Source: Chloroflexia bacterium SDU3-3 (GTDB lineage: Bacteria; Chloroflexota; Chloroflexia; Chloroflexales; Roseiflexaceae). Taken from it: 64,000 nt of DNA. The DNA lies in contig WBOU01000012.1 of assembly GCA_009268125.1 (NCBI GenBank), forward strand, positions 62,001-126,000, given 5' to 3'. Positions 1-64,000 of this stretch are shown here, in pieces. Each line of letters begins with the position of its first letter. Positions within the stretch are counted from its first letter, which is position 1. Both the position numbers and the translations under genes were made by a program. The notes under the pieces were generated by a model. That model saw nothing but the letters and a program-made list of their open reading frames with translations, did not search any database and was not told where the DNA came from.

Positions 1-35
1 CCAGCAGCGAGTGCCAGCCAGAGCGATGTACATAA

Positions 36-66
36 GCCCCCCCGATCGCTCGGGCGGGGCCTTTTG
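36..66 (+). terminator. Intrinsic terminator-like hairpin at the left edge
   Basis: A GC stem (G36-A45 with T50-C60, one mismatch and one bulged G) is followed by CTTTTGTT. It closely resembles the attenuator hairpin at 359-391. It could end a gene lying left of the window, or it could be an earlier duplicate of the attenuator. Nothing coding is visible in 1-173 apart from a degenerate copy of a dispersed repeat near 140-165. Confidence 0.6.
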
Positions 67-173
67 TTGCCAAGATCTGGCCCAAAACCAGTGCCTCTGC
101 GTTCTGTGGCGGCTGGGTCGTGAAGCGTGGGCTTTCTGCACCTCGTGTCTTGATGGTAAAAGAATCTGCGCCC

Positions 174-203
174 TTGACAGCACCCTATGATGTATGGTAT
201 CCT
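174..203 (+). promoter_or_regulatory. Promoter of the ilv-leu operon
   Basis: TTGACA (174-179) lies 18 bases upstream of TATCCT (198-203). Transcription should begin near 210, just before the leader peptide at 239. It is the only good sigma-70-type promoter seen ahead of ilvB. Confidence 0.65.
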
Positions 204-238
204 CACACCAGTTTAGAAAACAGAGATAGAAGACATCA

Positions 239-331
239 ATGTTCCGCAGCGCTTTCAGCATTATTATTAGCCTCCTACTAGTAGTCCTTATCCATAAGGG
301 CTTACTTGCGTGCGGGGGCGATGCAAGCTAA
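239..331 (+). CDS. ilvL: ilv operon leader peptide (attenuator peptide)
   Basis: A 30-codon ORF begins at ATG 239 and ends at TAA 329-331. Residues 8-18 read IIISLLLVVLI, so ten of eleven are Ile, Leu or Val, the three products of the operon behind it. The codons in the run include the less common CTA, GTA and ATT, whereas the neighbouring genes strongly prefer CTG, GTG and ATC. The ORF sits between a consensus promoter and an intrinsic terminator (359-391), the arrangement of ilvGMEDA- and ilvB-type attenuation in enterobacteria. Scarcity of any branched-chain aminoacyl-tRNA would stall the ribosome here and should prevent the terminator from forming. The ribosome binding site is weak (AGAAG region about 230). 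The peptide itself probably has no other job. It is too short for most gene finders. Confidence 0.85.
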   Translation: MFRSAFSIIISLLLVVLIHKGLLACGGDAS

Positions 332-358
332 GCGAAGCGAACCCGAGATGCGAATGAA

Positions 359-391
359 GCCCCCCCGGTCACGGGTGGGGCGTTTTGTTTG
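359..391 (+). terminator. Transcription attenuator of the ilv-leu operon
   Basis: GCCCCCCCGG (359-368) pairs with CGGGTGGGGC (372-381) with one mismatch, and TTTTGTTTG follows. It begins 28 bases after the stop of the Ile/Leu/Val leader peptide and about 200 bases before ilvB, so readthrough would be set by leader translation. The anti-terminator partner was not resolved by eye. Confidence 0.75.
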
Positions 392-592
392 TAACGGCCC
401 ATCACACCAAGCCCCGCTGCCAGCGCTGGCAGCACCACCCGCCGCTTGAGCGGCCACGAGCAACGACGCTCGCCCATCCTGCCGTAAGTCGATACGAAAT
501 CGCCCCGCGTGGGGCCAAGCCAGCCACACAAGATCGCTGAGGGGTTGAGCGACCCCCAGTAGGCTTTGCTGTTGCCAAAATTCGGAGGAGCT
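392..592 (+). other. Untranslated region between attenuator and ilvB
   Basis: This 200-base stretch has no convincing gene. It contains CAGCGCTGGCAGC and GCCGCTTGAGCGGC, both able to fold into small hairpins. GGAGGAG at 584-590 is the ilvB ribosome binding site. Confidence 0.5.
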
Positions 593-2329
593 ATGTCGGA
601 ACAGAGAACGGGCGCGCAGATCATGTGCGAGGCACTCATCCGCGAGGGTGTTGAGGTGATGTTCGGTATCCCTGGCGGCGCGATCATGCCCTTCTACCAC
701 GCGATGTGGGAGTACAAAGACCAGCTGCATCACGTGCTGGTGCGGCACGAGCAGGGCGGCGGCCACGCGGCAGAGGGCTACGCCCGCTCGACCGGGCGGC
801 TGGGCGTGTGCATCGGCACCTCGGGGCCGGGCGCCACCAACCTGGTGACGGCGATCAGCGACGCGATGATGGACTCGACCCCGCTGCTGGCGATCACTGG
901 GCAGGTCTACAGCAGCCTGCTGGGCAAGGATGCCTTCCAGGAGACCGATATCGTGGGCATCACGATGCCGGTGACCAAGCACAACTACCTGGTGAAGGAC
1001 GTGAATGAGATCGCCTATGTCCTCAAAGAGGCGATCTACCTGGCCACCACGGGCCGCCCCGGCCCGGTGCTGGTGGACATCACCAAGGACGCGATGCAGG
1101 CCCGCACCATCCCCAACTGGGACACCAAGCTCAAGCTCCCCGGCTACAAGCCCAACTACCAAGGCAACCAGCGCCAGATCCGCGATGCGGTGAACCTGCT
1201 GATGAGCGCCGAGAAGCCGCTGATCATGGCCGGCAACGGCGTGATCATGGGCAACGCCACCGGCGAGCTGCTGGCCTTCGCCGAGCGCACCGGCATCCCC
1301 GTCATCACCACGCTGCACGGTATCGGCGCGATCCCCGAGGATCACCCGCTGGCGATCGGCATGCCTGGCATGCACGGCTGGGTGCACGTGAACCGCGCCA
1401 TCCAGGACTGCGACGTGCTGCTGAACATTGGCAGCCGCTTCGACGACCGCGTGACCGGCAAAGTTAGCACGTTCGCCCCCAAGGCCAAGGTCATCCACGT
1501 GGATATCGACCCCTCGGAGATCGGCAAGAACGTGAAGGTCACCATCCCGATCGTGGGCGATGCGCGGCAGGTGCTGACCGCGATGGCGGGCGAGCTGGCC
1601 AGCCGGGCCGACCTGGGCAATCTCCAGGGCAAGGCCAGCGACTGGATGGAGCACATCCGCGAGATGCAGCACAAGCACCAGCCCAAGCAGCAGTACCACA
1701 GCCGCCCGAAGACCAAGGAGCTGATGCCGCACGACGTGTACGCGGGCCTCTCGGCGGCGCTGAACGCACGCGGCAAGTACCGGCTGGTCTCGGATGTGGG
1801 CCAGCACCAGATGTGGGCGGCGCAGCTGATCGACTACCGCCACGGGCCGCGCACCCACATCACCTCGGGCGGCGCGGGCACCATGGGCTTCGCGGTGCCT
1901 GCGGCGCTGGGCGTCGCTATGGCCCACCCGGATGAGACGGTCTGGGCGGTCTGCGGCGACGGCGGCTTCCAGATGATGAACCAGGAGATGATCACCTTTA
2001 TCCAAGAGGGCGTGAAGAACGTCAAGGTGGTGATCATCAACAACGGCTACCTGGGCATGGTGCGCCAGTGGCAGGAGCTGTTCGAGGGGCGGCGCTACAG
2101 CGGCACGCCGATGGTCTCGCCCGACTTTGTGAAGCTGGCCGAGGCCTACGGCTGGAAGGGCCTGCGGGTGGATCACGTGAACGATGTGGCCGGGGCGATC
2201 GAGGAGGCCTACGCCACCGATGGCCCGGTGCTGATCGAGTTCCGCGTCGAGCAGGAGGTGAACGTGTTCCCGATGGTGCCGCAGGGTGTCAGCATCGGCG
2301 AGACGATCACCGACATCCCGAAGGCCTAG
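593..2329 (+). CDS. ilvB: Acetolactate synthase, large (catalytic) subunit
   Basis: A 578-residue thiamine-diphosphate enzyme that condenses two pyruvates to acetolactate, or pyruvate with 2-oxobutyrate to acetohydroxybutyrate. This is the shared first step to Val, Leu and Ile. The N-terminal pyrimidine-binding domain carries the RHEQGGGHAAEGYA segment with the catalytic Glu. The middle domain is the FAD/structural domain. The C-terminal domain has the GDGGF...NN motif of ThDP/Mg2+ binding, followed by GYLGMVRQWQ. The length is normal for the family. The reading frame opens 27 bases earlier at a TTG, but ATG 593 is preceded by GGAGGAG and starts where the homologous domain begins. It is first in the operon and is followed by its regulatory subunit after 55 bases. 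Confidence 0.96.
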   Translation: MSEQRTGAQIMCEALIREGVEVMFGIPGGAIMPFYHAMWEYKDQLHHVLVRHEQGGGHAAEGYARSTGRLGVCIGTSGPGATNLVTAISDAMMDSTPLLAITGQVYSSLLGKDAFQETDIVGITMPVTKHNYLVKDVNEIAYVLKEAIYLATTGRPGPVLVDITKDAMQARTIPNWDTKLKLPGYKPNYQGNQRQIRDAVNLLMSAEKPLIMAGNGVIMGNATGELLAFAERTGIPVITTLHGIGAIPEDHPLAIGMPGMHGWVHVNRAIQDCDVLLNIGSRFDDRVTGKVSTFAPKAKVIHVDIDPSEIGKNVKVTIPIVGDARQVLTAMAGELASRADLGNLQGKASDWMEHIREMQHKHQPKQQYHSRPKTKELMPHDVYAGLSAALNARGKYRLVSDVGQHQMWAAQLIDYRHGPRTHITSGGAGTMGFAVPAALGVAMAHPDETVWAVCGDGGFQMMNQEMITFIQEGVKNVKVVIINNGYLGMVRQWQELFEGRRYSGTPMVSPDFVKLAEAYGWKGLRVDHVNDVAGAIEEAYATDGPVLIEFRVEQEVNVFPMVPQGVSIGETITDIPKA

Positions 2330-2384
2330 CGGCTACCGCGCGGGGGCGGCCAGCGCCGCCCCGCTCACTGAAAGAGACACAGAC

Positions 2385-2930
2385 GTGAACAAGCATACCA
2401 TTGTGGCCCTGATGCAAGATAAGCCCGGCGCACTGAACCGTACGGTGAGCCTGTTCCGGCGGCGCGGCTTCAATATCGAGAGCCTCTCGGTCGGCCACAC
2501 CGAGACCGAGGGGGTCAGCCGCATGACCATGGTCGTGGAGTCGGCGGATGTCGAGCAGGTGGTCAAGCAGCTCTACCGCCTGATCGAGGTACTGAAGGTG
2601 AGCGATGTCACCGCCGACCCGACGGTTGAGCGCGAGATGGTGGTGGTGAAGATCCACGCGCCCAGCGAAAAGCGCGCCGAGATTGTGGCACTGTCCGAGG
2701 TTTTTGGCGCTAAAATTGTCGATGTTGGCGCGAGCACCATGATCCTTGAGATGACCGGCGCACCCTCCAAGGTCGAGAACTTTGTTGATGTCATCCGGCC
2801 CTTTGGCGTGAAGGAGATGATGCGCACCGGGCGGATCGCCATGGTGCGCGGCGCTCGCGGGCATGGCGCTCAGGCGTATGAGAACGCCGAGAATGGCCAT
2901 GTCGCCGAGCCGTCGGCTGCGCTCAACTAG
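2385..2930 (+). CDS. ilvN: Acetolactate synthase, small (regulatory) subunit
   Basis: A 181-residue regulatory partner of IlvB that confers valine feedback sensitivity in characterised systems. The N-terminal ACT domain (about residues 3-75) includes PGALNRTVSLFRRRGFNIESL. The C-terminal half matches the ALS small-subunit domain (EREMVVVKIHAP onward). The start is GTG 2385, giving VNKHTIVALMQDKPG; longer in-frame upstream starts would add a low-complexity tail overlapping the intergenic region. It lies 55 bases after ilvB and 45 bases before ilvC. Confidence 0.95.
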   Translation: MNKHTIVALMQDKPGALNRTVSLFRRRGFNIESLSVGHTETEGVSRMTMVVESADVEQVVKQLYRLIEVLKVSDVTADPTVEREMVVVKIHAPSEKRAEIVALSEVFGAKIVDVGASTMILEMTGAPSKVENFVDVIRPFGVKEMMRTGRIAMVRGARGHGAQAYENAENGHVAEPSAALN

Positions 2931-3998
<1,068 letters not shown>

Positions 3999-4010
3999 TC
4001 ACACCGGGCT

Positions 4011-4061
4011 GCGGGCGGCGGCTGAGATCCTGCTTAGCCGCCACACCGCCGCTCGCAGGAG
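4011..4061 (+). promoter_or_regulatory. Alternative hairpins next to the leuA ribosome binding site
   Basis: GCGGGCGGCGG (4011-4021) can pair with CCGCCGCTCGC (4046-4056), placing a stem directly against the AGGAG of leuA (4057-4061). A competing inner stem, GGCGGCT (4017-4023) with AGCCGCC (4036-4042), would free the outer arm. Whether this controls leuA translation is inference. Confidence 0.3.
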
Positions 4062-4070
4062 CAGAAATTC

Positions 4071-5750
4071 ATGGAACCTCAGGGAACAGACTACGTTCGT
4101 ATCTTTGATACGACGCTGCGGGATGGTGAGCAGGCGCCTGGCTGCACAATGTCGCTCGAGGAGAAGCTCGAGATGGCGCGGCAGCTGCGGCGCCTGGGTG
4201 TAGATATTATCGAGGCCGGGTTCCCCGCCGCCTCCCCCGGCGACTGGGCGGCGGTCCACCAGATCGCCCAGGAGGTCGGCACGCCTGACGGTCCCGTGAT
4301 CGCGGCCCTGGCGCGGGCGGTGAAGGAGGACATCCACAAAGCCTGGACGGCCATCCAGCCCGCCGCCAAGAAGCGCATCCACACCTTTATCAACGCGTCC
4401 GACATCCAGATCGAGTACCAGCTGCGCTCCACCCGCGAGGAGGTGCTGAAGCGTGGCCGCGAGATGGTGCGCTACGCCCGCTCGCTCTGCGAGGATGTTG
4501 AGTTCTCGCCCATGGACGCCACCCGCGCCGATGTGCCCTTTATGTTCGACCTGCTGGCCGCCGCCATCGAGGAGGGCGCGACCACGCTGAACATCCCCGA
4601 CACGGTCGGCTACTCCACCCCCGAGGAGTACGCCGCGCTGATCGCTGACATCCGCGCCAAGGTGCCCGGCGCGAAGGACTGTGTCATCTCGGTGCACTGC
4701 CACGATGACCTGGGCATGGCCGTGGCCAACAGCCTGGCCGGGGTGCGCGCTGGCGCGCGGCAGATCGAGTGCACGCTGAATGGCATCGGCGAGCGCGCGG
4801 GCAACGCCTCCCTGGAGGAGGTGGTGATGGCCCTGCACACCCGCAAGCAGTTCTTCGGCGTCGAGACCCACATCAATACCCGCGAGATCGCCCGATCGAG
4901 CAAGCTGCTCTCCACCACCATCGCGCTGCCGGTGCCGCCGAACAAGGCGGTGGTCGGCGCGAACGCCTTCGCCCACGAGTCCGGCATCCATCAGGACGGC
5001 GTGCTGAAAAACCGCCTGACCTACGAGATCATGAGCGCCGAGACGGTGGGCCTGGATGGCAACGAGCTGGTGCTGGGCAAGCACAGCGGACGCCACGCCT
5101 TCCGCGCCAAGCTGGTGGCCATGGGCCACGAGTTCGAGAGCGAGGACGAGTTCCAGCGGCTGTTCGAGCGCTTCAAGGAGCTGTGCGACCGCAAGAAGCA
5201 TGTGGATGATCGCGACATCGAGGCGCTGATCTCCAGCGAGGCGCAGCACACCCCCGAGGTCTACAAGCTGACCCACGTGCAGGTGACGAGCGGCACAGGC
5301 GTGACGCCGGTGGCCACCGTGACCCTGGTGGGGCCGGATGGCGAGACCAAGATCGACAGCGCGCACGGCGCAGGCCCGGTGGATGCGATCTACCGCGCGA
5401 TCGACCGCGTGGTGCAGCGCCCCAACGAGCTGATCGAGTTCGCGATCAACGCCATCACCGAGGGCATGGATGCGGTGGCCGAGGTCTCGGTGCGGCTGCG
5501 CGACACGCGCCCCGCCGAGCAGCCGCAGGCCGAGCAGCCGGGCGTGTTCAGCAAGCGCCGCGAGCAGGTGTTCAACGGCTACGGCGTCAACACCGACACG
5601 CTGGTGGCCGCCGCCGAGGCCTACATGGGCGCGCTGAACAAGATGCTCGCCGCCCGCCAGCAGCGGATCAGCGCCGAGGAGGCGGCCTACGCCGCAGGCT
5701 ACGATCAGAACTCGCCAAGCTACGCCGTAGACACCTTCGGAGGCAAGTGA
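4071..5750 (+). CDS. leuA: 2-isopropylmalate synthase
   Basis: A 559-residue enzyme that condenses acetyl-CoA with 2-oxoisovalerate, the committed step of leucine synthesis. It has an N-terminal HMGL-like TIM barrel with FDTTLRDGEQAPGCTMS (residues 8-24) and the metal-binding HCHDDLGMAVANSLAG segment near residue 210. A linker and the C-terminal LeuA regulatory domain (about 390-520) follow, which binds leucine in homologues. Its length separates it from short homocitrate synthases. ATG 4071 has AGGAG ten bases upstream. CimA (6.8 kb) is a related but distinct paralogue in the same operon. Confidence 0.95.
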   Translation: MEPQGTDYVRIFDTTLRDGEQAPGCTMSLEEKLEMARQLRRLGVDIIEAGFPAASPGDWAAVHQIAQEVGTPDGPVIAALARAVKEDIHKAWTAIQPAAKKRIHTFINASDIQIEYQLRSTREEVLKRGREMVRYARSLCEDVEFSPMDATRADVPFMFDLLAAAIEEGATTLNIPDTVGYSTPEEYAALIADIRAKVPGAKDCVISVHCHDDLGMAVANSLAGVRAGARQIECTLNGIGERAGNASLEEVVMALHTRKQFFGVETHINTREIARSSKLLSTTIALPVPPNKAVVGANAFAHESGIHQDGVLKNRLTYEIMSAETVGLDGNELVLGKHSGRHAFRAKLVAMGHEFESEDEFQRLFERFKELCDRKKHVDDRDIEALISSEAQHTPEVYKLTHVQVTSGTGVTPVATVTLVGPDGETKIDSAHGAGPVDAIYRAIDRVVQRPNELIEFAINAITEGMDAVAEVSVRLRDTRPAEQPQAEQPGVFSKRREQVFNGYGVNTDTLVAAAEAYMGALNKMLAARQQRISAEEAAYAAGYDQNSPSYAVDTFGGK

Positions 5751-5762
5751 GGCTAGTGGAAC

Positions 5763-5793
5763 GCGCGCCAGACGGCGCGCATTCTGCTTTTTC
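5763..5793 (+). terminator. Terminator-like hairpin between leuA and pheA
   Basis: A perfect 7-bp stem GCGCGCC/GGCGCGC (5763-5769, 5774-5780) with an AGAC loop is followed by CTGCTTTTTCT. It may reduce expression of the downstream genes relative to ilvB-leuA. It lies only 15 bases before the pheA start. Confidence 0.65.
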
Positions 5794-5807
5794 TCCTTTG
5801 GAATGCT

Positions 5808-6665
5808 ATGCAGACGATAGCCTACCTTGGCCCGCCCGGCACCTTTAGCGAGATGGCAGCCCTCGCGGTCGGCGACGCCGACACCCAGTATCTGCCGCTG
5901 GCCAGCATCCCCGCCGTCGTCACCGCGATCGAGACGGGCGCGGCCACGCTGGGCATGCTGCCGATCGAGAACGTGCTAGAGGGCAGCGTCACCACCACGC
6001 TCGACCTGCTGATCCACGAGACCGACCTGCGGATCGCGGGCGAGACGGTCATCCCCATTCGCCACAACCTGGTGAGCCGCGCGGGCGTGGCCCTGCCGCA
6101 GATCAAGGTGCTGTACGCCCACCCGCAGTCGCTGGGCCAGTGCCGCCGGTTTGTGGAGCGCTGCCTGCCTGGCGTGGCCACGGTGGCCTCGCTCTCGAAC
6201 AGCGCTGCCCCCGCCGAGGCTCTGGCCGACGAGCGCCCGGCGGCGGCCATCTCCACTGTGCGCGCCGCCGATCTGGTGGGCGCGCATATCCTGGCCCGCG
6301 ACATCCAAGATCGCGCCAGCAACGTTACCCGCTTTATCGCGCTGCGCGGCGAGGATGCCCAGCCCAGCGGCGATGACAAGACCAGCTTCTGCTTCGGCTT
6401 CGACAAAGAGGACCGGGCGGGGTCGCTGGTGGAGGCGCTGCAGGAGCTGGCGCTGGCGGGCATTAACATGACCAAGCTGGAGTCGCGGCCCTCGAAAGAG
6501 GTGCTGGGCCAGTACATCTTCCTTGTGGATATCAACGGCCACCGCGAGGAGCCGCACGTCGCCGCCGCGCTCACGCGGCTGCGGGCGCGCACCGGCTTCT
6601 TCAAGGTGCTTGGCAGCTACCCAGTGTGGCGCGACCGCCGCGCCCAGCGCCCAGTGAAGCAATGA
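5808..6665 (+). CDS. pheA: Prephenate dehydratase
   Basis: A 285-residue stand-alone enzyme converting prephenate to phenylpyruvate in phenylalanine synthesis. The catalytic PDT domain (about residues 3-180) begins IAYLGPPGTFSEMAAL and contains the NVTRFIAL motif (TRF is the catalytic signature). A C-terminal ACT domain (about 195-275, starting KTSFCFGFD) carries the ESRPSKEVLGQYIFLVD segment that binds phenylalanine in homologues. There is no chorismate mutase domain. It is the only aromatic gene in an otherwise branched-chain operon. Its stop overlaps a small ORF (ATGA, 6662). Confidence 0.94.
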   Translation: MQTIAYLGPPGTFSEMAALAVGDADTQYLPLASIPAVVTAIETGAATLGMLPIENVLEGSVTTTLDLLIHETDLRIAGETVIPIRHNLVSRAGVALPQIKVLYAHPQSLGQCRRFVERCLPGVATVASLSNSAAPAEALADERPAAAISTVRAADLVGAHILARDIQDRASNVTRFIALRGEDAQPSGDDKTSFCFGFDKEDRAGSLVEALQELALAGINMTKLESRPSKEVLGQYIFLVDINGHREEPHVAAALTRLRARTGFFKVLGSYPVWRDRRAQRPVKQ

Positions 6666-6754
6666 GCGAGAGTATGCTTGCAGAACACGAGGTGGTATCG
6701 GCAGTAGGGCGCGGCAGCGCAGCCCTGCTGCCTGTGATTTGCACTGTTCGTTAG
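6662..6754 (+). CDS. Possible 30-codon small ORF overlapping the pheA stop
   Basis: ATG 6662 overlaps the pheA TGA in an ATGA junction, so translation could be coupled. The predicted peptide is 30 residues, with VV, LL and VI near its end. Its second half coincides with a hairpin (6700-6732). It could be a leader for cimA or a chance ORF; I recognise no family. Confidence 0.2.
   Translation: MSESMLAEHEVVSAVGRGSAALLPVICTVR
6700..6732 (+). other. Hairpin upstream of cimA
   Basis: GGCAGTAGGGC (6700-6710) pairs with GCCCTGCTGCC (6722-6732) at 10 of 11 positions around an 11-base loop. No T-tract follows, so it is not a standard terminator. It may be an mRNA processing or stability element between pheA and cimA. 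Confidence 0.4.
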
Positions 6755-6812
6755 AATGAGAAGAGCGTGCTGTTTTGGTGTGAAATGGTGAAAGATGAAT
6801 GGAGAACGAGCA

Positions 6813-8402
6813 GTGCAAGTCTTTCTGTATGATACGACCCTACGCGACGGTACCCAGCGCGAGGGCCTCTCGCTGTCGGCTGAGGATAAGGTGAAGATCG
6901 CCCGCGAGCTTGACGCGTTTGGTATCCACTACATCGAGGGCGGCTGGCCCGGCTCGAACCCCAAGGATGCCGAGTTCTTCCGCCGCATCCGCGAGCGCCC
7001 GCTGGCCCACGCCAAGGTGACGGCCTTCGGCAGCACGCGCCACGCCAAGAACACCTGCGAGAGCGACCCCAACATCCAGGCCCTGGTGGAGGCGCAGACG
7101 CCGGTGGTGACTCTGGTGGGTAAAAGCTCCACGCTGCACGTCGAGAAGGTGCTGGAGACCACGCTGGATGAGAACCTCAAGATGATCTCGGACAGCGTGG
7201 CCTACTTCAAGCAGCTTGGCAAAGAGGTGACGTATGATGCCGAGCACTTCTTCGACGGCTACAAGCTCGACCCCGAGTACACCCTGGCCACTATCGCCGC
7301 CGCCGCCCAGGCCGGTGCCGACTGCATCACGCTCTGCGACACCAACGGCGGCACCATGCCCCACGAGGTCAGCGAGATCGTGCGCCACGCCATGGCGGTG
7401 GTGGAGGCGCATGGCCGCACGCCGCAGTTTGGCATCCACACCCACAACGATGGCGCGATGGCCGTGGCCAACGCCATCGCGGCGGTGCAGGCGGGCTGCG
7501 TGCAGGTGCAGGGCACTATCAACGGCTACGGCGAGCGCTGTGGTAACATGGACCTGATCCCGGTGATCGCCAACCTGCAGCTGAAGCTGGGCTACGAGTG
7601 CGTGCCCGAGCAGAACCTGCGGCGGCTCTCCGAGCTTTCGCACTTTGTGGCCGCCGTGGCCAACCTGAACCCCGACACCCACGCGCCCTACGTGGGGCGC
7701 AGCGCCTTCGCCCACAAGGGCGGCATCCACGTGGCGGCGATCGCCAAGGTGGCGTCCAGCTACCAGCACATCGAGCCGGAGCTGGTGGGTAACGAGCTGC
7801 GGGTGGTGGTCAGCGAGCTTTCCGGGCGCGGCAACGTGCGCATGCGCGCCGAGTCGCTGGGCCTGAAGCTGAACGGCAACGAGCGCGCCGTGCTGCAGCG
7901 CATGAAGGATCTGGAGAGCCGGGGCTTCCAGTTCGAGGCCGCCGAAGGCTCGTTCGAGATGCTGGTGCGCCGCGCCTCGGATGACTACCTGGCCCCGTTC
8001 GAGCCGCTCGACTTCACGGTGGTGATCGAGAAGCGTGGCGATAGCGAGGTGGTCTCGCAGGCGATCGTCAAGATCCGGGTCAATGGCGAGGTGATGCACA
8101 CAGTGGCCGAGGGCCACGGCCCGGTGAACGCCATGGATGGCGCGATGCGCAAGGCGCTGCTGCCGCACTACCCCGAGCTGGCCGATGTGCACCTGGTGGA
8201 CTATAAGGTGCGGATCATCGACGAGCATCTGGGCACGGCGGCCAAGCCGCGTGTGCTGATCGAGTCGGCGCGCGGCGACGAGCGCTGGTCGACCGTGGGC
8301 TGCTCGGAGAACATTATTGAGGCCAGCTGGCAGGCGCTCTGGGATAGCCTGGAGCTGCCGCTGCTGCGGGCGCGGCAGGCCGCAGCCCACGTGCAGGAAT
8401 AG
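6813..8402 (+). CDS. cimA: (R)-citramalate synthase
   Basis: A 529-residue enzyme that condenses acetyl-CoA with pyruvate to citramalate, opening the threonine-independent route to 2-oxobutyrate and isoleucine. It shows the HMGL-like barrel start FLYDTTLRDGTQREGLS, the EGGWPGSNPKD segment typical of this CimA subgroup (LeuA has EAGFPA), and HTHNDGAMAVANAIAAV as the metal-binding segment. The C-terminal allosteric LeuA-type domain covers about residues 400-510. GTG 6813 has GGAGAA six bases upstream. An in-frame ATG at 6795 would add six residues and has a poorer site, so either start is possible. LeuC/D and LeuB in the same operon could process citramalate. Confidence 0.92.
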   Translation: MQVFLYDTTLRDGTQREGLSLSAEDKVKIARELDAFGIHYIEGGWPGSNPKDAEFFRRIRERPLAHAKVTAFGSTRHAKNTCESDPNIQALVEAQTPVVTLVGKSSTLHVEKVLETTLDENLKMISDSVAYFKQLGKEVTYDAEHFFDGYKLDPEYTLATIAAAAQAGADCITLCDTNGGTMPHEVSEIVRHAMAVVEAHGRTPQFGIHTHNDGAMAVANAIAAVQAGCVQVQGTINGYGERCGNMDLIPVIANLQLKLGYECVPEQNLRRLSELSHFVAAVANLNPDTHAPYVGRSAFAHKGGIHVAAIAKVASSYQHIEPELVGNELRVVVSELSGRGNVRMRAESLGLKLNGNERAVLQRMKDLESRGFQFEAAEGSFEMLVRRASDDYLAPFEPLDFTVVIEKRGDSEVVSQAIVKIRVNGEVMHTVAEGHGPVNAMDGAMRKALLPHYPELADVHLVDYKVRIIDEHLGTAAKPRVLIESARGDERWSTVGCSENIIEASWQALWDSLELPLLRARQAAAHVQE

Positions 8403-8415
8403 GAGAGACTGAACT

Positions 8416-9336
8416 ATGCCGATGAATGCGACCAAGTATATCTGGTTCAATGGCTCGCTGGTGCCCTGGGAGCAGGCCACAGTGCACGTGATGACCCACG
8501 CGCTGCACTACGGCTCCTCGGTGTTCGAGGGCGTGCGGGCCTACAGCACCCCCAGCGGCCCGGCGATCTTTCGGCTGAAGCCGCACACCCGCCGCCTGTT
8601 CGACTCGGCCAAGATCTACCGCATGGAGCCAGCCTTCACGCAGGACCAGATCAACGAGGCCTGCAAGACGGTGGTGCGCGAGAACGGCCTGAAGAGCGCC
8701 TACCTGCGCCCGCTGATCTGGCGCGGCTACGGCGAGGTGGGCGTGTTCCCGCTGAAGAACCCCGTCGAGGTGATGGTGGCGGCGGTGGAGTGGGGCGCGT
8801 ACCTGGGCGAGGAGGCGCTGGAGAACGGCGTGGATGTGGGCGTCTCGTCGTGGACGCGGCTGGCCCCCAACACCATCCCCACGATGGCCAAGGCAGGCGG
8901 CAACTACCTCTCGTCGCAGCTGATCGTGATGGAGGCCGTGCGCAACGGCTACAGCGAGGGCATCTCGCTCGACATCAACGGCATGATCTCCGAAGGCTCG
9001 GGCGAGAACCTGTTCCTCATCCGCGACGGTATCATCTACACCCCGCCGATCACGGCGGCCACGCTGCCCGGCATCACCCGCGACAGCGTGCTGACCCTGG
9101 CCAAGCACCTTGGCTACGAGGTGCGCGAGCAGAACCTGCCGCGCGAGCTGCTCTACCTGGCCGACGAGCTGTTCTTCACCGGCACCGCCGCCGAGATCTC
9201 GCCCATCCGCTCGGTCGATGGCGTGACCATCGGCGCGGGCAAGCGCGGCCCGATCACCACCGCCCTGCAGCAGGCCTTCTTTGGCCTGTTCAGCGGCGAG
9301 ACCGAGGACCGCTGGGGCTGGCTGGACTACGTATAA
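8416..9336 (+). CDS. ilvE: Branched-chain amino acid aminotransferase
   Basis: A 306-residue class IV PLP aminotransferase that performs the last step to Val, Leu and Ile. The sequence shows [17 protein letters not shown] near residue 25, the [11 protein letters not shown] segment (about residue 160) with the Schiff-base Lys, and [10 protein letters not shown], which binds the PLP phosphate. The length is typical. It starts 13 bases after cimA with AGGAGA upstream, so the two are probably co-translated. Confidence 0.95.
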
Positions 9337-9358
9337 CAAACAACGGGAGAATCGAACC

Positions 9359-10783
9359 ATGACCGCACCTCGCACCCTCTTCGAGAAGATATGGGATGCC
9401 CACACCGTCCGGGCGCAGACAGCCGAGACCCCGGCGGTGCTCTATATCGACCTGCACCTCATCCACGAGGTCACCTCGCCCCAGGCCTTCACCGAGCTGC
9501 GCGCGCGCGGCCTGAAGGTGCGCCGCCCCTCGCAGACCATGGCCACCATGGACCACTCGACGCCGACCACGCCGCGCAACGCCCAGGGTATCATCCCCGT
9601 GCTGGATGCGCAGGGCGCGGCCCAGCTGGAGCAGCTGGAGCGCAACTGCCAGGAGTTCGGCATCCCGCTGTACAAGCTGGGCACCCAGAACCAGGGCATC
9701 GTGCATGTGATCGGGCCGGAGCAGGGCCTGACTCAGCCGGGCATGACCATTGTCTGCGGCGACTCGCACACCTCCACCCACGGCGCGTTCGGCGCGCTGG
9801 CCTTCGGCATCGGCACTTCCGAGGTGGCGCACGTGCTGGCCACCCAGTGCCTCATTCAGTCGAAGCCCAAGACTATGGAGATCCGCGTGGACGGGCGGCT
9901 GGCCAAGGGCGTAACGGCCAAGGACATCATCCTGGCGATCATCGCCAAGATCGGCGTGGGCGGCGGCACCGGCTACGTGTTCGAGTACACCGGCGAGGCC
10001 ATCCGCGCCCTCTCGATGGAGGAGCGCCTGACGATCTGCAACATGTCGATCGAGGGCGGCGCGCGCGCGGGCCTGATCGCCCCCGACGAGACCACCATCG
10101 AGTACGTGAAGGGCCGCCCCTTCGCCCCCCAGGGCGAGGAGTGGGAGAAGGCCGTGGCCTACTGGCGCACGCTGCCATCCGACCCGGGCGCGACCTACGA
10201 TGCCCAGGTGGTGATCGACGCCAACGAGCTGACGCCCATGATTACCTACGGCACCAACCCCGGCATGGGCATGCCGATCACCGGCAGTATCCCCACGGTG
10301 GAGGAGCTGAGCGACCCGGCCCAGCGCACCGGCCTGGATAAGGCGCTGCGCTACATGGGCCTGCAGCAGGGCCAGAAGCTGCTGGGCCAGAAGATCAACA
10401 TGGTCTTCCTCGGCTCGTGCACCAACTCGCGCATCAGCGACCTGCGCGAGGCCGCCAAGCTGCTTAAGGGCCACAAGGTGGCTAGCGGCGTGCGCATGAT
10501 GGTGGTGCCCGGCTCACAGCAGGTCAAGCGCCAGGCCGAGGCCGAGGGCCTGCACGAGATCTTCCGCGAGGCCGGTGCCGAGTGGCGCGAGGCTGGCTGC
10601 AGCGCCTGCCTGGCCATGAACGGCGACATGGTGCCCTCGGGCGAGTACTGCGTCTCGACCTCGAACCGCAACTTCGAGGGCCGCCAAGGCCCCGGCAGCC
10701 GCACCTTCCTGGCCAGCCCGGTGACGGCGGTCGCCTCGGCGATCAACGGCGCTGTGACCGACCCGCGCGAGCTTCTGAGCTAG
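9359..10783 (+). CDS. leuC: 3-isopropylmalate dehydratase, large subunit
   Basis: A 474-residue aconitase-family subunit that isomerises 2- to 3-isopropylmalate with LeuD. The [4Fe-4S] cluster ligands are visible in [11 protein letters not shown] and the [12 protein letters not shown] segment. The substrate motif [12 protein letters not shown] is near residue 140. ATG 9359 lies 22 bases after ilvE with GGGAGA upstream; the frame is open further upstream but would overlap ilvE. The same enzyme type can act on citramalate, which fits the adjacent cimA. Confidence 0.95.
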
Positions 10784-10817
10784 TTTGAACTGCGCCCTGG
10801 GCGCTGGGAGTAGACAT

Positions 10818-11426
10818 ATGGAATCTATCACGACGTTTGAGGCGAAGATCGCGGCGCTGCCGGTGAGCGACATCGACACCGACCAGATCATCCCCGCCCG
10901 CTTCCTGAAGACCACCAACAAGGCTGGCCTGGGCGACGGCCTGTTCTCCGACTGGCGCTACAACGCCGACGGCACGCCCAAGCCCGACTTCGTGCTGAAC
11001 CGCCCCGATGTGCAGGGCGCGCAGGTGCTGATCGCGGGCAACAACTTCGGCTGCGGCTCCTCGCGCGAGCACGCGCCGTGGGCGCTCACCGGCTATGGCT
11101 TCAAGGCTGTGGTCAGCACCTTCTTCGCCGACATCTTCAAGTCCAACGCGCTGAAGAACGGCCTGGTGCCGATCGTGGTCGATGAGGACACGCTCTACCA
11201 GCTGTTCAGCCTGTTCGAGGAAGACCCCAGCACCACAGTGGTGGTGGACATCCCCAACCAGGCGCTGGTGCTGCCCGGCGGCCAGACCGTGAAGTTCCCG
11301 ATCGACCCCTTCGCCAAGCACTGCCTGGTGCACGGCGTGGACCAGATGGGCTTCCTGCTGAACGAGGACTCCGCGATCAGCGAGTTTGAGTCCGCCCGGA
11401 CGCCACGCGTGCAGACGGTGGCCTAG
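10818..11426 (+). CDS. leuD: 3-isopropylmalate dehydratase, small subunit
   Basis: A 202-residue swivelling-domain partner of LeuC. The substrate-recognition segment NNFGCGSSREHAPWAL lies near residues 75-90, and DTDQIIPARFL near the N terminus is typical. ATG 10818 follows GGGAG at a good distance; an earlier in-frame ATG (10785) lacks a site and adds a nonconserved tail. It follows leuC by 34 bases. Confidence 0.95.
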   Translation: MESITTFEAKIAALPVSDIDTDQIIPARFLKTTNKAGLGDGLFSDWRYNADGTPKPDFVLNRPDVQGAQVLIAGNNFGCGSSREHAPWALTGYGFKAVVSTFFADIFKSNALKNGLVPIVVDEDTLYQLFSLFEEDPSTTVVVDIPNQALVLPGGQTVKFPIDPFAKHCLVHGVDQMGFLLNEDSAISEFESARTPRVQTVA

Positions 11427-11498
11427 CAGCTATGGCCGCGCGGAGGCCCCAGGGGCGACCCTGCGGGCCTTCGTGATGCCGAGGAGCAACATGAGTCT

Positions 11499-11990
11499 AT
11501 GGTTGGTCGGGTTGTTGGGGCGAGCCGCTACCTGCTGATCGTGGCAGTGATCTGCCTGTTCGCCGCCGCGCTGGCGCTGCTGATCTTCGGTGCGTACGAG
11601 ACGTACCACCTGCTGAGCGCCCTGCTCACATCCGCCATCGCCTCGGGCGAGGCCAAGAAGCTGATCCTGGCCTGCATCGAGCTGGCCGACCTGTTCCTGC
11701 TGGCCACGGTGCTCTATATCACGGCGGCGGGCCTCTACGAGCTGTTCATCGACGACAAGCTGCCGCTGCTGCCATCCTGGCTGGTCATCCACGATCTGGA
11801 CGACCTGAAGAGCAAGCTGATCGGCGTGGTGGTGGTGGTGCTGGGCGTGCTGTTCCTGGGCCAGGTGGTCTCGTGGGATGGCTCGCGCGACCTGCTGGGC
11901 TACGGCGCGGCCATCGCCCTGATGATCGGCGCGCTGACCTACTTCCTCGCGCAGAACCACAAGCACGACGAGGACAAGAAGGCCGAGTGA
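11499..11990 (+). CDS. YqhA (UPF0114) family membrane protein
   Basis: A 163-residue protein with about three or four hydrophobic segments (residues 12-35, 55-75 and 105-125, plus 132-150). The start VVGASRYLLIVAVICLF matches the UPF0114/YqhA family, whose function is unknown. The C-terminal tail is charged (HKHDEDKKAE). The start is odd: GAGGAG is ideally placed for ATG 11491, but that frame stops after 15 codons, and only ATG 11499 opens the family sequence. The two starts are eight bases apart, so either initiation occurs at the second ATG or one base has been lost or gained. It is embedded between leuD and leuB, and a terminator follows. Confidence 0.8.
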   Translation: MVGRVVGASRYLLIVAVICLFAAALALLIFGAYETYHLLSALLTSAIASGEAKKLILACIELADLFLLATVLYITAAGLYELFIDDKLPLLPSWLVIHDLDDLKSKLIGVVVVVLGVLFLGQVVSWDGSRDLLGYGAAIALMIGALTYFLAQNHKHDEDKKAE

Positions 11991-11995
11991 TCTGT

Positions 11996-12019
11996 GGGCG
12001 CGCTGCGCCCTTCTTTTTT
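11996..12019 (+). terminator. Intrinsic terminator after the yqhA-like gene
   Basis: GGGCGC-GCT-GCGCCC (11996-12010) is followed directly by TTCTTTTTT. A second GC hairpin (CCGCGC...GCGCGG, from about 12022) lies next to it. leuB therefore either depends on readthrough or has its own promoter. Confidence 0.75.
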
Positions 12020-12062
12020 GCCCGCGCTGCGGCGCGGCCCTTTGTGAGAATCGAGCGACACT

Positions 12063-13172
12063 ATGCATGCGAATATTGCACTTCTCCCCGGCGACGGCAT
12101 CGGCCCCGAGGTGGTTGCCGAGGGCGTGCGGGTGCTGGATGCCGTGGCGGCCCGCTTCGGCCATGCCTTCGAGACCCAGAGCGCCCTGATCGGCGGCTGC
12201 GCCATCGATGCCCAGGGCACCGCGCTGCCCGCCGAGACCGTGGCGCTCTGCCAGGCCGCCGACGCGGTGCTGCTGGGCGCGGTGGGCGGCCCCAAGTGGG
12301 ATGACCCCAACGCCAAGGTGCGCCCCGAGCAGGGCCTGCTGGGCATCCGCAAGGCCCTGGGCCTGTTTGCCAACCTGCGCCCGGTGGCCATCCGCCCCGA
12401 GCTAGTGGCCGCATCGCCGCTGCGCCCCGAGCGCCTGGCGGGCGTGGACATGCTGGTGGTGCGCGAGCTGACCGGCGGCAGCTACTTTGGCGAGAAGCGC
12501 CGCGAGCAGCTGCCCGACGGCAGCGAGTCGGCGCTGGATGCCTGCGTGTACACCACCGCCGAGATCGAGCGCGTGGTGCGCGCCGCCGCCGAGATGGCCC
12601 GCGCGCGGCGCGGCAAGCTCACCTCGGTCGATAAGGCCAACGTGATGGAGACCTCGCGCCTGTGGCGCAGCGTGACCACCCGCGTGATGCGCGAGGAGTA
12701 CCCGGATGTGCAGCTCGACCACATCCTGGTGGATGCCTGCGCGATGTACCTGATCAGCCGCCCGGCCAGTTTCGACGTGATCGTCACCGAGAACATGTTC
12801 GGCGACATCCTGACCGACGAGGCATCCATGCTGGCCGGGTCGATGGGCATGCTGCCCTCGGCCTCGCTCGGCTCGGGTAAGCGCACCGGGGCCGACGGCA
12901 GCGAGACGGCCATGGGCCTCTACGAGCCGATCCACGGCTCGGCCCCCGACATCGCGGGCAAGGGCATCGCCAACCCGCTGGCCACCATCCTCAGCACCGC
13001 GCTGCTGCTGCGCTACTCGCTGGGGCTGGAGGCCGAGGCCAAGGCGGTGGAGGATGCTGTCAACGCCGTGCTGGCCGATGGCGTGGTGACGGGCGATGTG
13101 GCCGCGCCAGGGGCCAAGAGCTACAGCACCACCGAGGTGGGCGCTGCGGTGGTGGCCCGCCTGAGCGCGTAG
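12063..13172 (+). CDS. leuB: 3-isopropylmalate dehydrogenase
   Basis: A 369-residue NAD+-dependent enzyme that oxidises and decarboxylates 3-isopropylmalate to 2-oxoisocaproate. It begins [21 protein letters not shown]. It has the substrate arginines in ELTGGSYFG and neighbouring segments, and the metal site and signature [27 protein letters not shown] near 240-265. The NAD-binding [15 protein letters not shown] is near residue 295. The length is that of bacterial LeuB rather than isocitrate dehydrogenase. It may also act on methylmalate in the CimA route. Confidence 0.95.
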
Positions 13173-13200
13173 CTGCGCTGAACGGCTCGATCGAACCGAG

Positions 13201-13240
13201 GTGCCTCTGGCGGCCAGCGCGCGCTGGCCGCCAGAGGCAC
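13201..13240. repeat. Perfect 40-base palindrome between leuB and purU
   Basis: Bases 13201-13220 are the exact reverse complement of 13221-13240, with no spacer. In RNA this would form a very stable hairpin with a minimal loop. No T-tract follows on the + strand. It could be a factor-dependent terminator or an mRNA 3'-end stabiliser for the leu genes. Confidence 0.85.
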
Positions 13241-13265
13241 ACGATTGTGTTTAGAAGGGTTTCTC

Positions 13266-14120
13266 ATGAGCGACTCCGCAATCCTGCTTATCTCCTGCCC
13301 CGACCGCAAGGGCATCGTCGCGGGCGTGGCCGACTTTCTCTACAGCCACAACGCCAACATCCTGCACGCCGACCAGCACCAGGATGCCGCGCTCGACCTG
13401 TTTTTTATGCGCGTCGAGTGGGCGCTGGATGACTTCGCGCTGGATCTGGACGCCTTCCCCGCCCAGTTCGCGCCGCTGGCCGAGCGCTTCCAGATGCGCT
13501 GGCGGCTCGCGCGGTCGAGCCAGCCCACCCGCATGGCCCTGTTCGTCTCGCGCTACACCCACTGCCTGGCCGATCTGCTCTACCGCGCCCACAGCGGCGA
13601 GCTGAACTGCAGCATCCCGCTGATCATCGGCAACTCGCGCGAGGGCGAGGAGCTGGCCACCTTCTACCGCGTGCCGTTCTTCCACATCCCGGTGACGGCC
13701 CAGACCAAGGCCGAGGCCGAGGCGCGCCAGCAGGCCCTGCTGGATGAGCACGGCGTCGACCTGATCGTGCTGGCCCGCTACATGCAGATCCTCTCGCCCG
13801 AGTTCGTGGCGCGCTACACACGCCGGATCATCAACGTGCACCACTCGTTTCTGCCGGCGTTCAGCGGGGCCAGGCCCTACCAGCGGGCCTTCGAGCGCGG
13901 CGTGAAGCTGATCGGCGCGACCAGCCACTATGTGACCGACGAGCTTGACGAGGGGCCGATTATCGAGCAAGATGTGGCCCGCGTGACCCACCGCAACCAG
14001 GTCGAGGATCTAGTGCGCAAGGGCCGCGACCTGGAGAATCTAGTGCTGGCGCGGGCCGTGCGCTGGCACACCGAGCACCGCATCGTGGTGTTCGCCAACA
14101 AGACTGTGGTCTTCGACTAG
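13266..14120 (+). CDS. purU: Formyltetrahydrofolate deformylase
   Basis: A 284-residue hydrolase releasing formate from 10-formyl-THF, which feeds formate to purine synthesis and balances one-carbon pools. The N-terminal ACT domain (residues 3-80) begins AILLISCPDRKGIVAGVADFL. The formyltransferase-type catalytic domain (about 90-284) has INVHHSFLPAFSGARPY with the catalytic His, and ATSHYVTDELDEGPII with the catalytic Asp. ATG 13266 follows GAAGGG. It lies three bases before the next gene, so it may be co-transcribed with the glycosyltransferases. Confidence 0.94.
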   Translation: MSDSAILLISCPDRKGIVAGVADFLYSHNANILHADQHQDAALDLFFMRVEWALDDFALDLDAFPAQFAPLAERFQMRWRLARSSQPTRMALFVSRYTHCLADLLYRAHSGELNCSIPLIIGNSREGEELATFYRVPFFHIPVTAQTKAEAEARQQALLDEHGVDLIVLARYMQILSPEFVARYTRRIINVHHSFLPAFSGARPYQRAFERGVKLIGATSHYVTDELDEGPIIEQDVARVTHRNQVEDLVRKGRDLENLVLARAVRWHTEHRIVVFANKTVVFD

Positions 14121-14123
14121 CCT

Positions 14124-14993
14124 ATGCATCTCGCCTCGCTTGCCGACCTGCCGCCCGCCGCGTTTCAGGCCGTGATCATCAATGTGAACACGCGGGCGGT
14201 GGCCACCCTGGCCCTGCTCAGCGCGCTGCGCTACGCGGGCATGCCCGTGCTGCTGATCGACTGCGAGTCGACCGACGGTAGCTGGGCGCACTTCAGCGCG
14301 CTCATGAGCCAGCATCGCTTCGAAATGCTGTCGGCCCCGCTCAAGGCCCACGGCGACACGCTGAACTGGCTGTTCCAGCACATCCCCGCCCGCCGCGTGC
14401 TGCTGATCGACTCCGACCTAGAGCTGCTGGATGCCGAGCTGGTGCGCCAGATGTGCGCGGCGGCCCAGGCCGAGCGCGCCATGGGCAGCGGCAGCATCCA
14501 GTGCGGCGTGTGGATGACCGCCCAGCGCCAGCCCTTCGCGTGGTACGAGGAGCGCCCGTGGGTGCCGCTGACGCTGCTGGATGTGGCCGCCATGCGCGAG
14601 GCGCTGGCCAGCGGCCTGTCGTTCCGCGCCCGCGTCGAGCTGAACGAGTTCCCGCCCTCGCCGCTGATCTCGCGCCTGCTGATCAAGCGCTTCCGCCTGC
14701 CGCTGGTGCGCCGCCTGCGCCTGTCCTGGCTGGATGTGTTCCGCCGCGACTTTGGCGGCAAAAAGCCAGCCTATGTGATGTACGACACCGCCGCCGAGAT
14801 CTACCAGCACCTGCTGGGGCGCGGCTACACCTTCGCCGATCTCTCCGCCGCGTTCGACCCGCTGCCGGTGCGCCACTACCACGGCGTCACGCGGCTGCTG
14901 CTGAACGCCCGCGACCGCAATGGCGCGTCGCTGGCCCAGATCGCGCCCGAGATCGACGCCCGCCTGCGCGATGAGTACGGGGTGGTCTGCTAG
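14124..14993 (+). CDS. Glycosyltransferase-like protein (GT-A type, DxD motif)
   Basis: A 289-residue protein that looks like a GT-A fold nucleotide-sugar transferase. The N terminus has hydrophobic strands (AVIINVNTRAVATL, MPVLLIDCESTDGSW), and RVLLIDSDLELLD near residue 95 supplies a DSD motif. No membrane segment is evident. The acceptor and sugar are unknown. It starts three bases after purU and is followed with no gap by a GT4 enzyme (TAG then ATG 14994), so the two are probably translationally coupled and act on the same glycan. The family assignment is from fold-like features, not a strong signature. Confidence 0.65.
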   Translation: MHLASLADLPPAAFQAVIINVNTRAVATLALLSALRYAGMPVLLIDCESTDGSWAHFSALMSQHRFEMLSAPLKAHGDTLNWLFQHIPARRVLLIDSDLELLDAELVRQMCAAAQAERAMGSGSIQCGVWMTAQRQPFAWYEERPWVPLTLLDVAAMREALASGLSFRARVELNEFPPSPLISRLLIKRFRLPLVRRLRLSWLDVFRRDFGGKKPAYVMYDTAAEIYQHLLGRGYTFADLSAAFDPLPVRHYHGVTRLLLNARDRNGASLAQIAPEIDARLRDEYGVVC

Positions 14994-16187
14994 ATGCCAA
15001 GCCTGACGCTGCTCACCCCCTTCCCGCCCAACCCGCCCCACGCTGGCGGCACCGCGCATATCTTCCAGCTCTCGCGGCAGCTGGCCCACGCCTACGATCT
15101 GTCGCTCTACACCCTGGCCGATGCGCCCGCCGAGGTGCGCTGGGGGCCGATGGCCCAGTGGTGCGCCGACGCGCGGGCCTTCCCGCGCGGGCGTGGCGCG
15201 GCCCCTGGCCTGCGGCCCGCATCCCCCGCCGACCCGCCCGCCGCCCGCCAGGACCGCTCGCCCGCCCTGGCCGCATTTCTGCGCGAGCGCTGGCGGGACG
15301 CGCCGCCGGATGTGGTGCAGCTGGAGTTCAGCACCATGGCCCAGTACGCGCCGCTGGCCCGCGCCGCCGGGGCCTTGGCCGTCTGCACCGCGCACAACGT
15401 GGCCTTCCTAGCCCAGCTGCGCCGCGCCCGCCAGGAGCGCGACATGCTGCTGCGCATGCGGCGTTTCGCGGGGGCGCTGAGCCTGTGGCAGTACGAGCTG
15501 CGCGCGCTGCGCTGGTGCGACCTGGTGCTGACCCTCAGCGAGGTGGACGCCGCCGCGCTGCGCCGCTGGCTGCCGCGCCTGCCGGTGGCCTATGTGCCCT
15601 CGGGCATCGACCTGGGCGCGTGGCCGCCCTGCTTCAGCCCGCAGCGCGAGGGCGAGGTGCTGTTCGTGGGCAACTACGCCCACCCGCCCAACGCCGAGGG
15701 CGCGCTGTGGCTGGCCCGCGAGGTCTGGCCGCTGGTGCGCCGCGCCTGCCCCGCCGCCCGCCTCACGCTGGCCGGTCGCGCGCCCTCCCCCGCCATCCAG
15801 GCCCTGGCCGCCGCCGACGTGCGCGTGCCCGGCACGGTGGACGACCTACGCCCGCTCTACGCCAGCGCCAGTGCGGTGGTGGCCCCGATCTTCTGGGGCA
15901 GCGGGGTGCGCATCAAGCTGCTGGAGGCGCTGGCCTGCGGCGTGCCTGTGGTCACCACCGCGCTGGCCGCCGAGGGCATCGCCCTGGCCCACGGCGAGAG
16001 CGCGCTGTTCGCCGAGACCCCCGAGGCCTTCGCCGCCGCCATCGTGCGGCTGCTGGCCGACCCGCAGCTGCGCGCCCACATCGGCGCGGGCGGTCGCGCC
16101 GTGGCCGAGCGCGACTACGACTGGGCGCAGATCGGGCGGCGGCTGGTTGGCATGTACGCCGCGCTGCGCGGACAGGGCGAGCGCTAA
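14994..16187 (+). CDS. Glycosyltransferase, family 4 (GT-B)
   Basis: A 397-residue GT-B enzyme. The N-terminal acceptor domain begins LTLLTPFPPNPPHAGGTAHI, a typical glycine-containing donor/acceptor loop. The C-terminal domain has VPSGIDLG, LFVGNYAHPPN, LTLAGRAPSP, and VVAPIFWGSGVRIKLLEALACG near residue 300, the E-x7-E-like nucleotide-sugar site of group 1 transferases. The substrate is unknown. It may belong with the adjacent GT-A gene in cell-surface glycan synthesis. Its 3' end runs straight into dispersed repeats. Confidence 0.85.
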   Translation: MPSLTLLTPFPPNPPHAGGTAHIFQLSRQLAHAYDLSLYTLADAPAEVRWGPMAQWCADARAFPRGRGAAPGLRPASPADPPAARQDRSPALAAFLRERWRDAPPDVVQLEFSTMAQYAPLARAAGALAVCTAHNVAFLAQLRRARQERDMLLRMRRFAGALSLWQYELRALRWCDLVLTLSEVDAAALRRWLPRLPVAYVPSGIDLGAWPPCFSPQREGEVLFVGNYAHPPNAEGALWLAREVWPLVRRACPAARLTLAGRAPSPAIQALAAADVRVPGTVDDLRPLYASASAVVAPIFWGSGVRIKLLEALACGVPVVTTALAAEGIALAHGESALFAETPEAFAAAIVRLLADPQLRAHIGAGGRAVAERDYDWAQIGRRLVGMYAALRGQGER

Positions 16188-16196
16188 CCACGAAAA

Positions 16197-16310
16197 CCTA
16201 TTAACCACGAAGACACGAAGGCGCGAAGGGGAGAAAGAGGCCAATACCTCGAAGGCGCGAAGGGGAGAAAGAACCGATTTACCACCAAGACACGAAGGCG
16301 CAAAGGGGAC
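16197..16310 (+). repeat. Dispersed repeat cluster (ACCACGAAGACACGAAGG family)
   Basis: At least three tandem-like copies of ACCACGAAGACACGAAGGCGCGAAGG or close variants occur here (about 16203, 16246, 16279), separated by GGGAGAAAGA. The same sequence recurs at about eight other sites in the window in both orientations, always between genes. Confidence 0.85.
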
Positions 16311-16339
16311 AAAAGGGGCAGGAAATGGAGTCAACCCTA

Positions 16340-16554
16340 CCCACCCGGCCCATGCGGCGAAGGTGCCGGTATAGTTTTGATGGCCATATGCACGAACACC
16401 AGCGGCCAGCGCTCAGCACGGGAACGCTCAAAATTGGGGGTTCGAAGGGGGCATCGCCCCCTCGCGGGGTTCACAGGGGCTGGCCCCTGTGCGCCGCCCG
16501 CGTAGGGCATCCACCCACCGAACACGTACCACCGCTATCGCTGATGGGAAACAC
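16340..16554 (+). repeat. Structured dispersed element, copy A
   Basis: This ~215-bp non-coding unit starts CCCACCCGGCCCATGCGGCG and runs to GATGGGAAACAC. It contains two hairpins: GGGGGC-ATC-GCCCCC (16447-16461) and CACAGGGG-CTGG-CCCCTGTG (16472-16491). It is closely similar to copy B (20683) and to the inverted copies C (56531) and D (16708). Short ORFs across it are not conserved as proteins. Confidence 0.85.
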
Positions 16555-16559
16555 CTCGA

Positions 16560-16636
16560 AAAAGTGACACCATGTGAGAGGTACCGCCCCCTCGCGGGGC
16601 TCACAGGGGCTGGCCCCCTCACATGGTGTCACTTTT
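16560..16636. repeat. 19-bp inverted repeat pair flanking an element fragment
   Basis: AAAAGTGACACCATGTGAG (16560-16578) and its exact reverse complement (16618-16636) enclose 39 bases. The enclosed bases are a fragment of the structured element (CCCCCTCGCGGGG, then ACAGGGGCTGGCCCC). A third copy of the arm occurs at 17027-17045 in the first orientation. The arrangement resembles a very small MITE, but no transposase is present. Confidence 0.75.
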
Positions 16637-16707
16637 ATGGTTTTCTGAGGCATTTTGACGAAAAGGTGCGTTGCCGTTGATTCGTCAGGGTGCGCCTTCG
16701 TGGAATA

Positions 16708-16904
16708 GTGGGTGTTCTTGGATGGTGGTGGATGCCCTGTGCGGGCGGCACCACGGGCTCCGCGCCCTTGGAACCCCGCCAGGGGCATCGCCCCTTGGAA
16801 CCCCAATTTGTAGCATTCCTATGCCGAAATCAAGCAGCTCATGTTCGTGCATAGGGCCAGCAAAACATCACCGGCACCTTCGCCGCATGGGAGCGGTGGG
16901 CTGG
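16708..16904 (-). repeat. Structured dispersed element, copy D (inverted)
   Basis: The reverse complement matches copy A from CCCATGCGGCGAAGGTGCCGG to the CCGCCCGCACAGGGCATCCACC end. It shares with copy C the variant middle part TTTCGGCATAGGAATGC, so copies C and D form one subfamily and A and B another. The second stem is less perfect here. Confidence 0.8.
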
Positions 16905-17026
16905 TATGCTGCGATCATGGGTTAGCGCGAATGATGCGTAGGGAGCGCTTTTGGAAGATGTGATCCTTTGTGTATAGTCTGGCACGCCATCTTGCTCGCT
17001 TTGTCGCATTCAGAAGCCGCGCCTAC

Positions 17027-17097
17027 AAAAGTGACACCATGTGAGGGCTGGCCCCTGTGCGCCGCCCGCGCAGGGCACACACCCAGCGCAAAAGAGG
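17027..17097 (+). repeat. Inverted-repeat arm plus truncated structured element
   Basis: The third copy of AAAAGTGACACCATGTGAG (17027-17045) is fused to the 3' part of the structured element (GGCTGGCCCCTGTGCGCCGCCCGCG, then AGGGCA). The same junction type is seen at 16560-16636, suggesting a mobile or recombining unit. Confidence 0.7.
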
Positions 17098-17212
17098 AAC
17101 CCTCATCATCGAAGCCGCAGCAGGTCAGACCGACCTCCACATAGCCCCCACATGATCGAGTCCGCAGCCAGCCGGACCGATCTGTTTTCCTTTGTGCCCG
17201 TGGTAAACAGTA

Positions 17213-17262
17213 CCCTTAGAGCCTTGGTGTCTTGGCGGTGAATTGGTTCCCTTCGCGCCTTC
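17213..17262 (-). repeat. Dispersed repeat (ACCACGAAGACACGAAGG family), inverted
   Basis: The reverse strand carries two degenerate units, read as CGAAGGCGCGAAGGGAACC and CCGCCAAGACACCAAGGCT. It lies just upstream of the GT2 promoter. Confidence 0.75.
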
Positions 17263-17277
17263 GCCGCCGCCCCGCTG

Positions 17278-17286
17278 TGGTACAAT
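17278..17286 (+). promoter_or_regulatory. Extended -10 promoter of the GT2 gene
   Basis: TGG-TACAAT, an extended -10 motif, lies 33 bases before the GTG start. No -35 box is recognisable, as is usual for extended -10 promoters. Confidence 0.55.
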
Positions 17287-17319
17287 GCGCCCATCCTGCT
17301 AGCTAGAGAGCGACAGAAC

Positions 17320-18189
17320 GTGCCCGCCAACCCCAACCCGCCCGCCGTGGCCGTCGTCATCCCCTCGCTGGATGGCCAGGTCGAGCCGCTGCTGGCCAGC
17401 ATCCGCGCCCAGACCGTGCAGCCCGCCGAGGTGGTGGTCTCGCAGGGCGTGCGGCCCAACGGCAAGGCCCGCAACCAGGGCGTCGCCCGCACCAGCGCGC
17501 CTATCCTCGTGTTCGTCGACGACGACGCCGTGCTGGGCGACCCCCACGTGATCGAGCGGCTGGTCGCCCCGCTGCTGGCCGACCCCACCATCGGCGTCAC
17601 CGGCGCGTCCAAGCTGCTGCCGCCCGACGCGCCGCCCTTCCAGCGCTGGGCCGCCCGCGAGGTGGCCCGCGTGGTCCACCCCGTGGTCGAGGCACCGCTG
17701 GAGACCAACCCCGACCCGCCCTCGTTCTACTCGGAGATCACCACCACCTGCTGCGCCATGCGCCGCGCCGTGTTCGACGAGGCGGGCGGCTTCGACGACG
17801 GCCTGCTGCGCGGCGTGGACACCGAGTTCTTCGTGCGGGTGCGGCGGCTGCCCCCGGCCTACCGCTTCGTGCTGGTGCCGCGCTGCTGGGCCTACCACCC
17901 TGCCCCGGCCAGCTTCGCCAAGCTCATGCGCAAGCAGTTCCTCTACGGCGTGGGCGCGGCCCAGGAGGTGCGGCGCGACCCCAGCCGCGCGCGCGGGCGC
18001 TACTTCCACACCCCGCTGCACGCCCTGGCCTTCCTGCTGCTGCGCACCGCCGTGGTGCTGCCCAACATCTTCCTGCCCTACTCCTACGCCGCGCCCTTGT
18101 GGCGGCCCGGCTTCAAGCCGCTCAAGGCGCTCGCCTCCTACGCCAGCGCGCTGGGCTACGTGTGGGGCTGGTACCGCCAGCGCGGCTAA
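17320..18189 (+). CDS. Glycosyltransferase, family 2
   Basis: A 289-residue GT-A enzyme. The N-terminal VAVVIPSLDGQVEPLLASI strand-helix binds the nucleotide, and ILVFVDDDAVL near residue 65 supplies the metal-binding DxD. FDDGLLRGVDTEFFVRVRRLP near 160 supplies the catalytic acid. The C-terminal hydrophobic stretch (LHALAFLLLRTAVVLPNIFLPYSYA, about 225-255) suggests membrane contact, as in lipid-linked or surface glycan synthesis. The start is GTG 17320. It stands alone between repeat islands and has its own promoter. Confidence 0.85.
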   Translation: MPANPNPPAVAVVIPSLDGQVEPLLASIRAQTVQPAEVVVSQGVRPNGKARNQGVARTSAPILVFVDDDAVLGDPHVIERLVAPLLADPTIGVTGASKLLPPDAPPFQRWAAREVARVVHPVVEAPLETNPDPPSFYSEITTTCCAMRRAVFDEAGGFDDGLLRGVDTEFFVRVRRLPPAYRFVLVPRCWAYHPAPASFAKLMRKQFLYGVGAAQEVRRDPSRARGRYFHTPLHALAFLLLRTAVVLPNIFLPYSYAAPLWRPGFKPLKALASYASALGYVWGWYRQRG

Positions 18190-18216
18190 ACGTTTACCAC
18201 CAAGACACCAAGGGAG
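18190..18216 (+). repeat. Dispersed repeat unit
   Basis: TTTACCACCAAGACACCAAGGGAG directly follows the GT2 stop codon. It is one degenerate copy of the ACCACGAAGACACGAAGG family. The bases from here to 18330 show no gene. Confidence 0.65.
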
Positions 18217-18329
18217 TAGGGAAGAGAGAGCTGTAGGCAATGCTTCCAGCATTCGCGTCTCTGGCGGTAGTCCTTCTCCTCAGGGCAGGTGCGCTGGGCA
18301 GGCCCGCGCTACAGGTAGCTAGATTGTCC

Positions 18330-18440
18330 CCCTTCGCGCCCTCGCGTCTTCGTGGTATTCGTCTCGTGTGTTCTCTTGGAGCCTTGGAGCCTTGGTGGTA
18401 AATGGGTTCTCTTCGCGCCTTCGTGGTAAACGGTCCCCCG
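18330..18440 (-). repeat. Dispersed repeat cluster, inverted
   Basis: At least three inverted units occur in 110 bases (CTTCGCGCC...CGTCTTCGTGGT, GGAGCCTTGGTGGTAAA, CTTCGCGCCTTCGTGGTAAA). The cluster ends 25 bases before the promoter of the Mut7-C gene. Confidence 0.8.
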
Positions 18441-18462
18441 CCGTGAAAAAAGAGCGTGATTC

Positions 18463-18471
18463 TGCTATACT
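18463..18471 (+). promoter_or_regulatory. Extended -10 promoter, apparently leaderless
   Basis: TGC-TATACT ends ten bases before ATG 18481. With a normal start distance, the transcript would begin about three bases before the start codon, so this mRNA should have essentially no leader and no ribosome binding site. Confidence 0.6.
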
Positions 18472-18480
18472 GCCCCCACT

Positions 18481-19224
18481 ATGATACATGCAACTGTGCG
18501 CTTCCATGGCGAGCTAAACGACTTCCTGCCGCGCGCCCGCCGCAATGCCGAGATCCCCTACCAGTCCGATGGCAAGGTCTCGATCAAAGACGTCGTCGAG
18601 TCGCTGGGCGTGCCGCACACCGAGATCGAGGCACTGGTGGTCGGCGGCCAGTCGGTCGATCTCCAGTTCGTGCTCACCGAGGACACCCGCGCCGAGGTCT
18701 ACCCGCTGGCGATGGCCCCATCCATCCCGCATGTGCCCCTGCGCCCGCCCATCCCCACGCCGCGCCGCTTCGTGCTGGACACCCACCTGGGCACGCTGGC
18801 ATCCTACCTGCGCATGTTCGGCTTCGACACGCTCTACCGCAACGACTACGACGACGACGAGCTGGCCCAGGTGGCCGACGAGGAAAACCGCATTCTGCTG
18901 ACCCGCGACCGTGGCCTGCTGAAGCGCGGGCGCGTGCTGTTCGGCTACTTCGTGCGCGAGACCGACCCGCAGCGCCAGATCGCCGAGATCGTGGGGCGCT
19001 ACAGCCTGCAGGCCTCGATCGAGACCCTGCGCCGCTGCATCCGCTGCAACGGGCTGCTGCGCCCGGTCAGCAAAGAGTCGATCCTCGACCGACTTGCGCC
19101 CAAGACGGCGGCCTACTACAGCGAGTTCAGCCTGTGCGACAGCTGCGACCAGATCTACTGGCGCGGATCGCACTACGAGCACATGCGCAACTTCATCGAT
19201 ACGCTGCTGCGCGGGCAGGCCTAG
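18481..19224 (+). CDS. Mut7-C RNase domain protein with N-terminal ubiquitin-like domain
   Basis: A 247-residue protein. Residues 1-80 match the ubiquitin/ThiS-like domain that precedes Mut7-C in bacteria (ATVRFHGELNDFLP...VVGGQSVDL). Residues 95-245 are a Mut7-C PIN-like RNase domain, with FVLDTHLGTLASYLRMFGF, the acidic NDYDDDEL and LLTRDRGLLKRGR. A zinc ribbon follows (CIRCNGLL...CDSCDQIYW, two CxxC pairs). The predicted role is a metal-dependent ribonuclease; substrates of this family are not well established. It lies five bases before a GT4 gene and is probably co-transcribed. No Shine-Dalgarno is present, consistent with leaderless initiation. Confidence 0.88.
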   Translation: MIHATVRFHGELNDFLPRARRNAEIPYQSDGKVSIKDVVESLGVPHTEIEALVVGGQSVDLQFVLTEDTRAEVYPLAMAPSIPHVPLRPPIPTPRRFVLDTHLGTLASYLRMFGFDTLYRNDYDDDELAQVADEENRILLTRDRGLLKRGRVLFGYFVRETDPQRQIAEIVGRYSLQASIETLRRCIRCNGLLRPVSKESILDRLAPKTAAYYSEFSLCDSCDQIYWRGSHYEHMRNFIDTLLRGQA

Positions 19225-19229
19225 CCCCT

Positions 19230-20342
19230 ATGCGCATCGCCCTGGATGCCCGCTGCGTGGCCGATCACTTCCCCGGCATTGGCCGCTACGTGTACAACTT
19301 GGCCCGCGCCCTGGCCGAGCTGGGCGCGGGCCATCGGCTGCTGCTCATCCACAGCCCGGCCCTGCCTAACACCCGCCACGACATGCGCGCCCTGGCCGCG
19401 CTGCCCGGCGTCGAGCTGGTGCCGACCGATGCGCGGCTGTTCCGCCCCGGCGAGCAGCTGGCCATCCCCGCGCTGCTGCGGCGGCTGCGCCCCGACATCT
19501 ACCACGCGCCCTACTACATCCGGCCCTACGCCCCGCTGCCCTGCCCCAGCGTCACCACGCTCTACGACGCCATCCCGCACATCTTCCCGCGCGAGGTCTC
19601 GCCCAGGGCGCGGCTGCTGTTCGGGGCGCTCACGCGGCTGGCCGCCCGCTCCTCGCACCGCATCATCACCATCTCGGCCAGCGCCCGCCACGACCTGTGC
19701 GCAGCCTACGGCATCGACCCTAGCCGCATCACCGTCACGCCGCTGGCCGCCGACGCCCGCTTCTGCCCCGACCCGCCGCAGGCCGAGGCCGCGCTGGCCC
19801 GCTACGGCCTGCGCCCCGGCTACCTGCTTGCGGTTGGCTCGAACAAGCCCCACAAGAACCTGCCGCTGCTGGTGGAATCCTACGCCACACTGGGCGACGA
19901 TGCGCCGCCGCTGGTGCTGGCCGGGCATTGGGATGCCCGCTACCCCCAGGCCCGCGAGGCCGCCGCCCGCCTGGGCATTTCCCAGCGTGTGCGCTTCCTC
20001 AGCGGTGTGGCCGAGGCCGACCTGCCCGCGCTCTACGCCGGGGCCGCCGTTTTTGCCTTCCCCTCGCGCTACGAGGGCTTCGGCCTGCCCCCGCTGGAGG
20101 CCATGGCCTGCGGCACGCCGGTGGTGTGCGGCGCAGTCTCCAGCCTGCCCGAGGTGGTGGGCGATGCGGCCCTCCTTGTGCGCCCGCTTGCCGCCGAGCC
20201 GCTGGCCCAGGCCCTGCACGATCTGCTGGCATCCCCCGAGCAGCGCGCCCAGCTGCGCCAGCGCGGGCTCGCCCAGGCCGCCAGCTTCACCTGGGAATCT
20301 ACCGCCCGCCGCACCCTTGCGCTCTACGAGCAGCTCGCCTAG
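19230..20342 (+). CDS. Glycosyltransferase, family 4 (mannosyltransferase-like)
   Basis: A 370-residue GT-B enzyme that begins MRIALDARCVADHFPGIGRYVYNLARAL, typical of WbaZ/mannosyltransferase-type GT4 enzymes. The C-terminal half has YLLAVGSNKPHKNLPLLV, LVLAGHWD, VFAFPSRYEGFGLPPLEAMACG near residue 280 (the E-x7-E site), and SLPEVVGDAALLV. The sugar and acceptor are unknown. ATG 19230 lies just after the stop of the Mut7-C gene; longer in-frame readings upstream only overlap that gene. Confidence 0.9.
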   Translation: MRIALDARCVADHFPGIGRYVYNLARALAELGAGHRLLLIHSPALPNTRHDMRALAALPGVELVPTDARLFRPGEQLAIPALLRRLRPDIYHAPYYIRPYAPLPCPSVTTLYDAIPHIFPREVSPRARLLFGALTRLAARSSHRIITISASARHDLCAAYGIDPSRITVTPLAADARFCPDPPQAEAALARYGLRPGYLLAVGSNKPHKNLPLLVESYATLGDDAPPLVLAGHWDARYPQAREAAARLGISQRVRFLSGVAEADLPALYAGAAVFAFPSRYEGFGLPPLEAMACGTPVVCGAVSSLPEVVGDAALLVRPLAAEPLAQALHDLLASPEQRAQLRQRGLAQAASFTWESTARRTLALYEQLA

Positions 20343-20369
20343 CCCATTTTGTTGAAATTTAGCCTTCCC

Positions 20370-20426
20370 GTGCCACCCGCTGACCGCTGGCCATATGCAC
20401 GGAGGCCAGCGGTCAGCGGGTGGCAC
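20370..20426. repeat. Perfect 23-bp inverted repeat with 11-base loop
   Basis: Bases 20370-20392 are the exact reverse complement of 20404-20426. The loop (20393-20403) together with the flanking CC reads CCATATGCACGGA and matches the CCATATGCACGAAC segment of the structured element. It may terminate the glycosyltransferase mRNA or be a mobile-element remnant. Confidence 0.8.
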
Positions 20427-20615
20427 CTTCGCTGGATGGGCGGGGCCGCCTCCTGCACCCCTCGCTGCGCGCATCATCTCCATCGCCCCGCCCGTGCGTC
20501 GTTACCCATGGTTCCTCGATGGCGTAAGGGCGGATGTCGTGTTCGCCCACAGCCAACCACCCACCTCGCCCCCGCCCGTGATGCATGCCGTGGACACCAG
20601 ATCGGCCCTTACACC

Positions 20616-20672
20616 CGGTGTCGAACATTGCGGTCATCGCCCCCGACACGATGACCGCAATGTTCGACACCG
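20616..20672. repeat. Perfect 24-bp inverted repeat with 9-base loop
   Basis: Bases 20616-20639 are the exact reverse complement of 20649-20672. It sits 11 bases before copy B of the structured element. No gene or T-tract is associated. Confidence 0.8.
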
Positions 20673-20682
20673 TCGATGCCTC

Positions 20683-20898
20683 CCCACCCGGCCCATGCGG
20701 CGAAGGTGCTGCTATAGTTTTGATGGCCATGTGCACAAACACAAGCAGCCAGCGATCAGCACGGGAACGCCCAACATTGGGGGTTCGAAGGGGGCTACGC
20801 CCCCTCGTGGGGTTCCTAGGGGCTAGCCCCTAGGCGCCGCCCGCGTAGGGCATCCACCCACCATCCAAGCACCACCGCTATCACTAATGGGAAACACG
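20683..20898 (+). repeat. Structured dispersed element, copy B
   Basis: It aligns end to end with copy A. The second hairpin is CCTAGGGG-CTAG-CCCCTAGG, where copy A has CACAGGGG...CCCCTGTG, so both sides of the stem changed together. The first hairpin is GGGGGC-TAC-GCCCCC. Confidence 0.85.
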
Positions 20899-20926
20899 TC
20901 AAAAGACGAAAATGATCTATCTTCCT

Positions 20927-21157
20927 GAAGCAGCCGCGCTGCAGGCAGAAGCAGCCACGCTGCAGGCAGAAGCAGCCACGCTGCAGGCAGAAGCAGCCGC
21001 GCTGCAGGCAGAAGCAGCCACGCTGCAGGCAGAAGCAGCCGCGCTGCAGGCAGAAGCAGCCACGCTGCAGGCAGAAGCAGCCGCGCTGCAGGCAGAAGCA
21101 GCCGCGCTGCAGGCAGAAGCAGCCACGCTGCAGGCAGAAGCAGCCACGCTACAGGCG
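20927..21157 (+). repeat. Tandem repeat, 11 units of 21 bp
   Basis: The consensus unit is GAAGCAGCCRCGCTGCAGGCA, nearly perfect through 11 copies; the units differ mainly at one base (CCG/CCA). Read from ATG 20912 it gives a 117-residue ORF whose core is the heptad EAAxLQA repeated 11 times, which would be helical and could form a coiled coil. The ORF's tail overlaps the convergent flavoprotein gene and has no ribosome binding site, so a protein is doubtful. It may be a minisatellite in a repeat-rich intergenic island. Confidence 0.9.
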
Positions 21158-21203
21158 GATAACACCCAGGGAATGCAGCGCTACCCGCCTACAGCGCCAG
21201 CCG

Positions 21204-22190
21204 CTAGGTGCGTCGGCGCTCGGCCACCGCCTGCGCCGCCTCCTCGGCCACCAGGTCGGCGTTGATCACCGCGCCCACCCGCAGCCCCGCCGCAGCCGCC
21301 GTGATCACCTGCGCCATCGGGTCGGCCACGTTGCCCGCCACCCACACCCCGGGCACCGCCGTAGCCCCGGTGGTATCGGCAGCGATGTAGCTGCCCAGGG
21401 GGTGCCCGCCCATCTCCAGCGGCGTCGGCTCCAGCCCCAGCGCGCCCAGCAGCCCCGCCCGCGCACTGAAGCGCGGCGCGATCACCAGTGCCTGCCGGGC
21501 GATACGCTCGCCCGAGCGCATGCGCACGCCCGACAGCCGGTCGTTCACGATTTCCAGCGCGGCCACCTCGCCAGGGATGATCGCCACGCCGCGCGCCTCC
21601 AGCTGCTCGCGCTGCTCGTCGGGCAGGGGCGGCGCGGTGTGGGTGAACAGCGCCACGTCGTCGCTCAGCTGGCGGAACAGCAGTGCCTGGTGTGTCGCCT
21701 GCGGCCCCGAGGCCACCACGCCGATGGCCTGGTCGCGCACCTCCCAGCCGTGGCAGTAGGGGCAGTGCAGCACGTCGCGGCCCCAGCGCTCGGCCACGCC
21801 GGGGATGTCGGGCAGCTCGTCGACTAGGCCGGTGGCCACCAGCAGGCGGCGGGCCTGGGCCACCGCGCCGTCGGCCAGCTCCACCGCGAAGCCCAGCCGC
21901 TCGCCATCCAGGCGGCGCACGCCCCGCACCTGCTGGGCGACGAACTGCCCGCCGTAGCCCGCCACCTCTTCCCGCCCGATAGCCAGCAGCTCGCCAGGCG
22001 GCAGGCCGTCGCGCGAGAGGTAGTTGTGCATGTGGCTGGCCGGGGCATTGCGCGGCTGGCCGCCATCCACTACCAGCACCGCGCGCCGCGAGCGGGCAAG
22101 GGCCAGCGCGCCGCTCAGCCCCGCCGCGCCCCCGCCGATCACGATCACATCGTAGCGTGCCCCATCTACATAAGGCTGTACTCTCTCCAT
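21204..22190 (-). CDS. Thioredoxin-reductase-like flavoprotein (CPYC type)
   Basis: A 328-residue FAD protein of the TrxR family. The FAD-binding GGGAAG is at residues 19-24, and the redox-active CPYCHGWE at 143-150. The second dinucleotide motif is degenerate: where TrxR has GGGxSAxE and HRR there is ASGPQATHQ and FTHT. Canonical NADPH use is therefore doubtful; the CPYC stretch resembles TrxR-like dithiol oxidases (established family knowledge, applied here by inference). GGAGGAG precedes ATG 22190. It is transcribed from a promoter region with an Rrf2-type operator (22217-22243), downstream of the rrf2 gene. Confidence 0.85.
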   Translation of the reverse strand: MERVQPYVDGARYDVIVIGGGAAGLSGALALARSRRAVLVVDGGQPRNAPASHMHNYLSRDGLPPGELLAIGREEVAGYGGQFVAQQVRGVRRLDGERLGFAVELADGAVAQARRLLVATGLVDELPDIPGVAERWGRDVLHCPYCHGWEVRDQAIGVVASGPQATHQALLFRQLSDDVALFTHTAPPLPDEQREQLEARGVAIIPGEVAALEIVNDRLSGVRMRSGERIARQALVIAPRFSARAGLLGALGLEPTPLEMGGHPLGSYIAADTTGATAVPGVWVAGNVADPMAQVITAAAAGLRVGAVINADLVAEEAAQAVAERRRT

Positions 22191-22216
22191 CTCCTACTCC
22201 TCCGTCTGATAGTGAT

Positions 22217-22243
22217 AATTATAGACTCTATTTGTCTGTAATT
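22217..22243. promoter_or_regulatory. Rrf2-type operator upstream of the flavoprotein gene
   Basis: AATTATAGAC (22217-22226), TCTATTT, then GTCTGTAATT (22234-22243) form a 27-bp imperfect palindrome. Nine of ten arm positions are symmetric. The half-site AATTAYAGACTC recurs before the rrf2 gene (22696). Confidence 0.7.
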
Positions 22244-22267
22244 GCGTGAAAAAAAAGCCGTGCGGTG

Positions 22268-22684
22268 CTACTCACGCTCGGCGAACCAGTCGGCGGCCTT
22301 GCCTACCAGCGACGCCAGCTTGCGGTTGCGCAGGTGCTCCTCAAGCTGCTGCTCAGCCTCGTCCATCACCTGCTGGATCAGGCAGGAATCGTGGTGCAGG
22401 CCAGCGTCGCAGCGGAACATCGACTCCTGCCCCTCGACCGCGTGGATCACATCGAGGAAAGAGATCTCGTCGCGGCTCTTGGCCAGCCGATAGCCGCCGT
22501 TGACGCCGGGCGAGGACTCGATCAGGCCCGCCTTTACCAGCTTGGTGAGGATCTTGGAGAGGTAGGTGGGCGAGAGCTGCTGGCGCGTGGCCAGCTGCTG
22601 GACGCCCGTGGTGGTGCCGTGCGGCTGGGCCACGAAGAAGAGCATGGTGTGCAGCGCGTAGTTTGTCGCCTGAGAATATTTCAT
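22268..22684 (-). CDS. Rrf2 family transcriptional regulator
   Basis: A 138-residue regulator. The winged helix (residues 1-80) starts MKYSQATNYALHTMLFFV and has LSPTYLSKILTKLVKAGLIESSPGVNGGYRLA as recognition helix and wing. Two cysteines lie in the sensor region (MFRCDAGLHHDSC, about residues 97-106); NsrR and IscR use three cysteines for an iron-sulfur cluster, so here a redox switch or a cluster with another ligand is possible. Related operator-like palindromes precede both this gene and the adjacent flavoprotein gene, implying autoregulation and control of a redox function. Confidence 0.9.
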   Translation of the reverse strand: MKYSQATNYALHTMLFFVAQPHGTTTGVQQLATRQQLSPTYLSKILTKLVKAGLIESSPGVNGGYRLAKSRDEISFLDVIHAVEGQESMFRCDAGLHHDSCLIQQVMDEAEQQLEEHLRNRKLASLVGKAADWFAERE

Positions 22685-22695
22685 CGCGTTGTGCT

Positions 22696-22722
22696 AATTA
22701 CAGACTCAATGTATCTATGATA
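22696..22722. promoter_or_regulatory. Rrf2-type operator upstream of rrf2
   Basis: AATTACAGAC, TCAATGT, ATCTATGATA: the left half matches the operator at 22217 almost exactly, and the right half is weaker. Its position, 12 bases from the rrf2 start, fits autorepression. Confidence 0.65.
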
Positions 22723-22986
22723 GAAGATCGCAAGCGGTTTGTCAAACCAGTGTGCAGGAGATCATTTTTTGCCCGCCCTGGGCTTATTTTCCACCAGTGA
22801 TGACGATTGTCTTGGCGAGGTGGATGTGCGCCCTGCGCGGGCGGCATGCTGGAGGTTGGCGTGAGCAGCACCCGAGTTGCATTGGAGAGGCGGGATAGGC
22901 TGCTTCCCTGATTTCCAACCCTTATTCCATGCTGCCACAGTGAGGTCCCCGCGCCACTATGGCGTGGGGGCCTCGCTGTGGTGCCG
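22723..22986. other. Intergenic region with element remnant and hairpin
   Basis: There is no gene in these 264 bases. GGTGGATGTGCGCCCTGCGCGGGCGGC (around 22818-22846) is an inverted remnant of the structured element's 3' end. At 22942-22974, GAGGTCCCCGCGCCA pairs completely with TGGCGTGGGGGCCTC if two G-U pairs are allowed, next to the 3' end of the lipoprotein gene. Confidence 0.6.
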
Positions 22987-23445
22987 CTAGGGCGTGGGTG
23001 TCAGCGTGCTCGTGAGCGTGGCTGTGCCTGTCACCTCGGCGGTGCCAGTGATCGCGGCGGTGGCGGTCAAGATCGGCGTTGCCGCCAGCGTGGCCGTGGG
23101 CGTCAGCGTGGCCGTCGCGGGCAGCGTCGGCGTCACATCCGATGGCGGCGGCGAGGGGTAGAACATCAGCGACGGCAGCGGCGTGTAGGTGGCCGTCGGG
23201 ATGGGCGTGTCGGTGGGAATCGGCGTGTTTGTCGGCGTGCTGGTGGGCGACGGCGTGAAGGTCGCCGTGGCCGTGGGCGTCACCGTGGGCAGCGGCGTGA
23301 AGGTGGGCGGCACCACCGTGATCGGCGTGGCGGTGCTAGCCGAGGTGGGCGGCGCGGGGGTGGGTGCCGCTGGCGCGCCAGCGCATGCCGCCAGCAGCAG
23401 CGCCAGCAGCAGCGCCGCAGGTTGTCGGGTAAAAAAGCGTTTCAC
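22987..23445 (-). CDS. Thr/Pro-rich lipoprotein
   Basis: A 152-residue protein. A signal peptide (MKRFFTRQPAALLLALLLAACAG) ends in a lipobox LAAC, so Cys21 should be lipidated and the protein anchored to the outer face of the membrane. The rest is almost entirely Thr, Pro, Ala and Ser with TPTxTP periodicity, a flexible wall-spanning or stalk-like segment with no globular domain. It follows the two-component regulator by 26 bases and might belong to its operon. No specific function can be given. Confidence 0.8.
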   Translation of the reverse strand: MKRFFTRQPAALLLALLLAACAGAPAAPTPAPPTSASTATPITVVPPTFTPLPTVTPTATATFTPSPTSTPTNTPIPTDTPIPTATYTPLPSLMFYPSPPPSDVTPTLPATATLTPTATLAATPILTATAAITGTAEVTGTATLTSTLTPTP

Positions 23446-23471
23446 AGCAGCTCGTTGGGCTAGAGAGCGTG

Positions 23472-24113
23472 CTAATCGACCAGCCGCTGGCGCAGCGCGT
23501 AGATCGCGGCCTGCGTGCGGTCGGCCAGATGCAGCTTTGAAAGAATATTCGACACGTGCGTCTTCACCGTCTTCTCGCTGATGATCAGTGTGTCGGCAAT
23601 CTCTTTATTGCTCTTGCCGCGCGCGATCAGGCGCAGCACGTCCATCTCGCGCTCGGTCAGCTGCTCGACGGGGTTCTCGGCGGGGCGGGGTGTGTTGAAC
23701 TCGGCCATGAGCTTGCTGGCCACCTCGGGGTGCAGCACAGCCTCGTTGCGCTGGGCGGCGCGGATGGCGCGGGCCAGCTCCTCGGGCTGCACGTCCTTCA
23801 GCAGGTACGAGATCGCGCCCGCCTTGATGGCGGGGAAGACCTTGTCGCCATCGGCGAAGGATGTGAGCACGATCACGCGGGTGCTGGGGCTGGCCGCCTT
23901 GATCTGGCGGGTGGCCTCGACGCCGTCGATGCCGGGCAGCACCAGATCCTGCAGCACCACATCGGGCAGCAGGTCGCGGGCCAGCTGCACGCCCTCCTCG
24001 CCGTTCGAGGCCTCGCCCACCACCTCGATATCGTCCTGTAGCTCCAGAAAATCGCGCAGGCCCTGGCGGACAACGCGGTGGTCATCGACAAGAAGCACTC
24101 CAATTTTATCCAT
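23472..24113 (-). CDS. NarL/FixJ-type response regulator
   Basis: A 213-residue regulator. The receiver domain (1-120) has the acidic pair D10/D11, phospho-acceptor D56 in VVLQDLVLPG (Gln where Met is usual just before it), T84/S85 and K106. The LuxR-type helix-turn-helix (about 148-205) has LTEREMDVLRLIARGKSNKEIADTL and KTVKTHVSNILSKL. GAGGAG precedes ATG 24113. It is encoded 32 bases after the GAF histidine kinase and is almost certainly its partner. Target genes are unknown. Confidence 0.94.
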   Translation of the reverse strand: MDKIGVLLVDDHRVVRQGLRDFLELQDDIEVVGEASNGEEGVQLARDLLPDVVLQDLVLPGIDGVEATRQIKAASPSTRVIVLTSFADGDKVFPAIKAGAISYLLKDVQPEELARAIRAAQRNEAVLHPEVASKLMAEFNTPRPAENPVEQLTEREMDVLRLIARGKSNKEIADTLIISEKTVKTHVSNILSKLHLADRTQAAIYALRQRLVD

Positions 24114-24145
24114 AGCCGCTCCTCGGTTTGCGGTTTATCCAAACG

Positions 24146-26392
24146 CTAGGTGTTGTTCTGCTGTCTGCCGGGCACGCGCAGCAGCAGCTCGGTGCCCTGG
24201 CCGGGCTGCGAGCGCATGGTGAGTATGCCGCTCAGCTCGGCGGCGCGCTCGCGCATGCTGATCAGGCCCAGGTGGCGACCGCCGCCCTGCGCCGCCTGCT
24301 GGATGTCGAAGCCGCGCCCGTCGTCGGCGATGCGCAGCGTGATCTCATAGGGCTGGGCGTCCAGCTCCACATCCACGGCGCACGCCCCGGCGTGGCGCAC
24401 CACGTTGTTCAGCGCCTCCTGCACGATCCGGTAGATTGTCTGCTCGACGCCGCGGGTGTTGCGCTCCTCGCCGGAGATCCTCAGGTTAATGGTCAGGCCC
24501 TCGCGGTGCTGCAGGCCATCCACGTGCTGCTTGAGCGCGGCGACTAGGCCCTGCTCGTTGAGCGCGGGCGGGCGCAGCTGGAAGATCAGCGAGCGCATCT
24601 CTTTCAGAGCGGCGTTGGCGGTCTCCTGCAGGCGCTCAAGCTGCGATGCGGCCCGCGCCGGATTTTTCTCCACCTGGGTGCGGGCGGCCTGGGCGGTGAG
24701 CGTCATGCTGAAGAGCTGCTGCGAGATCGAGTCGTGCAGGTCTCGGGCGATCCGGCTGCGCTCTTCGAGCACGGCGGCCTCCTGGGCGCGCTGGTAGAGC
24801 CGCGCGTTCTCGATCGCGCTGGCCAGCACGTCGGCGGCGGTTTTGAGCACCGCCATGTCCTCCTGCGTGAAGGCGGCCACGTGGCGTGACTCCAGGTTGA
24901 GCAGGGCCAGCACCCGCCCGCTCACGCGGATGGGCACGCAGAGCGCGGCGCGGGTCTCCTCCATGCTGTAGCGCATCAGGTCGGGCTGCAGCTGCACATC
25001 ATCCACGCGCACCGGCTGGCCGCTGTTGAAGGCCTGGCCCAGCGCGCCCTCGTGGATGGGCTGGCGGTGGTCGTTGATGTGGGCCAGTTTGCCCGCCTGG
25101 GCCACCAGCTGCAGCTCCTGCAGCTCCTCATCCACAGTGTACATTTCCACATGCCAGTAGCCGAAGCCCTGCTGGATCTGGGCGGTGACCGCCGTGAGGA
25201 TGCGCTCGAGGTCGAGGGTGGAGACGGCGATGCGGGCGATCGCGTTGAGCACGGTCAGCTGCTCGTTGCGCCGCGCCACCTGCTCGGCCAGGTGCTGGCC
25301 CTCTTGGTAGAGCCGCGCGCTGGCGATCGGGCCGCCGATCTGGGCCGCCACCGCCTCCAGCAGGTCGACATCCTCGTAGGTGAAGGCGTGCACCTGGTCG
25401 GACTCGACGTTCAGCGTGCCGATGATCTGCCCGCCGCTGCGCAGCGGCACGGCGATGTACGAGCGGATGAATCGGTTGGTGCCGATGTCGCTGGCGGCTG
25501 GCTCGATGCGGTGCTCGTTTAGCGTATCGTTGGAGAGGAAGGGCAGGCCGTGCTGGGCAACCCAGCCGCAGATCCCCTGGCCCACGCCCAGCCGCACGTG
25601 GCGGGCCTCGGAGTCGATATGGCCGATCGCCGCCACGATCTCTAGCTCGCCCGCGCTGTTCAGCAGGGCCACGCTGCCGCCGTGGAACGCCAGGCCGAGC
25701 CGCTCGACCGTGCGCGCCAGGATGATGTCGAGGTCGAGCGTGTTGCCCACGTCGCGGCCAAGCTCGGCCAGCAGCTGCTCCTTGGCCAGCAGGCGTGCGG
25801 CGCGGCCCGCCAGGCGGGCGTTCTCCAGCGCTAGGCTGGCCTGCCTGCCCAGCACCTCCAGCAGCTGCAGCCGCGCCGGGTCCAGCCCGCCCACGCGCTC
25901 GGGCTGCACGTAGATCGCGCCGATCAGGCGCTCGCCGCGCCCGCGCAGCGGCACCAGCAGCACGCCGTCGCCCACCAGATCGGCGTGGTCGTGGCTCAGC
26001 GCGATCATGTCCTCCTCGCCAAAGGGCGCGGGGATGTGGTAGAGGCCGTTGTAGCGGAAGCGGGCCTGGAACAGCGCCTGGTAGTAGGCGGGCGCGGTGG
26101 CCTTGTGCTTGAGCTTGGCGATCTGCTCGCTCGGGATGCCGGCGTAGGCGCAGGCCTCAAGGTCGTCGGTGTCGGCGTTGCGCAGCCGCACGCACACCTG
26201 GGGGTAGCCCAGCACCATGTGGATGGCGTCGGCCACCTCCTGCAGCAGCGCCTCGGGCGTGATCTCGGCGCTGGTGTGCCCGCCCAGCGCGAGCAGGTCG
26301 CCGAGCGGCAGGGCGCGGGCGAGGTCGGCGGTGTAGGCGTCGGCCTTGCCGAGCGGCGGCTCTGGCGGTGGGTTGTTCCTGCGGATGTCCAT
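24146..26392 (-). CDS. Cytoplasmic GAF-domain sensor histidine kinase (NarL type)
   Basis: A 748-residue kinase without membrane segments. Three GAF domains cover roughly residues 45-190, 215-365 and 385-530. The dimerisation/phosphoacceptor helix (HisKA_3) reads EERSRIARDLHDSISQQL with the His near residue 556. The HATPase domain (about 650-740) has EALNNVVRHAG, DDGRGFD and GLISMRERA. The ligand of the GAF domains is unknown. The -10 TATAAT lies so close that the first ATG (26398) would be upstream of the transcript start; ATG 26392 (MDIRRNN) fits a leaderless mRNA. It pairs with the regulator just downstream. Confidence 0.92.
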   Translation of the reverse strand: MDIRRNNPPPEPPLGKADAYTADLARALPLGDLLALGGHTSAEITPEALLQEVADAIHMVLGYPQVCVRLRNADTDDLEACAYAGIPSEQIAKLKHKATAPAYYQALFQARFRYNGLYHIPAPFGEEDMIALSHDHADLVGDGVLLVPLRGRGERLIGAIYVQPERVGGLDPARLQLLEVLGRQASLALENARLAGRAARLLAKEQLLAELGRDVGNTLDLDIILARTVERLGLAFHGGSVALLNSAGELEIVAAIGHIDSEARHVRLGVGQGICGWVAQHGLPFLSNDTLNEHRIEPAASDIGTNRFIRSYIAVPLRSGGQIIGTLNVESDQVHAFTYEDVDLLEAVAAQIGGPIASARLYQEGQHLAEQVARRNEQLTVLNAIARIAVSTLDLERILTAVTAQIQQGFGYWHVEMYTVDEELQELQLVAQAGKLAHINDHRQPIHEGALGQAFNSGQPVRVDDVQLQPDLMRYSMEETRAALCVPIRVSGRVLALLNLESRHVAAFTQEDMAVLKTAADVLASAIENARLYQRAQEAAVLEERSRIARDLHDSISQQLFSMTLTAQAARTQVEKNPARAASQLERLQETANAALKEMRSLIFQLRPPALNEQGLVAALKQHVDGLQHREGLTINLRISGEERNTRGVEQTIYRIVQEALNNVVRHAGACAVDVELDAQPYEITLRIADDGRGFDIQQAAQGGGRHLGLISMRERAAELSGILTMRSQPGQGTELLLRVPGRQQNNT

Positions 26393-26400
26393 AGCCATGT

Positions 26401-26409
26401 ATTATACCA
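26401..26409 (-). promoter_or_regulatory. Extended -10 promoter of the histidine kinase (leaderless)
   Basis: Read on the - strand, TGG-TATAAT is followed after eight bases by ATG 26392. The expected transcript start falls within three bases of that ATG, giving a second leaderless gene in this window. Confidence 0.65.
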
Positions 26410-26475
26410 GAGCCTTTTGCAGCGGCATACCCACCCTTTGCCCTATCAGCGCCTCTGTGTTCTTGACTCACTGAA

Positions 26476-26600
26476 GATTTTTTACCACGAAGACGCGAAG
26501 GCCCGAAGGCTTGTATCTTTATTGTTTGAATCTTTGAGCCTTCGTGGTCCTTGGCTCCCTTTTCCGTGGTGTCTTGGAGTCTTGGTGGTACAAGAATCGG
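26476..26600. repeat. Dispersed repeat cluster, both orientations
   Basis: TTTTACCACGAAGACGCGAAGGCCCGAAGG faces inverted units (CCTTCGTGGTCCTTGG, CGTGGTGTCTTGGAGTCTTGGTGGTAC) across an AT-rich centre, so the ends can pair. It lies between the kinase and scpA. The remaining bases of 26399-26643 hold no gene. Confidence 0.8.
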
Positions 26601-26643
26601 CGCTCTATCGAGAACGCATACCCGCCTTGCCCTCTGTGGGCCG

Positions 26644-27423
26644 CTAGGCCGCGCCGATCCCTAGCTCGTGGATGGGGCCTTGCCCCAGGTTCTGGCCGCG
26701 CCCCACCATGATCGGCCCGAACAGCTCGCGCTGCTCGACCATGATCGCCCGCCGCTTCAGCAGCTCCAGCACCGTCCACAGCGCCACCACCACCTCCACC
26801 CGCGTGGTGGTGATCGAGAGCAGGTCTTCAAAGTCGAGCCACTCGCGCTCGGCCAGCTTGGCCTCGATCCGCGCGGCCATCTCGGGCACGGTGATGATCT
26901 TGGGGGCGGGCACGGCCACGGTCGGCTCGTCCAGCGGCAGCACCAGCTGCAGGCGGCGCTGGATGGCGGACAGCATGTCGCCTAGCGTGGCGTCCAGGCG
27001 GTCGGGTGTGGGCAGCGCGGGCAGCGCGGGGGCGGCCTGGCGCGTGTAGCTGCGCAGCCCGCTCTCCTGCAGGGTGCGCAGCAGCTCGGCGGCCTGCTTG
27101 AAGCGCTGGTACTCGCGCAGCTGGCGCACCAGATCCTCGGCGTCGTCCACCGCCTCGCCGCTGGCCTTGGCGGCGGGGCGCGGCAGCAGCGCCCGCGACT
27201 TGATTAGCAGCAGGCGCGCGGCGATCACCAGGAAGGCCGAGAGTGACGCGGGGTTGGGCGCGTCCATGCCGCGCACGTGGGCCAGGTACTGGTCGGCCAC
27301 CTGCGCCAGCGCGATAGTGGTGATGTCCAGCTCCTCGCGCTCGATCAGGCGCAGCAGCAGATCCAGCGGGCCTTCAAAGCTGCCTGCCTGAAAGGTGTAG
27401 TCGATCGGCTCGGTGATAAGCAT
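26644..27423 (-). CDS. scpA: Segregation and condensation protein A
   Basis: A 259-residue kleisin that bridges the SMC dimer and ScpB in chromosome condensation. The N terminus YTFQAGSFEGPLDLLLRLIEREELDITTIALAQVADQYL is the SMC-neck-binding helix. PASLSAFLVIAARLLLIKSRALLP follows, and the C-terminal winged helix (about 180-250) contacts the SMC head. The length is normal. scpB is not adjacent in this window. It starts 13 bases after the HD-domain gene and is likely co-transcribed with it. Confidence 0.93.
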   Translation of the reverse strand: MLITEPIDYTFQAGSFEGPLDLLLRLIEREELDITTIALAQVADQYLAHVRGMDAPNPASLSAFLVIAARLLLIKSRALLPRPAAKASGEAVDDAEDLVRQLREYQRFKQAAELLRTLQESGLRSYTRQAAPALPALPTPDRLDATLGDMLSAIQRRLQLVLPLDEPTVAVPAPKIITVPEMAARIEAKLAEREWLDFEDLLSITTTRVEVVVALWTVLELLKRRAIMVEQRELFGPIMVGRGQNLGQGPIHELGIGAA

Positions 27424-27436
27424 GGCGCTCTCTCAG

Positions 27437-27988
27437 CTAGTTGCGGTCGTCGGCCCAGGCCAGCGCGGCGGCGGCGGGCGTGGGCCGGTGCTCGGCGTAG
27501 TCGCGCAGGATGGCCACCACCTGCGCATCGCAGCCCGCCGCCTCGGCCAGCTGGGCGCTGCGCCGCTCGTGGCTGCTGTGGGTGGCGAAGGGCCGCAGCG
27601 GCCCGCGCCCATACGCGGCGGCGCGGGTGTAGAGCGCGGGCGCGACGCGCTTGAGTATGACAAATAGGCCGTAGTAGAGCAGCGGGATGCCGTGCCCCTG
27701 CTCGTCAACCTTGCCCGTATCATGGATGAGCGCCGCGGTCAGCAGCGCCGGGTCGCGGTGTGCGCATGCCACCAGGGTCTGGTAGACATCGAGGCAGTGC
27801 CGCTGGTCGAAGCGCGGCATGCGCTCGAAAAGCGCACGCTCGGCAGGGCGGAGCCGCCGCACCAGATCAGCCCGCTCCGCCGAGCTGATCTGCCCGGCGA
27901 TGGCGCGGCGCAGCTGGTAGATTCGATAGCGGATCTTGGAGAGACCGCGCGCAGAGGGATCGTTCAGGTGCGCCCTCGCTAATGACAT
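27437..27988 (-). CDS. HD-domain phosphohydrolase-like protein
   Basis: A 183-residue protein with an HD-type metal site: RHCLDVYQTL supplies the first His, ALIHDTGK (about residues 105-112) the HD doublet, and LRDYAEHRP a possible final Asp. The N-terminal region is helical and basic. The substrate is unknown; HD proteins of this size include nucleotidases and RNA or (p)ppGpp-type hydrolases. The start at 27988 abuts the T-run of the sigma factor terminator. Confidence 0.75.
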   Translation of the reverse strand: MSLARAHLNDPSARGLSKIRYRIYQLRRAIAGQISSAERADLVRRLRPAERALFERMPRFDQRHCLDVYQTLVACAHRDPALLTAALIHDTGKVDEQGHGIPLLYYGLFVILKRVAPALYTRAAAYGRGPLRPFATHSSHERRSAQLAEAAGCDAQVVAILRDYAEHRPTPAAAALAWADDRN

Positions 27989-28033
27989 AAAAAAAGCGCA
28001 CAGCCGCGATCATGCAGATCGCAGCCGTGCGCT
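27988..28033 (-). terminator. Intrinsic terminator of the sigma factor gene
   Basis: On the - strand, a 16-bp stem with two mismatches (28032 to 27996, loop TGCAT) is followed by GCTTTTTTTAT. It begins ten bases after the sigma gene stop. Confidence 0.85.
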
Positions 28034-28042
28034 GGGGCTTCT

Positions 28043-29254
28043 CTAGTCGAGGTAGCCGCGCAGCTTCTTGCCCAGGTGCGGGTGGCGCAGCTTGCGCAGG
28101 GCCACCGCCTCGATCTGGCGGATGCGCTCGCGGGTGATGCCGAACTCCACGCCGACCTCCTCAAGCGTGCGGTAGCGGCCATCCTTCAGGCCGTAGCGCA
28201 GCTGGATGATCTTGCGCTCGCGCTCGGGCAGCTTCTGCAGCACCTCCTCGATCTGCTCGCGCAGCATGGTGGCGGCGGCGGCGTCGGCGGGGGCCGAGAT
28301 GCGGTCGTCCTCGATGAAGTCGCCCATGCGGCCCTCACCCTCCTGCCCCACCGGCATCTCAAGCGAGAGCGGGTGCATCGAGGCCTCCAGGGTGCGGCGC
28401 ACCTTGCCGGCGTTCACGCCCATGGCCGACGCGATCTCCTCGGGGGTTGGCTCGCGCTGCATCGCCTGCTGGAGCTTGTGCGAGGCGCGCTTCACCTGGC
28501 TGATCGCCTCGCCCATGTGCACGGGCAGGCGGATGGTGCGGCTCTGGTCTGCAATGGCGCGGGTGATCGCCTGGCGGATCCACCATGTGGCATAGGTAGA
28601 AAATTTATGGCCCTTGGTATAGTCAAATTTCTCAACGGCGCGCATCAGGCCGATATTGCCCTCCTGCACCAGATCCATCATCGTAAGGCCATACGAGGTA
28701 TATTTTTTCGCAATCGAAACGACAAGTCGCAGGTTTGCCTGGATCAGATGCTGCCGCGCGTCATTTCCGCGCTCGATCGCGGTGCGCAGCATAAACTCTT
28801 CCTGGCGCGTTTCAAAGCTGTTGCTATCGAGTTTTTTCTGAGCCTCGTCGCCCGATTCCATCTGTTTGGCCAGCGTCACTTCCTGCTCGGCAGAAAGCAG
28901 CGGAACCTGACCGATCTCCTGGAGATACATGCGTACGGGGTCATCGAGGGCAATATCGGTAAAGTCGGGGATCTCGGCGAGGAGATCTTCGTCGCTCACT
29001 GTGTTGTCGCTCAGGTCGGCGTCAACATCGGCGGCGTTTTCCACCACGCGGATGCCCTCGGCTTGGAGGGCGGCGTAGAGCTGATCGACATCAGCAACAT
29101 GGTTTTCTGGCTGTGGGAGCGCTTCGAGGATGTCGTTGTAAGTTAGGTACCCCTGGCTCCTGGCTACGCCTAGCAGTTGCTCAACCATCTGTACCCACTC
29201 CTCCTGCGAGGCAGCTCCGCTGGGGAGCACTTTTTCCAGTCCTTTGATCGACAT
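28043..29254 (-). CDS. rpoD: Principal RNA polymerase sigma factor (sigma-70 family)
   Basis: A 403-residue housekeeping sigma factor. A short region 1.1-like domain (residues 1-75) is followed by region 1.2 ([21 protein letters not shown]). Region 2 has [27 protein letters not shown] and [17 protein letters not shown], which binds the -10 box. Region 3 follows, then region 4 ([29 protein letters not shown]), which binds the -35 box. ATG 29254 ([11 protein letters not shown]) is preferred; in-frame codons further upstream would add a tail over the 5' untranslated region. Region 3 is complete, so extended -10 recognition, common in this window, is plausible. Confidence 0.95.
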
Positions 29255-29421
29255 AATGAATGGCCTGCCAACGTTGTAAGTTCGCAAAGGTGTGCGAATG
29301 TGCAATTTACAAAAAGGGCTTTTTTTGCGCAACAAGATGGGGCTGAGAGCAGGTGACTCAAAGCCCCTGAGATTGCTCTCTGGATGGGACGCGAGCTTGG
29401 CACCCCGCTTGTTCGCAATAA

Positions 29422-29451
29422 ACTATAACATTAGGAAGTAGTTAAAGTCAA
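29422..29451 (-). promoter_or_regulatory. Promoter of rpoD
   Basis: On the - strand, TTGACT (29451-29446), an 18-base spacer ending in TGT, then TATAGT (29427-29422). It combines both boxes with an extended -10. The untranslated leader would be about 160 bases. Confidence 0.75.
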
Positions 29452-29560
29452 CCCTTTTTGACGCCATCTTAGGCCAGTATATCGAGATCTCTGGTACTAA
29501 AGTACTCAGGGCACGCGGTTCATCAGCCGTGCGTGATCGCATGATGTGCCGATCTGGCGG
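29452..29560. other. Intergenic spacer between divergent rpoD and pyrF promoters
   Basis: About 110 bases with no ORF, repeat or hairpin that I can support. Confidence 0.5.
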
Positions 29561-29589
29561 TTGACAAACCGCCGCTTTCCCCGTACCAT
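29561..29589 (+). promoter_or_regulatory. Promoter of pyrF
   Basis: TTGACA (29561-29566), a 17-base spacer, TACCAT (29584-29589). It is followed after ten bases by AAAGGAG and the GTG start, so the leader is short. Confidence 0.75.
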
Positions 29590-29612
29590 CTCCAGCCTGA
29601 AAGGAGTCTCCC

Positions 29613-30431
29613 GTGAGCTTTCAGACACTGCTTGAGTCGGCATCCCGCCGCAGCCAGAGCCTGCTCTGCCTTGGCCTAGATCCCGATGTGGCCCGCCTGC
29701 CCCGCCAGTTTGCCACCCAGCCCGACCCCGTCTTCGCCTTCTGCGCCGCCATGATCGACGCCACCGCTGATCTGGTGTGTGTCTACAAACCTAACATCGC
29801 TTTTTTCGAGGCGCTCGGCCCCGGCGGTATGGAGACGCTGCACCGCGTGATCCAGCATGTCCCCAAGCATGTGCCGGTCATCCTGGATGCCAAGCGCGGC
29901 GACATCGGCTCGACGTCCGAGGCCTACGCCCGCGCCGCCTTCGAGCAGCTCGGCGCACACGCGGTTACGCTCAACCCCTACCTGGGCGGCGACGCGCTGG
30001 CCCCGTTCCTGGCCTACGCCGATCGCGGCTGCATTCTGCTCTGCAAGACATCCAACCCCGGCAGCGCCGACCTGCAAGATCTGCCGCTGGCTAGCGGCCA
30101 GCCGCTGTATATGGAGGTGGCCCGCCGCGCCCGCGACGACTGGAACGGCAACGCCAACGTCGGGCTGGTGGTGGGGGCCACCCACCCCGGCCAGCTGCGC
30201 GCCGTGCGCGAGCTGTGCCCCACCATGCTGCTGCTGCTCCCTGGCATTGGCGCGCAGGGCGGCGATCTGCAGGCCGCCGTCGCCGCCGCGGTGGATGCCC
30301 AGGGCGAGGGCATTATCATCAATGCCTCGCGCAGCATCCTCTACGCTTCGGCGGGCGACGACGCCGTGCCCGCCGCCCGCGCCGAGGCGCTGCGCCTGCG
30401 CGACGCGATCAACGCGGCCCGCGATAGCTAG
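29613..30431 (+). CDS. pyrF: Orotidine 5'-phosphate decarboxylase (type 2)
   Basis: A 272-residue enzyme that makes UMP, the last step of pyrimidine synthesis. The catalytic DAKRGDIGSTSEAYARA (about residues 92-108) is the type 2 (actinobacterial/chloroflexal) version of the DxKxxD motif. Early LCLGLDPDVARLP and late GIIINASRSILYA segments form the substrate phosphate site. The start is GTG 29613 with AAAGGAG six bases upstream. No other pyr gene is near. Confidence 0.94.
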   Translation: MSFQTLLESASRRSQSLLCLGLDPDVARLPRQFATQPDPVFAFCAAMIDATADLVCVYKPNIAFFEALGPGGMETLHRVIQHVPKHVPVILDAKRGDIGSTSEAYARAAFEQLGAHAVTLNPYLGGDALAPFLAYADRGCILLCKTSNPGSADLQDLPLASGQPLYMEVARRARDDWNGNANVGLVVGATHPGQLRAVRELCPTMLLLLPGIGAQGGDLQAAVAAAVDAQGEGIIINASRSILYASAGDDAVPAARAEALRLRDAINAARDS

Positions 30432-30474
30432 GCGAGATCGTGCTTGAGAGGGTGGATTTTACCGCCCTGTCGGC

Positions 30475-30480
30475 TATAAT
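30475..30480 (+). promoter_or_regulatory. Probable -10 box of smpB
   Basis: TATAAT in GTCGGCTATAATATCTCC, 118 bases before smpB. No matching -35 box is evident. No tmRNA gene is recognisable in this gap. Confidence 0.45.
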
Positions 30481-30597
30481 ATCTCCAAGCCGCTAGAAAG
30501 ATCGATCACGCTCACACGATCTGGCGCTGCTTTTTTTGTGCGAAGTACCTGCTGCCGGGCGCGCTGCTGCGCCTGGCAGGGGCGAGCGAGGAGATAT

Positions 30598-31071
30598 ATG
30601 GCTGGGAAGCAGAGCGACGCGGTTGTTGCCGATAACCGTAAGGCACGGCACGACTACTTCATCGAGGAGAGCTACGAGGCTGGGCTGGCCCTCACCGGCA
30701 GCGAGATTAAGTCCGTGCGTGATGGCCGCATCAACATGCGCGGCGGCTATGCCCGCGTGCAAAATGGTGAGATCATCATGTACGATGTGCATATCTCGCC
30801 CTACGAGCAGTCGGGCATTTACTTCAACCACGAGCCGACCAGGGCGCGCAAGCTGCTGCTGCACCGCCGCGAGATCAGCCGGATCGCCGGGCTGGTCGAT
30901 CGGCAGGGCTACACGCTGGTGCCGCTGCGCATCTACTTCAAAGGGCGCCGCGCCAAGCTTGAGCTGGGGGTCGCCAAGGGCAAGAAGCTCTACGACAAGC
31001 GTGAGGATATCGCCAACCGCGAGGCCAAGCGCGACATCGACCGCATGATGAAGGCGCGCCGCTACGAGTAG
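30598..31071 (+). CDS. smpB: SsrA-binding protein SmpB
   Basis: A 157-residue partner of tmRNA in ribosome rescue. The OB-fold body starts ADNRKARHDYFIEESYEAGLALTGSEIKSVRDGRINMRGGYARV. The basic C-terminal tail DKREDIANREAKRDIDRMMK enters the decoding centre. ATG 30598 has GAGGAG nearby; an in-frame ATG at 30538 lacks one. It is followed by a strong terminator shared with the convergent regulator gene. Confidence 0.95.
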   Translation: MAGKQSDAVVADNRKARHDYFIEESYEAGLALTGSEIKSVRDGRINMRGGYARVQNGEIIMYDVHISPYEQSGIYFNHEPTRARKLLLHRREISRIAGLVDRQGYTLVPLRIYFKGRRAKLELGVAKGKKLYDKREDIANREAKRDIDRMMKARRYE

Positions 31072-31087
31072 TGCCGCGCCTATCGAG

Positions 31088-31118
31088 ACAGAGGGGGCCG
31101 CAAGGCCCCCTCTGTTGT
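31088..31118. terminator. Bidirectional terminator between smpB and a response regulator
   Basis: ACAGAGGGGGCC-GCAA-GGCCCCCTCTGT (31088-31115) is a perfect 12-bp stem with a GNRA-type loop, followed by TGTT. It lies between convergent genes. Confidence 0.8.
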
Positions 31119-31834
31119 TATGCGGCCTCCAGCGGGCGAACCGCAGGGGCGCTCTCCTCGAAGCGGTAGCCGATGCCTCGCACGGTGTGGATGAGCGCGG
31201 GCGTCGATGGGTCTTTCTCGATCTTCTCGCGCAACCAGCGGATGTGCACATCCACTGTGCGGTGCGACCCCACAAAGCGCTCGCCCCACACCTTCTCCAG
31301 CAGGATATCGCGCGAGAGCGCCACCCCCACATGGTGCATCAGGCAAGCCAGCAGGTCGAATTCCTTGTACGAGAGCGAGATCTCGCGATCGTCATACCAC
31401 ACGCGGCGGCTCTCGCGGTCGAGCCGCACCGGCCCCACCTGTAGCAGATCGGGCATGCTGGGCTGGGCGGCGCGTGCACTCCAGCGCAGCAGCGCGCGCA
31501 CGCGGGCCAGCAGCTCGCCCAGGCTGAACGGCTTGGTGATATAGTCGTTGGCCCCCAGCTCCAGCCCTGCGATGATGTGCGCCTCGTCGTGTAGCGCGGT
31601 GACGATGATGATCGGGATGGTGGCCTCCTGGGTGAGGATGCGGCAGACCGAGAAGCCATCGAGGCCGGGAAGCATAATATCCAGCAGGATGAGATCCGGC
31701 TTATGGCGTCGTGCCAGATCAAGCCCCTGGATACCATCGGCGGCGACTAGCACCTGGTATCCGGCCTGCTCAAGGTTGTACTGGATGGTCTCTTGAAGGA
31801 TCTGATCATCCTCCACCACGAGGATCATTGCCAT
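31118..31834 (-). CDS. OmpR/PhoB-type response regulator
   Basis: A 238-residue regulator. The receiver (residues 1-118) has acidic residues E8-D10, phospho-acceptor D52 in LILLDIMLPGLDG and K102-P103 in the YITKPFS segment. The winged helix-turn-helix (about 140-228) ends RTVDVHIRWLREKIEKDP...IHTVRGIGYRFE. An in-frame ATG 36 bases upstream would add MAALPLEHSEAI, which is not part of the fold, so MAMILVVEDD is preferred. No histidine kinase is adjacent, so it is an orphan here. Confidence 0.92.
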   Translation of the reverse strand: MAMILVVEDDQILQETIQYNLEQAGYQVLVAADGIQGLDLARRHKPDLILLDIMLPGLDGFSVCRILTQEATIPIIIVTALHDEAHIIAGLELGANDYITKPFSLGELLARVRALLRWSARAAQPSMPDLLQVGPVRLDRESRRVWYDDREISLSYKEFDLLACLMHHVGVALSRDILLEKVWGERFVGSHRTVDVHIRWLREKIEKDPSTPALIHTVRGIGYRFEESAPAVRPLEAA

Positions 31835-31990
31835 AATCGCTTCGCTATGCTCTAGAGGAAGCGCAGCCATACTGCACTCTGCTGAGCGCCGATTGTAGGG
31901 GGCGTATGTTAAATCGATATTATTTGTCCGTTAAAGTTATCTGAACAGGGAATCGTCACGATCCTGTTTGCGTTCCGATACCATCTGGGC

Positions 31991-32020
31991 TTGACGTCAG
32001 AAAAAGCCGGTGGCTATAAT
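31991..32020 (+). promoter_or_regulatory. Promoter of the AAA+ ATPase transcript
   Basis: TTGACG (31991-31996), an 18-base spacer, TATAAT (32015-32020). The leader is about 155 bases and contains a 37-codon ORF. Just upstream, AACAGGGAATCGT and ACGATCCTGTT (about 31944-31971) form an imperfect inverted repeat that could bind a regulator. Confidence 0.7.
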
Positions 32021-32058
32021 AGAAGCGTCTTTCTAAATGTTATGTTAGGCGTTTGCCG

Positions 32059-32172
32059 ATGAACGCCAGCGTGTTGCGAACGGCCATTGTCATTCTCGTC
32101 CTCGTGTTTTCAAACATGGGACAGCATCTCCGCCGCCATTGCAGACAGGCTGTATTCGCAGGACAATGGTAG
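32059..32172 (+). CDS. Possible 37-codon upstream ORF with hydrophobic core
   Basis: It starts at ATG 32059 and ends TAG 32170-32172, which immediately precedes the GAGG (32174-32177) of the next gene. Residues 9-17 (AIVILVLVF) are strongly hydrophobic, so it could be a tiny membrane peptide or a translated leader that couples translation to the ATPase. Codon use is not as GC-biased as in the neighbours. I do not recognise a family. Confidence 0.3.
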   Translation: MNASVLRTAIVILVLVFSNMGQHLRRHCRQAVFAGQW

Positions 32173-32182
32173 CGAGGAAACC

Positions 32183-33406
32183 ATGGATCCAATTCCGAGC
32201 GGTATGTCACTGGCGGTACGCGGGACCGCAAATCCCCTCGATGAGGTTGAGCGCAAGCTTCACAACGCGATTTTTGGGCAAGATCGCGCGATCGAGGCGC
32301 TTGTGCGTGTGCTGAATCGCGCCCGCTTTGGCTTCTCTGCCGGGAATGCGCGCCGCCCGCGGGCAACGCTGCTGTTCCTTGGCCCCACTGGCGTTGGCAA
32401 GACCGAGACCGCGCGGCGGCTGGCCCAGCTGCTGCGCCCCGATGGCGAGGCCTTCCTGAAGGTCGACTGCTCGCTGTTCAGCCAGGGCCACGAGGTATCG
32501 GCGCTCGTCGGTGCCCCGCCCTCATACGTTGGGCGCGATCAGAAGCCGCTGCTCAACCCCGATCTGATCGAGCAGGAAAACAGCGTGGTGCTCTTCGACG
32601 AGATCGAGAAGGGCCAGCCCGAGCTGTGGAACCTGCTGCTGCAGATCATGGAAGACGGCGAGATCCTGCTGCTGAACGGCGGGCGGCGGGTGTCGTTCCA
32701 GAACAGCATCGTCATCCTCACCACCAACGTTGGCGCGAAAGAGATGGTTGACTTCCTGGATCGGCGCACGATCGGCTTCCGCACAGCGAACAAGGATGTG
32801 GAGGCCACCGGCCAGCAGATCTACCAGATCGGCTTCGAGGCGCTGCAGAAGGTCTTCCAGCCCGAGTGGATCAACCGGCTCGATGAGATCATTGCCTTCC
32901 GCCCGCTCTCAAGCGACACGCTGCGCGCCGTGTTCGACCGCATGATCGACGAGGCCAACGAGCAGTATGCCCGCCACGGCGTGCAGATCGAGCTGACCCC
33001 GGCGGCCAAAGAGTACGTGCTGCACAAGGGCTTCGAGCCGCGATTTGGTGCGCGCCCGCTGCGCCAGCAGCTGCTCAAGCAGATCGAGGCCCCTCTGGCC
33101 GATCTGATGGCCTCGGGCGGCGTGCCCGAGGGCAGCCGAGTGCTGGTGTCGTACACTGGCGTGGATGAGCACGCGAAGGCGCTTGAGTTCTACTATGTGG
33201 ATGCGCCCGAGCTGCTGGCCCAGGCCCAGGAGCTGCGTGCCGCCGAGGTTGGGCGGATGGGCAGCGGCACGAACGATATGCCCCAGCAGCCCAGCGTTGG
33301 CCTCTCGGCCGATCGGGGCAACTCGATCGAACACACGGCCAACCCGCTGGGCCGGGGCCCACGGCTGACGCCGGGCGGGCGGCGCAACAGCAGCGACCGC
33401 AGCTAG
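32183..33406 (+). CDS. Single-ring Clp/HSP100-like AAA+ ATPase
   Basis: A 407-residue ATPase equivalent to only the second AAA+ module (D2) of ClpA/ClpC plus the C-terminal small domain. It lacks the N domain and D1. Walker A GPTGVGKTE (about 62-70), Walker B SVVLFDEIEK, sensor 1 ILTTNVGA, arginine finger region FQPEWINRLDEI, and sensor 2 PRFGARPLRQQLLKQIEAPLA are all present. Between sensor 1 and the arginine finger is RRTIGFRTANKD, in the place of the [LIV]G[FL] loop by which ClpA/C/X dock on ClpP. The tail is disordered. ATG 32183 has GAGG upstream; earlier in-frame starts lie in the leader. A ClpP-dependent unfoldase role is inference. Confidence 0.85.
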   Translation: MDPIPSGMSLAVRGTANPLDEVERKLHNAIFGQDRAIEALVRVLNRARFGFSAGNARRPRATLLFLGPTGVGKTETARRLAQLLRPDGEAFLKVDCSLFSQGHEVSALVGAPPSYVGRDQKPLLNPDLIEQENSVVLFDEIEKGQPELWNLLLQIMEDGEILLLNGGRRVSFQNSIVILTTNVGAKEMVDFLDRRTIGFRTANKDVEATGQQIYQIGFEALQKVFQPEWINRLDEIIAFRPLSSDTLRAVFDRMIDEANEQYARHGVQIELTPAAKEYVLHKGFEPRFGARPLRQQLLKQIEAPLADLMASGGVPEGSRVLVSYTGVDEHAKALEFYYVDAPELLAQAQELRAAEVGRMGSGTNDMPQQPSVGLSADRGNSIEHTANPLGRGPRLTPGGRRNSSDRS

Positions 33407-33423
33407 CCAGATGACCCTACCAA

Positions 33424-33468
33424 CCAAGAAGGCCGCCCGATATACTCGGGCGGCCTTCTTGGTTTTTT
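33424..33468. terminator. Strong bidirectional terminator
   Basis: A perfect 17-bp stem (33424-33440 with 33446-33462, loop TATAC) is followed by TTTTTT. It separates the convergent ATPase and PfkB genes. Confidence 0.92.
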
Positions 33469-33479
33469 GCGCGGCGCTG

Positions 33480-34286
33480 CTAGATGGACAGGCTGAGCAG
33501 CCCGCTTGCGCCGATAGCCTCGACGCTGGCCGCCGCGATCCGCGCCGCCTCGTGGGCGGCCTGGATTGGTGGCCTGCCAGCCTGGAGCGCGCAGAACAGC
33601 GTGGCCGCAAACACATCGCCCGCGCCGGTGGGGTCGCGCTCCTCGGCGGGGAAGGCGGCAATGTGCACCGGCTGGCCCTCTAGGAACAGCGTGGCACCTT
33701 GCGCGCCGTGCGTGAGCGCCACGATCGGGCACTCGGCGGCGTAGTCGGCTACCTGCTGCTCGTCGCCCTGCACATCCTCGATGCTCAGCACTAGGGCGTT
33801 GATGCGGCGCAGGAGCGTGGCCGAGGGACTCCAGGGCACGTAGCGGATAGCCGATGGCAGCGGCTGCTGCCAGGTGCGCATCCAGCCCTGCGGGGTGACG
33901 CCGAGGAAGGCGCTAGGGAAGCTGAGCGCCAGCGGCTCGGGCACCTCGGCCAGCACCGGGGCCAAGTGGATGATCGGCGCATCCTGCCAGGCGGTGGGCA
34001 CATCGTGCGGCTGGATGGCCTGGGCCTCGGCGTGCAGCACCTGGCTGCGGCTGCCGCCCGTGTAGCGGTTCTCGAAGGTGGGCGCGGTGGGCGATGCGGT
34101 GTGGGCTACAGGGATGCTGCTGGGCCACGCGGCGGGCAGCGGGGCCGCTGCCGAGACCACCCCCACGGCCTTGCCCAGGCGGTGGGCGGTGAGCGCCGCG
34201 TAGAGCGAGGTTCCACCTGGGGCGGTGGAGCCATCGGGGAGCAGATCGCGGGTAAGGTGCCCGAGCAGAAGGTATTCAGGTGACAT
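33480..34286 (-). CDS. PfkB-family carbohydrate/nucleoside kinase
   Basis: A 268-residue ribokinase-fold kinase, shorter than average for the family. The N-terminal glycine motif is GGTSLYAALTAHRLGKAV. The C-terminal PfkB signature DPTGAGDVFAATLFCALQAG (about residues 215-234) has the catalytic Asp of GAGD. The substrate is unknown; sugars, nucleosides or cofactors are all possible. ATG 34286 is used, although no clear ribosome binding site precedes it. It follows the jag terminator. Confidence 0.85.
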   Translation of the reverse strand: MSPEYLLLGHLTRDLLPDGSTAPGGTSLYAALTAHRLGKAVGVVSAAAPLPAAWPSSIPVAHTASPTAPTFENRYTGGSRSQVLHAEAQAIQPHDVPTAWQDAPIIHLAPVLAEVPEPLALSFPSAFLGVTPQGWMRTWQQPLPSAIRYVPWSPSATLLRRINALVLSIEDVQGDEQQVADYAAECPIVALTHGAQGATLFLEGQPVHIAAFPAEERDPTGAGDVFAATLFCALQAGRPPIQAAHEAARIAAASVEAIGASGLLSLSI

Positions 34287-34291
34287 AAGCA

Positions 34292-34336
34292 AATAAAAAC
34301 GGGGCGATCAGCCGAGTGTGGCCGTCTCCCCGTTTC
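34292..34336 (-). terminator. Terminator of the rpmH-rnpA-yidC-jag transcript
   Basis: On the - strand, AAACGGGG pairs with CCCCGTTT around a loop that itself can pair (GGC/GCC), followed by a T-rich run (TTTTTATTT). It lies 20 bases after the jag stop. Confidence 0.75.
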
Positions 34337-34355
34337 CTTTCGTCGCGCGAAAGCG

Positions 34356-35051
34356 CTATTGCTGCTTGGCAGGGTAGATCACAACCTTGCGGTTCTCGCC
34401 CTCGCCAGCGCTCTGGGTATAGACGGACTGATCAGCGCGCAGCGCGAGGTGGACGATCCGTCGCTCGTATGCGCCCATTGGCTCAAGGGTCATTGGGCGA
34501 CCGCTCTGGCGCACGCGCTCGGCCATGCGGCGGGCCAGGCCCTCCAGCGACTCTTGGCGGCGCTGGCGGTAGTTGCCCACATCCACCACGATCTGGGGCC
34601 ACTTCTGCACGCGGCGGCTGACCAGCAGGTTGACCATGAACTGCAGCGAGCGCAGGGTCTCGCCGCGCCGCCCGATCAGCAGGCCCATGGCCTCCTCGTC
34701 GGCCCCCTCGACGTGCAGGGTGATGGTCTCCTCTGGCTCGCCCTTCTGTCCGGGCACGGTGCTGCGCACTGCGGTGACGTAGGCTTCGATATCCATCCGC
34801 TCGAACAGCGCCTCGAGGGTATGGCGGGCAATCTGGTCGACATCGCCGCTATCGGCAGGGGCGGGCGGGGCGGGGCGCGCCTCTTCCTCCTCCTCATCAT
34901 CGATAGCGGTGACGCGAACCAGCGCCTCCTCCTCTTCGCTGCCCGCCTCAAGAACCTCGATAGCTACCTCGTCACGGTCCTTGCCGAGCTGGGCCAGCGC
35001 CAATTGGATCGCTTCGGCGACAGTGCGTGCGCTGATCTCAATACTCTTCAT
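34356..35051 (-). CDS. jag: Jag/KhpB-type RNA-binding protein
   Basis: A 231-residue protein with the usual three parts. The Jag-N domain (1-50) starts MKSIEISARTVAEAIQLALAQLG. An acidic linker (EEEEALVRVTAIDDEEEEEA) follows, then a KH domain (GLLIGRRGETLRSLQFMVN) and an R3H domain (SLEGLARRMAERV...GAYERRIVHLAL). It binds RNA with KhpA in firmicutes and influences cell division and elongation. It is encoded 12 bases after yidC, a conserved pairing. Confidence 0.93.
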   Translation of the reverse strand: MKSIEISARTVAEAIQLALAQLGKDRDEVAIEVLEAGSEEEEALVRVTAIDDEEEEEARPAPPAPADSGDVDQIARHTLEALFERMDIEAYVTAVRSTVPGQKGEPEETITLHVEGADEEAMGLLIGRRGETLRSLQFMVNLLVSRRVQKWPQIVVDVGNYRQRRQESLEGLARRMAERVRQSGRPMTLEPMGAYERRIVHLALRADQSVYTQSAGEGENRKVVIYPAKQQ

Positions 35052-35063
35052 ATATTCCTCTGG

Positions 35064-36086
35064 CTAGCGTCGGGCGTTACGTCGGCGTGGGTTGGGTTGC
35101 TGGCCGACGCGACGGCGAATATCAGCATTTGTGGTATCGGTCCCCTCATCGGAGAGAGGCGCCTCGGGTGTAGCTGCGGCGGTCGCCGCGATCGGCTGCT
35201 CGGCCAGCGGCGCGAGCACATCCCAGAAGCTGCGCTTGGGCAGATCGTCGGGGTCGATCGCCTGGATCGCCGCCACGTTGGCTGGCTCGTCGATGTGGGT
35301 GGTGACCGCCACAGGTGGCAGCAGGCCGCCCGTGGTGGGCAGGAACTTCAGGTAGTTGGCCAGCGAGCCCCACCCTGAGATAACGTAGGTCTGGATGATC
35401 GAGATGATGCTGCCGACCACCCAGTAGAGCACCGCGCCGCTTGGGAAGGTGAAGCCGATGTAGCCGAAAACGATAGGCATGATCAGCATCGACTGCATCA
35501 TAGCCTTCTGCTGTGGGTCTTGGATGCGCGGGGTCGACATCAGCTGGACAATCAGCTGGAGCAGCACCGAGAGCACCGGCAGAATGAAGAGCGGGTCGGG
35601 GCGACCAAGATCGTGCAGCCACAGGAAGGATGTGTTCAGGTGGTTGGCATCGAGGCTGGCGGTCATCGTGGTGATGTTCGCCCCTGCGGCGCTGAGGCTG
35701 GTGAGCATGGCCCGCGCGCCCGCCTCGGAGGCCGGGGTCTGCGCCAGGTTGATCACGGCCTGGTAGACCGCGAAGAAGATCGGCAGCTGCAGAAACATCG
35801 GGAGGCAGCCGCCCGCAGGGTTGACCTTATTCTCGCGATAGAGCTTCAGCGTTTCTTCATTGAGGCGCTGCGGATCCTTGCCATACTTCCGCTGCAGCTC
35901 TTTCATCTGCGGCTGCAGCGCCTGCATTTTGCGCGATGAGAGCAGTGACGTGATCGTGAGCGGAAGGATGATCAGCCGGGCTAGGATCGTGAAGATGATC
36001 AACGCGATACCGGCATTGCCCGTCCAAGCCTGGAAGGTGAGAATGATCTGCTCAAGGATACCGACAAAAGTGCCCCACGGATTCAT
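35064..36086 (-). CDS. yidC: Membrane protein insertase YidC/Oxa1
   Basis: A 340-residue insertase of the short, Gram-positive-like type without the large periplasmic domain. Five hydrophobic segments are visible. The conserved 60KD_IMP region runs from GIALIIFTILARLIILPL through PAGGCLPMFLQLPIFFAVYQAV to PSGAVLYWVVGSIISIIQTYVI. The hydrophilic-groove Arg is in the ILARLIILPL helix. There is no lipobox signal. A basic, disordered tail (RRRVGQQPNPRRRNARR) can bind ribosomes. The start MNPWGTFVGIL (36086) is chosen over upstream in-frame codons that overlap rnpA. Confidence 0.94.
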   Translation of the reverse strand: MNPWGTFVGILEQIILTFQAWTGNAGIALIIFTILARLIILPLTITSLLSSRKMQALQPQMKELQRKYGKDPQRLNEETLKLYRENKVNPAGGCLPMFLQLPIFFAVYQAVINLAQTPASEAGARAMLTSLSAAGANITTMTASLDANHLNTSFLWLHDLGRPDPLFILPVLSVLLQLIVQLMSTPRIQDPQQKAMMQSMLIMPIVFGYIGFTFPSGAVLYWVVGSIISIIQTYVISGWGSLANYLKFLPTTGGLLPPVAVTTHIDEPANVAAIQAIDPDDLPKRSFWDVLAPLAEQPIAATAAATPEAPLSDEGTDTTNADIRRRVGQQPNPRRRNARR

Positions 36087-36102
36087 AGATGTGATACCTT
36101 GC

Positions 36103-36459
36103 CTAGCTGAGCTGTTGCGGATCGCGCAAGACCCCGGCACGCCCAAGCGCATGTTCGATAGAAGAGGAAAGCTGCTGAAACTCGATATCGGCGAGCAGGG
36201 GAGACCGTAGGATGAAGACGAGATCCCACCCTGGCGCTATCTGATGGTAGATGAGCCGAACAGCTTCGCGCATGCGGCGTTTCACGCGGTTGCGGGTGAC
36301 AGCGATGCCAAGTTTTTTGCTTACAACAAAGCCGCAGCGCGTTGTGCGGCGACGATTGGCAACTGCCTGTAGGGTGAAGCGAGCGTCATCCCATTTTCGG
36401 CCATCGCGGCGCGCGCGCTGGAAGTGAGCTGGCTTGCGGAGGCGGTAGGCGCGCTTCAT
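36103..36459 (-). CDS. rnpA: Ribonuclease P protein component
   Basis: A 118-residue basic protein that joins the RNase P RNA to mature tRNA 5' ends. Signature RCGFVVSKKLGIAVTRNRVKRRMREAVR is near residues 41-68. The N terminus MKRAYRLRKPAHFQRARRDGRKW is typical. It lies between rpmH and yidC in the usual order. The RNase P RNA gene itself is not seen in the window. Confidence 0.94.
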   Translation of the reverse strand: MKRAYRLRKPAHFQRARRDGRKWDDARFTLQAVANRRRTTRCGFVVSKKLGIAVTRNRVKRRMREAVRLIYHQIAPGWDLVFILRSPLLADIEFQQLSSSIEHALGRAGVLRDPQQLS

Positions 36460-36512
36460 AGTGTGAGAGAAGTGATGCCCGGCGGGACTAGGTCCCTGCC
36501 GGGCATACGCGC

Positions 36513-36686
36513 CTAGCGATGGCCGCGGCGGTTGATGCGGCGCTCATCGCTCACGGTGAGCTTATACCGGCCCTGCAGCCGACGGCGCTTGAGTACCTTG
36601 CGCCCGTCGTGGCTCTTCATCCGCTCGAGGAAGCCGTGGGTACGGCGGCGGGGAATTCGCTTCGGCTGCCATGTTCGCTTCGTCAT
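36513..36686 (-). CDS. rpmH: Ribosomal protein L34
   Basis: A 57-residue, very basic protein beginning [20 protein letters not shown] with [20 protein letters not shown] in the middle, the standard L34 sequence slightly extended at the C terminus. It is the first gene of the rpmH-rnpA-yidC-jag cluster, which in many bacteria lies near the replication origin. No dnaA gene or DnaA-box cluster is visible here, so proximity to oriC is not shown. Confidence 0.95.
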
Positions 36687-37035
36687 GTTTTTCTGCCTTG
36701 ATGCTTTCTACAAACCCAAAAGGGCTCACGATCTCACAGAGCCTTGGCTATGTGGTTGCGTGGCCGCAGTAGCGCGATGTTCGCTTTCCCACACAGTAGC
36801 TTCGGCTATTATACTCAGGAATGACGGGCACTGTCAAATTAGATGCACACGAAGCCCAAGCGTGGCGCTTGCAGCCTATGCGTATCGCCATAAGGCCCGC
36901 TTATATGCGTAAAGAGTTTTCTCGCCGGTGTGCCGATCCGCCAGCGTGCCGCTGTAGCTGCCAGGTGGAATCCACGACACACGAGCGCCTGCCCACAGCG
37001 GGTGCTGGGGCAGGCACTACCGGGCCTCGAGAATC
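36687..37035. other. Intergenic region with rpmH promoter and S1-gene 3' hairpin
   Basis: It holds the rpmH promoter (36808-36837). AGCGCCTGCCC (36984-36994) pairs with GGGCAGGCACT (37008-37018), a hairpin at the 3' end of the S1 gene without a clear T-tract. No tRNA, small RNA or gene is recognisable otherwise. Confidence 0.5.
36808..36837 (-). promoter_or_regulatory. Promoter of rpmH
   Basis: On the - strand, TTGACA (36837-36832), an 18-base spacer, TATAAT (36813-36808): both boxes are full consensus, as expected for a highly expressed ribosomal gene. Confidence 0.85.
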
Positions 37036-38493
37036 TTACTCGTCGTCGCCCATGTGCTGGAGCGTGCGGCGGATGGCGTCGCGCTGGCGGCGGGAGTTGC
37101 GGGTGGTGTCCTCCACCTCTTCCTCCTCCTCGTCGAAGCGGCGGCGGCGGTCGCCACGGCGGCTGGTGCCGCCGAACTTGGAGAGCAGATCCTCAAGCGT
37201 CGCGTTGACTGGCTCGGCCTCTTCGACCTCGTCGCCACCGCTCACATACGCCTCGCTCGTCGCACCGATCGGCTGCTGATCGGTGCGGTCGCGGCGGCGG
37301 ACACGCTCCTGGCGCTCCTGGCGATCCTGCAGGCTCGGGAACTCGCGGCGGGCGCGGGGCTGCTCGGGGCGATCGGTGGCGGGCTGCTCCTCGCGGGGCT
37401 TGTCCTCAAGCACCATGCTCAGGCTGATGCGCTTCGAGTTGGGGTCCATCTCGAGCACGCGCACTGGCACCTTGTCGCCAACCTTGACCACATCCTCGAC
37501 CTTGCCCACGCGGTTGTCCGAAAGCTCGGAGATGTGGACGAGGCCGTCGCGGCCCACGCCGATGTCCACAAAGGCACCGAACGGCGCGATGCCGCTGATC
37601 GTGCCCTCAAGGATCTGGCCCTTCTCGAGCTCCTGCAGGCGCTGGGCCCGTTGCGCGCGGCGCAGGCTCAGGCTGATGCGGGTGCCCTCGGCATCCACCT
37701 CAAGGATCTTGAAGGTGTAGCTCTGGCCCACCTGCACGGCATCCTCGGCCTTCTCGACGCGGCCCTCCGACAGCTCGGAGATATGGACCAGGCCATCCTT
37801 GCCCACGCCGATGTCGACGAACACGCCGAACGGCGCGATGCCCGTCACGGTGCCCTCGATGGTCTCGCCCACATGCATACCACCCAGGCGATCGCGGTCC
37901 AGGTCGGGCTTCTTGCGACCGCGGCGGCCCTGGCTATCGCTCGAGCGCATAGTCAGGCTGATCCGCCGACCATCTGGCTCGACGCTCTTGACACGCACCT
38001 TCACCGTATCGCCGATCTGCACCAGATCGCTCGGCGAGTCGATGCGCGTGTTGCTCATCTCCGAGATGTGGACGAGGCCGTCGCGGCCCACGCCAATATC
38101 GACGAAGATGCCATACATCGCGATCGAGGTGACGCGTCCCTCAAGCTCCATGCCGGCCTGAAGATCCTTCACGCGGCGCGGCTTGCTGCCCTCGGCCTCG
38201 GCGACAGGCGTGAAGCTTGCCTCCTCGGCCTCGCCAGCTGCGCTTGGCTCCTCTGCGGCATCGCCGACAGCGCGCTCGGCCTGCTCACCCGTGGTCGCCT
38301 CGAGCTGCCCGGTGGCGGACTCTACGCGCTCCACGTCGTCTGTGGAGGAGGAGGTGGCGACCTGCTCCGCCGTGTCGGCGTGCTCCTCCTGTGTTTGCTG
38401 AGCTGGTAGTTCCTGATCGGCAACAGCAATATTGCTGTCAATCAGCTTCTCCACCTCGTTGTGCTCCTCGACGGGGCGCTCCTGACTCGTCAT
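37036..38493 (-). CDS. S1 domain RNA-binding protein (three S1 domains)
   Basis: A 485-residue protein related to ribosomal protein S1. After an acidic, low-complexity N terminus (about 1-105), three S1 OB folds follow. Each has the pattern GIFVDIGVGRDGLVHISE, GVFVDIGVGKDGLVHISE or GAFVDIGVGRDGLVHISE, at about 118-190, 205-275 and 290-360. The C-terminal 120 residues are charged and disordered. AGGAGGG precedes ATG 38493. It probably binds mRNA on the 30S subunit; Chloroflexota S1 proteins vary in domain number, so equivalence to RpsA is likely but not certain. Confidence 0.88.
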   Translation of the reverse strand: MTSQERPVEEHNEVEKLIDSNIAVADQELPAQQTQEEHADTAEQVATSSSTDDVERVESATGQLEATTGEQAERAVGDAAEEPSAAGEAEEASFTPVAEAEGSKPRRVKDLQAGMELEGRVTSIAMYGIFVDIGVGRDGLVHISEMSNTRIDSPSDLVQIGDTVKVRVKSVEPDGRRISLTMRSSDSQGRRGRKKPDLDRDRLGGMHVGETIEGTVTGIAPFGVFVDIGVGKDGLVHISELSEGRVEKAEDAVQVGQSYTFKILEVDAEGTRISLSLRRAQRAQRLQELEKGQILEGTISGIAPFGAFVDIGVGRDGLVHISELSDNRVGKVEDVVKVGDKVPVRVLEMDPNSKRISLSMVLEDKPREEQPATDRPEQPRARREFPSLQDRQERQERVRRRDRTDQQPIGATSEAYVSGGDEVEEAEPVNATLEDLLSKFGGTSRRGDRRRRFDEEEEEVEDTTRNSRRQRDAIRRTLQHMGDDE

Positions 38494-38650
38494 GACCAAC
38501 AGCCCTCCTGGTGGCTTGTCCAACTTAACCCTGCGGTTGCTGAATGATGAATGATATTATGATGGAGAAGTAGCCGCTTGCGTTGGCTACACATCACCAC
38601 ATTGATAGTGCGCTATGTTCAGATCCACCCGGATCTGGGCATAGTGTGGG

Positions 38651-39646
38651 CTAGCGTCGCAGCTCCGCCTTCACCAGCTCGACCAGGCCGCCCTCGCGGA
38701 GGTCGTCGAGCCGATAGTAGGAGCCTTTGAGATATTCTGCAAGTTTTCGAGCCAGCCCGCGCTCGAAGACTGGGTGCTCGGTGTCGATGACAACCGAGTA
38801 GATTTCCTGTGATGCGATGAACTTGGCCAGCTCGTATGCCTCGGTCTGCGGCGGCAGGTCGCCCATCGCCACGTTGGCCTGGCCATCGGTCAGCAGCACC
38901 ATCAGCGGAAGCACCTCGGCATCCTGTCGCTTGGCCCGGGCCAGCAGCTCGTAGCCGAGCATCATCCCGCGCGAGAGCGGCGTCTTGCCGCCGGTGGGCA
39001 TATCGCGAAGCTGCTTCTGGGCAAGCTCGACGCTGTTGGTGAGCGGCAGCAGGAGGGTGGCGTAGTCGCGCTGGAACGAGACAAGGCCAACCTGATCGCG
39101 CCGCTGGTAGGCATCGCGAAGGAGGGCAAGCACCGCCGCCTTGGTGGCGCGCATCCGCTCCTCGGCGGCCATGCTCCAGCTTGCGTCAACCACGAAGCAG
39201 ACTGCGTTACGTGTCTTGCGGACCCTGACCTTCTGCCGCATATCGCTGCGGTGGAGGAGCACCTTGCGGGGCTTTGCCGCATCCTGGCCATCGGCCTCGG
39301 CGCGGCGCTGTCGCTGGTAGGGTGCCGCCTCGCGAAGGGTTGCGTCGAGCGCAAGATCGGTCACGGGGTTGGCGCGGCGGCTGGTGATGTATCGTCCCGA
39401 TTTGCGGTTGGTGCGGGTGCGGGTCCGCTTTCCAGCGGCCTTGCGCAGCATCCGGTCGCGATCACTTTCCAGCCGCTTTGGCTGGTATGGGTTGTCTGGC
39501 GTGACATTCTTCTCGCCGCCGCCGGGGTTCTGCCCCGACTGTGCGCCATCCTGGGGTTTCCCCGCAGGCCCGCTGGCGACGGAAGCGCCCTCATCATTTG
39601 GCTCCTGGCTGCTCTCCTCGCTGGAGTCAGTTGGGCCTAGTTCCCC
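38651..39646 (-). CDS. VWA half of ChlD-type chelatase subunit (reached by -1 frameshift)
   Basis: From the A9 run (39647-39655) the -1 frame is open without a stop to 38651. It first encodes an acidic, Pro/Gln/Gly-rich linker of about 65 residues, then a basic segment (RKAAGKRTRTRTNRKSGR) and a von Willebrand A domain. The VWA MIDAS residues are present: DASWS, the Thr of GGKTPLSRGM, and TDGQAN. Independent initiation at ATG 39451 is possible but would omit the linker. A frameshift product with the upstream ATPase would be about 692 residues, the size and domain order of ChlD/BchD, the medium subunit of Mg- or Co-chelatase. No large chelatase subunit (ChlH/CobN) lies in the window, so the metal is undetermined. 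Confidence 0.8.
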   Translation of the reverse strand, partial: GELGPTDSSEESSQEPNDEGASVASGPAGKPQDGAQSGQNPGGGEKNVTPDNPYQPKRLESDRDRMLRKAAGKRTRTRTNRKSGRYITSRRANPVTDLALDATLREAAPYQRQRRAEADGQDAAKPRKVLLHRSDMRQKVRVRKTRNAVCFVVDASWSMAAEERMRATKAAVLALLRDAYQRRDQVGLVSFQRDYATLLLPLTNSVELAQKQLRDMPTGGKTPLSRGMMLGYELLARAKRQDAEVLPLMVLLTDGQANVAMGDLPPQTEAYELAKFIASQEIYSVVIDTEHPVFERGLARKLAEYLKGSYYRLDDLREGGLVELVKAELRR

Positions 39647-40728
39647 TTTTTTTTTACGCCCTCGGCAGAGGCACCGGCCTGGGCTTCAACTGCCTCGGCG
39701 GCTCGGTCGAGCACGGCGTTCATCCGCTCTTCATCGAGCTTGACCTCGGTGAAGGGCTGGCGGCGCATGCGGTGCGGCAGCGCTAGCTCGGCGGCGATGC
39801 GCAGATCTTCGCGCGAGATGGTGGTGCGCCCCGACCACGCGGCGTGGGTCTTCGCCGTCTCGAGGATGGCGAGATCGGCGCGGTGGCCATCGACCCCAAG
39901 CTCCAGTGCCAGCGCCGCGACGGCGGCCATGTCGCTGTGGGTTATCTTTACCGCAGGCACCAGGGCCTGTGCCGACAAGATCTTGTCGGCCAGCTGCTGC
40001 TCTTCGGCCTGCCAGGTCTCGCCGAAGGCCGCCGGGTCGCTGTCGAAGGCCATGCGGCGCTCGATCACCTCGACGCGGCCAATGATATCGGTGATACCGC
40101 TGATATCGACCACGAGTCCGAAGCGGTCGAGCAGCTGTGGCCGCAGCTCGCCTTCCTCGGGGTTCATGGTGCCCACCAGGATGAAGCGGGCCGGGTGCGT
40201 GATGCTGATGCCCTCGCGCTCGACGGTGTTCACGCCCATGGCGGCGGCGTCGAGCAGCACGTCGACGAGGTGGTCATCCAGGAGGTTGACCTCATCGACA
40301 TAGAGCAGGCCGCGGTTCGCCTGGGCCAGCAGGCCGGGCTGGAAGCGCCGCAGGCCCTCGCTGATGGCATGCTCGAGGTCGAGCGAGCCGACCACGCGGT
40401 CCTCGGATGCGGCCACAGGCAGATCGACCAGCGGCGTGGGCCGCCAGGCGACCGGCAGCTCTTCGCCAGCCTCGTAGCGCGCGCGCACCTCGGCGGACAT
40501 CTGGGTAATATTTGTCGGCGAGCTGTTGTACGGGTCATCTACCACCACATCAATCGGTGGCAGGAGCCGCGCAAGGCTTCGGACGGTGGTTGATTTTGCT
40601 GTTCCCTTTTCACCCCGGATGAGGACGCCGCCGACCCGCGGGTTGATAGCGTTGAGGATGAGTGCTCGCTTGAGGCGTTGCTGCCCCACAATGGCGCTGA
40701 AGGGATAGATTGGTCGTGCTATGGTCAT
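39637..40728 (-). CDS. ChlI-like AAA+ chelatase ATPase (short product of chlD)
   Basis: A 363-residue AAA+ protein of the magnesium/cobalt chelatase family. Walker A GEKGTAKST is at 39-47, Walker B LLYVDE at 141-146, sensor 1 TMNP at 187-190, and DRFG at 201-204. The zero-frame product ends VKKKGN just after the slippery run and therefore equals a small (ChlI/BchI) subunit. If ribosomes shift -1, the same start yields the full ChlD-type subunit. ATG 40728 (MTIARPIYPF) is preferred to an upstream in-frame TTG. The short product and the fusion together would supply two chelatase subunits from one gene. Confidence 0.88.
   Translation of the reverse strand: MTIARPIYPFSAIVGQQRLKRALILNAINPRVGGVLIRGEKGTAKSTTVRSLARLLPPIDVVVDDPYNSSPTNITQMSAEVRARYEAGEELPVAWRPTPLVDLPVAASEDRVVGSLDLEHAISEGLRRFQPGLLAQANRGLLYVDEVNLLDDHLVDVLLDAAAMGVNTVEREGISITHPARFILVGTMNPEEGELRPQLLDRFGLVVDISGITDIIGRVEVIERRMAFDSDPAAFGETWQAEEQQLADKILSAQALVPAVKITHSDMAAVAALALELGVDGHRADLAILETAKTHAAWSGRTTISREDLRIAAELALPHRMRRQPFTEVKLDEERMNAVLDRAAEAVEAQAGASAEGVKKKGN
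39643..39655 (-). promoter_or_regulatory. Probable programmed -1 frameshift site in chlD
   Basis: On the - strand the codons read GTA AAA AAA AAG GGG AAC TAG. A-AAA-AAG is the classic -1 slippery heptamer (as in dnaX), three codons before the zero-frame stop. GAGGG lies about five bases upstream and could act as a stimulating Shine-Dalgarno sequence. The shifted frame is exactly that of the VWA domain downstream. Confidence 0.8.
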
Positions 40729-40936
40729 TTGTTCCACACGCAGCAATAGCTTCTGGCTTCAGTGGGACCAGAAGGCGGGGCAACGCTGCCATTCCGGGGG
40801 TGTTCAGACTGGACAACCCACGCAGTCGATAACGACTTTTTCGCTTCTTCTCGTCTCAGACGTGGCTATTTTCGCACAAAGGTATGCAAAAGTCAAATCT
40901 TAGTTTCGTTCATTCGGCACAAAAAAGCGTTGGATA

Positions 40937-40980
40937 CCCAACAAAACCGCCGCCCGTTAGGGGTCGGCGGTTTTGTTGGG
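40937..40980 (-). terminator. Terminator of the metallopeptidase gene
   Basis: A perfect 16-bp stem (40937-40952 with 40965-40980, 12-base loop) lies 16 bases after the stop. On the - strand, CGCTTTTTTGTG follows about ten bases later. Confidence 0.75.
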
Positions 40981-40996
40981 TGTGAGTTATTTGTCC

Positions 40997-42781
40997 TTAT
41001 TGTATGACAAGAGGGAGGAAAAGGCTTTGTTCTGAGCTAACTGGTATGGGTGCCGAAATATTTCCGGCACGATCTCGCAGCCAGATCATCTTCGGTGTGG
41101 GCTGTGATCTGACGATAAAAGTTGTCTGAAATGCCTTCCATTCGCTCACACTGCCATCGGCAAGGCCAAACTGCACGGCGTCGATGCCGCTGATCATGTC
41201 TTCGGCCTGGATCTGCAGCTGGTTTTGGGCCAGCGTGGCGCTGCCTGCTGGGGCGGTGTGATCAAGCATCACCTGGCGTGTGATGATTGGTAGATCGTAG
41301 CCCTGGGCGTCGCGAAGGGCGATATAGATGGTGTGCTGCCCATCGGCGTGGCTGCCGAGGGCATGCGTGTAGCTGCTGGCGGCTGCCTGCCAGGGGCTGT
41401 CGCCAAAGCTAAGCGTGTTGCTTGAGCGGATCTGGGTGCCTGGCTGGACCTGAAGATCAAGCGAGATATCGGATGTATTGTGGTAGGCGGAGCTTTCGAT
41501 GCTGTAGGCTGGCTCGCTGCCAATGCCCTGGATGGATACGGCCTGGCTGATGATCGGCGATGCGATGCCCTGGCGGTTGATCGCGCGTAGCTCGATCTGC
41601 TGCACACCATCGTAGAGCGGCAGCTCGACGACGCTTGTTTCGTCGGCGCTATCAAAGGCCCCACCCGGCTGGGGCAGCGGGGTCCAGTCGCCGCCGTTGG
41701 TGCGGTACTCGATCCGGCTGATGGTGTTGATGCTGAGGCTGCGCTGCTGCATCGCAGGGAAGGGCTGGTCGGCGGCGTGGGCGGTGACCTCCGGTCGCAT
41801 CCCTGGCCCGGTGGGCGGCAGGATGGTGGCGCTGAGCGTCGGCTGGGTGTCAAGCGGATCGGGGATATGGTCGCCGTCGCTGTCGCGGTATCCCACCTGC
41901 CCGAGTGCCGCGCTGTCGATCGCGCCGATGGGGTAGGCCTTCACAGGGTCGAGCATGATCGATGGCTCGCTGGTGCCGCATTGATTATACTGGCTGTTGG
42001 TGCTGGCAACCCCCAGGTAGCCTCCGCGGGTAGCGCATGGCACATTGGCCGACTCATATTGGTCGAGCGCGCCAAAGATATGCCCTAGCTCGTGGCTGAT
42101 AACCACTGGCAGCCGCTCGAACCCATAGCTGCTTGCGTCGGATGTGAACACCATGAAGGGGCCGCCGACATAGGCATAGGCAAAATAGTTGTCGCTAAAG
42201 CGCCCGTCTGGATCGTTTGCACTATTAATGACGAAGATCGTCGTCGCCCAATCGGTGTGCAGCTGGCTACGGATGGCATTATCGGCGGCGTAGGCCTGCT
42301 CGAAGTGGTCGCTGCCGCTGAAGCCAAGCGCGTCGAGGGCCTCGCTGGCCCACAGGTGCTCCTCGGCCAGCCCGTGGCTGATCGGCTCGTAGCCGGTGGC
42401 GGCGGCCTGGCTCACCAGGGTGAAGCTGGCGTGCGCGTTGGGCACCCGCGCCTCCCACCAGTCGAGCGCGGCCCGCACCTGGCGCTCGACCCCGGCGCGC
42501 TGCTCGGCGCTCCAATTTTCGGTGGATGGCTCTTTGCTGCCGTCGCTCTCGACAAAGACCAGACGTACGGCGATGCTGCCTGCCAGAAAGGCGCTGGGCG
42601 GGAGATCGGATGCGCCGTCCGCGATGGTGGCCCGGCTGCTGGCCGATGCTGGCGGCGGGGTGAGCGCATCGTGGGCGGGCGGTTCGGGGTCGGCGAGGGG
42701 CGGCGCGGCGCTGGTGAGCTGCGCGCCCATAGCGATGCTCAGCATCGCGCCGATGGCTGCGATAGCGGCTATTTTTCTCAT
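40997..42781 (-). CDS. Secreted zinc metallopeptidase-like protein
   Basis: A 594-residue exported protein. A signal peptide (MRKIAAIAAIGAMLSIAMGAQLTSAAP) is followed by a Pro-rich stretch, then a zincin-like catalytic domain with SHELGHIFGALDQY (about residues 238-251; HExxH plus downstream G and D). A DSDGDHIPDPLD calcium-binding loop occurs near 315. The C-terminal half resembles beta-sandwich domains with GIDAVQFGLADGSVSEWKAFQTT and SGIA-type repeats. The protein ends in SLFLPLVIQ, a short hydrophobic tail. The substrate is unknown. It is monocistronic, with its own terminator. Confidence 0.8.
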   Translation of the reverse strand: MRKIAAIAAIGAMLSIAMGAQLTSAAPPLADPEPPAHDALTPPPASASSRATIADGASDLPPSAFLAGSIAVRLVFVESDGSKEPSTENWSAEQRAGVERQVRAALDWWEARVPNAHASFTLVSQAAATGYEPISHGLAEEHLWASEALDALGFSGSDHFEQAYAADNAIRSQLHTDWATTIFVINSANDPDGRFSDNYFAYAYVGGPFMVFTSDASSYGFERLPVVISHELGHIFGALDQYESANVPCATRGGYLGVASTNSQYNQCGTSEPSIMLDPVKAYPIGAIDSAALGQVGYRDSDGDHIPDPLDTQPTLSATILPPTGPGMRPEVTAHAADQPFPAMQQRSLSINTISRIEYRTNGGDWTPLPQPGGAFDSADETSVVELPLYDGVQQIELRAINRQGIASPIISQAVSIQGIGSEPAYSIESSAYHNTSDISLDLQVQPGTQIRSSNTLSFGDSPWQAAASSYTHALGSHADGQHTIYIALRDAQGYDLPIITRQVMLDHTAPAGSATLAQNQLQIQAEDMISGIDAVQFGLADGSVSEWKAFQTTFIVRSQPTPKMIWLRDRAGNISAPIPVSSEQSLFLPLVIQ

Positions 42782-43135
42782 AGCATGGTGCCAGTGTGTT
42801 ATTGTGGCTGATAGGTAGGTTGGGCACACTGGGAGTGGTGCCTGACAAGGGTAACAGTACTCGCTTTTGACGGCTTTTGTTACGGGTGAATGGTCCCGTC
42901 ACGGCTGGGATTCTCGGCCTTGGCAAGCGGGCTGGGGCTAGGCGCAAGGTACTAGAGGGGAGGGCTTGATCGGCGGTGGCGATGTGCGATTCTGCCCTTC
43001 TGGAAGCTATGTGAGAGCTTTTGACAGGACTGCGAGATACTTTGAAGCCTAGGCTATGCTAGGATGAGAATACGCGTTGTTCCCGTACTAGGCTGATTGT
43101 CTATCCCGCTGTTGTATCGAAAGGACAGCCACTTC
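42782..43135. other. Intergenic region upstream of mvaA
   Basis: A 354-base gap between divergent genes. TTGACA occurs at 43021-43026, but I cannot find a well-spaced -10; TATGCT at 43055 is too far. AAAGGA (43120-43125) is the mvaA ribosome binding site. No repeats or RNA genes are seen. Confidence 0.4.
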
Positions 43136-44431
43136 ATGACCCCGCACAATTCACGGATAAGCGGTTTCTACCAGCTTAACCCTTTTGAGCGGTTGCAGGC
43201 AGTGAAGTCATTTGATGGACTAACTGATGAGGATCTGCGATCACTCCATGGGGGCAATGGTGCCCTTACCGTCGAGCGGGCGGATAAGATGATAGAGAAT
43301 GTCGTTGGTACATTCAATCTCCCGCTAGGTATTGCGACGAACTTTCAGATCAATGGCCAGGACCGCCTCATCCCCATGGTGGTAGAGGAGCCGTCGATCG
43401 TGGCGGGGGCCAGCTACGCGGCTCGGCTCGTGCGCGCAGGCGGCGGCTTTCAGACCAGCTCGACCCTGCCGCTGATGATTGGCCAGATCCAGCTGGTGCA
43501 GGTGCCCGACATGGCCCTAGCCCGCGAGCATATCCTGGCTCGCAGCGCCGAGATCCTTGAGGCCGCGAATCGCCAGAGCACCAGCCTGCTGGCGCTGGGC
43601 GGCGGCGCGAAGGAGGTCGAGGTGCACCTGTTTGAGCACAGCCCGATGGGGCCGATGCTGGTGGTGCACCTGGTGATTGACTGCCGCGACGCCATGGGCG
43701 CGAATGCGATCAACTCCATGGCCGAGGCGGTGGCCCCCCTGCTGGCCGAGATCAGCGGCGGCAGGCCCTACCTGCGCATCCTCTCCAACCTGAGCGACCG
43801 GCGACTCTCGCGGGTGCGGGCGGTGGTTCCCCCTGCGGCGCTGGCCCGCGATGGCCTGAGCGGCGAGGAGATCATCGAGGGCATCCTGTGGGCCTACGCC
43901 TTCGCGGCGGTGGACCCCTACCGCGCCACCACGCACAACAAGGGCATTATGAATGGCATCGACCCAGTGCTGATCGCCAGCGGTAACGACTGGCGGGCGA
44001 TCGAGGCTGGGGCGCACGCCTACGCCGCCCGCAGCGGGCGCTACACCTCGCTCTCGGTGTGGAGCCGCGACGAGGATGGTAATCTGGTGGGCGAGATCGA
44101 GATGCCGCTGGCTGTGGGTGTGGTGGGCGGCGCGACCAAGGTGCACCCGGCGGCGCAGGCCGCGCTCAAGCTGATGCAGGTGCGGCACGCTAGCGATCTG
44201 GCTGAGATCTGCGTGTCGGTGGGCCTCGCGTCCAACCTAGCGGCCATGCGTGCGCTGGCCACCGAGGGCATCCAGAAGGGCCACATGGGCCTGCACGCTC
44301 GCCAGATTGCTATGGCGGCTGGCGCGGCTGGCGACGAGGTTGACATGGTCGCGCAGCGGATGGTGGGCGAGCGGCTGATCAAGCCCGCCCGCGCCGCCGA
44401 GCTGCTGGCCGAGATCCGCTCGGTCGTATAG
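43136..44431 (+). CDS. mvaA: Hydroxymethylglutaryl-CoA reductase (class II type)
   Basis: A 431-residue soluble reductase making (or degrading) mevalonate. ENVVGTFNLPLGIATNF (about 59-75) and the DAMGANAINSM segment are the class II HMG-CoA reductase signatures. EEPSIVAGASYAARLVR contains the catalytic Glu region, and GHMGLHARQIAMAAGA near 385 provides the C-terminal His. There are no membrane segments. It begins an operon with HMG-CoA synthase, a thiolase-like and a DUF35 protein, so a biosynthetic role in the mevalonate pathway is favoured. Class II enzymes often use NADH; cofactor choice cannot be read here with confidence. Confidence 0.94.
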   Translation: MTPHNSRISGFYQLNPFERLQAVKSFDGLTDEDLRSLHGGNGALTVERADKMIENVVGTFNLPLGIATNFQINGQDRLIPMVVEEPSIVAGASYAARLVRAGGGFQTSSTLPLMIGQIQLVQVPDMALAREHILARSAEILEAANRQSTSLLALGGGAKEVEVHLFEHSPMGPMLVVHLVIDCRDAMGANAINSMAEAVAPLLAEISGGRPYLRILSNLSDRRLSRVRAVVPPAALARDGLSGEEIIEGILWAYAFAAVDPYRATTHNKGIMNGIDPVLIASGNDWRAIEAGAHAYAARSGRYTSLSVWSRDEDGNLVGEIEMPLAVGVVGGATKVHPAAQAALKLMQVRHASDLAEICVSVGLASNLAAMRALATEGIQKGHMGLHARQIAMAAGAAGDEVDMVAQRMVGERLIKPARAAELLAEIRSVV

Positions 44432-44440
44432 AGATACTGC

Positions 44441-44485
44441 GCGTGGCGCTGGCGCGGGGCACCATGGCCCGCGCCAGCGCCACGC
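44441..44485 (+). other. Perfect 18-bp hairpin between mvaA and HMG-CoA synthase
   Basis: Bases 44441-44458 pair exactly with 44468-44485 around a 9-base loop. No T-tract follows. It starts ten bases after the mvaA stop and ends ten bases before the next ribosome binding site (AAGGAG 44495). It may be an mRNA processing or stability signal inside the operon. Confidence 0.7.
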
Positions 44486-44506
44486 TGCTATTTGAAGGAG
44501 CAGAGC

Positions 44507-45550
44507 ATGAGGCCGAACCTGGCAGTGGGCGTTATTGGCTACGGCGCGTATATCCCGCGCTACCGCATTGCGGCGAAAGAGATCGCCCGCATCTGGACGG
44601 CGAATAATGGCGGCGTCCCGGTGGACTCGAAGAGCGTGCCGGGGCCAGACGAGGATACGATCACGATGTCGGTGGAGGCGGGGCGCAACGCCCTGGCCCG
44701 CGCTGGCATCGGGGCGCAGCAGCTGGCAGCGGTGTGGATCGGTAGCGAGAGCCACCCCTACGCTGTGAAGCCATCCGGCACGGTGGTGGCCGAGGCGCTG
44801 GGCACCACGCCCTTCATCAGCGCGGCGGACTACGAGTTCGCGTGCAAGGCGGGCACCGAGGCGATGACTGCTGCGATCGGCATGGTGGGCAGCGGCATGG
44901 CCTCCTACGCGCTGGCCATCGGGGCCGATACCGCGCAGGGCCGCCCCGGCGACGCGCTGGAGTACACCGCCGCCGCCGCCGCCGCTGGCCTGGTGCTCGG
45001 CCCCGCCGAGTCGGCGCTGGCCACGATCGAGGCGACCTGCTCGTACGTCGATGATACGCCCGACTTCTTCCGCCGCGCCGAGCGCCCCTACCCGGTGCAC
45101 GGCAACCGCTTCACCGCCGAGCCTGCCTACTTCAGCCATATCCGCGGCGCGGCCAACGCGCTGCTTGAGCAGCTTGGCACCAAGCCCGCCGACTACACCT
45201 ACGCGGTCTTTCATCAGCCTAACGCCCGCTTTCCGCAGGTGGCCGCCAAGCAACTCGGCTTCACGCCCCAGCAGCTCGCGCCGGGCCTGCTGGCCGGGCG
45301 GATCGGCAACAGCTATTCGGCATCGGCGCTGCTTGGCCTCAGCGCCACGCTGGATGTGGCCCAGCCAGGGGACACGATCTTCGTCACCTCGTATGGCTCG
45401 GGCGCTGGGTCGGATGCCTTTGTGCTGCACGTGACGGATGCCATCGTGGCGCGGCGCGAGCTGGCCCCGCTAACCAGCGCCTACCTCGACCGCGAGCAGT
45501 TTATCGACTACGCCCTCTACGCGAAGTGGCGCGGCAAGCTGGTGCTATAG
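44507..45550 (+). CDS. Hydroxymethylglutaryl-CoA synthase (archaeal type)
   Basis: A 347-residue thiolase-superfamily enzyme joining acetyl-CoA and acetoacetyl-CoA to HMG-CoA. The catalytic residues are intact: Glu in IGSESHPYAVKP (E81), Cys in AADYEFACKAGTEAM (C113), and His in AVFHQPNARFP (about H236). The architecture is the short archaeal/bacterial form rather than the long eukaryotic one. AAGGAG precedes ATG 44507. In methanogens this protein forms a complex with a thiolase and a DUF35 protein encoded next to it; the same three genes follow here in the same order, though the partners look degenerate. Confidence 0.93.
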   Translation: MRPNLAVGVIGYGAYIPRYRIAAKEIARIWTANNGGVPVDSKSVPGPDEDTITMSVEAGRNALARAGIGAQQLAAVWIGSESHPYAVKPSGTVVAEALGTTPFISAADYEFACKAGTEAMTAAIGMVGSGMASYALAIGADTAQGRPGDALEYTAAAAAAGLVLGPAESALATIEATCSYVDDTPDFFRRAERPYPVHGNRFTAEPAYFSHIRGAANALLEQLGTKPADYTYAVFHQPNARFPQVAAKQLGFTPQQLAPGLLAGRIGNSYSASALLGLSATLDVAQPGDTIFVTSYGSGAGSDAFVLHVTDAIVARRELAPLTSAYLDREQFIDYALYAKWRGKLVL

Positions 45551-45575
45551 CAGCCGACAGAATCTGGAGTAAACG

Positions 45576-46730
45576 ATGCAGAATGTGTATATTGCCGGTG
45601 TCGGGCAGACACCAGTGGGCGAGCACTGGGAGCTGACCGCCCAGACCCTTGCGGTGCGGGCGCTGCGCCAGGCGCTGGGCGACCTGGCCCCCGAGCGTGT
45701 CGGGGCGCTGTATGTGGCCAATGCGTTTGGCGGCGCACTGCATGTGCAGGCCAATATTGGCCCGTCGATCGCGGCGGGCGCTGGCCTGGCGGGCGTCGAG
45801 GCGCTCACCGTCGAGGCGAATGGCGCGTCGGGCGGCGTGGCGCTGCGGCAGGCTGCCCTGGCGGTAGCCAGTGGTGCGTATGATGCGGTGGCCGTGGTGG
45901 GCGTCGAGAAGGTGACGGATGTGCTGGAGGGCCGCCTAGAGGCTGGCCTCGCGATCTCCACCGATGTCGACTGGGAGGCTATCCACGGTGCGACGCCCAC
46001 CGCGCTCTGGGCCATGCTGATGCGGCGCTACATGCACCAGTATGGCTACACCGCCGCCGATTTTGCGGCCTTCCCCGTGAACGCCCACGCCAACGCGGTG
46101 AAGAATCCCAACGCGCTCTACCGCTTCCCGATCAACCCCGACAAGGTGGGCGGCGGCGCGATGGTGGCCGACCCGCTGAGCCTGCTGGACTGCTCGACCG
46201 TGGCCGACGGTGCCGCGGCGGTCATCCTGGTGGGCGCGGGGCTAGCCGAAGAGCTGGGCCTGCCCAAGGTGCGGCTAGCTGGCTCGGCAGTGGCCACCGA
46301 CACGCTGGCGGTGGCGCACCGCGCCGACCCGCTGTGGCTGGCCGCTGCGGCGCGCAGCTCGCAGGCGGCCCTGCGCGCCGCCCAGCTCTCCACGGGCGAC
46401 ATCCAAGTGCTGGAGCTGACCGACCCGCACGGCATCGCGGCGGCGCTGGCGCTGGAGGCCAACGGCTTCGCCGAGCGCGGCGCTGGCGTGCAGCTTGGCA
46501 AAGAGGGCGCGATCACCCCGGCTGGCGCGCTGCCGCTGGCCACAGCGGGCGGCTTCAAAGCGCGCGGCGACGTGGGCGGTGCCAGCGGCGTCTACCAGGT
46601 GGTCGAGCTGGTGCGCCAGCTGCGTGGCGAGGCCGAGGCCACCCAGGTGCAGGGGGCCGCGCGCGCCATGGCACAGTCGCTGGGCGGTGTGGGCGCGACC
46701 GCCGCAACCCATGTGCTGGTCCGCGAGTAG
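45576..46730 (+). CDS. Thiolase-fold protein lacking catalytic residues
   Basis: A 384-residue protein of the archaeal/SCP2-like thiolase family. The fold segments are clear (VYIAGVGQTPVG, VEANGASGGVALRQAALAVASG, AVVGVEKVTDV, GGFKARGDVGGASGVYQVVEL). However, the Cys nucleophile position (AACASGG in active relatives) is Gly83, the HD[CA]F motif is TDPHG (282-286), and the GHPxGATG motif is GDVGGASG with Asp332 for His. It therefore should not make acetoacetyl-CoA. It may act as a structural scaffold linking HMG-CoA synthase to the DUF35 protein. GGAG precedes ATG 45576. An active thiolase would have to lie elsewhere. Confidence 0.85.
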   Translation: MQNVYIAGVGQTPVGEHWELTAQTLAVRALRQALGDLAPERVGALYVANAFGGALHVQANIGPSIAAGAGLAGVEALTVEANGASGGVALRQAALAVASGAYDAVAVVGVEKVTDVLEGRLEAGLAISTDVDWEAIHGATPTALWAMLMRRYMHQYGYTAADFAAFPVNAHANAVKNPNALYRFPINPDKVGGGAMVADPLSLLDCSTVADGAAAVILVGAGLAEELGLPKVRLAGSAVATDTLAVAHRADPLWLAAAARSSQAALRAAQLSTGDIQVLELTDPHGIAAALALEANGFAERGAGVQLGKEGAITPAGALPLATAGGFKARGDVGGASGVYQVVELVRQLRGEAEATQVQGAARAMAQSLGGVGATAATHVLVRE

Positions 46731-46793
46731 AAAAATGATTCGGGTCGCAGCTTGGATGGGCGCGGCCCGCTAGCGATAGTGAGGAGCTACGAT

Positions 46794-47177
46794 ATGGATC
46801 TGGCAAAGCACTGGCGGCTGAATGCCCAGCGCTATCGGCTGGAGGGCCAGCGCCACGCTGCCACGGGCGAGGTGCGCTTCCCTCCCGTGGCCGATGCGGG
46901 CGAGGGCTGGGAGCCATATGCGCTGCGCGGCACGGGCACGCTGTTCTCGTTCTCGGTGGTGCGGCAGGCCCCCGAGGGCTACGAGCAGCCCTACTACATC
47001 CTGGGCATGATCGCGCTGGATGATGGCCCGGTGGTCACGGCGCAGCTGACCGACTGCAACCCTGAGCAGGCCAGCATCGGTATGCCGGTGGAGATGGTCA
47101 CGCGCAAGCTGCGCGACCTAGGCGAGGATGGCCTGCTGGTCTACGGCTACAAGTTCCGCCCGCGCCTGGGCCTGTAG
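46794..47177 (+). CDS. DUF35 OB-fold protein without zinc ribbon cysteines
   Basis: A 127-residue acyl-CoA-associated OB-fold protein. LNAQRYRLEGQRHAATGEVRFPPVADAGEGWEPYAL (residues 8-43) occupies the place of the rubredoxin-like zinc ribbon, but both CxxC pairs are missing. The OB fold (GTGTLFSFSVVRQAPEGYEQPYYILGMIALDDGPVV) is well preserved. In archaea this protein bridges thiolase and HMG-CoA synthase and helps channel acetoacetyl-CoA. ATG 46794 follows GAGGAG; a longer in-frame start overlaps the spacer. It is the last gene of the operon. Confidence 0.85.
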   Translation: MDLAKHWRLNAQRYRLEGQRHAATGEVRFPPVADAGEGWEPYALRGTGTLFSFSVVRQAPEGYEQPYYILGMIALDDGPVVTAQLTDCNPEQASIGMPVEMVTRKLRDLGEDGLLVYGYKFRPRLGL

Positions 47178-47190
47178 CGTGACATAAGAG

Positions 47191-47222
47191 AAGGGCGTCG
47201 GCATATCGCCGACGCCCTTTTT
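47191..47222. terminator. Terminator between the mevalonate operon and lexA
   Basis: AAGGGCGTCGGC (47191-47202) pairs exactly with GCCGACGCCCTT (47208-47219) and runs into TTTTT. It serves the + operon and possibly the convergent lexA. Confidence 0.9.
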
Positions 47223-47239
47223 GCATGCCTGGGGAGGGC

Positions 47240-47899
47240 CTAGAACATCGAGCGGATGACGCCGACCACGCGGCCCTCGATGCGCACGTTGCCGGGGCTG
47301 ACGTAGATCGGGTCCATCGTCACGTTGGCGGGCTGGAGGCGCACGCGGTTGCCCTCGTTGTAGAAGATCTTGAGGGTGACGGCGTTCTCATCCTGGATGC
47401 GGGCGGCGACCATCTGGCCGTTCTCGGCGGTCTCCTGGTAGCGCAGCAGCACGATATCGCCATCGTTGATCAGCGCGTCGATCATGGAGTAGCCGCGCAC
47501 CTTCAGCGCGTAGACATCCTGCAGGCGCTCGGCGGGGGCCACGGCCTCGGGCACGCTGATCAGCTCGGCCTCGGTGGGGCTGGTGATCTCGGGGTCGGGA
47601 AGGGGCTGGCCAGCGGTGATGATACCGAGCAGCGGCACCTGGCCGCCGGTGCGGATCTGCACCGCCGCCGGGGCAAGCTGGGGGATCTTGATGCCGCGCG
47701 AGACTTTGCCCTCGCGCTTCAGGTGGCCCTTCTGCTCCAGCGCCTTGAGGTTGTAGGCCACAACCGATGTGGACGAGATCGAAAGCTCGTCCTGGATCTG
47801 GCGGATGGCCGGTGGATAGCCATTTTCCTCAACAAAGCTCTGGATATACTGCAGAATTTCAGTCTGTCGCTGCGAAAGGTTGTTGTCCGCCGTGCGCAT
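47240..47899 (-). CDS. lexA: SOS repressor LexA
   Basis: A 219-residue repressor-protease. The N-terminal winged helix (1-70) has LSQRQTEILQYIQSFVEENGYPPAIRQIQDEL, with SSTSVVAYNLKALEQKGHL as recognition region. The autocleavage bond Ala96-Gly97 lies in GIITAGQPLP, the catalytic Ser138 in RGYSMIDALI and Lys177 in AVTLKIF. The start ATG 47899 has GAAGGA upstream; an in-frame ATG 15 bases earlier lacks it. A full-consensus promoter and a candidate LexA box precede it, indicating autoregulation. Confidence 0.95.
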   Translation of the reverse strand: MRTADNNLSQRQTEILQYIQSFVEENGYPPAIRQIQDELSISSTSVVAYNLKALEQKGHLKREGKVSRGIKIPQLAPAAVQIRTGGQVPLLGIITAGQPLPDPEITSPTEAELISVPEAVAPAERLQDVYALKVRGYSMIDALINDGDIVLLRYQETAENGQMVAARIQDENAVTLKIFYNEGNRVRLQPANVTMDPIYVSPGNVRIEGRVVGVIRSMF

Positions 47900-47975
47900 G
47901 GCTGTGTCCTTCATAATGGCCGCAGCGGAGTGCTACGGCAGATTGTTTCTTGGTACATTCTCTTCCCGCATGTAT

Positions 47976-47987
47976 GTTCTCTAGAAC
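47976..47987. promoter_or_regulatory. Candidate LexA operator
   Basis: GTTCT-CT-AGAAC is an inverted repeat downstream of the lexA -10 box, where bound repressor would block transcription. It is the only such palindrome in this leader. The LexA box of this lineage is not known to me, so the assignment is by position and symmetry. Confidence 0.5.
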
Positions 47988-48007
47988 TTATGTAGCAATT
48001 GGTACAA

Positions 48008-48036
48008 ATTATAAAGAAACAACTGTGCTATGTCAA
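48008..48036 (-). promoter_or_regulatory. Full-consensus promoter of lexA
   Basis: On the - strand, TTGACA (48036-48031), exactly 17 bases, TATAAT (48013-48008): a perfect sigma-70 consensus promoter, as suits a repressed gene. Confidence 0.88.
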
Positions 48037-48252
48037 GAGGCGCAGCACAATCTCTTGATTGGATGTTTGGTAGATGCCTGTTCCTAACTGATCAGTCAGG
48101 CATCTGAACAAATAGCATCTTCCACCACCTGCAATGAATTGCCGTTTGTTGATCGAGTTTGGGCGCTATTGCTCTTCTGGCGCTCGTTGCTATGCTGAAA
48201 AGGGCTGGGTTTCAAGAAATGTAGCGATGAGCAAGATTTTAGCGATATATGA
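48037..48252. other. AT-richer intergenic spacer between lexA and the MOSC gene
   Basis: About 215 bases with lower GC than the surroundings. No gene, RNA or repeat is recognised; the short ORFs here lack ribosome binding sites. Confidence 0.4.
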
Positions 48253-48280
48253 TGGACATATGTGGGAAAGTAGGTAAAAT
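48253..48280 (+). promoter_or_regulatory. Probable promoter of the MOSC gene
   Basis: TGGACA (48253-48258), a 16-base spacer, TAAAAT (48275-48280), 33 bases before ATG 48313. Confidence 0.5.
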
Positions 48281-48312
48281 AGACCGATGTTTGTAAAGAG
48301 ATGGAGGGTGTG

Positions 48313-48804
48313 ATGAGCGCATATGAGGCGAGGGGAAACGTGATCCAGGTGAGCGTCAACCCCGAGGGCGGCGTGCCGAAGCTAGCGGTCGCGTCGGCCA
48401 TGGTCACATCGGCGGGGGTGCGCGGCGATCGCCAGCGCGACTTGGTCCATCACGGCGGGCCAGATCGGGCGGTGTGCCTCTACGCCCAGGAGCGCATCGC
48501 CGCGCTGAATGCCGAGGGCCACGGCATCGCCCCCGGCACCACCGGCGAGAACCTGACGGTGCAGGGGGTGGACTGGGATGCGGTGCAGTTGGGCGACCGG
48601 CTACGCATCGGTGCGGGCGTGGTGCTGGAGATCACGGGCTACGCGTCGCCCTGCCAGAACATCGCGGGGTCGTTTAGCGAGGGTGCGTTCACGCGCATCT
48701 CGCAGAAGCTCCATCCCGGCTGGAGCAGGCTCTACGCCCGTGTGCTGGCCGAGGGCGAGGTGCGGGCGGGCGACGCGGTGGCGTATGTGCCCGCAGGGGC
48801 CTAG
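48313..48804 (+). CDS. MOSC domain protein
   Basis: A 163-residue single MOSC-domain (YiiM/YuaD-like) protein. GVRGDRQRDLVHHGGPDRAVCLYAQERI (about 37-64) and TTGENLTVQGVDWDAVQLGDRLRIG (80-104) are characteristic. The cysteine typical of sulfur-carrying MOSC proteins is in ASPCQNIAG (about residue 116). MOSC domains bind or transfer sulfur to molybdenum cofactor enzymes, or detoxify N-hydroxylated compounds. The target here is unknown. GGAGGG precedes ATG 48313; the first in-frame ATG (48301) lacks a site. Confidence 0.9.
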   Translation: MSAYEARGNVIQVSVNPEGGVPKLAVASAMVTSAGVRGDRQRDLVHHGGPDRAVCLYAQERIAALNAEGHGIAPGTTGENLTVQGVDWDAVQLGDRLRIGAGVVLEITGYASPCQNIAGSFSEGAFTRISQKLHPGWSRLYARVLAEGEVRAGDAVAYVPAGA

Positions 48805-48807
48805 CCG

Positions 48808-50124
48808 CTACTTGGCGGCTGCGGCTGCTGGCGGCTGCTTGCCATCCACCAGCAGCCGGATGGCCCAGGCCAGCTGACTGTCGGCGCAGGTGCTTTGGCC
48901 CTCGGTGGGCGCGCGATCGGCCACGCAGGGCGCGGCGTCCGCCGCATCCTCGGTGTAGGGCACCACAAATTGCGGCGTGATACCCACCTTGTGGATGGCG
49001 CTCTTGCCGGGCGTGAGCCAGTGGGCGATGGTGACGCGGATGCTGCCGCTATCGCTGAGCGTGTGGATGTTCTGCACCGAGCCTTTGCCGTAGGTCTTCT
49101 CGCCCAGCAGGTAGGTTTGGGGCCGCTCGTCGCGCAGCGCCCCGGCCACGATCTCGCTGGCGCTGGCCGAGCCGCCGTTCACCAGCACCACCAGGGGCAG
49201 CGCGCCTACCTTCGCGCCGCCGATGGTCGGCAGCTCCTTCAGGCTGCCGTCGCCGCCCTGCTCATACAGCGCTGCGCCATCGTAGAAGCGCCCCAACACC
49301 TCTTGCGCGTTCACCAGATAGCCGCCGGGGTTGTTGCGCAGATCGAGGATCATGCGCGTGGGCTGCTGGGGCTGCAGCTCCTTCCAGGTCTCGTCGAAGT
49401 CGGCGGTGGTGCTGGATTTGAAGTCGGTGATCTTCATGTAGGCGATGCCACCCGGCAGCATCTGGGCTCTGACGCTGCTGATCACGATCGTGTCGCGGGT
49501 GATGGTCACGTCGAAGCTGTCGCCGCCGCGTCGGATGCTGAGTGTGACCTGTGAGCCTTTAGGGCCGCGGATCTTGCTGGCCACCGCCACGTTGGCCTGG
49601 TTCACATCCAGCCCCGCCGTGAGCGCGGCGATCTGCTCGCCATCCACCGCCACGATCTCATCGCCCTGCTGCAGCCCGGCCTGAAGCGCCGGCGAGCCTT
49701 TGATCGGGCGATCCACAAAGGCCGTGCCCTCGCCGATGCGCAGGTAGATGCCGATGCCCTCCTGGGTGCCCTGCATGTGCTCGGTGGTGAGCGCGGCCAG
49801 CTGCGGCTCTTGGTAGATGGTGTAGGGGTCGTCGAGCGCACCCAGCATGCCTTTGATCGCGCCCTGGATCATCTTCTTGCGGTCGAGGTCGCCCTGGCGG
49901 TAGAACTCGTTCTCTACGAGGTTCCACGACTCCCAGAAGCTGCTGAACTGATCGCGCAGGGCGGCGGGCGTGGCGCTGTTCGCGCCCATCCCCGGCCCCA
50001 CCAGCGCTACGATGTCGCCGCCCACCGGCAGCAGCTTGGCGCATAGCCAGCCCCCGGCGAACCCAATGGCCAGCAGCAGGATGGCGAGGGCGGGCCTGCG
50101 TAGCGAGGATGCGATTCGCCGCAT
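48808..50124 (-). CDS. C-terminal processing peptidase (S41 family)
   Basis: A 438-residue secreted or membrane-anchored serine protease. The N terminus (RRPALAILLLAIGFAGGWLCAKLL) is a signal anchor. A PDZ domain (about 130-215) has KGSPALQAGLQQGDEIVAVDGEQI. The S41 domain carries the catalytic Ser in VNGGSASASEIVAGAL and the Lys in GEKTYGKGSVQ. It cleaves C-terminal tails of exported proteins in this family. AAAGGAG precedes ATG 50124. It is the last gene of a - strand series after rsmE, separated by about 105 bases. Confidence 0.92.
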   Translation of the reverse strand: MRRIASSLRRPALAILLLAIGFAGGWLCAKLLPVGGDIVALVGPGMGANSATPAALRDQFSSFWESWNLVENEFYRQGDLDRKKMIQGAIKGMLGALDDPYTIYQEPQLAALTTEHMQGTQEGIGIYLRIGEGTAFVDRPIKGSPALQAGLQQGDEIVAVDGEQIAALTAGLDVNQANVAVASKIRGPKGSQVTLSIRRGGDSFDVTITRDTIVISSVRAQMLPGGIAYMKITDFKSSTTADFDETWKELQPQQPTRMILDLRNNPGGYLVNAQEVLGRFYDGAALYEQGGDGSLKELPTIGGAKVGALPLVVLVNGGSASASEIVAGALRDERPQTYLLGEKTYGKGSVQNIHTLSDSGSIRVTIAHWLTPGKSAIHKVGITPQFVVPYTEDAADAAPCVADRAPTEGQSTCADSQLAWAIRLLVDGKQPPAAAAAK

Positions 50125-50230
50125 GGGTGGTGCTCCTTTCGCGTTGACTGTGATGCCCAGGGAAGACAGCGCTGGCGCATACGGGTGCCGCATGCGCCAG
50201 GGTCGGTCGGTCGCGGGCTGTGGGGTGGGC

Positions 50231-51034
50231 CTAGTCCATGTCGCCCAGGTCGTAGAGCACGGCGGCCAGGGCGGCCAGCGGCGCGGTCTCGGCGCGCAGC
50301 GTGCGCGGCCCCAGCGTGACGGGAAGCACCCCGCTGGCCTGCGCGGCCTCGCGCTCGTGGTCGGCGAAGCCGCCCTCCGGTCCACTGACCAGTGCGATCT
50401 GCTGCGGCTCGGCGGCGCTGCGGGCGGCGGCCAGGGCCTGGCGCAGCGGCTGCGCGCCCGCGCCCTCCCAGAGGAATAGCGCAGTGCCGCCCTGCGCGGC
50501 CTGGGCGCAGGCCGTGGCCAGCGGCATGGGCGCGGCCAGATGCGGCACGCGGCCCCGGCGCGACTGCTCGCTGGCCTCGCGGATGATCTTGCGCCAGCGC
50601 TCGGCCTTGCGCTCGCTCAGGTCGCCGCTGTCGGCCAGCAGCGTGCGCTCGCTGGTCACCGGTACGATGGCGGCCACGCCCAGCTCGGTGCTCTTCTGCA
50701 GCGCCCACTCGAAGCGCTCGGGCCGCATCAGGGCCAGGTAGAGCGTGATCTGCGAGCGCGGCTCGCTTGCCACCAGCGCCCGCTCGCCCACCTCGCCCGC
50801 CACTAGGCCGCGCCGCACATCCGACAGGGTCACGCTGTACTGCCAGCCGGTGTTGTCCAGCAGCAGTACCTGGTCGCCCGCGTCCAGCCGCAGCACCGAG
50901 CTGATCTGGTGGATCAGCTCGGCGTCGTCGATCTGCACGGCGTCGCCCCGGATGCTCTCGGGCGGCACGAAGAAGCGGTAGGTGTTGCTCTGCAGTGTCT
51001 GCCTGCGCCCGCCGTGTGCGTGACGTTTGGCCAT
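50231..51034 (-). CDS. rsmE: 16S rRNA (uracil1498-N3)-methyltransferase
   Basis: A 267-residue SPOUT methyltransferase. An N-terminal PUA-like domain (TYRFFVPPESIRGDAVQIDD...HQISSVLRLDAGDQVLLLD) precedes the knotted catalytic domain, with MRPERFEWALQKSTELGVAAIVPVTSERT, ALVSGPEGGFADHE and LGPRTLRAETAPLAAL forming the SAM site. ATG 51034 lies two bases after the prmA stop (TAGCCATG), so the two rRNA/ribosome methyltransferases are translationally coupled, a common pairing. Confidence 0.94.
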   Translation of the reverse strand: MAKRHAHGGRRQTLQSNTYRFFVPPESIRGDAVQIDDAELIHQISSVLRLDAGDQVLLLDNTGWQYSVTLSDVRRGLVAGEVGERALVASEPRSQITLYLALMRPERFEWALQKSTELGVAAIVPVTSERTLLADSGDLSERKAERWRKIIREASEQSRRGRVPHLAAPMPLATACAQAAQGGTALFLWEGAGAQPLRQALAAARSAAEPQQIALVSGPEGGFADHEREAAQASGVLPVTLGPRTLRAETAPLAALAAVLYDLGDMD

Positions 51035-51036
51035 GG

Positions 51037-52011
<975 letters not shown>

Positions 52012-52136
52012 GTGTGTTTCTCGTGTGGCGGCTGGCGCGGGCGTGGCCTGCGGCAGCGGCATAGAAGATCGGGTTTTCGGTGCAAAGAGAAGCGCCCCCA
52101 CCCGCGCCAGAGCTGCGGGCGAGAGCGCGGAATTAG

Positions 52137-53561
52137 CTAGCGGGATGCTTTCCAGCGGGTGCCCTGCGGGCCATCCTCTAGTGTCACGCCCAGCGCGTCT
52201 AGGCGCTGGCGGATGCTGTCGGCGATCTGGTACTGCTTGGCCTTGCGTAGCTCGGCGCGCAGCTCGATCAGCAGCTCGATGAAGGGCGCGCTGTCCTGGC
52301 TCTTGCCAGCCTTGGGCTGTAGGCGCAGGCCCAGCACCCCGGCCAGCTCGCGCAGGGTGGCCTGGGCCTGGGCGAACGGCTCGCCGCCCACGCCGCCGTC
52401 GCGCGCGGTGTTGATCGCCTTCACCAGCTCGAACAGCACGGCCAGCGCGCCGGAGGTGTTGAAGTCGTCGTCCATCACGTCGGTGAAGCGCTGGGTCGCG
52501 CCGCCCGCCACCTCGGCCAGCTGCGCGGCGGCGGGGCCGTCGGTGGCGCTGCCCACCGCAGGCTCCAGCGCGCTCAGCAGGCGGGCCAGCTTGCGCTCCT
52601 GGTCGGCCACGATCACCTCGCCAAAGGCCAGCGGGTTGCGGTAGTAGCTGGAGAGCACCACCAGCCGCAGCACGTCGGCGTCGTGCGCATCTAGGAACGA
52701 GCGGATCGTCACCACGTTGCCCAGCGACTTCGACATCTTCTCCATCTTGAAGCCGCCCTCGGGCAGCGGCGTCTGGATCTGGAGCATGCCGTTGTGCATC
52801 CAGAAGCGCGCGAACGGCTTGTGGGTCAGGCTCTCGGTCTGGGCGATCTCGTTCTCGTGGTGGGGGAACACCAGGTCGTTGCCGCCGCCGTGGATGTCGA
52901 TCTGCTCGCCCAGGTGCTTGAGGTTCATGGCCGAGCACTCGATGTGCCAGCCGGGCCGCCCGTGGCCCCAGGGGCTTTCCCAGTACGGCTCGCCCTCTTT
53001 GGCCGCCTTCCACAGCGCGAAGTCGGCTGCCGACTCCTTGCGCTCGTCCACGTCGAAGCGGGTGCCGCTGATCATGTCGCCCAGGTTGCGTCCTGAGAGC
53101 TTGCCGTAGCCCTGGTCCTTGGCCACGCGGAAGTACACGTCGCCGCCCGCCTCGTAGGCGTAGCCCGTGTCGATCAGGCGGCTGATGAAGTCCTGGATCT
53201 CCTGCATCGTCTCGGTGGCGCGCGGGTAGAGCGTGGCGCGCTGCACGTTGAGGTTGCCCAGATCCTCCATGAACTCGTCGATGTAGCTCTCGGCCAGCTC
53301 CTTGGGGTCGCGCCCCAGCGTGTTGGCGCGGGCGATGATCTTATCGTCCACATCGGTGAAGTTCACCACGTGCTGCACGGCGTAGCCACGGTACTCGAGG
53401 TAGCGCCGCACCACGTCGAAGATCATGGCCGACATGGCGTGGCCGATATGGGCCGTATCGTAGACGGTGACGCCGCAGACGTAGATCTTGGCGACGCCCG
53501 GCTCGATCGTCTCGAACGGCTCTTTCTTACGGGAAAGCGTGTTGTAGATCTGGATGCTCAT
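52137..53561 (-). CDS. cysS: Cysteinyl-tRNA synthetase
   Basis: A 474-residue class I synthetase charging tRNA-Cys. The zinc-ligand Cys29 is in [18 protein letters not shown] with HIGH at 38-41. [13 protein letters not shown] and the [18 protein letters not shown] motif supply further zinc ligands, and KMSKSLGN is near residue 275. The C-terminal DALR helical bundle completes the length. It follows cysE by 57 bases on the same strand, so cysteine supply and use are co-expressed, a widespread arrangement. Confidence 0.96.
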
Positions 53562-53618
53562 GCGCTCTTCCTACTATCAAAATGCGGCTGCTGCCAGCCG
53601 GTGCTCACTTGGCGGGCG

Positions 53619-54389
53619 CTAGATGCCCTCGCCAAGCATGTACTGCTCTTCGGGGTCTTCCTTGCCATTCTCGCCCAGCGTGGCCCAGAGCTGCTCGGAT
53701 GCGATCTGGAAGTTCATGTGGTGGGCGGTGTGGTGGTTGGTCACATCCTCCAGGCTCTCCAGCCGCTCCTCCAGCTCGCAGACCTTGCTGCGCAGCCCGC
53801 GCAGCATCTGGGCCTCGGGGTCGGGCAGCTGCTCGACGCGGCGGCTGGTGCCGGTGCGCGGGTCGCGGGTGGCCACGATGCGGGCGGGCACGCCTACGGC
53901 GGTGGAGTGCGGCGGCACATCCTTCACCACCACCGCTCCGCCGCCCACGCGCGCGCCCTCGCCCACGGTGATCGCGCCCAGCACGCTCGCGCCCACGCCC
54001 ACGATCACGTGGTCGTGCAGCGTGGGGTGGCGCTTGCCCTTCTGCTTGCCGGTGCCGCCCAGGGTCACGCCCTGGTACAGCATCACCCAGTCGCCGATCT
54101 CGGATGTCTCGCCGATCACCACGCCCATACCGTGATCAATAAAAAAGCCTCGGCCAATGGTTGCGCCGGGGTGGATCTCGATGCCGCTGAGGAACCGCGC
54201 GAACTGGGAGATGAGCCGGGGGAGGAAGGGTACCCGCGCCTGCCACAGGCGGTGGGCCACGCGGTGGAAGAGGATGGCGTGCAGCCCTGGGTAGAGCAGA
54301 ACCTCGAAGATAGAGCTGGCCGCAGGGTCATTCTTGAAGATAGCGCGCACGTCATCGCGCAGGGTGAGCAGGCTTGAGCGAAAGGACAT
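53619..54389 (-). CDS. cysE: Serine O-acetyltransferase
   Basis: A 256-residue enzyme making O-acetylserine for cysteine synthesis. An N-terminal helical part ([39 protein letters not shown]) precedes the left-handed beta-helix with hexapeptide repeats ([30 protein letters not shown]...[14 protein letters not shown]). The catalytic His/Asp are in IDHGMG and the following strands. A C-terminal coiled segment follows ([16 protein letters not shown]). ATG 54389 has GGGAGG upstream. The longer in-frame reading lies in the leader. Confidence 0.94.
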
Positions 54390-54449
54390 AGAGAAACCTC
54401 CCCAAAGTTCATCCGGTTCCACGGGCAGAGAGAGGGGCGGGGCACCACA

Positions 54450-54471
54450 GCGGGGCACGTGTGTGCCCCGC
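54450..54471 (-). other. Hairpin in the cysE leader
   Basis: GCGGGGCAC (54450-54458) pairs exactly with GTGCCCCGC (54463-54471), 60 bases before cysE. I looked for a T-box motif here and did not find one. A structural or regulatory role is open. Confidence 0.4.
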
Positions 54472-54559
54472 GCAATGCCCCTAACAACAGACGTGCGATG
54501 CCCTCTTGCCCCAGGCAAGCAGATGTTTCGGGGAGGCAGATAGACCTGCGCTGGTGGTG

Positions 54560-54898
54560 TTATGCTGTGGTCGAAGAACTCGCACTGGTACTCGCTGCGC
54601 TATCGCTTGCAGGGCTGGCGCTGGCTGGGGCCTCGGCCTTGGCCTCGGTCTTGGCCTCGCCGCCCTTGGCAGAATCAGTCTTGCTCGCGTCGTCGCTCGT
54701 CCCTACAGTCGCGCTGCTGGACTTGCGGCTATCGGTGATGTACCAGCCTGAGCCCTTGAACACGATGCCCACCGGCTGGAAGACTCGCCGCACGGCCCCT
54801 GCGCACGAGGGACATGTTCGGATAGGTTCGTCCTTGAAGGATTGGAACTGCTCGAACTGGGCGCCGCACGAGTCACACTTGTAGACATAGGTAGGCAT
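54560..54898 (-). CDS. FmdB-type zinc ribbon protein
   Basis: A 112-residue protein whose first 55 residues are the FmdB/CxxC regulatory zinc ribbon: [16 protein letters not shown] with C8, C11, C29 and C32, then [23 protein letters not shown]. The tail is Ala/Ser/Thr/Lys-rich and disordered. FmdB proteins were named as putative regulators of formamidase/amidase genes, but most members have no known function. A good promoter (54954-54982) and GGAGGGG precede it. Confidence 0.9.
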
Positions 54899-54953
54899 AG
54901 CCTCAGAACCCCTCCTGATGCCAATTGATATTTGCTAATTCGTCGCGATCCCT

Positions 54954-54982
54954 ATTGTACTCTATTCAGCAACTCCTATCAA
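54954..54982 (-). promoter_or_regulatory. Promoter of the fmdB-like gene
   Basis: On the - strand, TTGATA (54982-54977), exactly 17 bases, TACAAT (54959-54954). Confidence 0.7.
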
Positions 54983-55063
54983 ATAAAAAGCGCTAGAGTT
55001 CTGTTAAAAGTCTGTTTCCCTCTGCCCTTTTCTGCCTCCCTTTTCGCGCTGTCTGACCATCTG

Positions 55064-55098
55064 CCATGTCTTTGCGCCTTCGTGGTGAATCGGTTCTC
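55064..55098 (-). repeat. Dispersed repeat unit at the ycaQ 3' end
   Basis: Inverted CACCACGAAGGCGCAAAG-type unit directly after the stop of the ycaQ-like gene. It belongs to the family at 16197. Confidence 0.75.
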
Positions 55099-55099
55099 T

Positions 55100-56314
55100 T
55101 TACCCCACGAGCAGCGGCTGGAGCAGCGCGGCCAGCTCGGGCGGGTCGCTGATGCCCAGCTGCACCTGCGGGGTACCGTGCCAGGCCGCGCAGGCCCGGA
55201 TGGCCCCGGCCAGGTCGGTCAGCAGCTGGGCGGTGGGCTGCACGCCAGGCTCCAGGTGGAGCGCCTTCAGCTCGAAGATGCCCTGCTTGCGGTGGGCCTT
55301 GGGGTCGAGCCTGCCGATGATCTGGCCGCGCCAGAGGATGGGCAGTGTGAAGTAGCCGTAGCGGCGCTTGGGCGCGGGGGTGTAGCACTCGATGCGGTAG
55401 TCGAAGCCGAACAGGTCGAGGGCGCGCTTGCGATCCCACACCAGCGGGTCGAAGGGCGAAAGCAGCGTGGTGAGCGTGGGCGTGAGCGCGCCCGCCTCGG
55501 CCTGCCGGGCCAGCGGCAGCAGGCTGGGGTGGATGTAGCCCGGCTCCTTGAAGCCCTCCACTGTCGCCTCGGCTAGCAGACCCTCGCTGGCCAGCTGGGC
55601 CAGCAGCGCCGCGCCGCCCTGCTTCTTCACGCGGAAGTAGTCGGCCTGCCAGCGCGGCAGCACCACGCCCAGGGCGCGCGCGGTGGTGAGCGCGAACTGG
55701 CGGTGGACCTCGTCCAGGCTGGGGGCCTGGGCGTCATCCCACCAGGGCACCACTCGCTCGCGCAGGTCGTAGACGCGCTGGAAGCTCTTGCGGCGGGTGA
55801 TCATCAGGTCGCCGGTGGTGTAGAGCGCCTCCAGCAGGCGCTTCTCCAGCTTCCAGTTCCACCATGTGCCCTTCTGTCCGTCGGTGCGCTCGAAGTCGGC
55901 GGACATGACTGGCCCGCGCTCGCGCACGGTGTCGAGCAGGCGCTGGATCTCGGGGCCGTGCTCGTCAAAGTGCTGCTGGATGTACTTCCAGGCCCGCGCT
56001 GCGCCCGCCAGCTGCCTGCTGCGGTAGAGCGGGTAGTCCTCGATCGGTAGGAAGCTGGCCTCGTGCGACCAGTACTCGAAGATCGCGTGCTCGGCCAGCA
56101 GCTCGTCGAGCCAGCGTGGGTCGTAGCTGCCCAGGCGGCTCCACAGCACCAGGTAGGGGCTGCGGGCCACCACGCTGATGGTGTCGATCTGAAGGATGCC
56201 CATGCGCTGGATGGCGGCGAGGACGTCGGCCTTGGCGGCGGGGCTGTCGGGCGGGGTGAGCAGGCCCTGGGCGGCCAGCATGAGCGCGCGTGCGGCGCTG
56301 GCGGTGAGGTGCAT
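55100..56314 (-). CDS. YcaQ/AlkX-type DNA glycosylase (HTH_42 family)
   Basis: A 404-residue protein with three winged-helix-like subdomains. Residues 39-58 read GILQIDTISVVARSPYLVLW; Gln42-Ile43-Asp44 is the QxD signature that separates YcaQ/AlkX (interstrand crosslink unhooking) from AlkZ (QxQ). YWSHEASFLPIEDYPLYR and the C-terminal LLSPFDPLVWDRKRALDLFGFDYRIECYTPAPKRRYGYFTLPIL segments are characteristic. It probably removes bulky N7-alkyl or crosslink lesions. An extended -10 promoter lies at 56351-56359. It is monocistronic, flanked by repeats on both sides. Confidence 0.88.
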   Translation of the reverse strand: MHLTASAARALMLAAQGLLTPPDSPAAKADVLAAIQRMGILQIDTISVVARSPYLVLWSRLGSYDPRWLDELLAEHAIFEYWSHEASFLPIEDYPLYRSRQLAGAARAWKYIQQHFDEHGPEIQRLLDTVRERGPVMSADFERTDGQKGTWWNWKLEKRLLEALYTTGDLMITRRKSFQRVYDLRERVVPWWDDAQAPSLDEVHRQFALTTARALGVVLPRWQADYFRVKKQGGAALLAQLASEGLLAEATVEGFKEPGYIHPSLLPLARQAEAGALTPTLTTLLSPFDPLVWDRKRALDLFGFDYRIECYTPAPKRRYGYFTLPILWRGQIIGRLDPKAHRKQGIFELKALHLEPGVQPTAQLLTDLAGAIRACAAWHGTPQVQLGISDPPELAALLQPLLVG

Positions 56315-56350
56315 AGCGGTGCTCTTCTAGGTTAGGAAGGATGTCGGCCT

Positions 56351-56359
56351 AGTATACCA
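56351..56359 (-). promoter_or_regulatory. Extended -10 promoter of the ycaQ-like gene
   Basis: On the - strand, TGG-TATACT, 36 bases before the start codon. Confidence 0.55.
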
Positions 56360-56425
56360 GAACATCCGTGCGTGGCCATGCGACTTTTTGCCTAATGCCG
56401 AGGTGTTTTCCCACAAGGGGATGGT

Positions 56426-56460
56426 TTTACCACGAAGACGCGAAGACATGAAGGGAGGAA
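56426..56460 (+). repeat. Dispersed repeat unit
   Basis: TTACCACGAAGACGCGAAGACATGAAGG, one or two units of the 16197 family, about 70 bases beyond structured element copy C. Confidence 0.75.
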
Positions 56461-56530
56461 AGGGGATGGGGTCGGGCTGGCCGGGCAATGCTTGGAGCGT
56501 TGCCCGGTCGGCCTGACCGGCCGCGGCCTC

Positions 56531-56740
56531 GATGATGATGGTTCCGCGTGTTTGGTGGGTGGATGCTCTGCGCGGGCGGCGGCTAGGGGCCAGCCCCTAG
56601 CAACCCCGCGAGGGGGCGATGCCCCCTTCGAAACCCCCAATTTGAGGCATTCCTATGCCGAAATATGGCGGCTGATGTTCGTGCATATGGCCATCAAAAC
56701 ATGAGCGGCACCTTCGCCGCATGGGCCGAGTGAGTGGGGC
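56531..56740 (-). repeat. Structured dispersed element, copy C (inverted)
   Basis: The reverse complement aligns with copy A throughout. The second hairpin is GCTAGGGG-CTGG-CCCCTAGC, a third paired variant of the stem. The middle part (TTTCGGCATAGGAATGC) is shared with copy D. Next to it, around 56484-56520, GGGCAATGC-TTGGA-GCGTTGCCC forms another hairpin. Confidence 0.85.
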
Positions 56741-56752
56741 TGGCGATTCGCT

Positions 56753-56845
56753 CTTTTTTTCTTGACTCTTGGTGCCTTGGCGTCTTGGTGGTAAACGGTT
56801 TTCTCCTCTTTGCGCCTTGGCGTCTTCGTGGTGAATCGGTTTCCT
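56753..56845 (-). repeat. Dispersed repeat cluster at the GNAT gene 3' end
   Basis: At least three inverted units (GGTGCCTTGGCGTCTTGGTGGTAAA, TTTGCGCCTTGG, CGTCTTCGTGGTGAATC) end at the GNAT stop codon. Confidence 0.8.
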
Positions 56846-57832
56846 CTACCGCGCGGCGAAGGCGATGCGCTGGTCGATGCGGCGGGTCAGGCGGTAGGCC
56901 ACGGGGCGGAAGCCCAGGTGCGGCCACACCCGCGAGGAGAGCAGGTTGGTGCTGCGCCAGTCGGTGGCGCAGGTGGTGATGCCCTGGGCGGCGGCCTCGC
57001 GCAGCGCGTGGGAGAGCAGCGCGCCGCTGATGCCGCGCCCGCGGTGGCTGGCGGTCACGCCGCCGATCGACAGCTCGGTGCAGCCCGCCGGGTAGAGCAG
57101 CTTGTCGGGCGCCTCCTCCGCCGCGCAGAACTCCTGCACGCCCACCGGCTGGTCGCCGTCGAAGGCCAGCCAGAGCGTGACCTCGGGGTCGTCGACCTCG
57201 GCACCGTAGAGCGGGGGCAGCTCGGCGGCGCGCTCGGGCGCGGTGAAGGCCCAGCAGGGCGACTGCACCTGCTGCCGCCAGATCAGGTCGGAGAAGCCCG
57301 CCATGGTCTGGCGGTCGGCGCTGGTGGCGCGGCGGATGGAGATGCCGGGCTGCGGGTCGCGCGGCGCGAGGCTGGCGATGTCGAGCAGGGCGTACATGTG
57401 CTCGATGCCGAAGCTGAGCGTAGACCATGTGAACAGCAGGCTGGGGTCGGCTGCGGGGATGGTGGCGAAGTGGGCGTAGCAGCCCTGGTCGACCCAGCCC
57501 ACGGCTAGGTGGGCGTACATGTCGCGCAGCAGCTCGCTGCCCTGGCCTGGCGCGGTGGCGCTGCCAGCTAGGCGCACCCAGGCCACGCGGCCCCAGGTGG
57601 CGTCGAAGATCAGCTCGCTGATCATGTAGCCGCGCAGCTGGCCGCCCGCGAAGGCTGCCACGCCATGGGCGTGGGGGCGCTCCAGCAGCGCGGCCACGGC
57701 GGCCTCGGCATGCTGGGGCTGGGCGTACTGCGGGGCGATCATCGGCATGGCCGCGAGGTCGGCGGCGTGGCGGGCGGCCAGCATGGCCCCGGCCTCGGGC
57801 AGCATCTCGTGGGTAAACGGTCGAAGCTCCAT
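56846..57832 (-). CDS. Double GNAT-domain acetyltransferase
   Basis: A 328-residue protein with two GNAT-like halves. The N-terminal half (1-150) is divergent. The C-terminal half (about 160-320) begins ISIRRATSADRQTMAGF and has the acetyl-CoA loop SIGGVTASHRGRGISGALLSHAL (R/Q-x-x-G-x-G/A type, VTASHRGRGISG), followed by WRSTNLLSSRVWPHLGFRPV. The N-terminal half may serve as a pseudo-domain, as in mycothiol synthase-like proteins. The substrate is unknown. ATG 57832 is preferred; upstream codons overlap the promoter (57874-57882). Confidence 0.82.
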   Translation of the reverse strand: MELRPFTHEMLPEAGAMLAARHAADLAAMPMIAPQYAQPQHAEAAVAALLERPHAHGVAAFAGGQLRGYMISELIFDATWGRVAWVRLAGSATAPGQGSELLRDMYAHLAVGWVDQGCYAHFATIPAADPSLLFTWSTLSFGIEHMYALLDIASLAPRDPQPGISIRRATSADRQTMAGFSDLIWRQQVQSPCWAFTAPERAAELPPLYGAEVDDPEVTLWLAFDGDQPVGVQEFCAAEEAPDKLLYPAGCTELSIGGVTASHRGRGISGALLSHALREAAAQGITTCATDWRSTNLLSSRVWPHLGFRPVAYRLTRRIDQRIAFAAR

Positions 57833-57873
57833 GGTGGCGTGCCTTTCACTGCGCGCGGGTGACAACAGCGCGT

Positions 57874-57882
57874 ATGGTAGCA
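57874..57882 (-). promoter_or_regulatory. Extended -10 promoter of the GNAT gene
   Basis: On the - strand, TGC-TACCAT, about 40 bases before ATG 57832. Confidence 0.5.
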
Positions 57883-57924
57883 CCTAGGGGCCGGGGGCAG
57901 ATCGGGCCAAGGGCCGAGGAAACA

Positions 57925-57962
57925 CTACGGCGGTCGGGCATGTGCGTGCCCGACCGCCGTAG
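57925..57962 (-). terminator. Terminator hairpin of the fumarase gene
   Basis: A perfect 16-bp stem (57925-57940 with 57947-57962, loop TGTGCG) lies 24 bases after the fumarase stop. The following bases are not a long T-run. Confidence 0.75.
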
Positions 57963-57986
57963 GATGTGCGGGGATGTGCGCTGGGA

Positions 57987-59405
57987 CTAGCCGCCAGCGC
58001 CCACGCCCTGGATGCCGCCCTCGGTCATCTTGCGGGCGTCGATCAGCTCGTCCACCTCGGCCTCGCTCAGCAGGCCCTTCTCGACCACCACCTGCTTGAT
58101 GGTCTTGCCGGTGGCCAGCGACTCCTTGGCCACGGCAGCGCCGTTCAGGTAGCCGATCTTGGGGTTGAGCGCCGTCACCAGGATGGGGTTCTTGGCCAGC
58201 CAGCCGGTGGCTTTCTCCTCGTTGGCGGTGATGCCCACGACGCACTTGGTGGTGAAGGCCTTCACCGCGCCGATCAGCACGTGCATCATCTCGAACAGGT
58301 TGTGGGCGATGATCGGCATCATCACGTTCAGCTCAAGCTGGCCAGCTTGCACGGCCAGCGCGATCGCGTGGTCGTTGCCCTGCAGGTGGAAGCAGGCCTG
58401 GTTCAGCATCTCGGCCAGCACCGGGTTGACCTTGCCGGGCATGATCGAGGAGCCTGGCTGCACGGCGGGCAGGCGGATCTCGTCAAGGCCGGTGGTGGGG
58501 CCGGATGAGAGCATGCGGAAGTCGTTGGCCACGCGCACCAGCGTGATGCACAGCGTGCGGATGGAGGCCGAGAAATCTGCCGCGTCGCCCATGTTCTGCA
58601 TGGACTCGAACAGGTCGCCCGACTCGTGCAGCTCGCTGCCCAGCAGCTCGGAGAGCCGCTTGACCATGCGGCTGTGGTACTCGGTGTGGGCGTTCAGGCC
58701 GCTGCCGGTGGCGGTGCCGCCGATGCCGATGCGGCGCAGGCGGTTGGCGGCGGTGTTGATACGCTCGCGGTCGTTGCGCACCGCGCGGGCGTACGCGCCG
58801 AACTCCTGGCCCAGGCGCACGGGCACCGCGTCCTGCAGGTGGGTGCGGCCCGACTTCACGATGTGGTCGAACTCCTTGGCCTTCTGCTCAAGGGCGTCGG
58901 CCAGGCCGTCGATCGCGGCCAGCAGCTCCTCGATGCGCCAGAGGCAGCCGAGGCGGATGGCGACCGGGATGGTGTCGTTGGTCGACTGGGCCATGTTCAC
59001 ATGGTCGTTGGGGTTGACCGGCTTCTTCGGATCCTCAAGGGCGAACCCGAGGATCTGGTTGGCGCGGTTCGCGATCACCTCGTTCACGTTCATGTTGTGG
59101 CTGGTGCCAGCGCCAGCCTGGAACGGGTCGACCACAAAGTGGGCGCTCAGCTTGCCGTCGATCACCTCCTGCGAGGCCTCCACGATGGCCTTGGCCAGCT
59201 TCTCATCCAGCAGGCCCAGGTCGAGGTTGACCTCGGCTGCGGCGCGCTTGATCGTGGCCATCGACCACACGAACGCCGGGTAGGGCTTCATCCCGCTGAT
59301 CGGGAAGTTCTCGACAGCACGCTGGGTCTGGGCACCATAGAGCGCATCGGAAGGCACGCGTACCTCACCGAGCGAGTCTTTCTCAATACGATATTCCTGC
59401 GTCAT
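57987..59405 (-). CDS. fumC: Class II fumarate hydratase (fumarase/aspartase superfamily)
   Basis: A 472-residue enzyme of the fumarase/aspartase superfamily; as fumarase it hydrates fumarate to malate in the TCA or 3-hydroxypropionate-type cycles. GSSIMPGKVNP (about 322-332) is the mobile catalytic-Ser loop. SGRTHLQDAVPVRLGQEF contains His where fumarases have it (aspartases have Gln), favouring fumarase. In contrast, VNMAQSTNDTIP has the Thr seen in aspartases. I favour fumarase but cannot exclude aspartate ammonia-lyase. ATG 59405 has GGAGG upstream. Confidence 0.8.
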   Translation of the reverse strand: MTQEYRIEKDSLGEVRVPSDALYGAQTQRAVENFPISGMKPYPAFVWSMATIKRAAAEVNLDLGLLDEKLAKAIVEASQEVIDGKLSAHFVVDPFQAGAGTSHNMNVNEVIANRANQILGFALEDPKKPVNPNDHVNMAQSTNDTIPVAIRLGCLWRIEELLAAIDGLADALEQKAKEFDHIVKSGRTHLQDAVPVRLGQEFGAYARAVRNDRERINTAANRLRRIGIGGTATGSGLNAHTEYHSRMVKRLSELLGSELHESGDLFESMQNMGDAADFSASIRTLCITLVRVANDFRMLSSGPTTGLDEIRLPAVQPGSSIMPGKVNPVLAEMLNQACFHLQGNDHAIALAVQAGQLELNVMMPIIAHNLFEMMHVLIGAVKAFTTKCVVGITANEEKATGWLAKNPILVTALNPKIGYLNGAAVAKESLATGKTIKQVVVEKGLLSEAEVDELIDARKMTEGGIQGVGAGG

Positions 59406-59449
59406 CGCACAGTATCCTCCATACAAGGGCACGTTGCAGTACGGTTTCA

Positions 59450-59458
59450 ATAGTAGCA
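59450..59458 (-). promoter_or_regulatory. Extended -10 promoter of fumC
   Basis: On the - strand, TGC-TACTAT, about 45 bases before the start codon. Confidence 0.5.
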
Positions 59459-59775
59459 TGATTTTTGCAGAAGGCTAGAGCGTAGCGGTTATGGCTTGTT
59501 CTCCCTTTGATGATGTTCCTTGACGATTCGCGCGCGGGCGTGGCGGTGGGTGAAGATCGCTTGCTGGGGGTATTTTTGCTCTTGGAGTGCGGGCGGTGAT
59601 CGTGCGCGCGTTCGGCGCTGTGCGCTATGATAGAGTGGTTTATCGTGCGGTTGGCGGCGGCAAGGGGGGGAAGATGATCGTTGGTGGCAATTGTGGCGCT
59701 CGCGCCGCGCTTGCTTGTATTTCTGCACCGCCTATAGATAGAGAAGCATCGTTGGGCGACGGATGCTTGGCACAC
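59459..59775. other. Intergenic region with no recognised gene
   Basis: About 315 bases between fumC and the hppA terminator. Short ORFs occur on both strands, but none has a ribosome binding site or a recognisable product. CGCTATGATAGAG near 59625 resembles a -10 box on the + strand, but nothing obvious follows. Confidence 0.4.
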
Positions 59776-59808
59776 AAAGGCGGGCGCACCACATGTGCGC
59801 CCGCCTTT
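59776..59808 (-). terminator. Terminator of the pyrophosphatase gene
   Basis: AAAGGCGGGCGCAC (59776-59789) pairs exactly with GTGCGCCCGCCTTT (59795-59808), loop CACAT. On the - strand it begins 23 bases after the stop and ends in CCTTTGTGTG. Confidence 0.8.
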
Positions 59809-59830
59809 CGGTTCGTTGTGGGTTGGGTCG

Positions 59831-62176
59831 CTAGTCGGCAGCGCCGCGCGGGGCGGGGGTGGCCGTCTCGATCGCGGCCTCGGGGGTGTCGCGCTTCGAC
59901 TGCCAGATCGCCCAGGCCAGCGCCAGCGTGCACAGCACCATGCCCACGATCACGCCCGCGCCCAGGCCCTGGCCAGGCCGCACCACGTTCACGATGATCG
60001 GCGCGATGATCAGCGACACCAGGTTGATCACCTTGATCATCGGGTTGAGCGCCGGGCCTGCGGTGTCCTTCAGCGGGTCGCCCACGGTGTCGCCCACCAC
60101 GGCGGCTTTGTGCGGCTCGGAGTGCTTGCCGCCGTAGTTGCCATCTTCGATGTACTTCTTGGCGTTGTCCCACGCGCCGCCCGCGTTGGACTGGAACACC
60201 GCCATCAGCTGCCCGGCCAGAATGATGCCCGCCAGGAAGCCGCCCAGCGCCTCCACGCCCAGCAGGAAGCCCACCAGAATGGGCACCAGCACCGCGATCA
60301 GGCCCAGGCTGATCAGCTCCTTCTGCGCCGCCGTGGTCGAGATCGCCACCGCGCGGGCGTAGTCGGGCAGCACGTTGCCCTCCATCACGCCGGGGATGCG
60401 GAACTGCCGTCGCACCTCATTCACGATCTGGCCGGCGGCGCGCGCCACCGCCCGGATGGTGAGCGACGAGAACAGGAAGGGCACCGCGCCGCCGATGAGC
60501 AGGCCGATGAACACCAGCGGCGAGGCCACGTTGATGCCGCTCAGCACGGTGACGCCCGCCACGCCCTGCTCGATCAGCTGCTGCTGCACCTTGCCGGTGT
60601 CGGTCAGGAACGAGCCGAACAGCGCCACCGCCGCGATCACCGCCGAGCCGATCGCGATGCCTTTGGTCACGGCCTTGGTGGTGTTGCCCACCGCATCTAG
60701 GTCATCCATCACGTTGCGGGCGTTCTTGTCCAGCCCAGACATCTCGCCGATGCCGTTGGCGTTGTCCGAGATCGGGCCGAACGAGTCCATCGAGATGGTA
60801 TTGCCGGTGAGCGTCAGCATGCCGATGCCGGTGAGCGAGACGCCGTAGAGGATGGATGTGAACTGCAGTGTCGGGTCGGCGATGCCGCCGTAGATCAGCA
60901 CTGAGGCCAGGATGGAGATGGCGATCACCACCACGGCCCACACGCTCGACTCCAGGCCCAGCGAGAGTCCGCCCAGGATGTTGGTGGCCGAGCCGGTCTG
61001 CGAGGCCTTGGCGATGTCCTTCACCGGGCTGAAGTGCGTGGATGTGAAGTACTCGGTCACTTTGTCCAGCACGATCGCCAGCAGGATGCCGGTGATGGTG
61101 GCCAGGAAGGGCCGCCAGTCGCCCTGCATGTAGAAGAACGAGACCACCGCGAAGCCGATCACGGCCACGATCGCGGCCAGGTAGAAGCCGCGGTTCATGG
61201 CTGCCATGGCGTTGCGGCGGCGGTCGTCGGTGCGCACAACCATGTTGCCGATCACCGAGGCCACCACGCCGATGCCGCGCAGGATGAGCGGGAAGATCAC
61301 GAAGCGCATGTCGTACTGGCCGTCGAACATGCTGCCCAGCGCGGCGTCGCCCAGCACCAGGCCCAGGATCAGCGCCGAGACGATCGTCACCTCGAAGCTC
61401 TCGAACACGTCGGCGGCCATACCGGCGCAGTCGCCCACGTTGTCGCCCACTAGGTCGGCGATCACCGCCGCGTTGCGCGGGTCGTCCTCGGGGATGCCCG
61501 CCTCGACCTTGCCCACCAGGTCGGCCCCCACGTCGGCGGCCTTGGTGTAGATGCCGCCGCCCACGCGCATGAACAGCGCGATCAGGCTGCCGCCGAAGCC
61601 GAAGCCCAGCAGCGCATCGGGCGCGGCGATGCCGAAGAACAGGAAGATCAGCGTGCCGCCCAGCAGGCCCAGGCCCACCGTGAGCATGCCGGTGACGGTG
61701 CCCGAGCGGTAGGCCACCTGCATGGCGGCGTTATAGCCCTTGCGTGCGGCGGCGGCCACGCGCACGTTGGCCTCGACCGCCACGTTCATGCCCACGAAGC
61801 CCACCGCGTAGGAGAACAGCGAGCCCATCAGGAACGCCAGCGCGCGCCCGATGGCCACGGCCATAGTCGCGCCAGCGCCGAACAGCTCCTCGGCCTCGCG
61901 CGTGGGCGGGATGATCGCCACGCTGGCCCCCAGCACCACCGTCAGCACCACGATCAGGATGCTGATGGTGCGGAACTGGCGGCTCAGGTAGGCGTTTGCG
62001 CCCTGCTTGATGAAGCCCCAGACCTCCTGCATGCGCGGCGTGCCCTTGTCCTGCTGCAGGATCTGCGAGCGCAGCAGGAAGGCGTAGGCGATCCCCAAGA
62101 TTGAAATAGCGAGCACGGCCCAGACCGCGCTCTGCTCGAATGAGCTCAGCCCATTAAGTCCGTTTAGCCCTAGCAT
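59831..62176 (-). CDS. hppA: Membrane proton-pumping pyrophosphatase (K+-independent)
   Basis: A 781-residue integral membrane protein with about 16 hydrophobic segments that couples PPi hydrolysis to ion transport. The substrate motif GGGIYTKAADVGADLVGKVE is followed by IPEDDPRNAAVIADLVGDNVGDCAGMAADVFES. The second acidic motif is ISDNANGIGEMSG, and the third GGAWDNAKKYIEDG...KAAVVGDTVGDPLKDTAGPALNP. In GNTTKAVTKGIAIGSA the Lys after NTT marks the K+-independent H+-pumping subfamily (Ala in K+-dependent enzymes). AAAGGAG precedes ATG 62176. It conserves biosynthetic pyrophosphate energy. Confidence 0.95.
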   Translation of the reverse strand: MLGLNGLNGLSSFEQSAVWAVLAISILGIAYAFLLRSQILQQDKGTPRMQEVWGFIKQGANAYLSRQFRTISILIVVLTVVLGASVAIIPPTREAEELFGAGATMAVAIGRALAFLMGSLFSYAVGFVGMNVAVEANVRVAAAARKGYNAAMQVAYRSGTVTGMLTVGLGLLGGTLIFLFFGIAAPDALLGFGFGGSLIALFMRVGGGIYTKAADVGADLVGKVEAGIPEDDPRNAAVIADLVGDNVGDCAGMAADVFESFEVTIVSALILGLVLGDAALGSMFDGQYDMRFVIFPLILRGIGVVASVIGNMVVRTDDRRRNAMAAMNRGFYLAAIVAVIGFAVVSFFYMQGDWRPFLATITGILLAIVLDKVTEYFTSTHFSPVKDIAKASQTGSATNILGGLSLGLESSVWAVVVIAISILASVLIYGGIADPTLQFTSILYGVSLTGIGMLTLTGNTISMDSFGPISDNANGIGEMSGLDKNARNVMDDLDAVGNTTKAVTKGIAIGSAVIAAVALFGSFLTDTGKVQQQLIEQGVAGVTVLSGINVASPLVFIGLLIGGAVPFLFSSLTIRAVARAAGQIVNEVRRQFRIPGVMEGNVLPDYARAVAISTTAAQKELISLGLIAVLVPILVGFLLGVEALGGFLAGIILAGQLMAVFQSNAGGAWDNAKKYIEDGNYGGKHSEPHKAAVVGDTVGDPLKDTAGPALNPMIKVINLVSLIIAPIIVNVVRPGQGLGAGVIVGMVLCTLALAWAIWQSKRDTPEAAIETATPAPRGAAD

Positions 62177-62400
62177 GGCTATCTCCTTTTCACCACCGAA
62201 GGCGCACTTGCGTGATCGACGCTGATCCGACACCCTAGGCCATGGCAGGAATCATGCCCGCCACCCCGCCGACGGGTCCGCCCTGCCGCGCGTGCTGATC
62301 GCTCAGCCGCGCTGCGCCCCTACATACACACGCGCCGTGTATGCCTCCTTGTCCACCAGATGTAGTTGCCAAACGTGTGATCGTTGGGCGCTCTGGCCGC

Positions 62401-62409
62401 ATTCTAACA
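62401..62409 (-). promoter_or_regulatory. Extended -10 promoter of hppA
   Basis: On the - strand, TGT-TAGAAT, about 225 bases before the gene, giving a long leader (62177-62395). That leader contains no clear ORF or known riboswitch motif. Confidence 0.4.
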
Positions 62410-62670
62410 TATGGGGTTTGGCGCTGTAAAGCGTTTCCTCCTCTCTTGCGGCCTTGGCCCGGCCCCGCGCAGGCATTGGTCCTACCTGCGACTCATCCTC
62501 TTGGCGGCCTGCATCCTTCTTGCGATGGATCTCACGATAGGGCTTGATGCCGATGCTGAATCTGCGGCCCAACGTTATGATAGCCCCACACAAGTCGGTG
62601 ATCGCGGTGGCACCGCAGCGCTTGACGACACGGCGCTTTTTCCCCTCTGCCGCGCCTCATTTCTACCCCT
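62410..62670. other. Intergenic region between hppA and the transporter
   Basis: A + strand ORF (62411-62776) with one hydrophobic stretch crosses this region, but it runs through a terminator hairpin and into the opposing gene. I see no supported gene here. Confidence 0.4.
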
Positions 62671-62700
62671 AACGGCTGCTCTTACAGCGGAGCAGCCGTT
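62671..62700. terminator. Hairpin at the transporter 3' end
   Basis: AACGGCTGCTC (62671-62681) pairs exactly with GAGCAGCCGTT (62690-62700). TTTCTTC follows on the + strand. It is 12 bases from the transporter stop. Confidence 0.6.
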
Positions 62701-62711
62701 TCTTCATGCTG

Positions 62712-64000
62712 CTAGATCTGGCTGGGCGGGGTGTTGCCCGCCTCCACGATCGCCCGCCGCAGATCCACCCGTGTGAACAGTGCCAGCCCGGCCACAAAGA
62801 ATACGATCAGCGAGATCAGCGCCACGCGGTAGCTGCCCGTGAACTGCAGCGCCAGGCCGAACAGCAGCGGGGCCAGCCAGCTGGTGCCGCGCTCGCTCAG
62901 CTCGTACAGGCTGAAGTACTCGGCCTCCTGCCCCGCCGGGATGATCTGCGAGAACACCGAGCGGCTGAGCGCCTGGCTGCCGCCCAGCACCAGGGCGATC
63001 GGCACCGCCAGCACAAAGAACTGGGTCTGGGTCTGGATGAAGAAGGCCAGGATGACGGTGGCCGACCAGATCAGCAGGCTCAGGATGATCGCCCGCTTGC
63101 TGCCCAGCTTCCGCGCCAGCCAGCCGAACAGCAGCGCCCCCAGGAAGGCCACGAACTGCACGATCAGGATCAGCGTGATCAGGCTGGAGCTGGCCATGCC
63201 CAGCTCTTGCGCGCCGAACTGCGACGAGAGCGCGATCACGGCCTGGATGCCGTCGTTATACAGCAGGTAGGCGGCTAGGAACAGCAGGGTCTGCGGCAGC
63301 CTGCGCACCTGGCTGAAGGTGTGGCGCAGCTGCGCGAAGCCCACTGTCAGGTAGTGCTGCCCTGGCGGCAGCCGCTTCACCGCGCCGCGCTGGCGCAGGG
63401 TGAGCATGGGCACGATGGTGAAGATCGCCCACCACGCGCCCGAGGAGGCCAGGCAGATCCGCACGGCCACGCTGTCCTCGATCCCCAGCTTGCCCGCGTT
63501 GAGGAACAGCGCCAGGTTGGCCACCAGCAGCAGCCCGCCGCCCAGGTAGCCCAGCGCCCACCCGCGCGAGGAGACCGTGTCGCGCTGGTCGGGGGTGGCG
63601 ATCTCAGAGAGGAAGGCGTTGTAGAAGACCATGGATGCGCCGAAGCACAGGTTGGCCACCAGCAGCAGCCCGCCGCCCAGCAGGTAGTTGCTGCCCTGCA
63701 GGAAGAACATGCCCATGGTCGCGATCGATCCGGCGTAGGCGAACAGCAGCAGCAGCGGCTTCTTCAGCCGCGAGTAGTCGGCGATCGCGCCCACCACCGG
63801 CAGCAGGAAGATCTGCAGGAAGACCGACAGCGACACCACGTAGGCATAGAACGAGTCGGCCCGCACGGGGATGCCCAGCGGGTAGACAAAGCCGCCCTCG
63901 CCTGCGGCGGCCTGGGTGACTGTGGTGAGATACGGCCCCAGGAAGACCGTGATGACCGTGGTGGTAAACGCGGAGTTGGCCCAGTCGTAGAAGTACCAGC
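62712..64000 (-). CDS. UMF1/Atg22-family MFS transporter (5' end beyond the window)
   Basis: The frame is open to the right edge, so at least 429 residues are present and the start is missing. The visible N-terminal part WYFYDWANSAFTTTVITVFLGPYL is the hallmark of UMF1 (Atg22-like) transporters. About 11-12 hydrophobic segments follow, with the MFS-like loop GAIADYSRLKKPLLLLFA. The family exports amino acids from vacuoles in yeast; bacterial substrates are unknown. An internal GTG at 63866 gives an apparent shorter start but falls within the first periplasmic loop. Confidence 0.88.
   Translation of the reverse strand, partial: WYFYDWANSAFTTTVITVFLGPYLTTVTQAAAGEGGFVYPLGIPVRADSFYAYVVSLSVFLQIFLLPVVGAIADYSRLKKPLLLLFAYAGSIATMGMFFLQGSNYLLGGGLLLVANLCFGASMVFYNAFLSEIATPDQRDTVSSRGWALGYLGGGLLLVANLALFLNAGKLGIEDSVAVRICLASSGAWWAIFTIVPMLTLRQRGAVKRLPPGQHYLTVGFAQLRHTFSQVRRLPQTLLFLAAYLLYNDGIQAVIALSSQFGAQELGMASSSLITLILIVQFVAFLGALLFGWLARKLGSKRAIILSLLIWSATVILAFFIQTQTQFFVLAVPIALVLGGSQALSRSVFSQIIPAGQEAEYFSLYELSERGTSWLAPLLFGLALQFTGSYRVALISLIVFFVAGLALFTRVDLRRAIVEAGNTPPSQI

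Follow-up and report, generated by a model that had tools for sequence, protein, structure and literature searches.

A predicted leader-peptide attenuator ahead of the ilv-leu operon in Chloroflexia and its relatives

Described ilv leaders and the Chloroflexia locus

Enterobacteria provide the classical cases of leader-peptide attenuation of ilv genes. The enterobacterial ilvGMEDA, ilvBN and leuABCD operons likewise have a leader with codons for the product amino acids, hairpins 1:2, 2:3 and 3:4, and the same amino acids as the element described here, which lies in a 64,000-nucleotide stretch of Chloroflexia bacterium SDU3-3 (the window; all features located below are on its forward strand). 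In contrast to the enterobacterial attenuators, one leader here precedes all genes from ilvB through leuD, and the regulatory codons themselves form strand 1. Rfam includes a Leu leader family (RF00512; PMC3766115); unlike the enterobacterial Leu leader, our element matches no Rfam family, RF00512 included.

Leader-peptide attenuation of ilv genes has also been predicted in Actinobacteria, where the candidate leaders of ilvB operons are likewise short ORFs in which Ile, Val and Leu codons form runs, accompanied by terminators (PMC1262725). In those leaders the terminator overlaps the ORF, and the study left open how regulation works; in our representatives, by contrast, 18-48 nt separate the stop codon from the terminator, and an antiterminator strand can be recognized. 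Mutation of candidate regulatory codons in a similar ilvB leader of Streptomyces coelicolor had no effect (PMC1262725), which counts against an attenuator reading of the present locus. PMC10272879 describes a Corynebacterium ilvB-II motif and an ilvB-OMG motif that likewise combine an I/L/V-rich uORF ahead of ilvB with an intrinsic terminator and an antiterminator, although the corynebacterial uORFs usually have 15-17 residues, compared with 30 here, and our leader has no Rfam match. The same paper reports support for attenuation by the Corynebacterium ilv leader, proposes that the mechanism is common for ilvB, and gives 41 representatives of the ilvB-OMG motif from various phyla, possibly including Chloroflexota. 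Finally, a leucine-rich attenuator peptide likewise controls a branched-chain amino acid (BCAA) operon in Staphylococcus aureus, a member of a group known for T-boxes (PMC5794164); that peptide acts beside CodY, whereas the leader studied here contains all three amino acids.

A 2010 survey (PMC2965389), before adding a case of its own from Firmicutes, knew of none beyond Proteobacteria and Actinobacteria. We found no earlier Chloroflexota report in the open-access literature, although the survey of Lopatovskaya et al. 2010 (cited in PMC4833913) may hold one. The first-pass annotation of the window had regarded ilv attenuation as established in proteobacteria and extended by this locus; the extension to the lineage stands, but the mechanism is not confined to proteobacteria (PMC1262725, PMC5794164, PMC10272879). 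Given the actinobacterial and staphylococcal precedents, the Chloroflexota case adds a phylum and not a mechanism: judged from sequence, a textbook mechanism is predicted to be widespread in a phylum for which we found no earlier description.

The leader, its terminator and the genes downstream

We identified a promoter-like site at 174-203 by consensus scan, consisting of TTGACA (174-179), an 18-nt spacer and TATCCT (198-203). It matches the sigma-70-like consensus at 10 of 12 positions and is the only such site in the first kilobase, for which shuffled sequences averaged 0.3; similar TTGACA and TATACT/TATCCT elements also occur upstream of the leaders of many relatives. Transcription would be expected to start at around 209-211. 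The leader ORF of 30 codons (239-331, translation MFRSAFSIIISLLLVVLIHKGLLACGGDAS, stop codon 329-331) has a weak ribosome-binding site and counterparts in relatives. Its regulatory codons at 260-292 (ATT ATT ATT AGC CTC CTA CTA GTA GTC CTT ATC) encode the run IIISLLLVVLI and are mostly ones that the operon genes seldom use; by the 12-residue criterion the ORF scores 10 of 12 I/L/V. Terminator scan and folding placed an intrinsic terminator at 359-390, with a 9-bp GC-rich stem containing one bulge (359-381) followed by GTTTTGTTT up to 390, and a hairpin energy of -18.7 kcal/mol. The 183-nt leader RNA folded better than 200 of 200 shuffles (z = -2.9). The first-pass annotation had described a 30-codon I/L/V ORF between a promoter and an intrinsic terminator ahead of ilvB, an observation confirmed here, with the ORF exactly at 239-331 and the terminator at 359-390. 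We also noted a terminator-like hairpin, AAGCCCCCCCGATCGCTCGGGCGGGGCCTTTTGTTG, at 35-67, which closely resembles the attenuator terminator 320 nt downstream; it may mark where the preceding gene ends or have arisen by duplication.

The first gene past the attenuator, about 200 nt beyond the terminator, is ilvB, encoding the acetolactate synthase large subunit (593-2329; TIGR00118, 717 bits). It is followed by ilvN, ilvC, leuA, pheA, cimA, ilvE, leuC and leuD (2385-11426, assigned from ORFs and NCBIfam matches) and by a leuB match at 12072-13145. Spacing and strand suggest that the ilvB-leuD cluster is co-transcribed. The presence of pheA (prephenate dehydratase) and cimA (citramalate synthase) within the ilv-leu cluster (5808-8402) raises the possibilities that phenylalanine synthesis falls under BCAA control and that the citramalate route supplies isoleucine.

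Codon use in the leaders differed strongly from that of the operon genes in the window, which alone served as the reference, the leader runs being pooled from many genomes. The operon genes use CTG for 79% of Leu, GTG for 72% of Val and ATC for 93% of Ile codons, with GTA at 2% and ATT at 6%, compared with 6% CTG, 6% GTG, 62% GTA and 65% ATT in the pooled runs. The window leader has no CTG and no GTG, and three of its four Ile codons are ATT. As the CTC and CTT codons also form the CCTCC strand, slow decoding and pairing may both be reasons for this bias. The pooled runs (948 residues) consist almost only of I/L/V plus S, G, A, N and T, with four Phe and no Met, Trp or Cys; the I/L/V share was itself a selection criterion, which applies less to the scarcity of other hydrophobic residues. 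Outside the run we found no conservation of sequence among relatives. Substitutions within genera gave no sign of purifying selection on the leader as a whole (31% synonymous, compared with 29% expected), and those within the run show only a lean towards I/L/V.

These properties bear on whether the ORF might instead encode an independently functioning small membrane protein, the terminator serving only to punctuate transcription. The hydrophobic peptide would be able to span a membrane, but the composition of the run is unlike that of a membrane helix, its flanks are not conserved, its codons are rare ones and, among the genes tested, the leader is confined to the heads of BCAA operons, making this explanation very unlikely. 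We rejected a functional microprotein given the composition of the run and the unconserved flanks.

Alternative pairings and the position of the ribosome

We identified four strands that could form mutually exclusive structures. Strand 1, GCCTCC (270-275), lies within the Ser and Leu codons of the run, as seen in the minimum-energy fold. Strand 2, the G-rich CGGGGGCG (313-320), ends 11 nt before the end of the leader stop codon and has two possible partners: strand 1, and strand 3 (GCCCCCCCG, 359-367), which is the 5' arm of the terminator. Strand 4 (372-390) comprises the 3' arm of the terminator (372-381) and a T-rich tract (383-390); both terminator strands were recovered by folding and by the terminator scan. 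In the fold of the unoccupied RNA, GCCTCC (270-275) pairs with GGGGGC (315-320), and 359-367 with 372-381. The fold downstream of a modelled stalled ribosome added an auxiliary antiterminator strand, AAGGGCTT (296-303, codons KGL), which is complementary to the AAGCCC at the base of the terminator; several same-family relatives carry a related sequence. Thus mutually exclusive terminator and antiterminator pairings, for which the first-pass annotation had proposed a folding check, do exist in the computed structures.

The 2:3 duplex in the window has an energy of -15.3 kcal/mol (shuffle p = 0.005). A strand 2 near the leader stop and complementary to the terminator arm was found in all 80 distinct attenuators; across 36 representatives it lies between -39 and +8 nt from the stop, mostly -25 to +8. 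Strands 2, 3 and 4 change together between genera, with the sets GGGAGG/CCTCCC/GGGAGG, GGAAGG/CCTTCC/GGAAGG, GAGAGG/CCTCTC/GAGAGG and GGGGGC/GCCCCC/GGGGC. In the 36 representatives, permuting strand 3 among genomes gave worse 2:3 pairing than that within each genome (p = 0.0003), and pairing of the run (strand 1) with strand 2 likewise exceeded genome-permuted pairing (p = 0.014), both p-values being optimistic because the representatives are related. The per-genome shuffle test of 2:3 pairing was significant in only 25 of 80 attenuators, because shuffling preserves G-richness.

We modelled the effect of ribosome position by folding the RNA past the ribosome edge, taken as 12 nt beyond the start of the A-site codon, just before the emergence of strand 4. 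Mean antiterminator pairing of strand 3 reached 0.73 for a ribosome in the run, compared with 0.47 for ribosome-free RNA and 0.29 for a ribosome at the stop codon, and modelled pairing was greater with the ribosome in the run than at the stop in 80 of 80 attenuators. As this difference comes partly from the greater length of free RNA, we shuffled the region between run and terminator as a control, which gave a pairing of 0.62 compared with the real 0.73 (Wilcoxon p = 1e-5, 36 representatives). For the window attenuator the modelled 2:3 pairing is moderate: depending on the codon of the run, it ranges from 0.29 to 0.71. Once strand 4 is present, equilibrium favours the terminator; the switch must therefore be largely kinetic, governed by the order of folding. 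Classical attenuators likewise depend on the order in which their strands fold.

Together, the I/L/V ORF between promoter and ilvB, the intrinsic terminator, the computed antiterminator and the conservation at operon heads make it very probable that the ilv-leu element is a classical ribosome-mediated transcription attenuator. This was also the reading of the first-pass annotation, which is supported by the exclusive pairings, by the conserved run and terminator and by the ribosome model in 80 of 80 attenuators. Translation of the leader, stalling, premature termination and the response to amino acids are predicted from the sequence and the folding model, as follows. RNA polymerase would start near 210 and a ribosome would translate the leader. 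With charged Ile-, Leu- and Val-tRNA plentiful, the ribosome would reach the stop codon (329-331) and cover strand 2 (313-320), leaving strand 3 to pair with strand 4, and most transcripts would end at the terminator, near 390. Were any one of these three tRNAs in short supply, the ribosome would stall within 260-292 and cover strand 1; strand 2 would then pair with strand 3, pre-empting the terminator and allowing readthrough into ilvB. If the leader were not translated, hairpins 1:2 and 3:4 would be expected to form and transcription to stop.

The leader might instead work mainly through Rho or through translational coupling to downstream expression, and not by intrinsic termination. The gap of about 200 nt between terminator and ilvB leaves room for further control, and in one family (f5, below) a second I/L/V leader after the first has no intrinsic terminator. 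Against this, a strong terminator starts at a consistent 18-48 nt past the leader stop in the 36 representatives, and we regard control of this kind as highly improbable beside intrinsic attenuation.

Distribution among relatives and coexistence with T-boxes

We investigated the conservation of the element in a sample of 60 related genomes, 55 of which contain ilvB, reading the upstream DNA at 50 loci, that of the window included. Having inspected the relatives once, and ahead of the control runs, we fixed the cut-offs at 8 or 9 or more I/L/V among 12 residues and at a terminator energy under -9 or -10 kcal/mol. An I/L/V-rich leader (at least 9 of 12 I/L/V) lies directly upstream of ilvB, within 600 nt, at 38 of the 50 loci, and leader and strong terminator occur together in 36 of these 50 upstream regions; among 2000 dinucleotide shuffles of the same regions, a leader was found in 8 and a leader with terminator in none. 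At 11 further loci the operon starts with ilvD, and here the leader precedes ilvD. All 49 testable genomes, from four families of the same order, thus carry an I/L/V leader at the head of the operon, the 50th locus being left out since its contig ends inside ilvD. The same scan for leader and terminator was negative at leuB (0/27) and at trpE (0/25), and detected the element at 7 of 30 ilvD control loci, in all seven of which ilvD heads the operon; free-standing ilvD loci among these 30 had no leader. Conserved I/L/V-rich short ORFs in related genomes, proposed as a check by the first-pass annotation, are therefore found, and the terminator is conserved with them.

The element also occurs beyond the order, in about two thirds of 28 loci from the same class, where one leader (L167) is identical to that of a Sphaerobacter sp. 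record (L035). Among the matches listed, other Chloroflexota with the element include records labelled Anaerolineae (L039, L040, L050, L055, L076), Thermoflexales (L079) and Chloroflexi (L036, L045, L056, L073), and in these other Chloroflexota the element is often more than 1 kb upstream of ilvB. The roughly 80 diverged attenuators with an identifiable switch form a natural data set on attenuator evolution, bearing on how leaders stay at the operon head despite changes in gene order and on the choice of rare regulatory codons; the leaders are short enough for annotation to miss.

We additionally noted, among the matches listed, leader-like I/L/V-rich ORFs followed by terminators upstream of ilvB in other phyla, namely in Desulfobacteraceae MAGs (L088, L102), a Bacteroidetes MAG (L103) and an uncultured bacterium (L097). 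Two Gemmatimonadetes-labelled MAGs among these matches (L032, L033) carry an ilvB 68% identical to that of the window, in L032 with a leader-like ORF and terminator 1.9 kb upstream, reflecting either a mislabelled bin or gene transfer.

The operon might alternatively be controlled by a T-box, a ppGpp riboswitch or another metabolite-sensing riboswitch, the ORF being incidental. No Rfam 15 family reached its gathering score in the window, and neither the T-box (RF00230) nor any other Rfam family gave a match at E up to 1 in 150-600. Elsewhere in the same genome we identified nine T-box hits, those followed up (L206, L271-L275) lying near ileS, trpS-trpE, pheS, glyS, thrS and serS; all nine fall below the Rfam cut-off, which suggests a divergent type of T-box. 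Two studies (PMC10272879, PMC8632094) state that ilv genes of other bacteria are controlled by ppGpp riboswitches. Despite these precedents, the site itself has no Rfam match and the ORF and its pairing strands take up the interval from promoter to terminator, so that a riboswitch at this operon appears extremely unlikely and attenuation by the leader peptide remains our preferred reading.

T-box hits were found in 59 of the 60 relatives, with at least one above the cut-off in 43, and T-boxes at the isoleucine tRNA ligase and trp genes are described in Dehalococcoides, also of the Chloroflexi (PMC2494555). The first-pass annotation had set leader-peptide attenuation against the T-boxes of Firmicutes and many other bacteria, a contrast to be qualified for this lineage, which carries T-boxes as well (9 hits in this genome, and hits in 59 of 60 relatives). 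T-boxes in a genome do not mean that its biosynthetic operons use them: the lineage appears to employ T-boxes for synthetases and trp genes, and a leader peptide for ilv. A tryptophan leader at trpE was considered and rejected (0/25 in the gene control); the trpE operon of this genome has a T-box-like hit upstream.

We tentatively suggest that leader-peptide control of ilv genes was possibly present in the ancestor of the Chloroflexota and has coexisted with T-boxes since, such that one genome would read its isoleucine supply in two ways, through uncharged tRNA at ileS and through ribosome stalling at the ilv operon. Within this scenario, the leader may have been doubled in family f5, giving two I/L/V leaders in tandem.

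Family f5, from the same class (L173, L176, L177, L180, L195), contains tandem I/L/V-rich ORFs at about -830 to -300 from ilvB. The first has an intrinsic terminator; the second is longer, lacks one, and ends in LILLGL (ISPLGL in L177), its last codons, CTTGGTCTTTAG, being largely complementary to AAAGAGCCAAG downstream. Judging from these sequences, the tandem may form a double attenuator in which the second differs in type.

Follow-up and report, generated by a model that had tools for sequence, protein, structure and literature searches.

A stand-alone single-ring Clp-type AAA+ protein of the Chloroflexales with a candidate ClpP-docking loop

Double-ring Clp unfoldases are usually thought to require both rings or added domains. 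The presence or absence of the ClpP loop distinguishes ClpC from ClpB, as laid out in the cited part of PMC10149685, which also presents ClpI of Actinomycetota as a recently recognised further Clp class, with one form carrying the LGF loop and one form devoid of it. The cited sections of both PMC10149685 and PMC12521514 describe such loops as docking into pockets of ClpP; in the latter paper, the counterpart in S. aureus ClpC (AGF) enters a hydrophobic one. The portion of PMC7343390 relied on here reports that the isolated NBD2 of ClpB and Hsp104 and the isolated NBD of Skd3 are inactive and without ATPase, and that the NBD2 of ClpB does not hexamerise. Therefore, self-assembly of a lone D2-type ring is not a given. 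Searches of an open-access library listed no paper that deals with the gene described here, nor any on a ClpA/C-type unfoldase that combines a single ring with a ClpP loop.

The window analysed is a stretch of 64,000 nucleotides from Chloroflexia bacterium SDU3-3 (Chloroflexales, Roseiflexaceae; contig WBOU01000012.1, positions 62,001 to 126,000), and harbours a gene for a Clp-type protein of 407 residues (Table 1). The first-pass annotation, made from the letters of the DNA, had described its product as a D2-type single module without N domain or D1, and the profile searches agree with it. Besides the two subdomains of the module, which begins about 18 residues from the N terminus, Pfam detected no N domain, D1, zinc finger, ankyrin or other Clp-type domain in the 407-aa protein. 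In the NCBIfam ClpA model, which has 734 positions, residues 17-323 align to 446-733 and so cover the D2 half alone, with 247 bits vs a full-length cut-off of 993. The matches to ClpA and ClpB are confined to the last 40%, and lie by far below every full-length cut-off. The annotation had also excluded ClpX, and rightly: the ClpX equivalog scores 38.4 bits vs a cut-off of 359, the zinc domain is absent, and the protein is positioned outside the ClpX clade. The HslU equivalog likewise stays below its cut-off (29.3 vs 362 bits).

Similar to ClpX, the protein has a single AAA+ ring, an IGF-type ClpP loop, the pore Y-V-G and a predicted ATP-driven unfolding activity; unlike ClpX, it lacks the zinc-binding N domain, its large domain is of the ClpA/B type, and its genome encodes a ClpX of its own. 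With the D2 of ClpA and ClpC it shares the fold (Z of about 30), 36-40% identity and an [IL]G[FL] loop at the same place, but it lacks their N domain and D1, possesses K-x-D-C..HE instead of their R-x-D-M, and falls outside the double-ring D2s. ClpB is a double ring with an M domain and without ClpP loop, whereas the Chloroflexales protein is a single ring in which the loop is present. Skd3 (human CLPB) also consists of one D2-type ring that is not of the ClpX type, but is only 23% identical, and its ankyrin domain is missing from the Chloroflexales protein. To our knowledge, Skd3 lacks a ClpP-type loop, which the Chloroflexales protein possesses. ClpI is double-ringed with an N domain in the cited part of PMC10149685, unlike the single-ringed Chloroflexales protein, where the loop was present in every orthologue read. 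Other short AAA+ Clp-like proteins, DolB and PDC-M37B of PADLOC, gave partial matches to the AAA+ large domain (81.5 and 87 bits), but only from about position 130 of the models and over half the module; no defence genes were found among the adjacent genes examined. The best PHROG match was phrog_4871, a phage Clp 'ATP-dependent protease', which aligned with its D2 half (456-748 of 764) but whose profile has the length of a double-ring protein. The PHROG search with the Chloroflexales protein yielded no separate PHROG of single-ring members.

Table 1. Features of the single-ring gene and its flanks (positions in the window)
Feature	Positions	Strand	Evidence
Single-ring Clp-type AAA+ CDS, 407 aa	32183..33406	+	ATG at 32183, stop ends at 33406; Pfam content
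AAA_2 large subdomain, residues 58-236	32354..32890	+	PF07724, 128 bits, cut-off 27
D2-small subdomain (ClpB_D2-small), residues 242-322	32906..33148	+	PF10431, 68.7 bits, cut-off 21.9
Walker A GPTGVGKT, residues 67-74	32381..32404	+	G67-K73 invariant in orthologues; G67, G70, G72, K73 invariant in 71 rows
Single-ring signature K93-V-D-C96-...-H-E104	32459..32494	+	motif counts in orthologues and phage groups
Substrate-gripping pore loop GAPPSYVG, residues 110-117 (role by homology)	32510..32533	+	Y115 invariant in 42 orthologues and 71 rows
Walker B VVLFDE, residues 135-140	32585..32602	+	D139, E140 invariant in 71 rows
IGFRT, candidate ClpP-docking loop, residues 197-201	32771..32785	+	identical in 42/42; flexible in model
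Arginine finger R232, INRLDE (role by homology)	32876..32878	+	invariant in 71 rows
Sensor 2 GARPLR, residues 289-294 (role by homology)	33047..33064	+	R291 invariant in 71 rows, R294 in 42
Extra C-terminal helix, residues 342-360	33206..33262	+	model, block pLDDT 89-98
Disordered tail, residues 361-407, conserved P370-S371	33263..33403	+	pLDDT mostly <55; P370 in 42/42, S371 in 40/42
Sigma-70-type promoter TTGACG-18-TATAAT, 5' of gene	31991..32020	+	consensus match 11/12
Intrinsic terminator, hairpin + T run, between gene and convergent pfkB-family gene	33425..33469	+	16-bp stem, -33.6 kcal/mol, z -7.7

The start codon is preceded by GAGGAAACC, with a Shine-Dalgarno-like GAGGAAA, and most orthologue starts align near here. 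The promoter scan of the region gave three sites, vs a mean of 0.3 in shuffled sequence. The terminator was absent from the output of the consensus scan and is supported by the folding energy of its hairpin. Given this promoter and this terminator, the single-ring gene is probably monocistronic. Its 5' neighbour is read from the other strand and encodes an OmpR-type response regulator, with smpB beyond it; its 3' neighbour is the convergent pfkB-family gene. The smpB gene, encoding a trans-translation factor, is located at 30538-31071 of the window, 1.1 kb upstream, an arrangement seen only in Roseiflexaceae-type loci. Neither the search for the CIRCE heat-shock element nor the Rfam search within the window returned a match.

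Within the protein, RRTIGFRTANKD spans residues 194-205, and its IGF (residues 197-199, window 32771-32779) follows sensor 1 (N182) and precedes the Arg-finger helix P227-E-W-I-N-R232. At the equivalent position, E. coli ClpA has IGL; in the own genome, the tripeptide is IGL in one ClpC-type protein, IGF in the other, and LGF in ClpX, and the loop of ClpB is short and lacks it. The IGFRT stretch is the same in each of the 42 distinct orthologues, which derive from 57 intact loci of the 60-genome search and the wide scan, with identical rows counted once and the fragments L070 and L071 excluded. The proposal that an IGF/LGF-type ClpP loop stands at the expected place is thus borne out by the position in the alignment and by this conservation. 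Among the 31 reference D2s of the tree set, the tripeptide is present in 17 and absent in 14. All 14 D2s of the ClpB lineage have a short loop without tripeptide, and they form a single branch including E. coli ClpB (95/92). The labels for presence or absence were taken from the loop itself and the loop columns were kept in the tree; therefore, only the branching of the 14 loop-less D2s counts as independent. Judging from its architecture and conservation, we consider it reasonably probable that the protein is a stand-alone single-ring Hsp100 of ClpA/C D2 type, which would dock on ClpP and couple unfolding to it.

The structural model built on 71 rows (pLDDT 86.2, pTM 0.81) superseded an earlier one built on 26 orthologues (pLDDT 63.8). 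Residues 198-201 are flexible in it, flanked by helices 185-198 and 205-224, and this predicted inter-helix position of IGF is as expected for a docking loop. The C-terminal region had been annotated as a disordered tail, which holds from about residue 361 onwards, but residues 342-360 are modelled confidently as a helix. The 71 rows include phage single-ring and double-ring proteins, and with the catalytic residues invariant across them, nothing in the alignment suggests a dead enzyme. The top PDB matches of the model were ClpC from ClpC-ClpP complexes and the NBD2 of ClpB. Skd3 chains also have a similar fold (Z 29.5, with an rmsd of 4.9 across 320 residues and 23% identity), which fits a ClpP-independent remodeller or disaggregase, where a Skd3-like D2-type ring frees clients without degradation and uses the loop for another contact. 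According to the part of PMC7343390 cited, the single D2-type ring of Skd3 powers disaggregation when given supporting extra parts, and neither a dedicated ClpP nor an adaptor was found to go with the gene in the Chloroflexales. We regard this alternative as unlikely, since IGFRT is fixed in the orthologues while the ClpB-lineage reference proteins are without the tripeptide, and no ankyrin or other N-terminal domain is present here.

Orthologues scoring above 500 bits were found in 46 of the 60 related genomes, and the next matches, at about 225 bits, are ClpC/ClpB-like. The gene was absent from the other fourteen, namely all eleven g8 genomes, both g2 genomes, and a single g14 genome that is incomplete. 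Among 400 Chloroflexota genomes, it was present in 38, all of the own order (38/40 of the order, 0/360 of the others). The annotation had suggested a search for the same stand-alone gene in other Chloroflexota; it is found there, limited to one order. Two short AAA_2 frames in one genome (G071) were rejected as further stand-alone rings, their loci being cut at one side and their loops of the ClpB type. The scan of the genomes of 84,980 species returned 31 loci, 28 of them in records named as Chloroflexales-type organisms or Chloroflexota, two distant, and one in a 'Gracilibacteria' bin. The scan used exact 8-residue words and outside Chloroflexota detects close relatives only; single-ring members may therefore exist elsewhere in bacteria. 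The 'Gracilibacteria' locus (L070) is an 80% identical copy on a MAG contig, probably a mis-binned contig of the Chloroflexales. In plasmid and phage records, the best scores shown, 222 and 229 bits, are at ClpC/ClpB-like levels only.

Pairwise identity between orthologues is 64-87%. The protein is 70% identical to its orthologue of Herpetosiphon aurantiacus, and the ClpX of G033, which belongs to the same order (family code f3), gives 68%. With its single copy and a conservation about that of ClpX, the single-ring gene looks like a housekeeping gene, and its order-wide presence together with these identity levels indicates a conserved core gene and not debris. In two genomes (G050 and G036) the match spans one in-frame stop (TGA and TAA, respectively), possibly a sequencing error or a shortened tail. 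The extent of the protein equals the D2 half of ClpA/ClpC, as would that of a recent truncated ClpC copy surviving by chance or as a pseudogene. However, this origin is refuted by the identity and invariant active site maintained in nearly all genomes of the order, and by the trees, where in the 83-row tree without ClpX the Chloroflexales proteins occupy their own long branch (100/100). The protein is firmly not a recently truncated ClpC, and the probability left to such an origin is negligible.

In the tree of D2 modules, the Chloroflexales proteins form their own branch (98/97), away from ClpC and ClpB of the same order. In the 83-row tree, where L286 was entered as phSRb and L261 as phDR, one split (97/80) sets the single-ring rows, 13 of Chloroflexales and 21 of phages, apart from the remaining 49. 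When ClpX was used as the root, all 27 double-ring D2s formed one clade (97/94) with the single-ring protein outside, and the six ClpX rows formed a clade that excludes it (100/100), in agreement with the exclusion of ClpX by the annotation, which had proposed such a phylogeny. The Chloroflexales and phage single-ring groups join at 93/52 in this tree, which is not firm; the root rests on a distant outgroup and the branches are long, which makes the exact branching order uncertain. The earlier description of the protein as the D2 half of ClpC/ClpA therefore stands for its architecture, given the extent of the NCBIfam match, but not for its descent, as the clade of double-ring D2s leaves it out.

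The trees also bear on the possibility that the protein is an accessory subunit, a D2-only partner joining or stacking on ClpC or ClpB rings and modulating their activity. Earlier work quoted in the cited part of PMC7343390 found that separate halves, combined in trans, can reconstitute ClpB, and ClpB and two ClpC-type proteins are encoded in the same genome. However, the identity to the own ClpC and ClpB D2s is 37-39%, no closer than to other D2s, the protein lies outside the double-ring clade, and its own active site is complete including the Arg finger, all of which makes the accessory role improbable. The own genome also contains a degenerate double-ring Clp frame of 1076 aa (L004, C12:153713-154216), about 28 kb past the window, with WGF at the loop and a very long branch.

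The closest single-ring relatives of the Chloroflexales protein are proteins of phage contigs. The search of viral contigs with the orthologue alignment gave at least 80 loci, 78 of which have at least 328 residues before the match; among the matches listed, L168 and L184 are single-ring. Following up from these two, more single-ring genes were found, on contigs as large as 463 kb. Most of these genes share 39-60% identity with L168 across the matched stretch. In a second group of single-ring phage proteins, comprising L278, L281-L285, and many of L320-L399, the N-terminal part is longer by about 100-130 residues; the signature and the loop are shared. One phage locus (L261) was rejected as double-ring, being a single-ring Clp protein with an intein-like insert at about ORF residues 130-580, just before its PPGY pore loop. 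Conversely, L286-L289 were rejected as single-ring: of the four, L286 was read and proved to be a D2 piece that follows an intein-like stretch at Walker A. L286 was left out of the signature counts. The phage family had no match in the 400 Chloroflexota genomes, which by itself carries little weight.

Six columns (K93, C96, E104, L148, W149, and L164) are common to both single-ring groups and were found in 0/28 viral double-ring D2s. The pattern K-x-[DN]-C-[SAG]-x-[FY]-x3-H-E is present in 41 of the 42 orthologues, 25/26 phage single-ring proteins, and 6/6 members of the second phage group, counts that include near-copies and rows of the alignment from which the motif was derived. K-x-[DN]-C..HE is absent from all 35 cellular D2s, from all 27 ClpX, and from two sets of 78 and 34 viral double-ring proteins. 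Scans of DNA are the more independent tests. Among the 400 Chloroflexota genomes, the signature matched in 38, once each, and these are the same 38 that hold the orthologue; the reversed control pattern had no match in any Chloroflexota genome listed. In viral contigs it matched at least 120 stretches; 80 loci were readable, of which 11, judged by contig name, are on contigs found in the earlier searches, and 75 of the 80 are AAA+ by their Walker motifs. Among the matches listed, with near-identical viral contigs included in the counts, all 75 AAA+ genes are single-ring by reading frame alone, and [ILVMFY]G[FY] stands at the loop place in 73 of them; the remaining two are cut short by the end of the stretch, ahead of the loop. 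This count speaks against the Skd3-like remodeller as well. The signature lies near the pore loop and was picked regardless of the docking loop; the association of the tripeptide with a single ring therefore ranks as the strongest indirect sign that a ClpP-related function is shared.

The Chloroflexales protein combines all three features of the group, namely one ring, K-x-[DN]-C..HE, and an [ILVMFY]G[FY] loop. It is probably an overlooked type of ClpP motor and not a broken half of a known one, because it is retained order-wide with its docking loop and related one-ring motors occur in many phages. More tentatively, it may belong to an unnamed class of ClpP-docking unfoldases, single-ring, without N domain, and of ClpA/C-D2 type, placed outside all double-ring D2s and marked by K-x-[DN]-C..HE. 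Such a class, a core gene in Chloroflexales and widespread in phages, could be a living sister group, with one ring, to the D2 lineage and, next to ClpX, the second natural one-ring design of a ClpP motor.

The genome of strain SDU3-3 encodes two ClpP proteins, ClpB, two ClpC-type proteins, and ClpX beside clpP. In both ClpPs, the catalytic Ser and His align with those of E. coli ClpP, and so do the pocket positions, which we take to be of the F112/L114/L189 type. A dedicated ClpP paralogue as partner was rejected, as the gene is present in genomes with one ClpP (three genomes of genus g17; G043, G049, G053) and absent from genomes with two (most of g8); the number of ClpP paralogues does not predict its presence. 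No conserved operon or adaptor gene was found linked to the single-ring gene across families, the neighbours differing by family. The annotation had suggested that an adaptor may bind through the tail, in which one short stretch (P370-S371) is conserved. Upstream of the gene, Roseiflexaceae-type loci have what we take to be smpB and the response regulator, and many Chloroflexaceae/Oscillochloridaceae loci presumably a TPR, zinc-finger or membrane protein, often with a SufR-like regulator and suf genes downstream; the neighbours at the Herpetosiphon locus are presumably an SH3-type protein and rsgA. In four Chloroflexaceae/Oscillochloridaceae loci (L055, L060, L061, and L063) the gene is near the SufR-like regulator, with the suf genes for iron-sulphur assembly downstream.

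As a ClpP-coupled unfoldase, the single-ring protein would form an ATP-driven homohexamer, in whose pore the Y115 loops would grip a polypeptide and pull it through. The IGF loops would hold the ring on the host ClpP tetradecamer, and unfolded substrates would be fed in, similar to ClpX although without the zinc domain. Because the N domain is absent, substrates may be chosen by the own pore loops and/or by the C-terminal helix and the P-S motif of the tail. If this is true, a natural lone D2-type ring, encoded by a core gene and provided with a ClpP loop, would represent a minimal motor able to feed ClpP. It would also offer a test of the roles of the D1 and N domains, and bear on the origin of two-ring enzymes.

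Judging from the phage relatives, viruses may use the same one-ring design to steer host ClpP. Genes of the ClpP family were present on 4 of the 26 phage single-ring contigs (two of them strong matches) vs 9 of the 23 double-ring contigs (eight strong), and the contigs may be fragments. With no enrichment beside the single-ring genes, co-occurrence with phage ClpP was rejected as support. The cited portion of a survey of jumbo phages reports that some of them carry ClpP, ClpA, and ClpX (PMC7824862). On one phage contig of 103,528 bases (L231), about 3.5 kb separate the single-ring gene from a full-length ClpP (274.7 bits).
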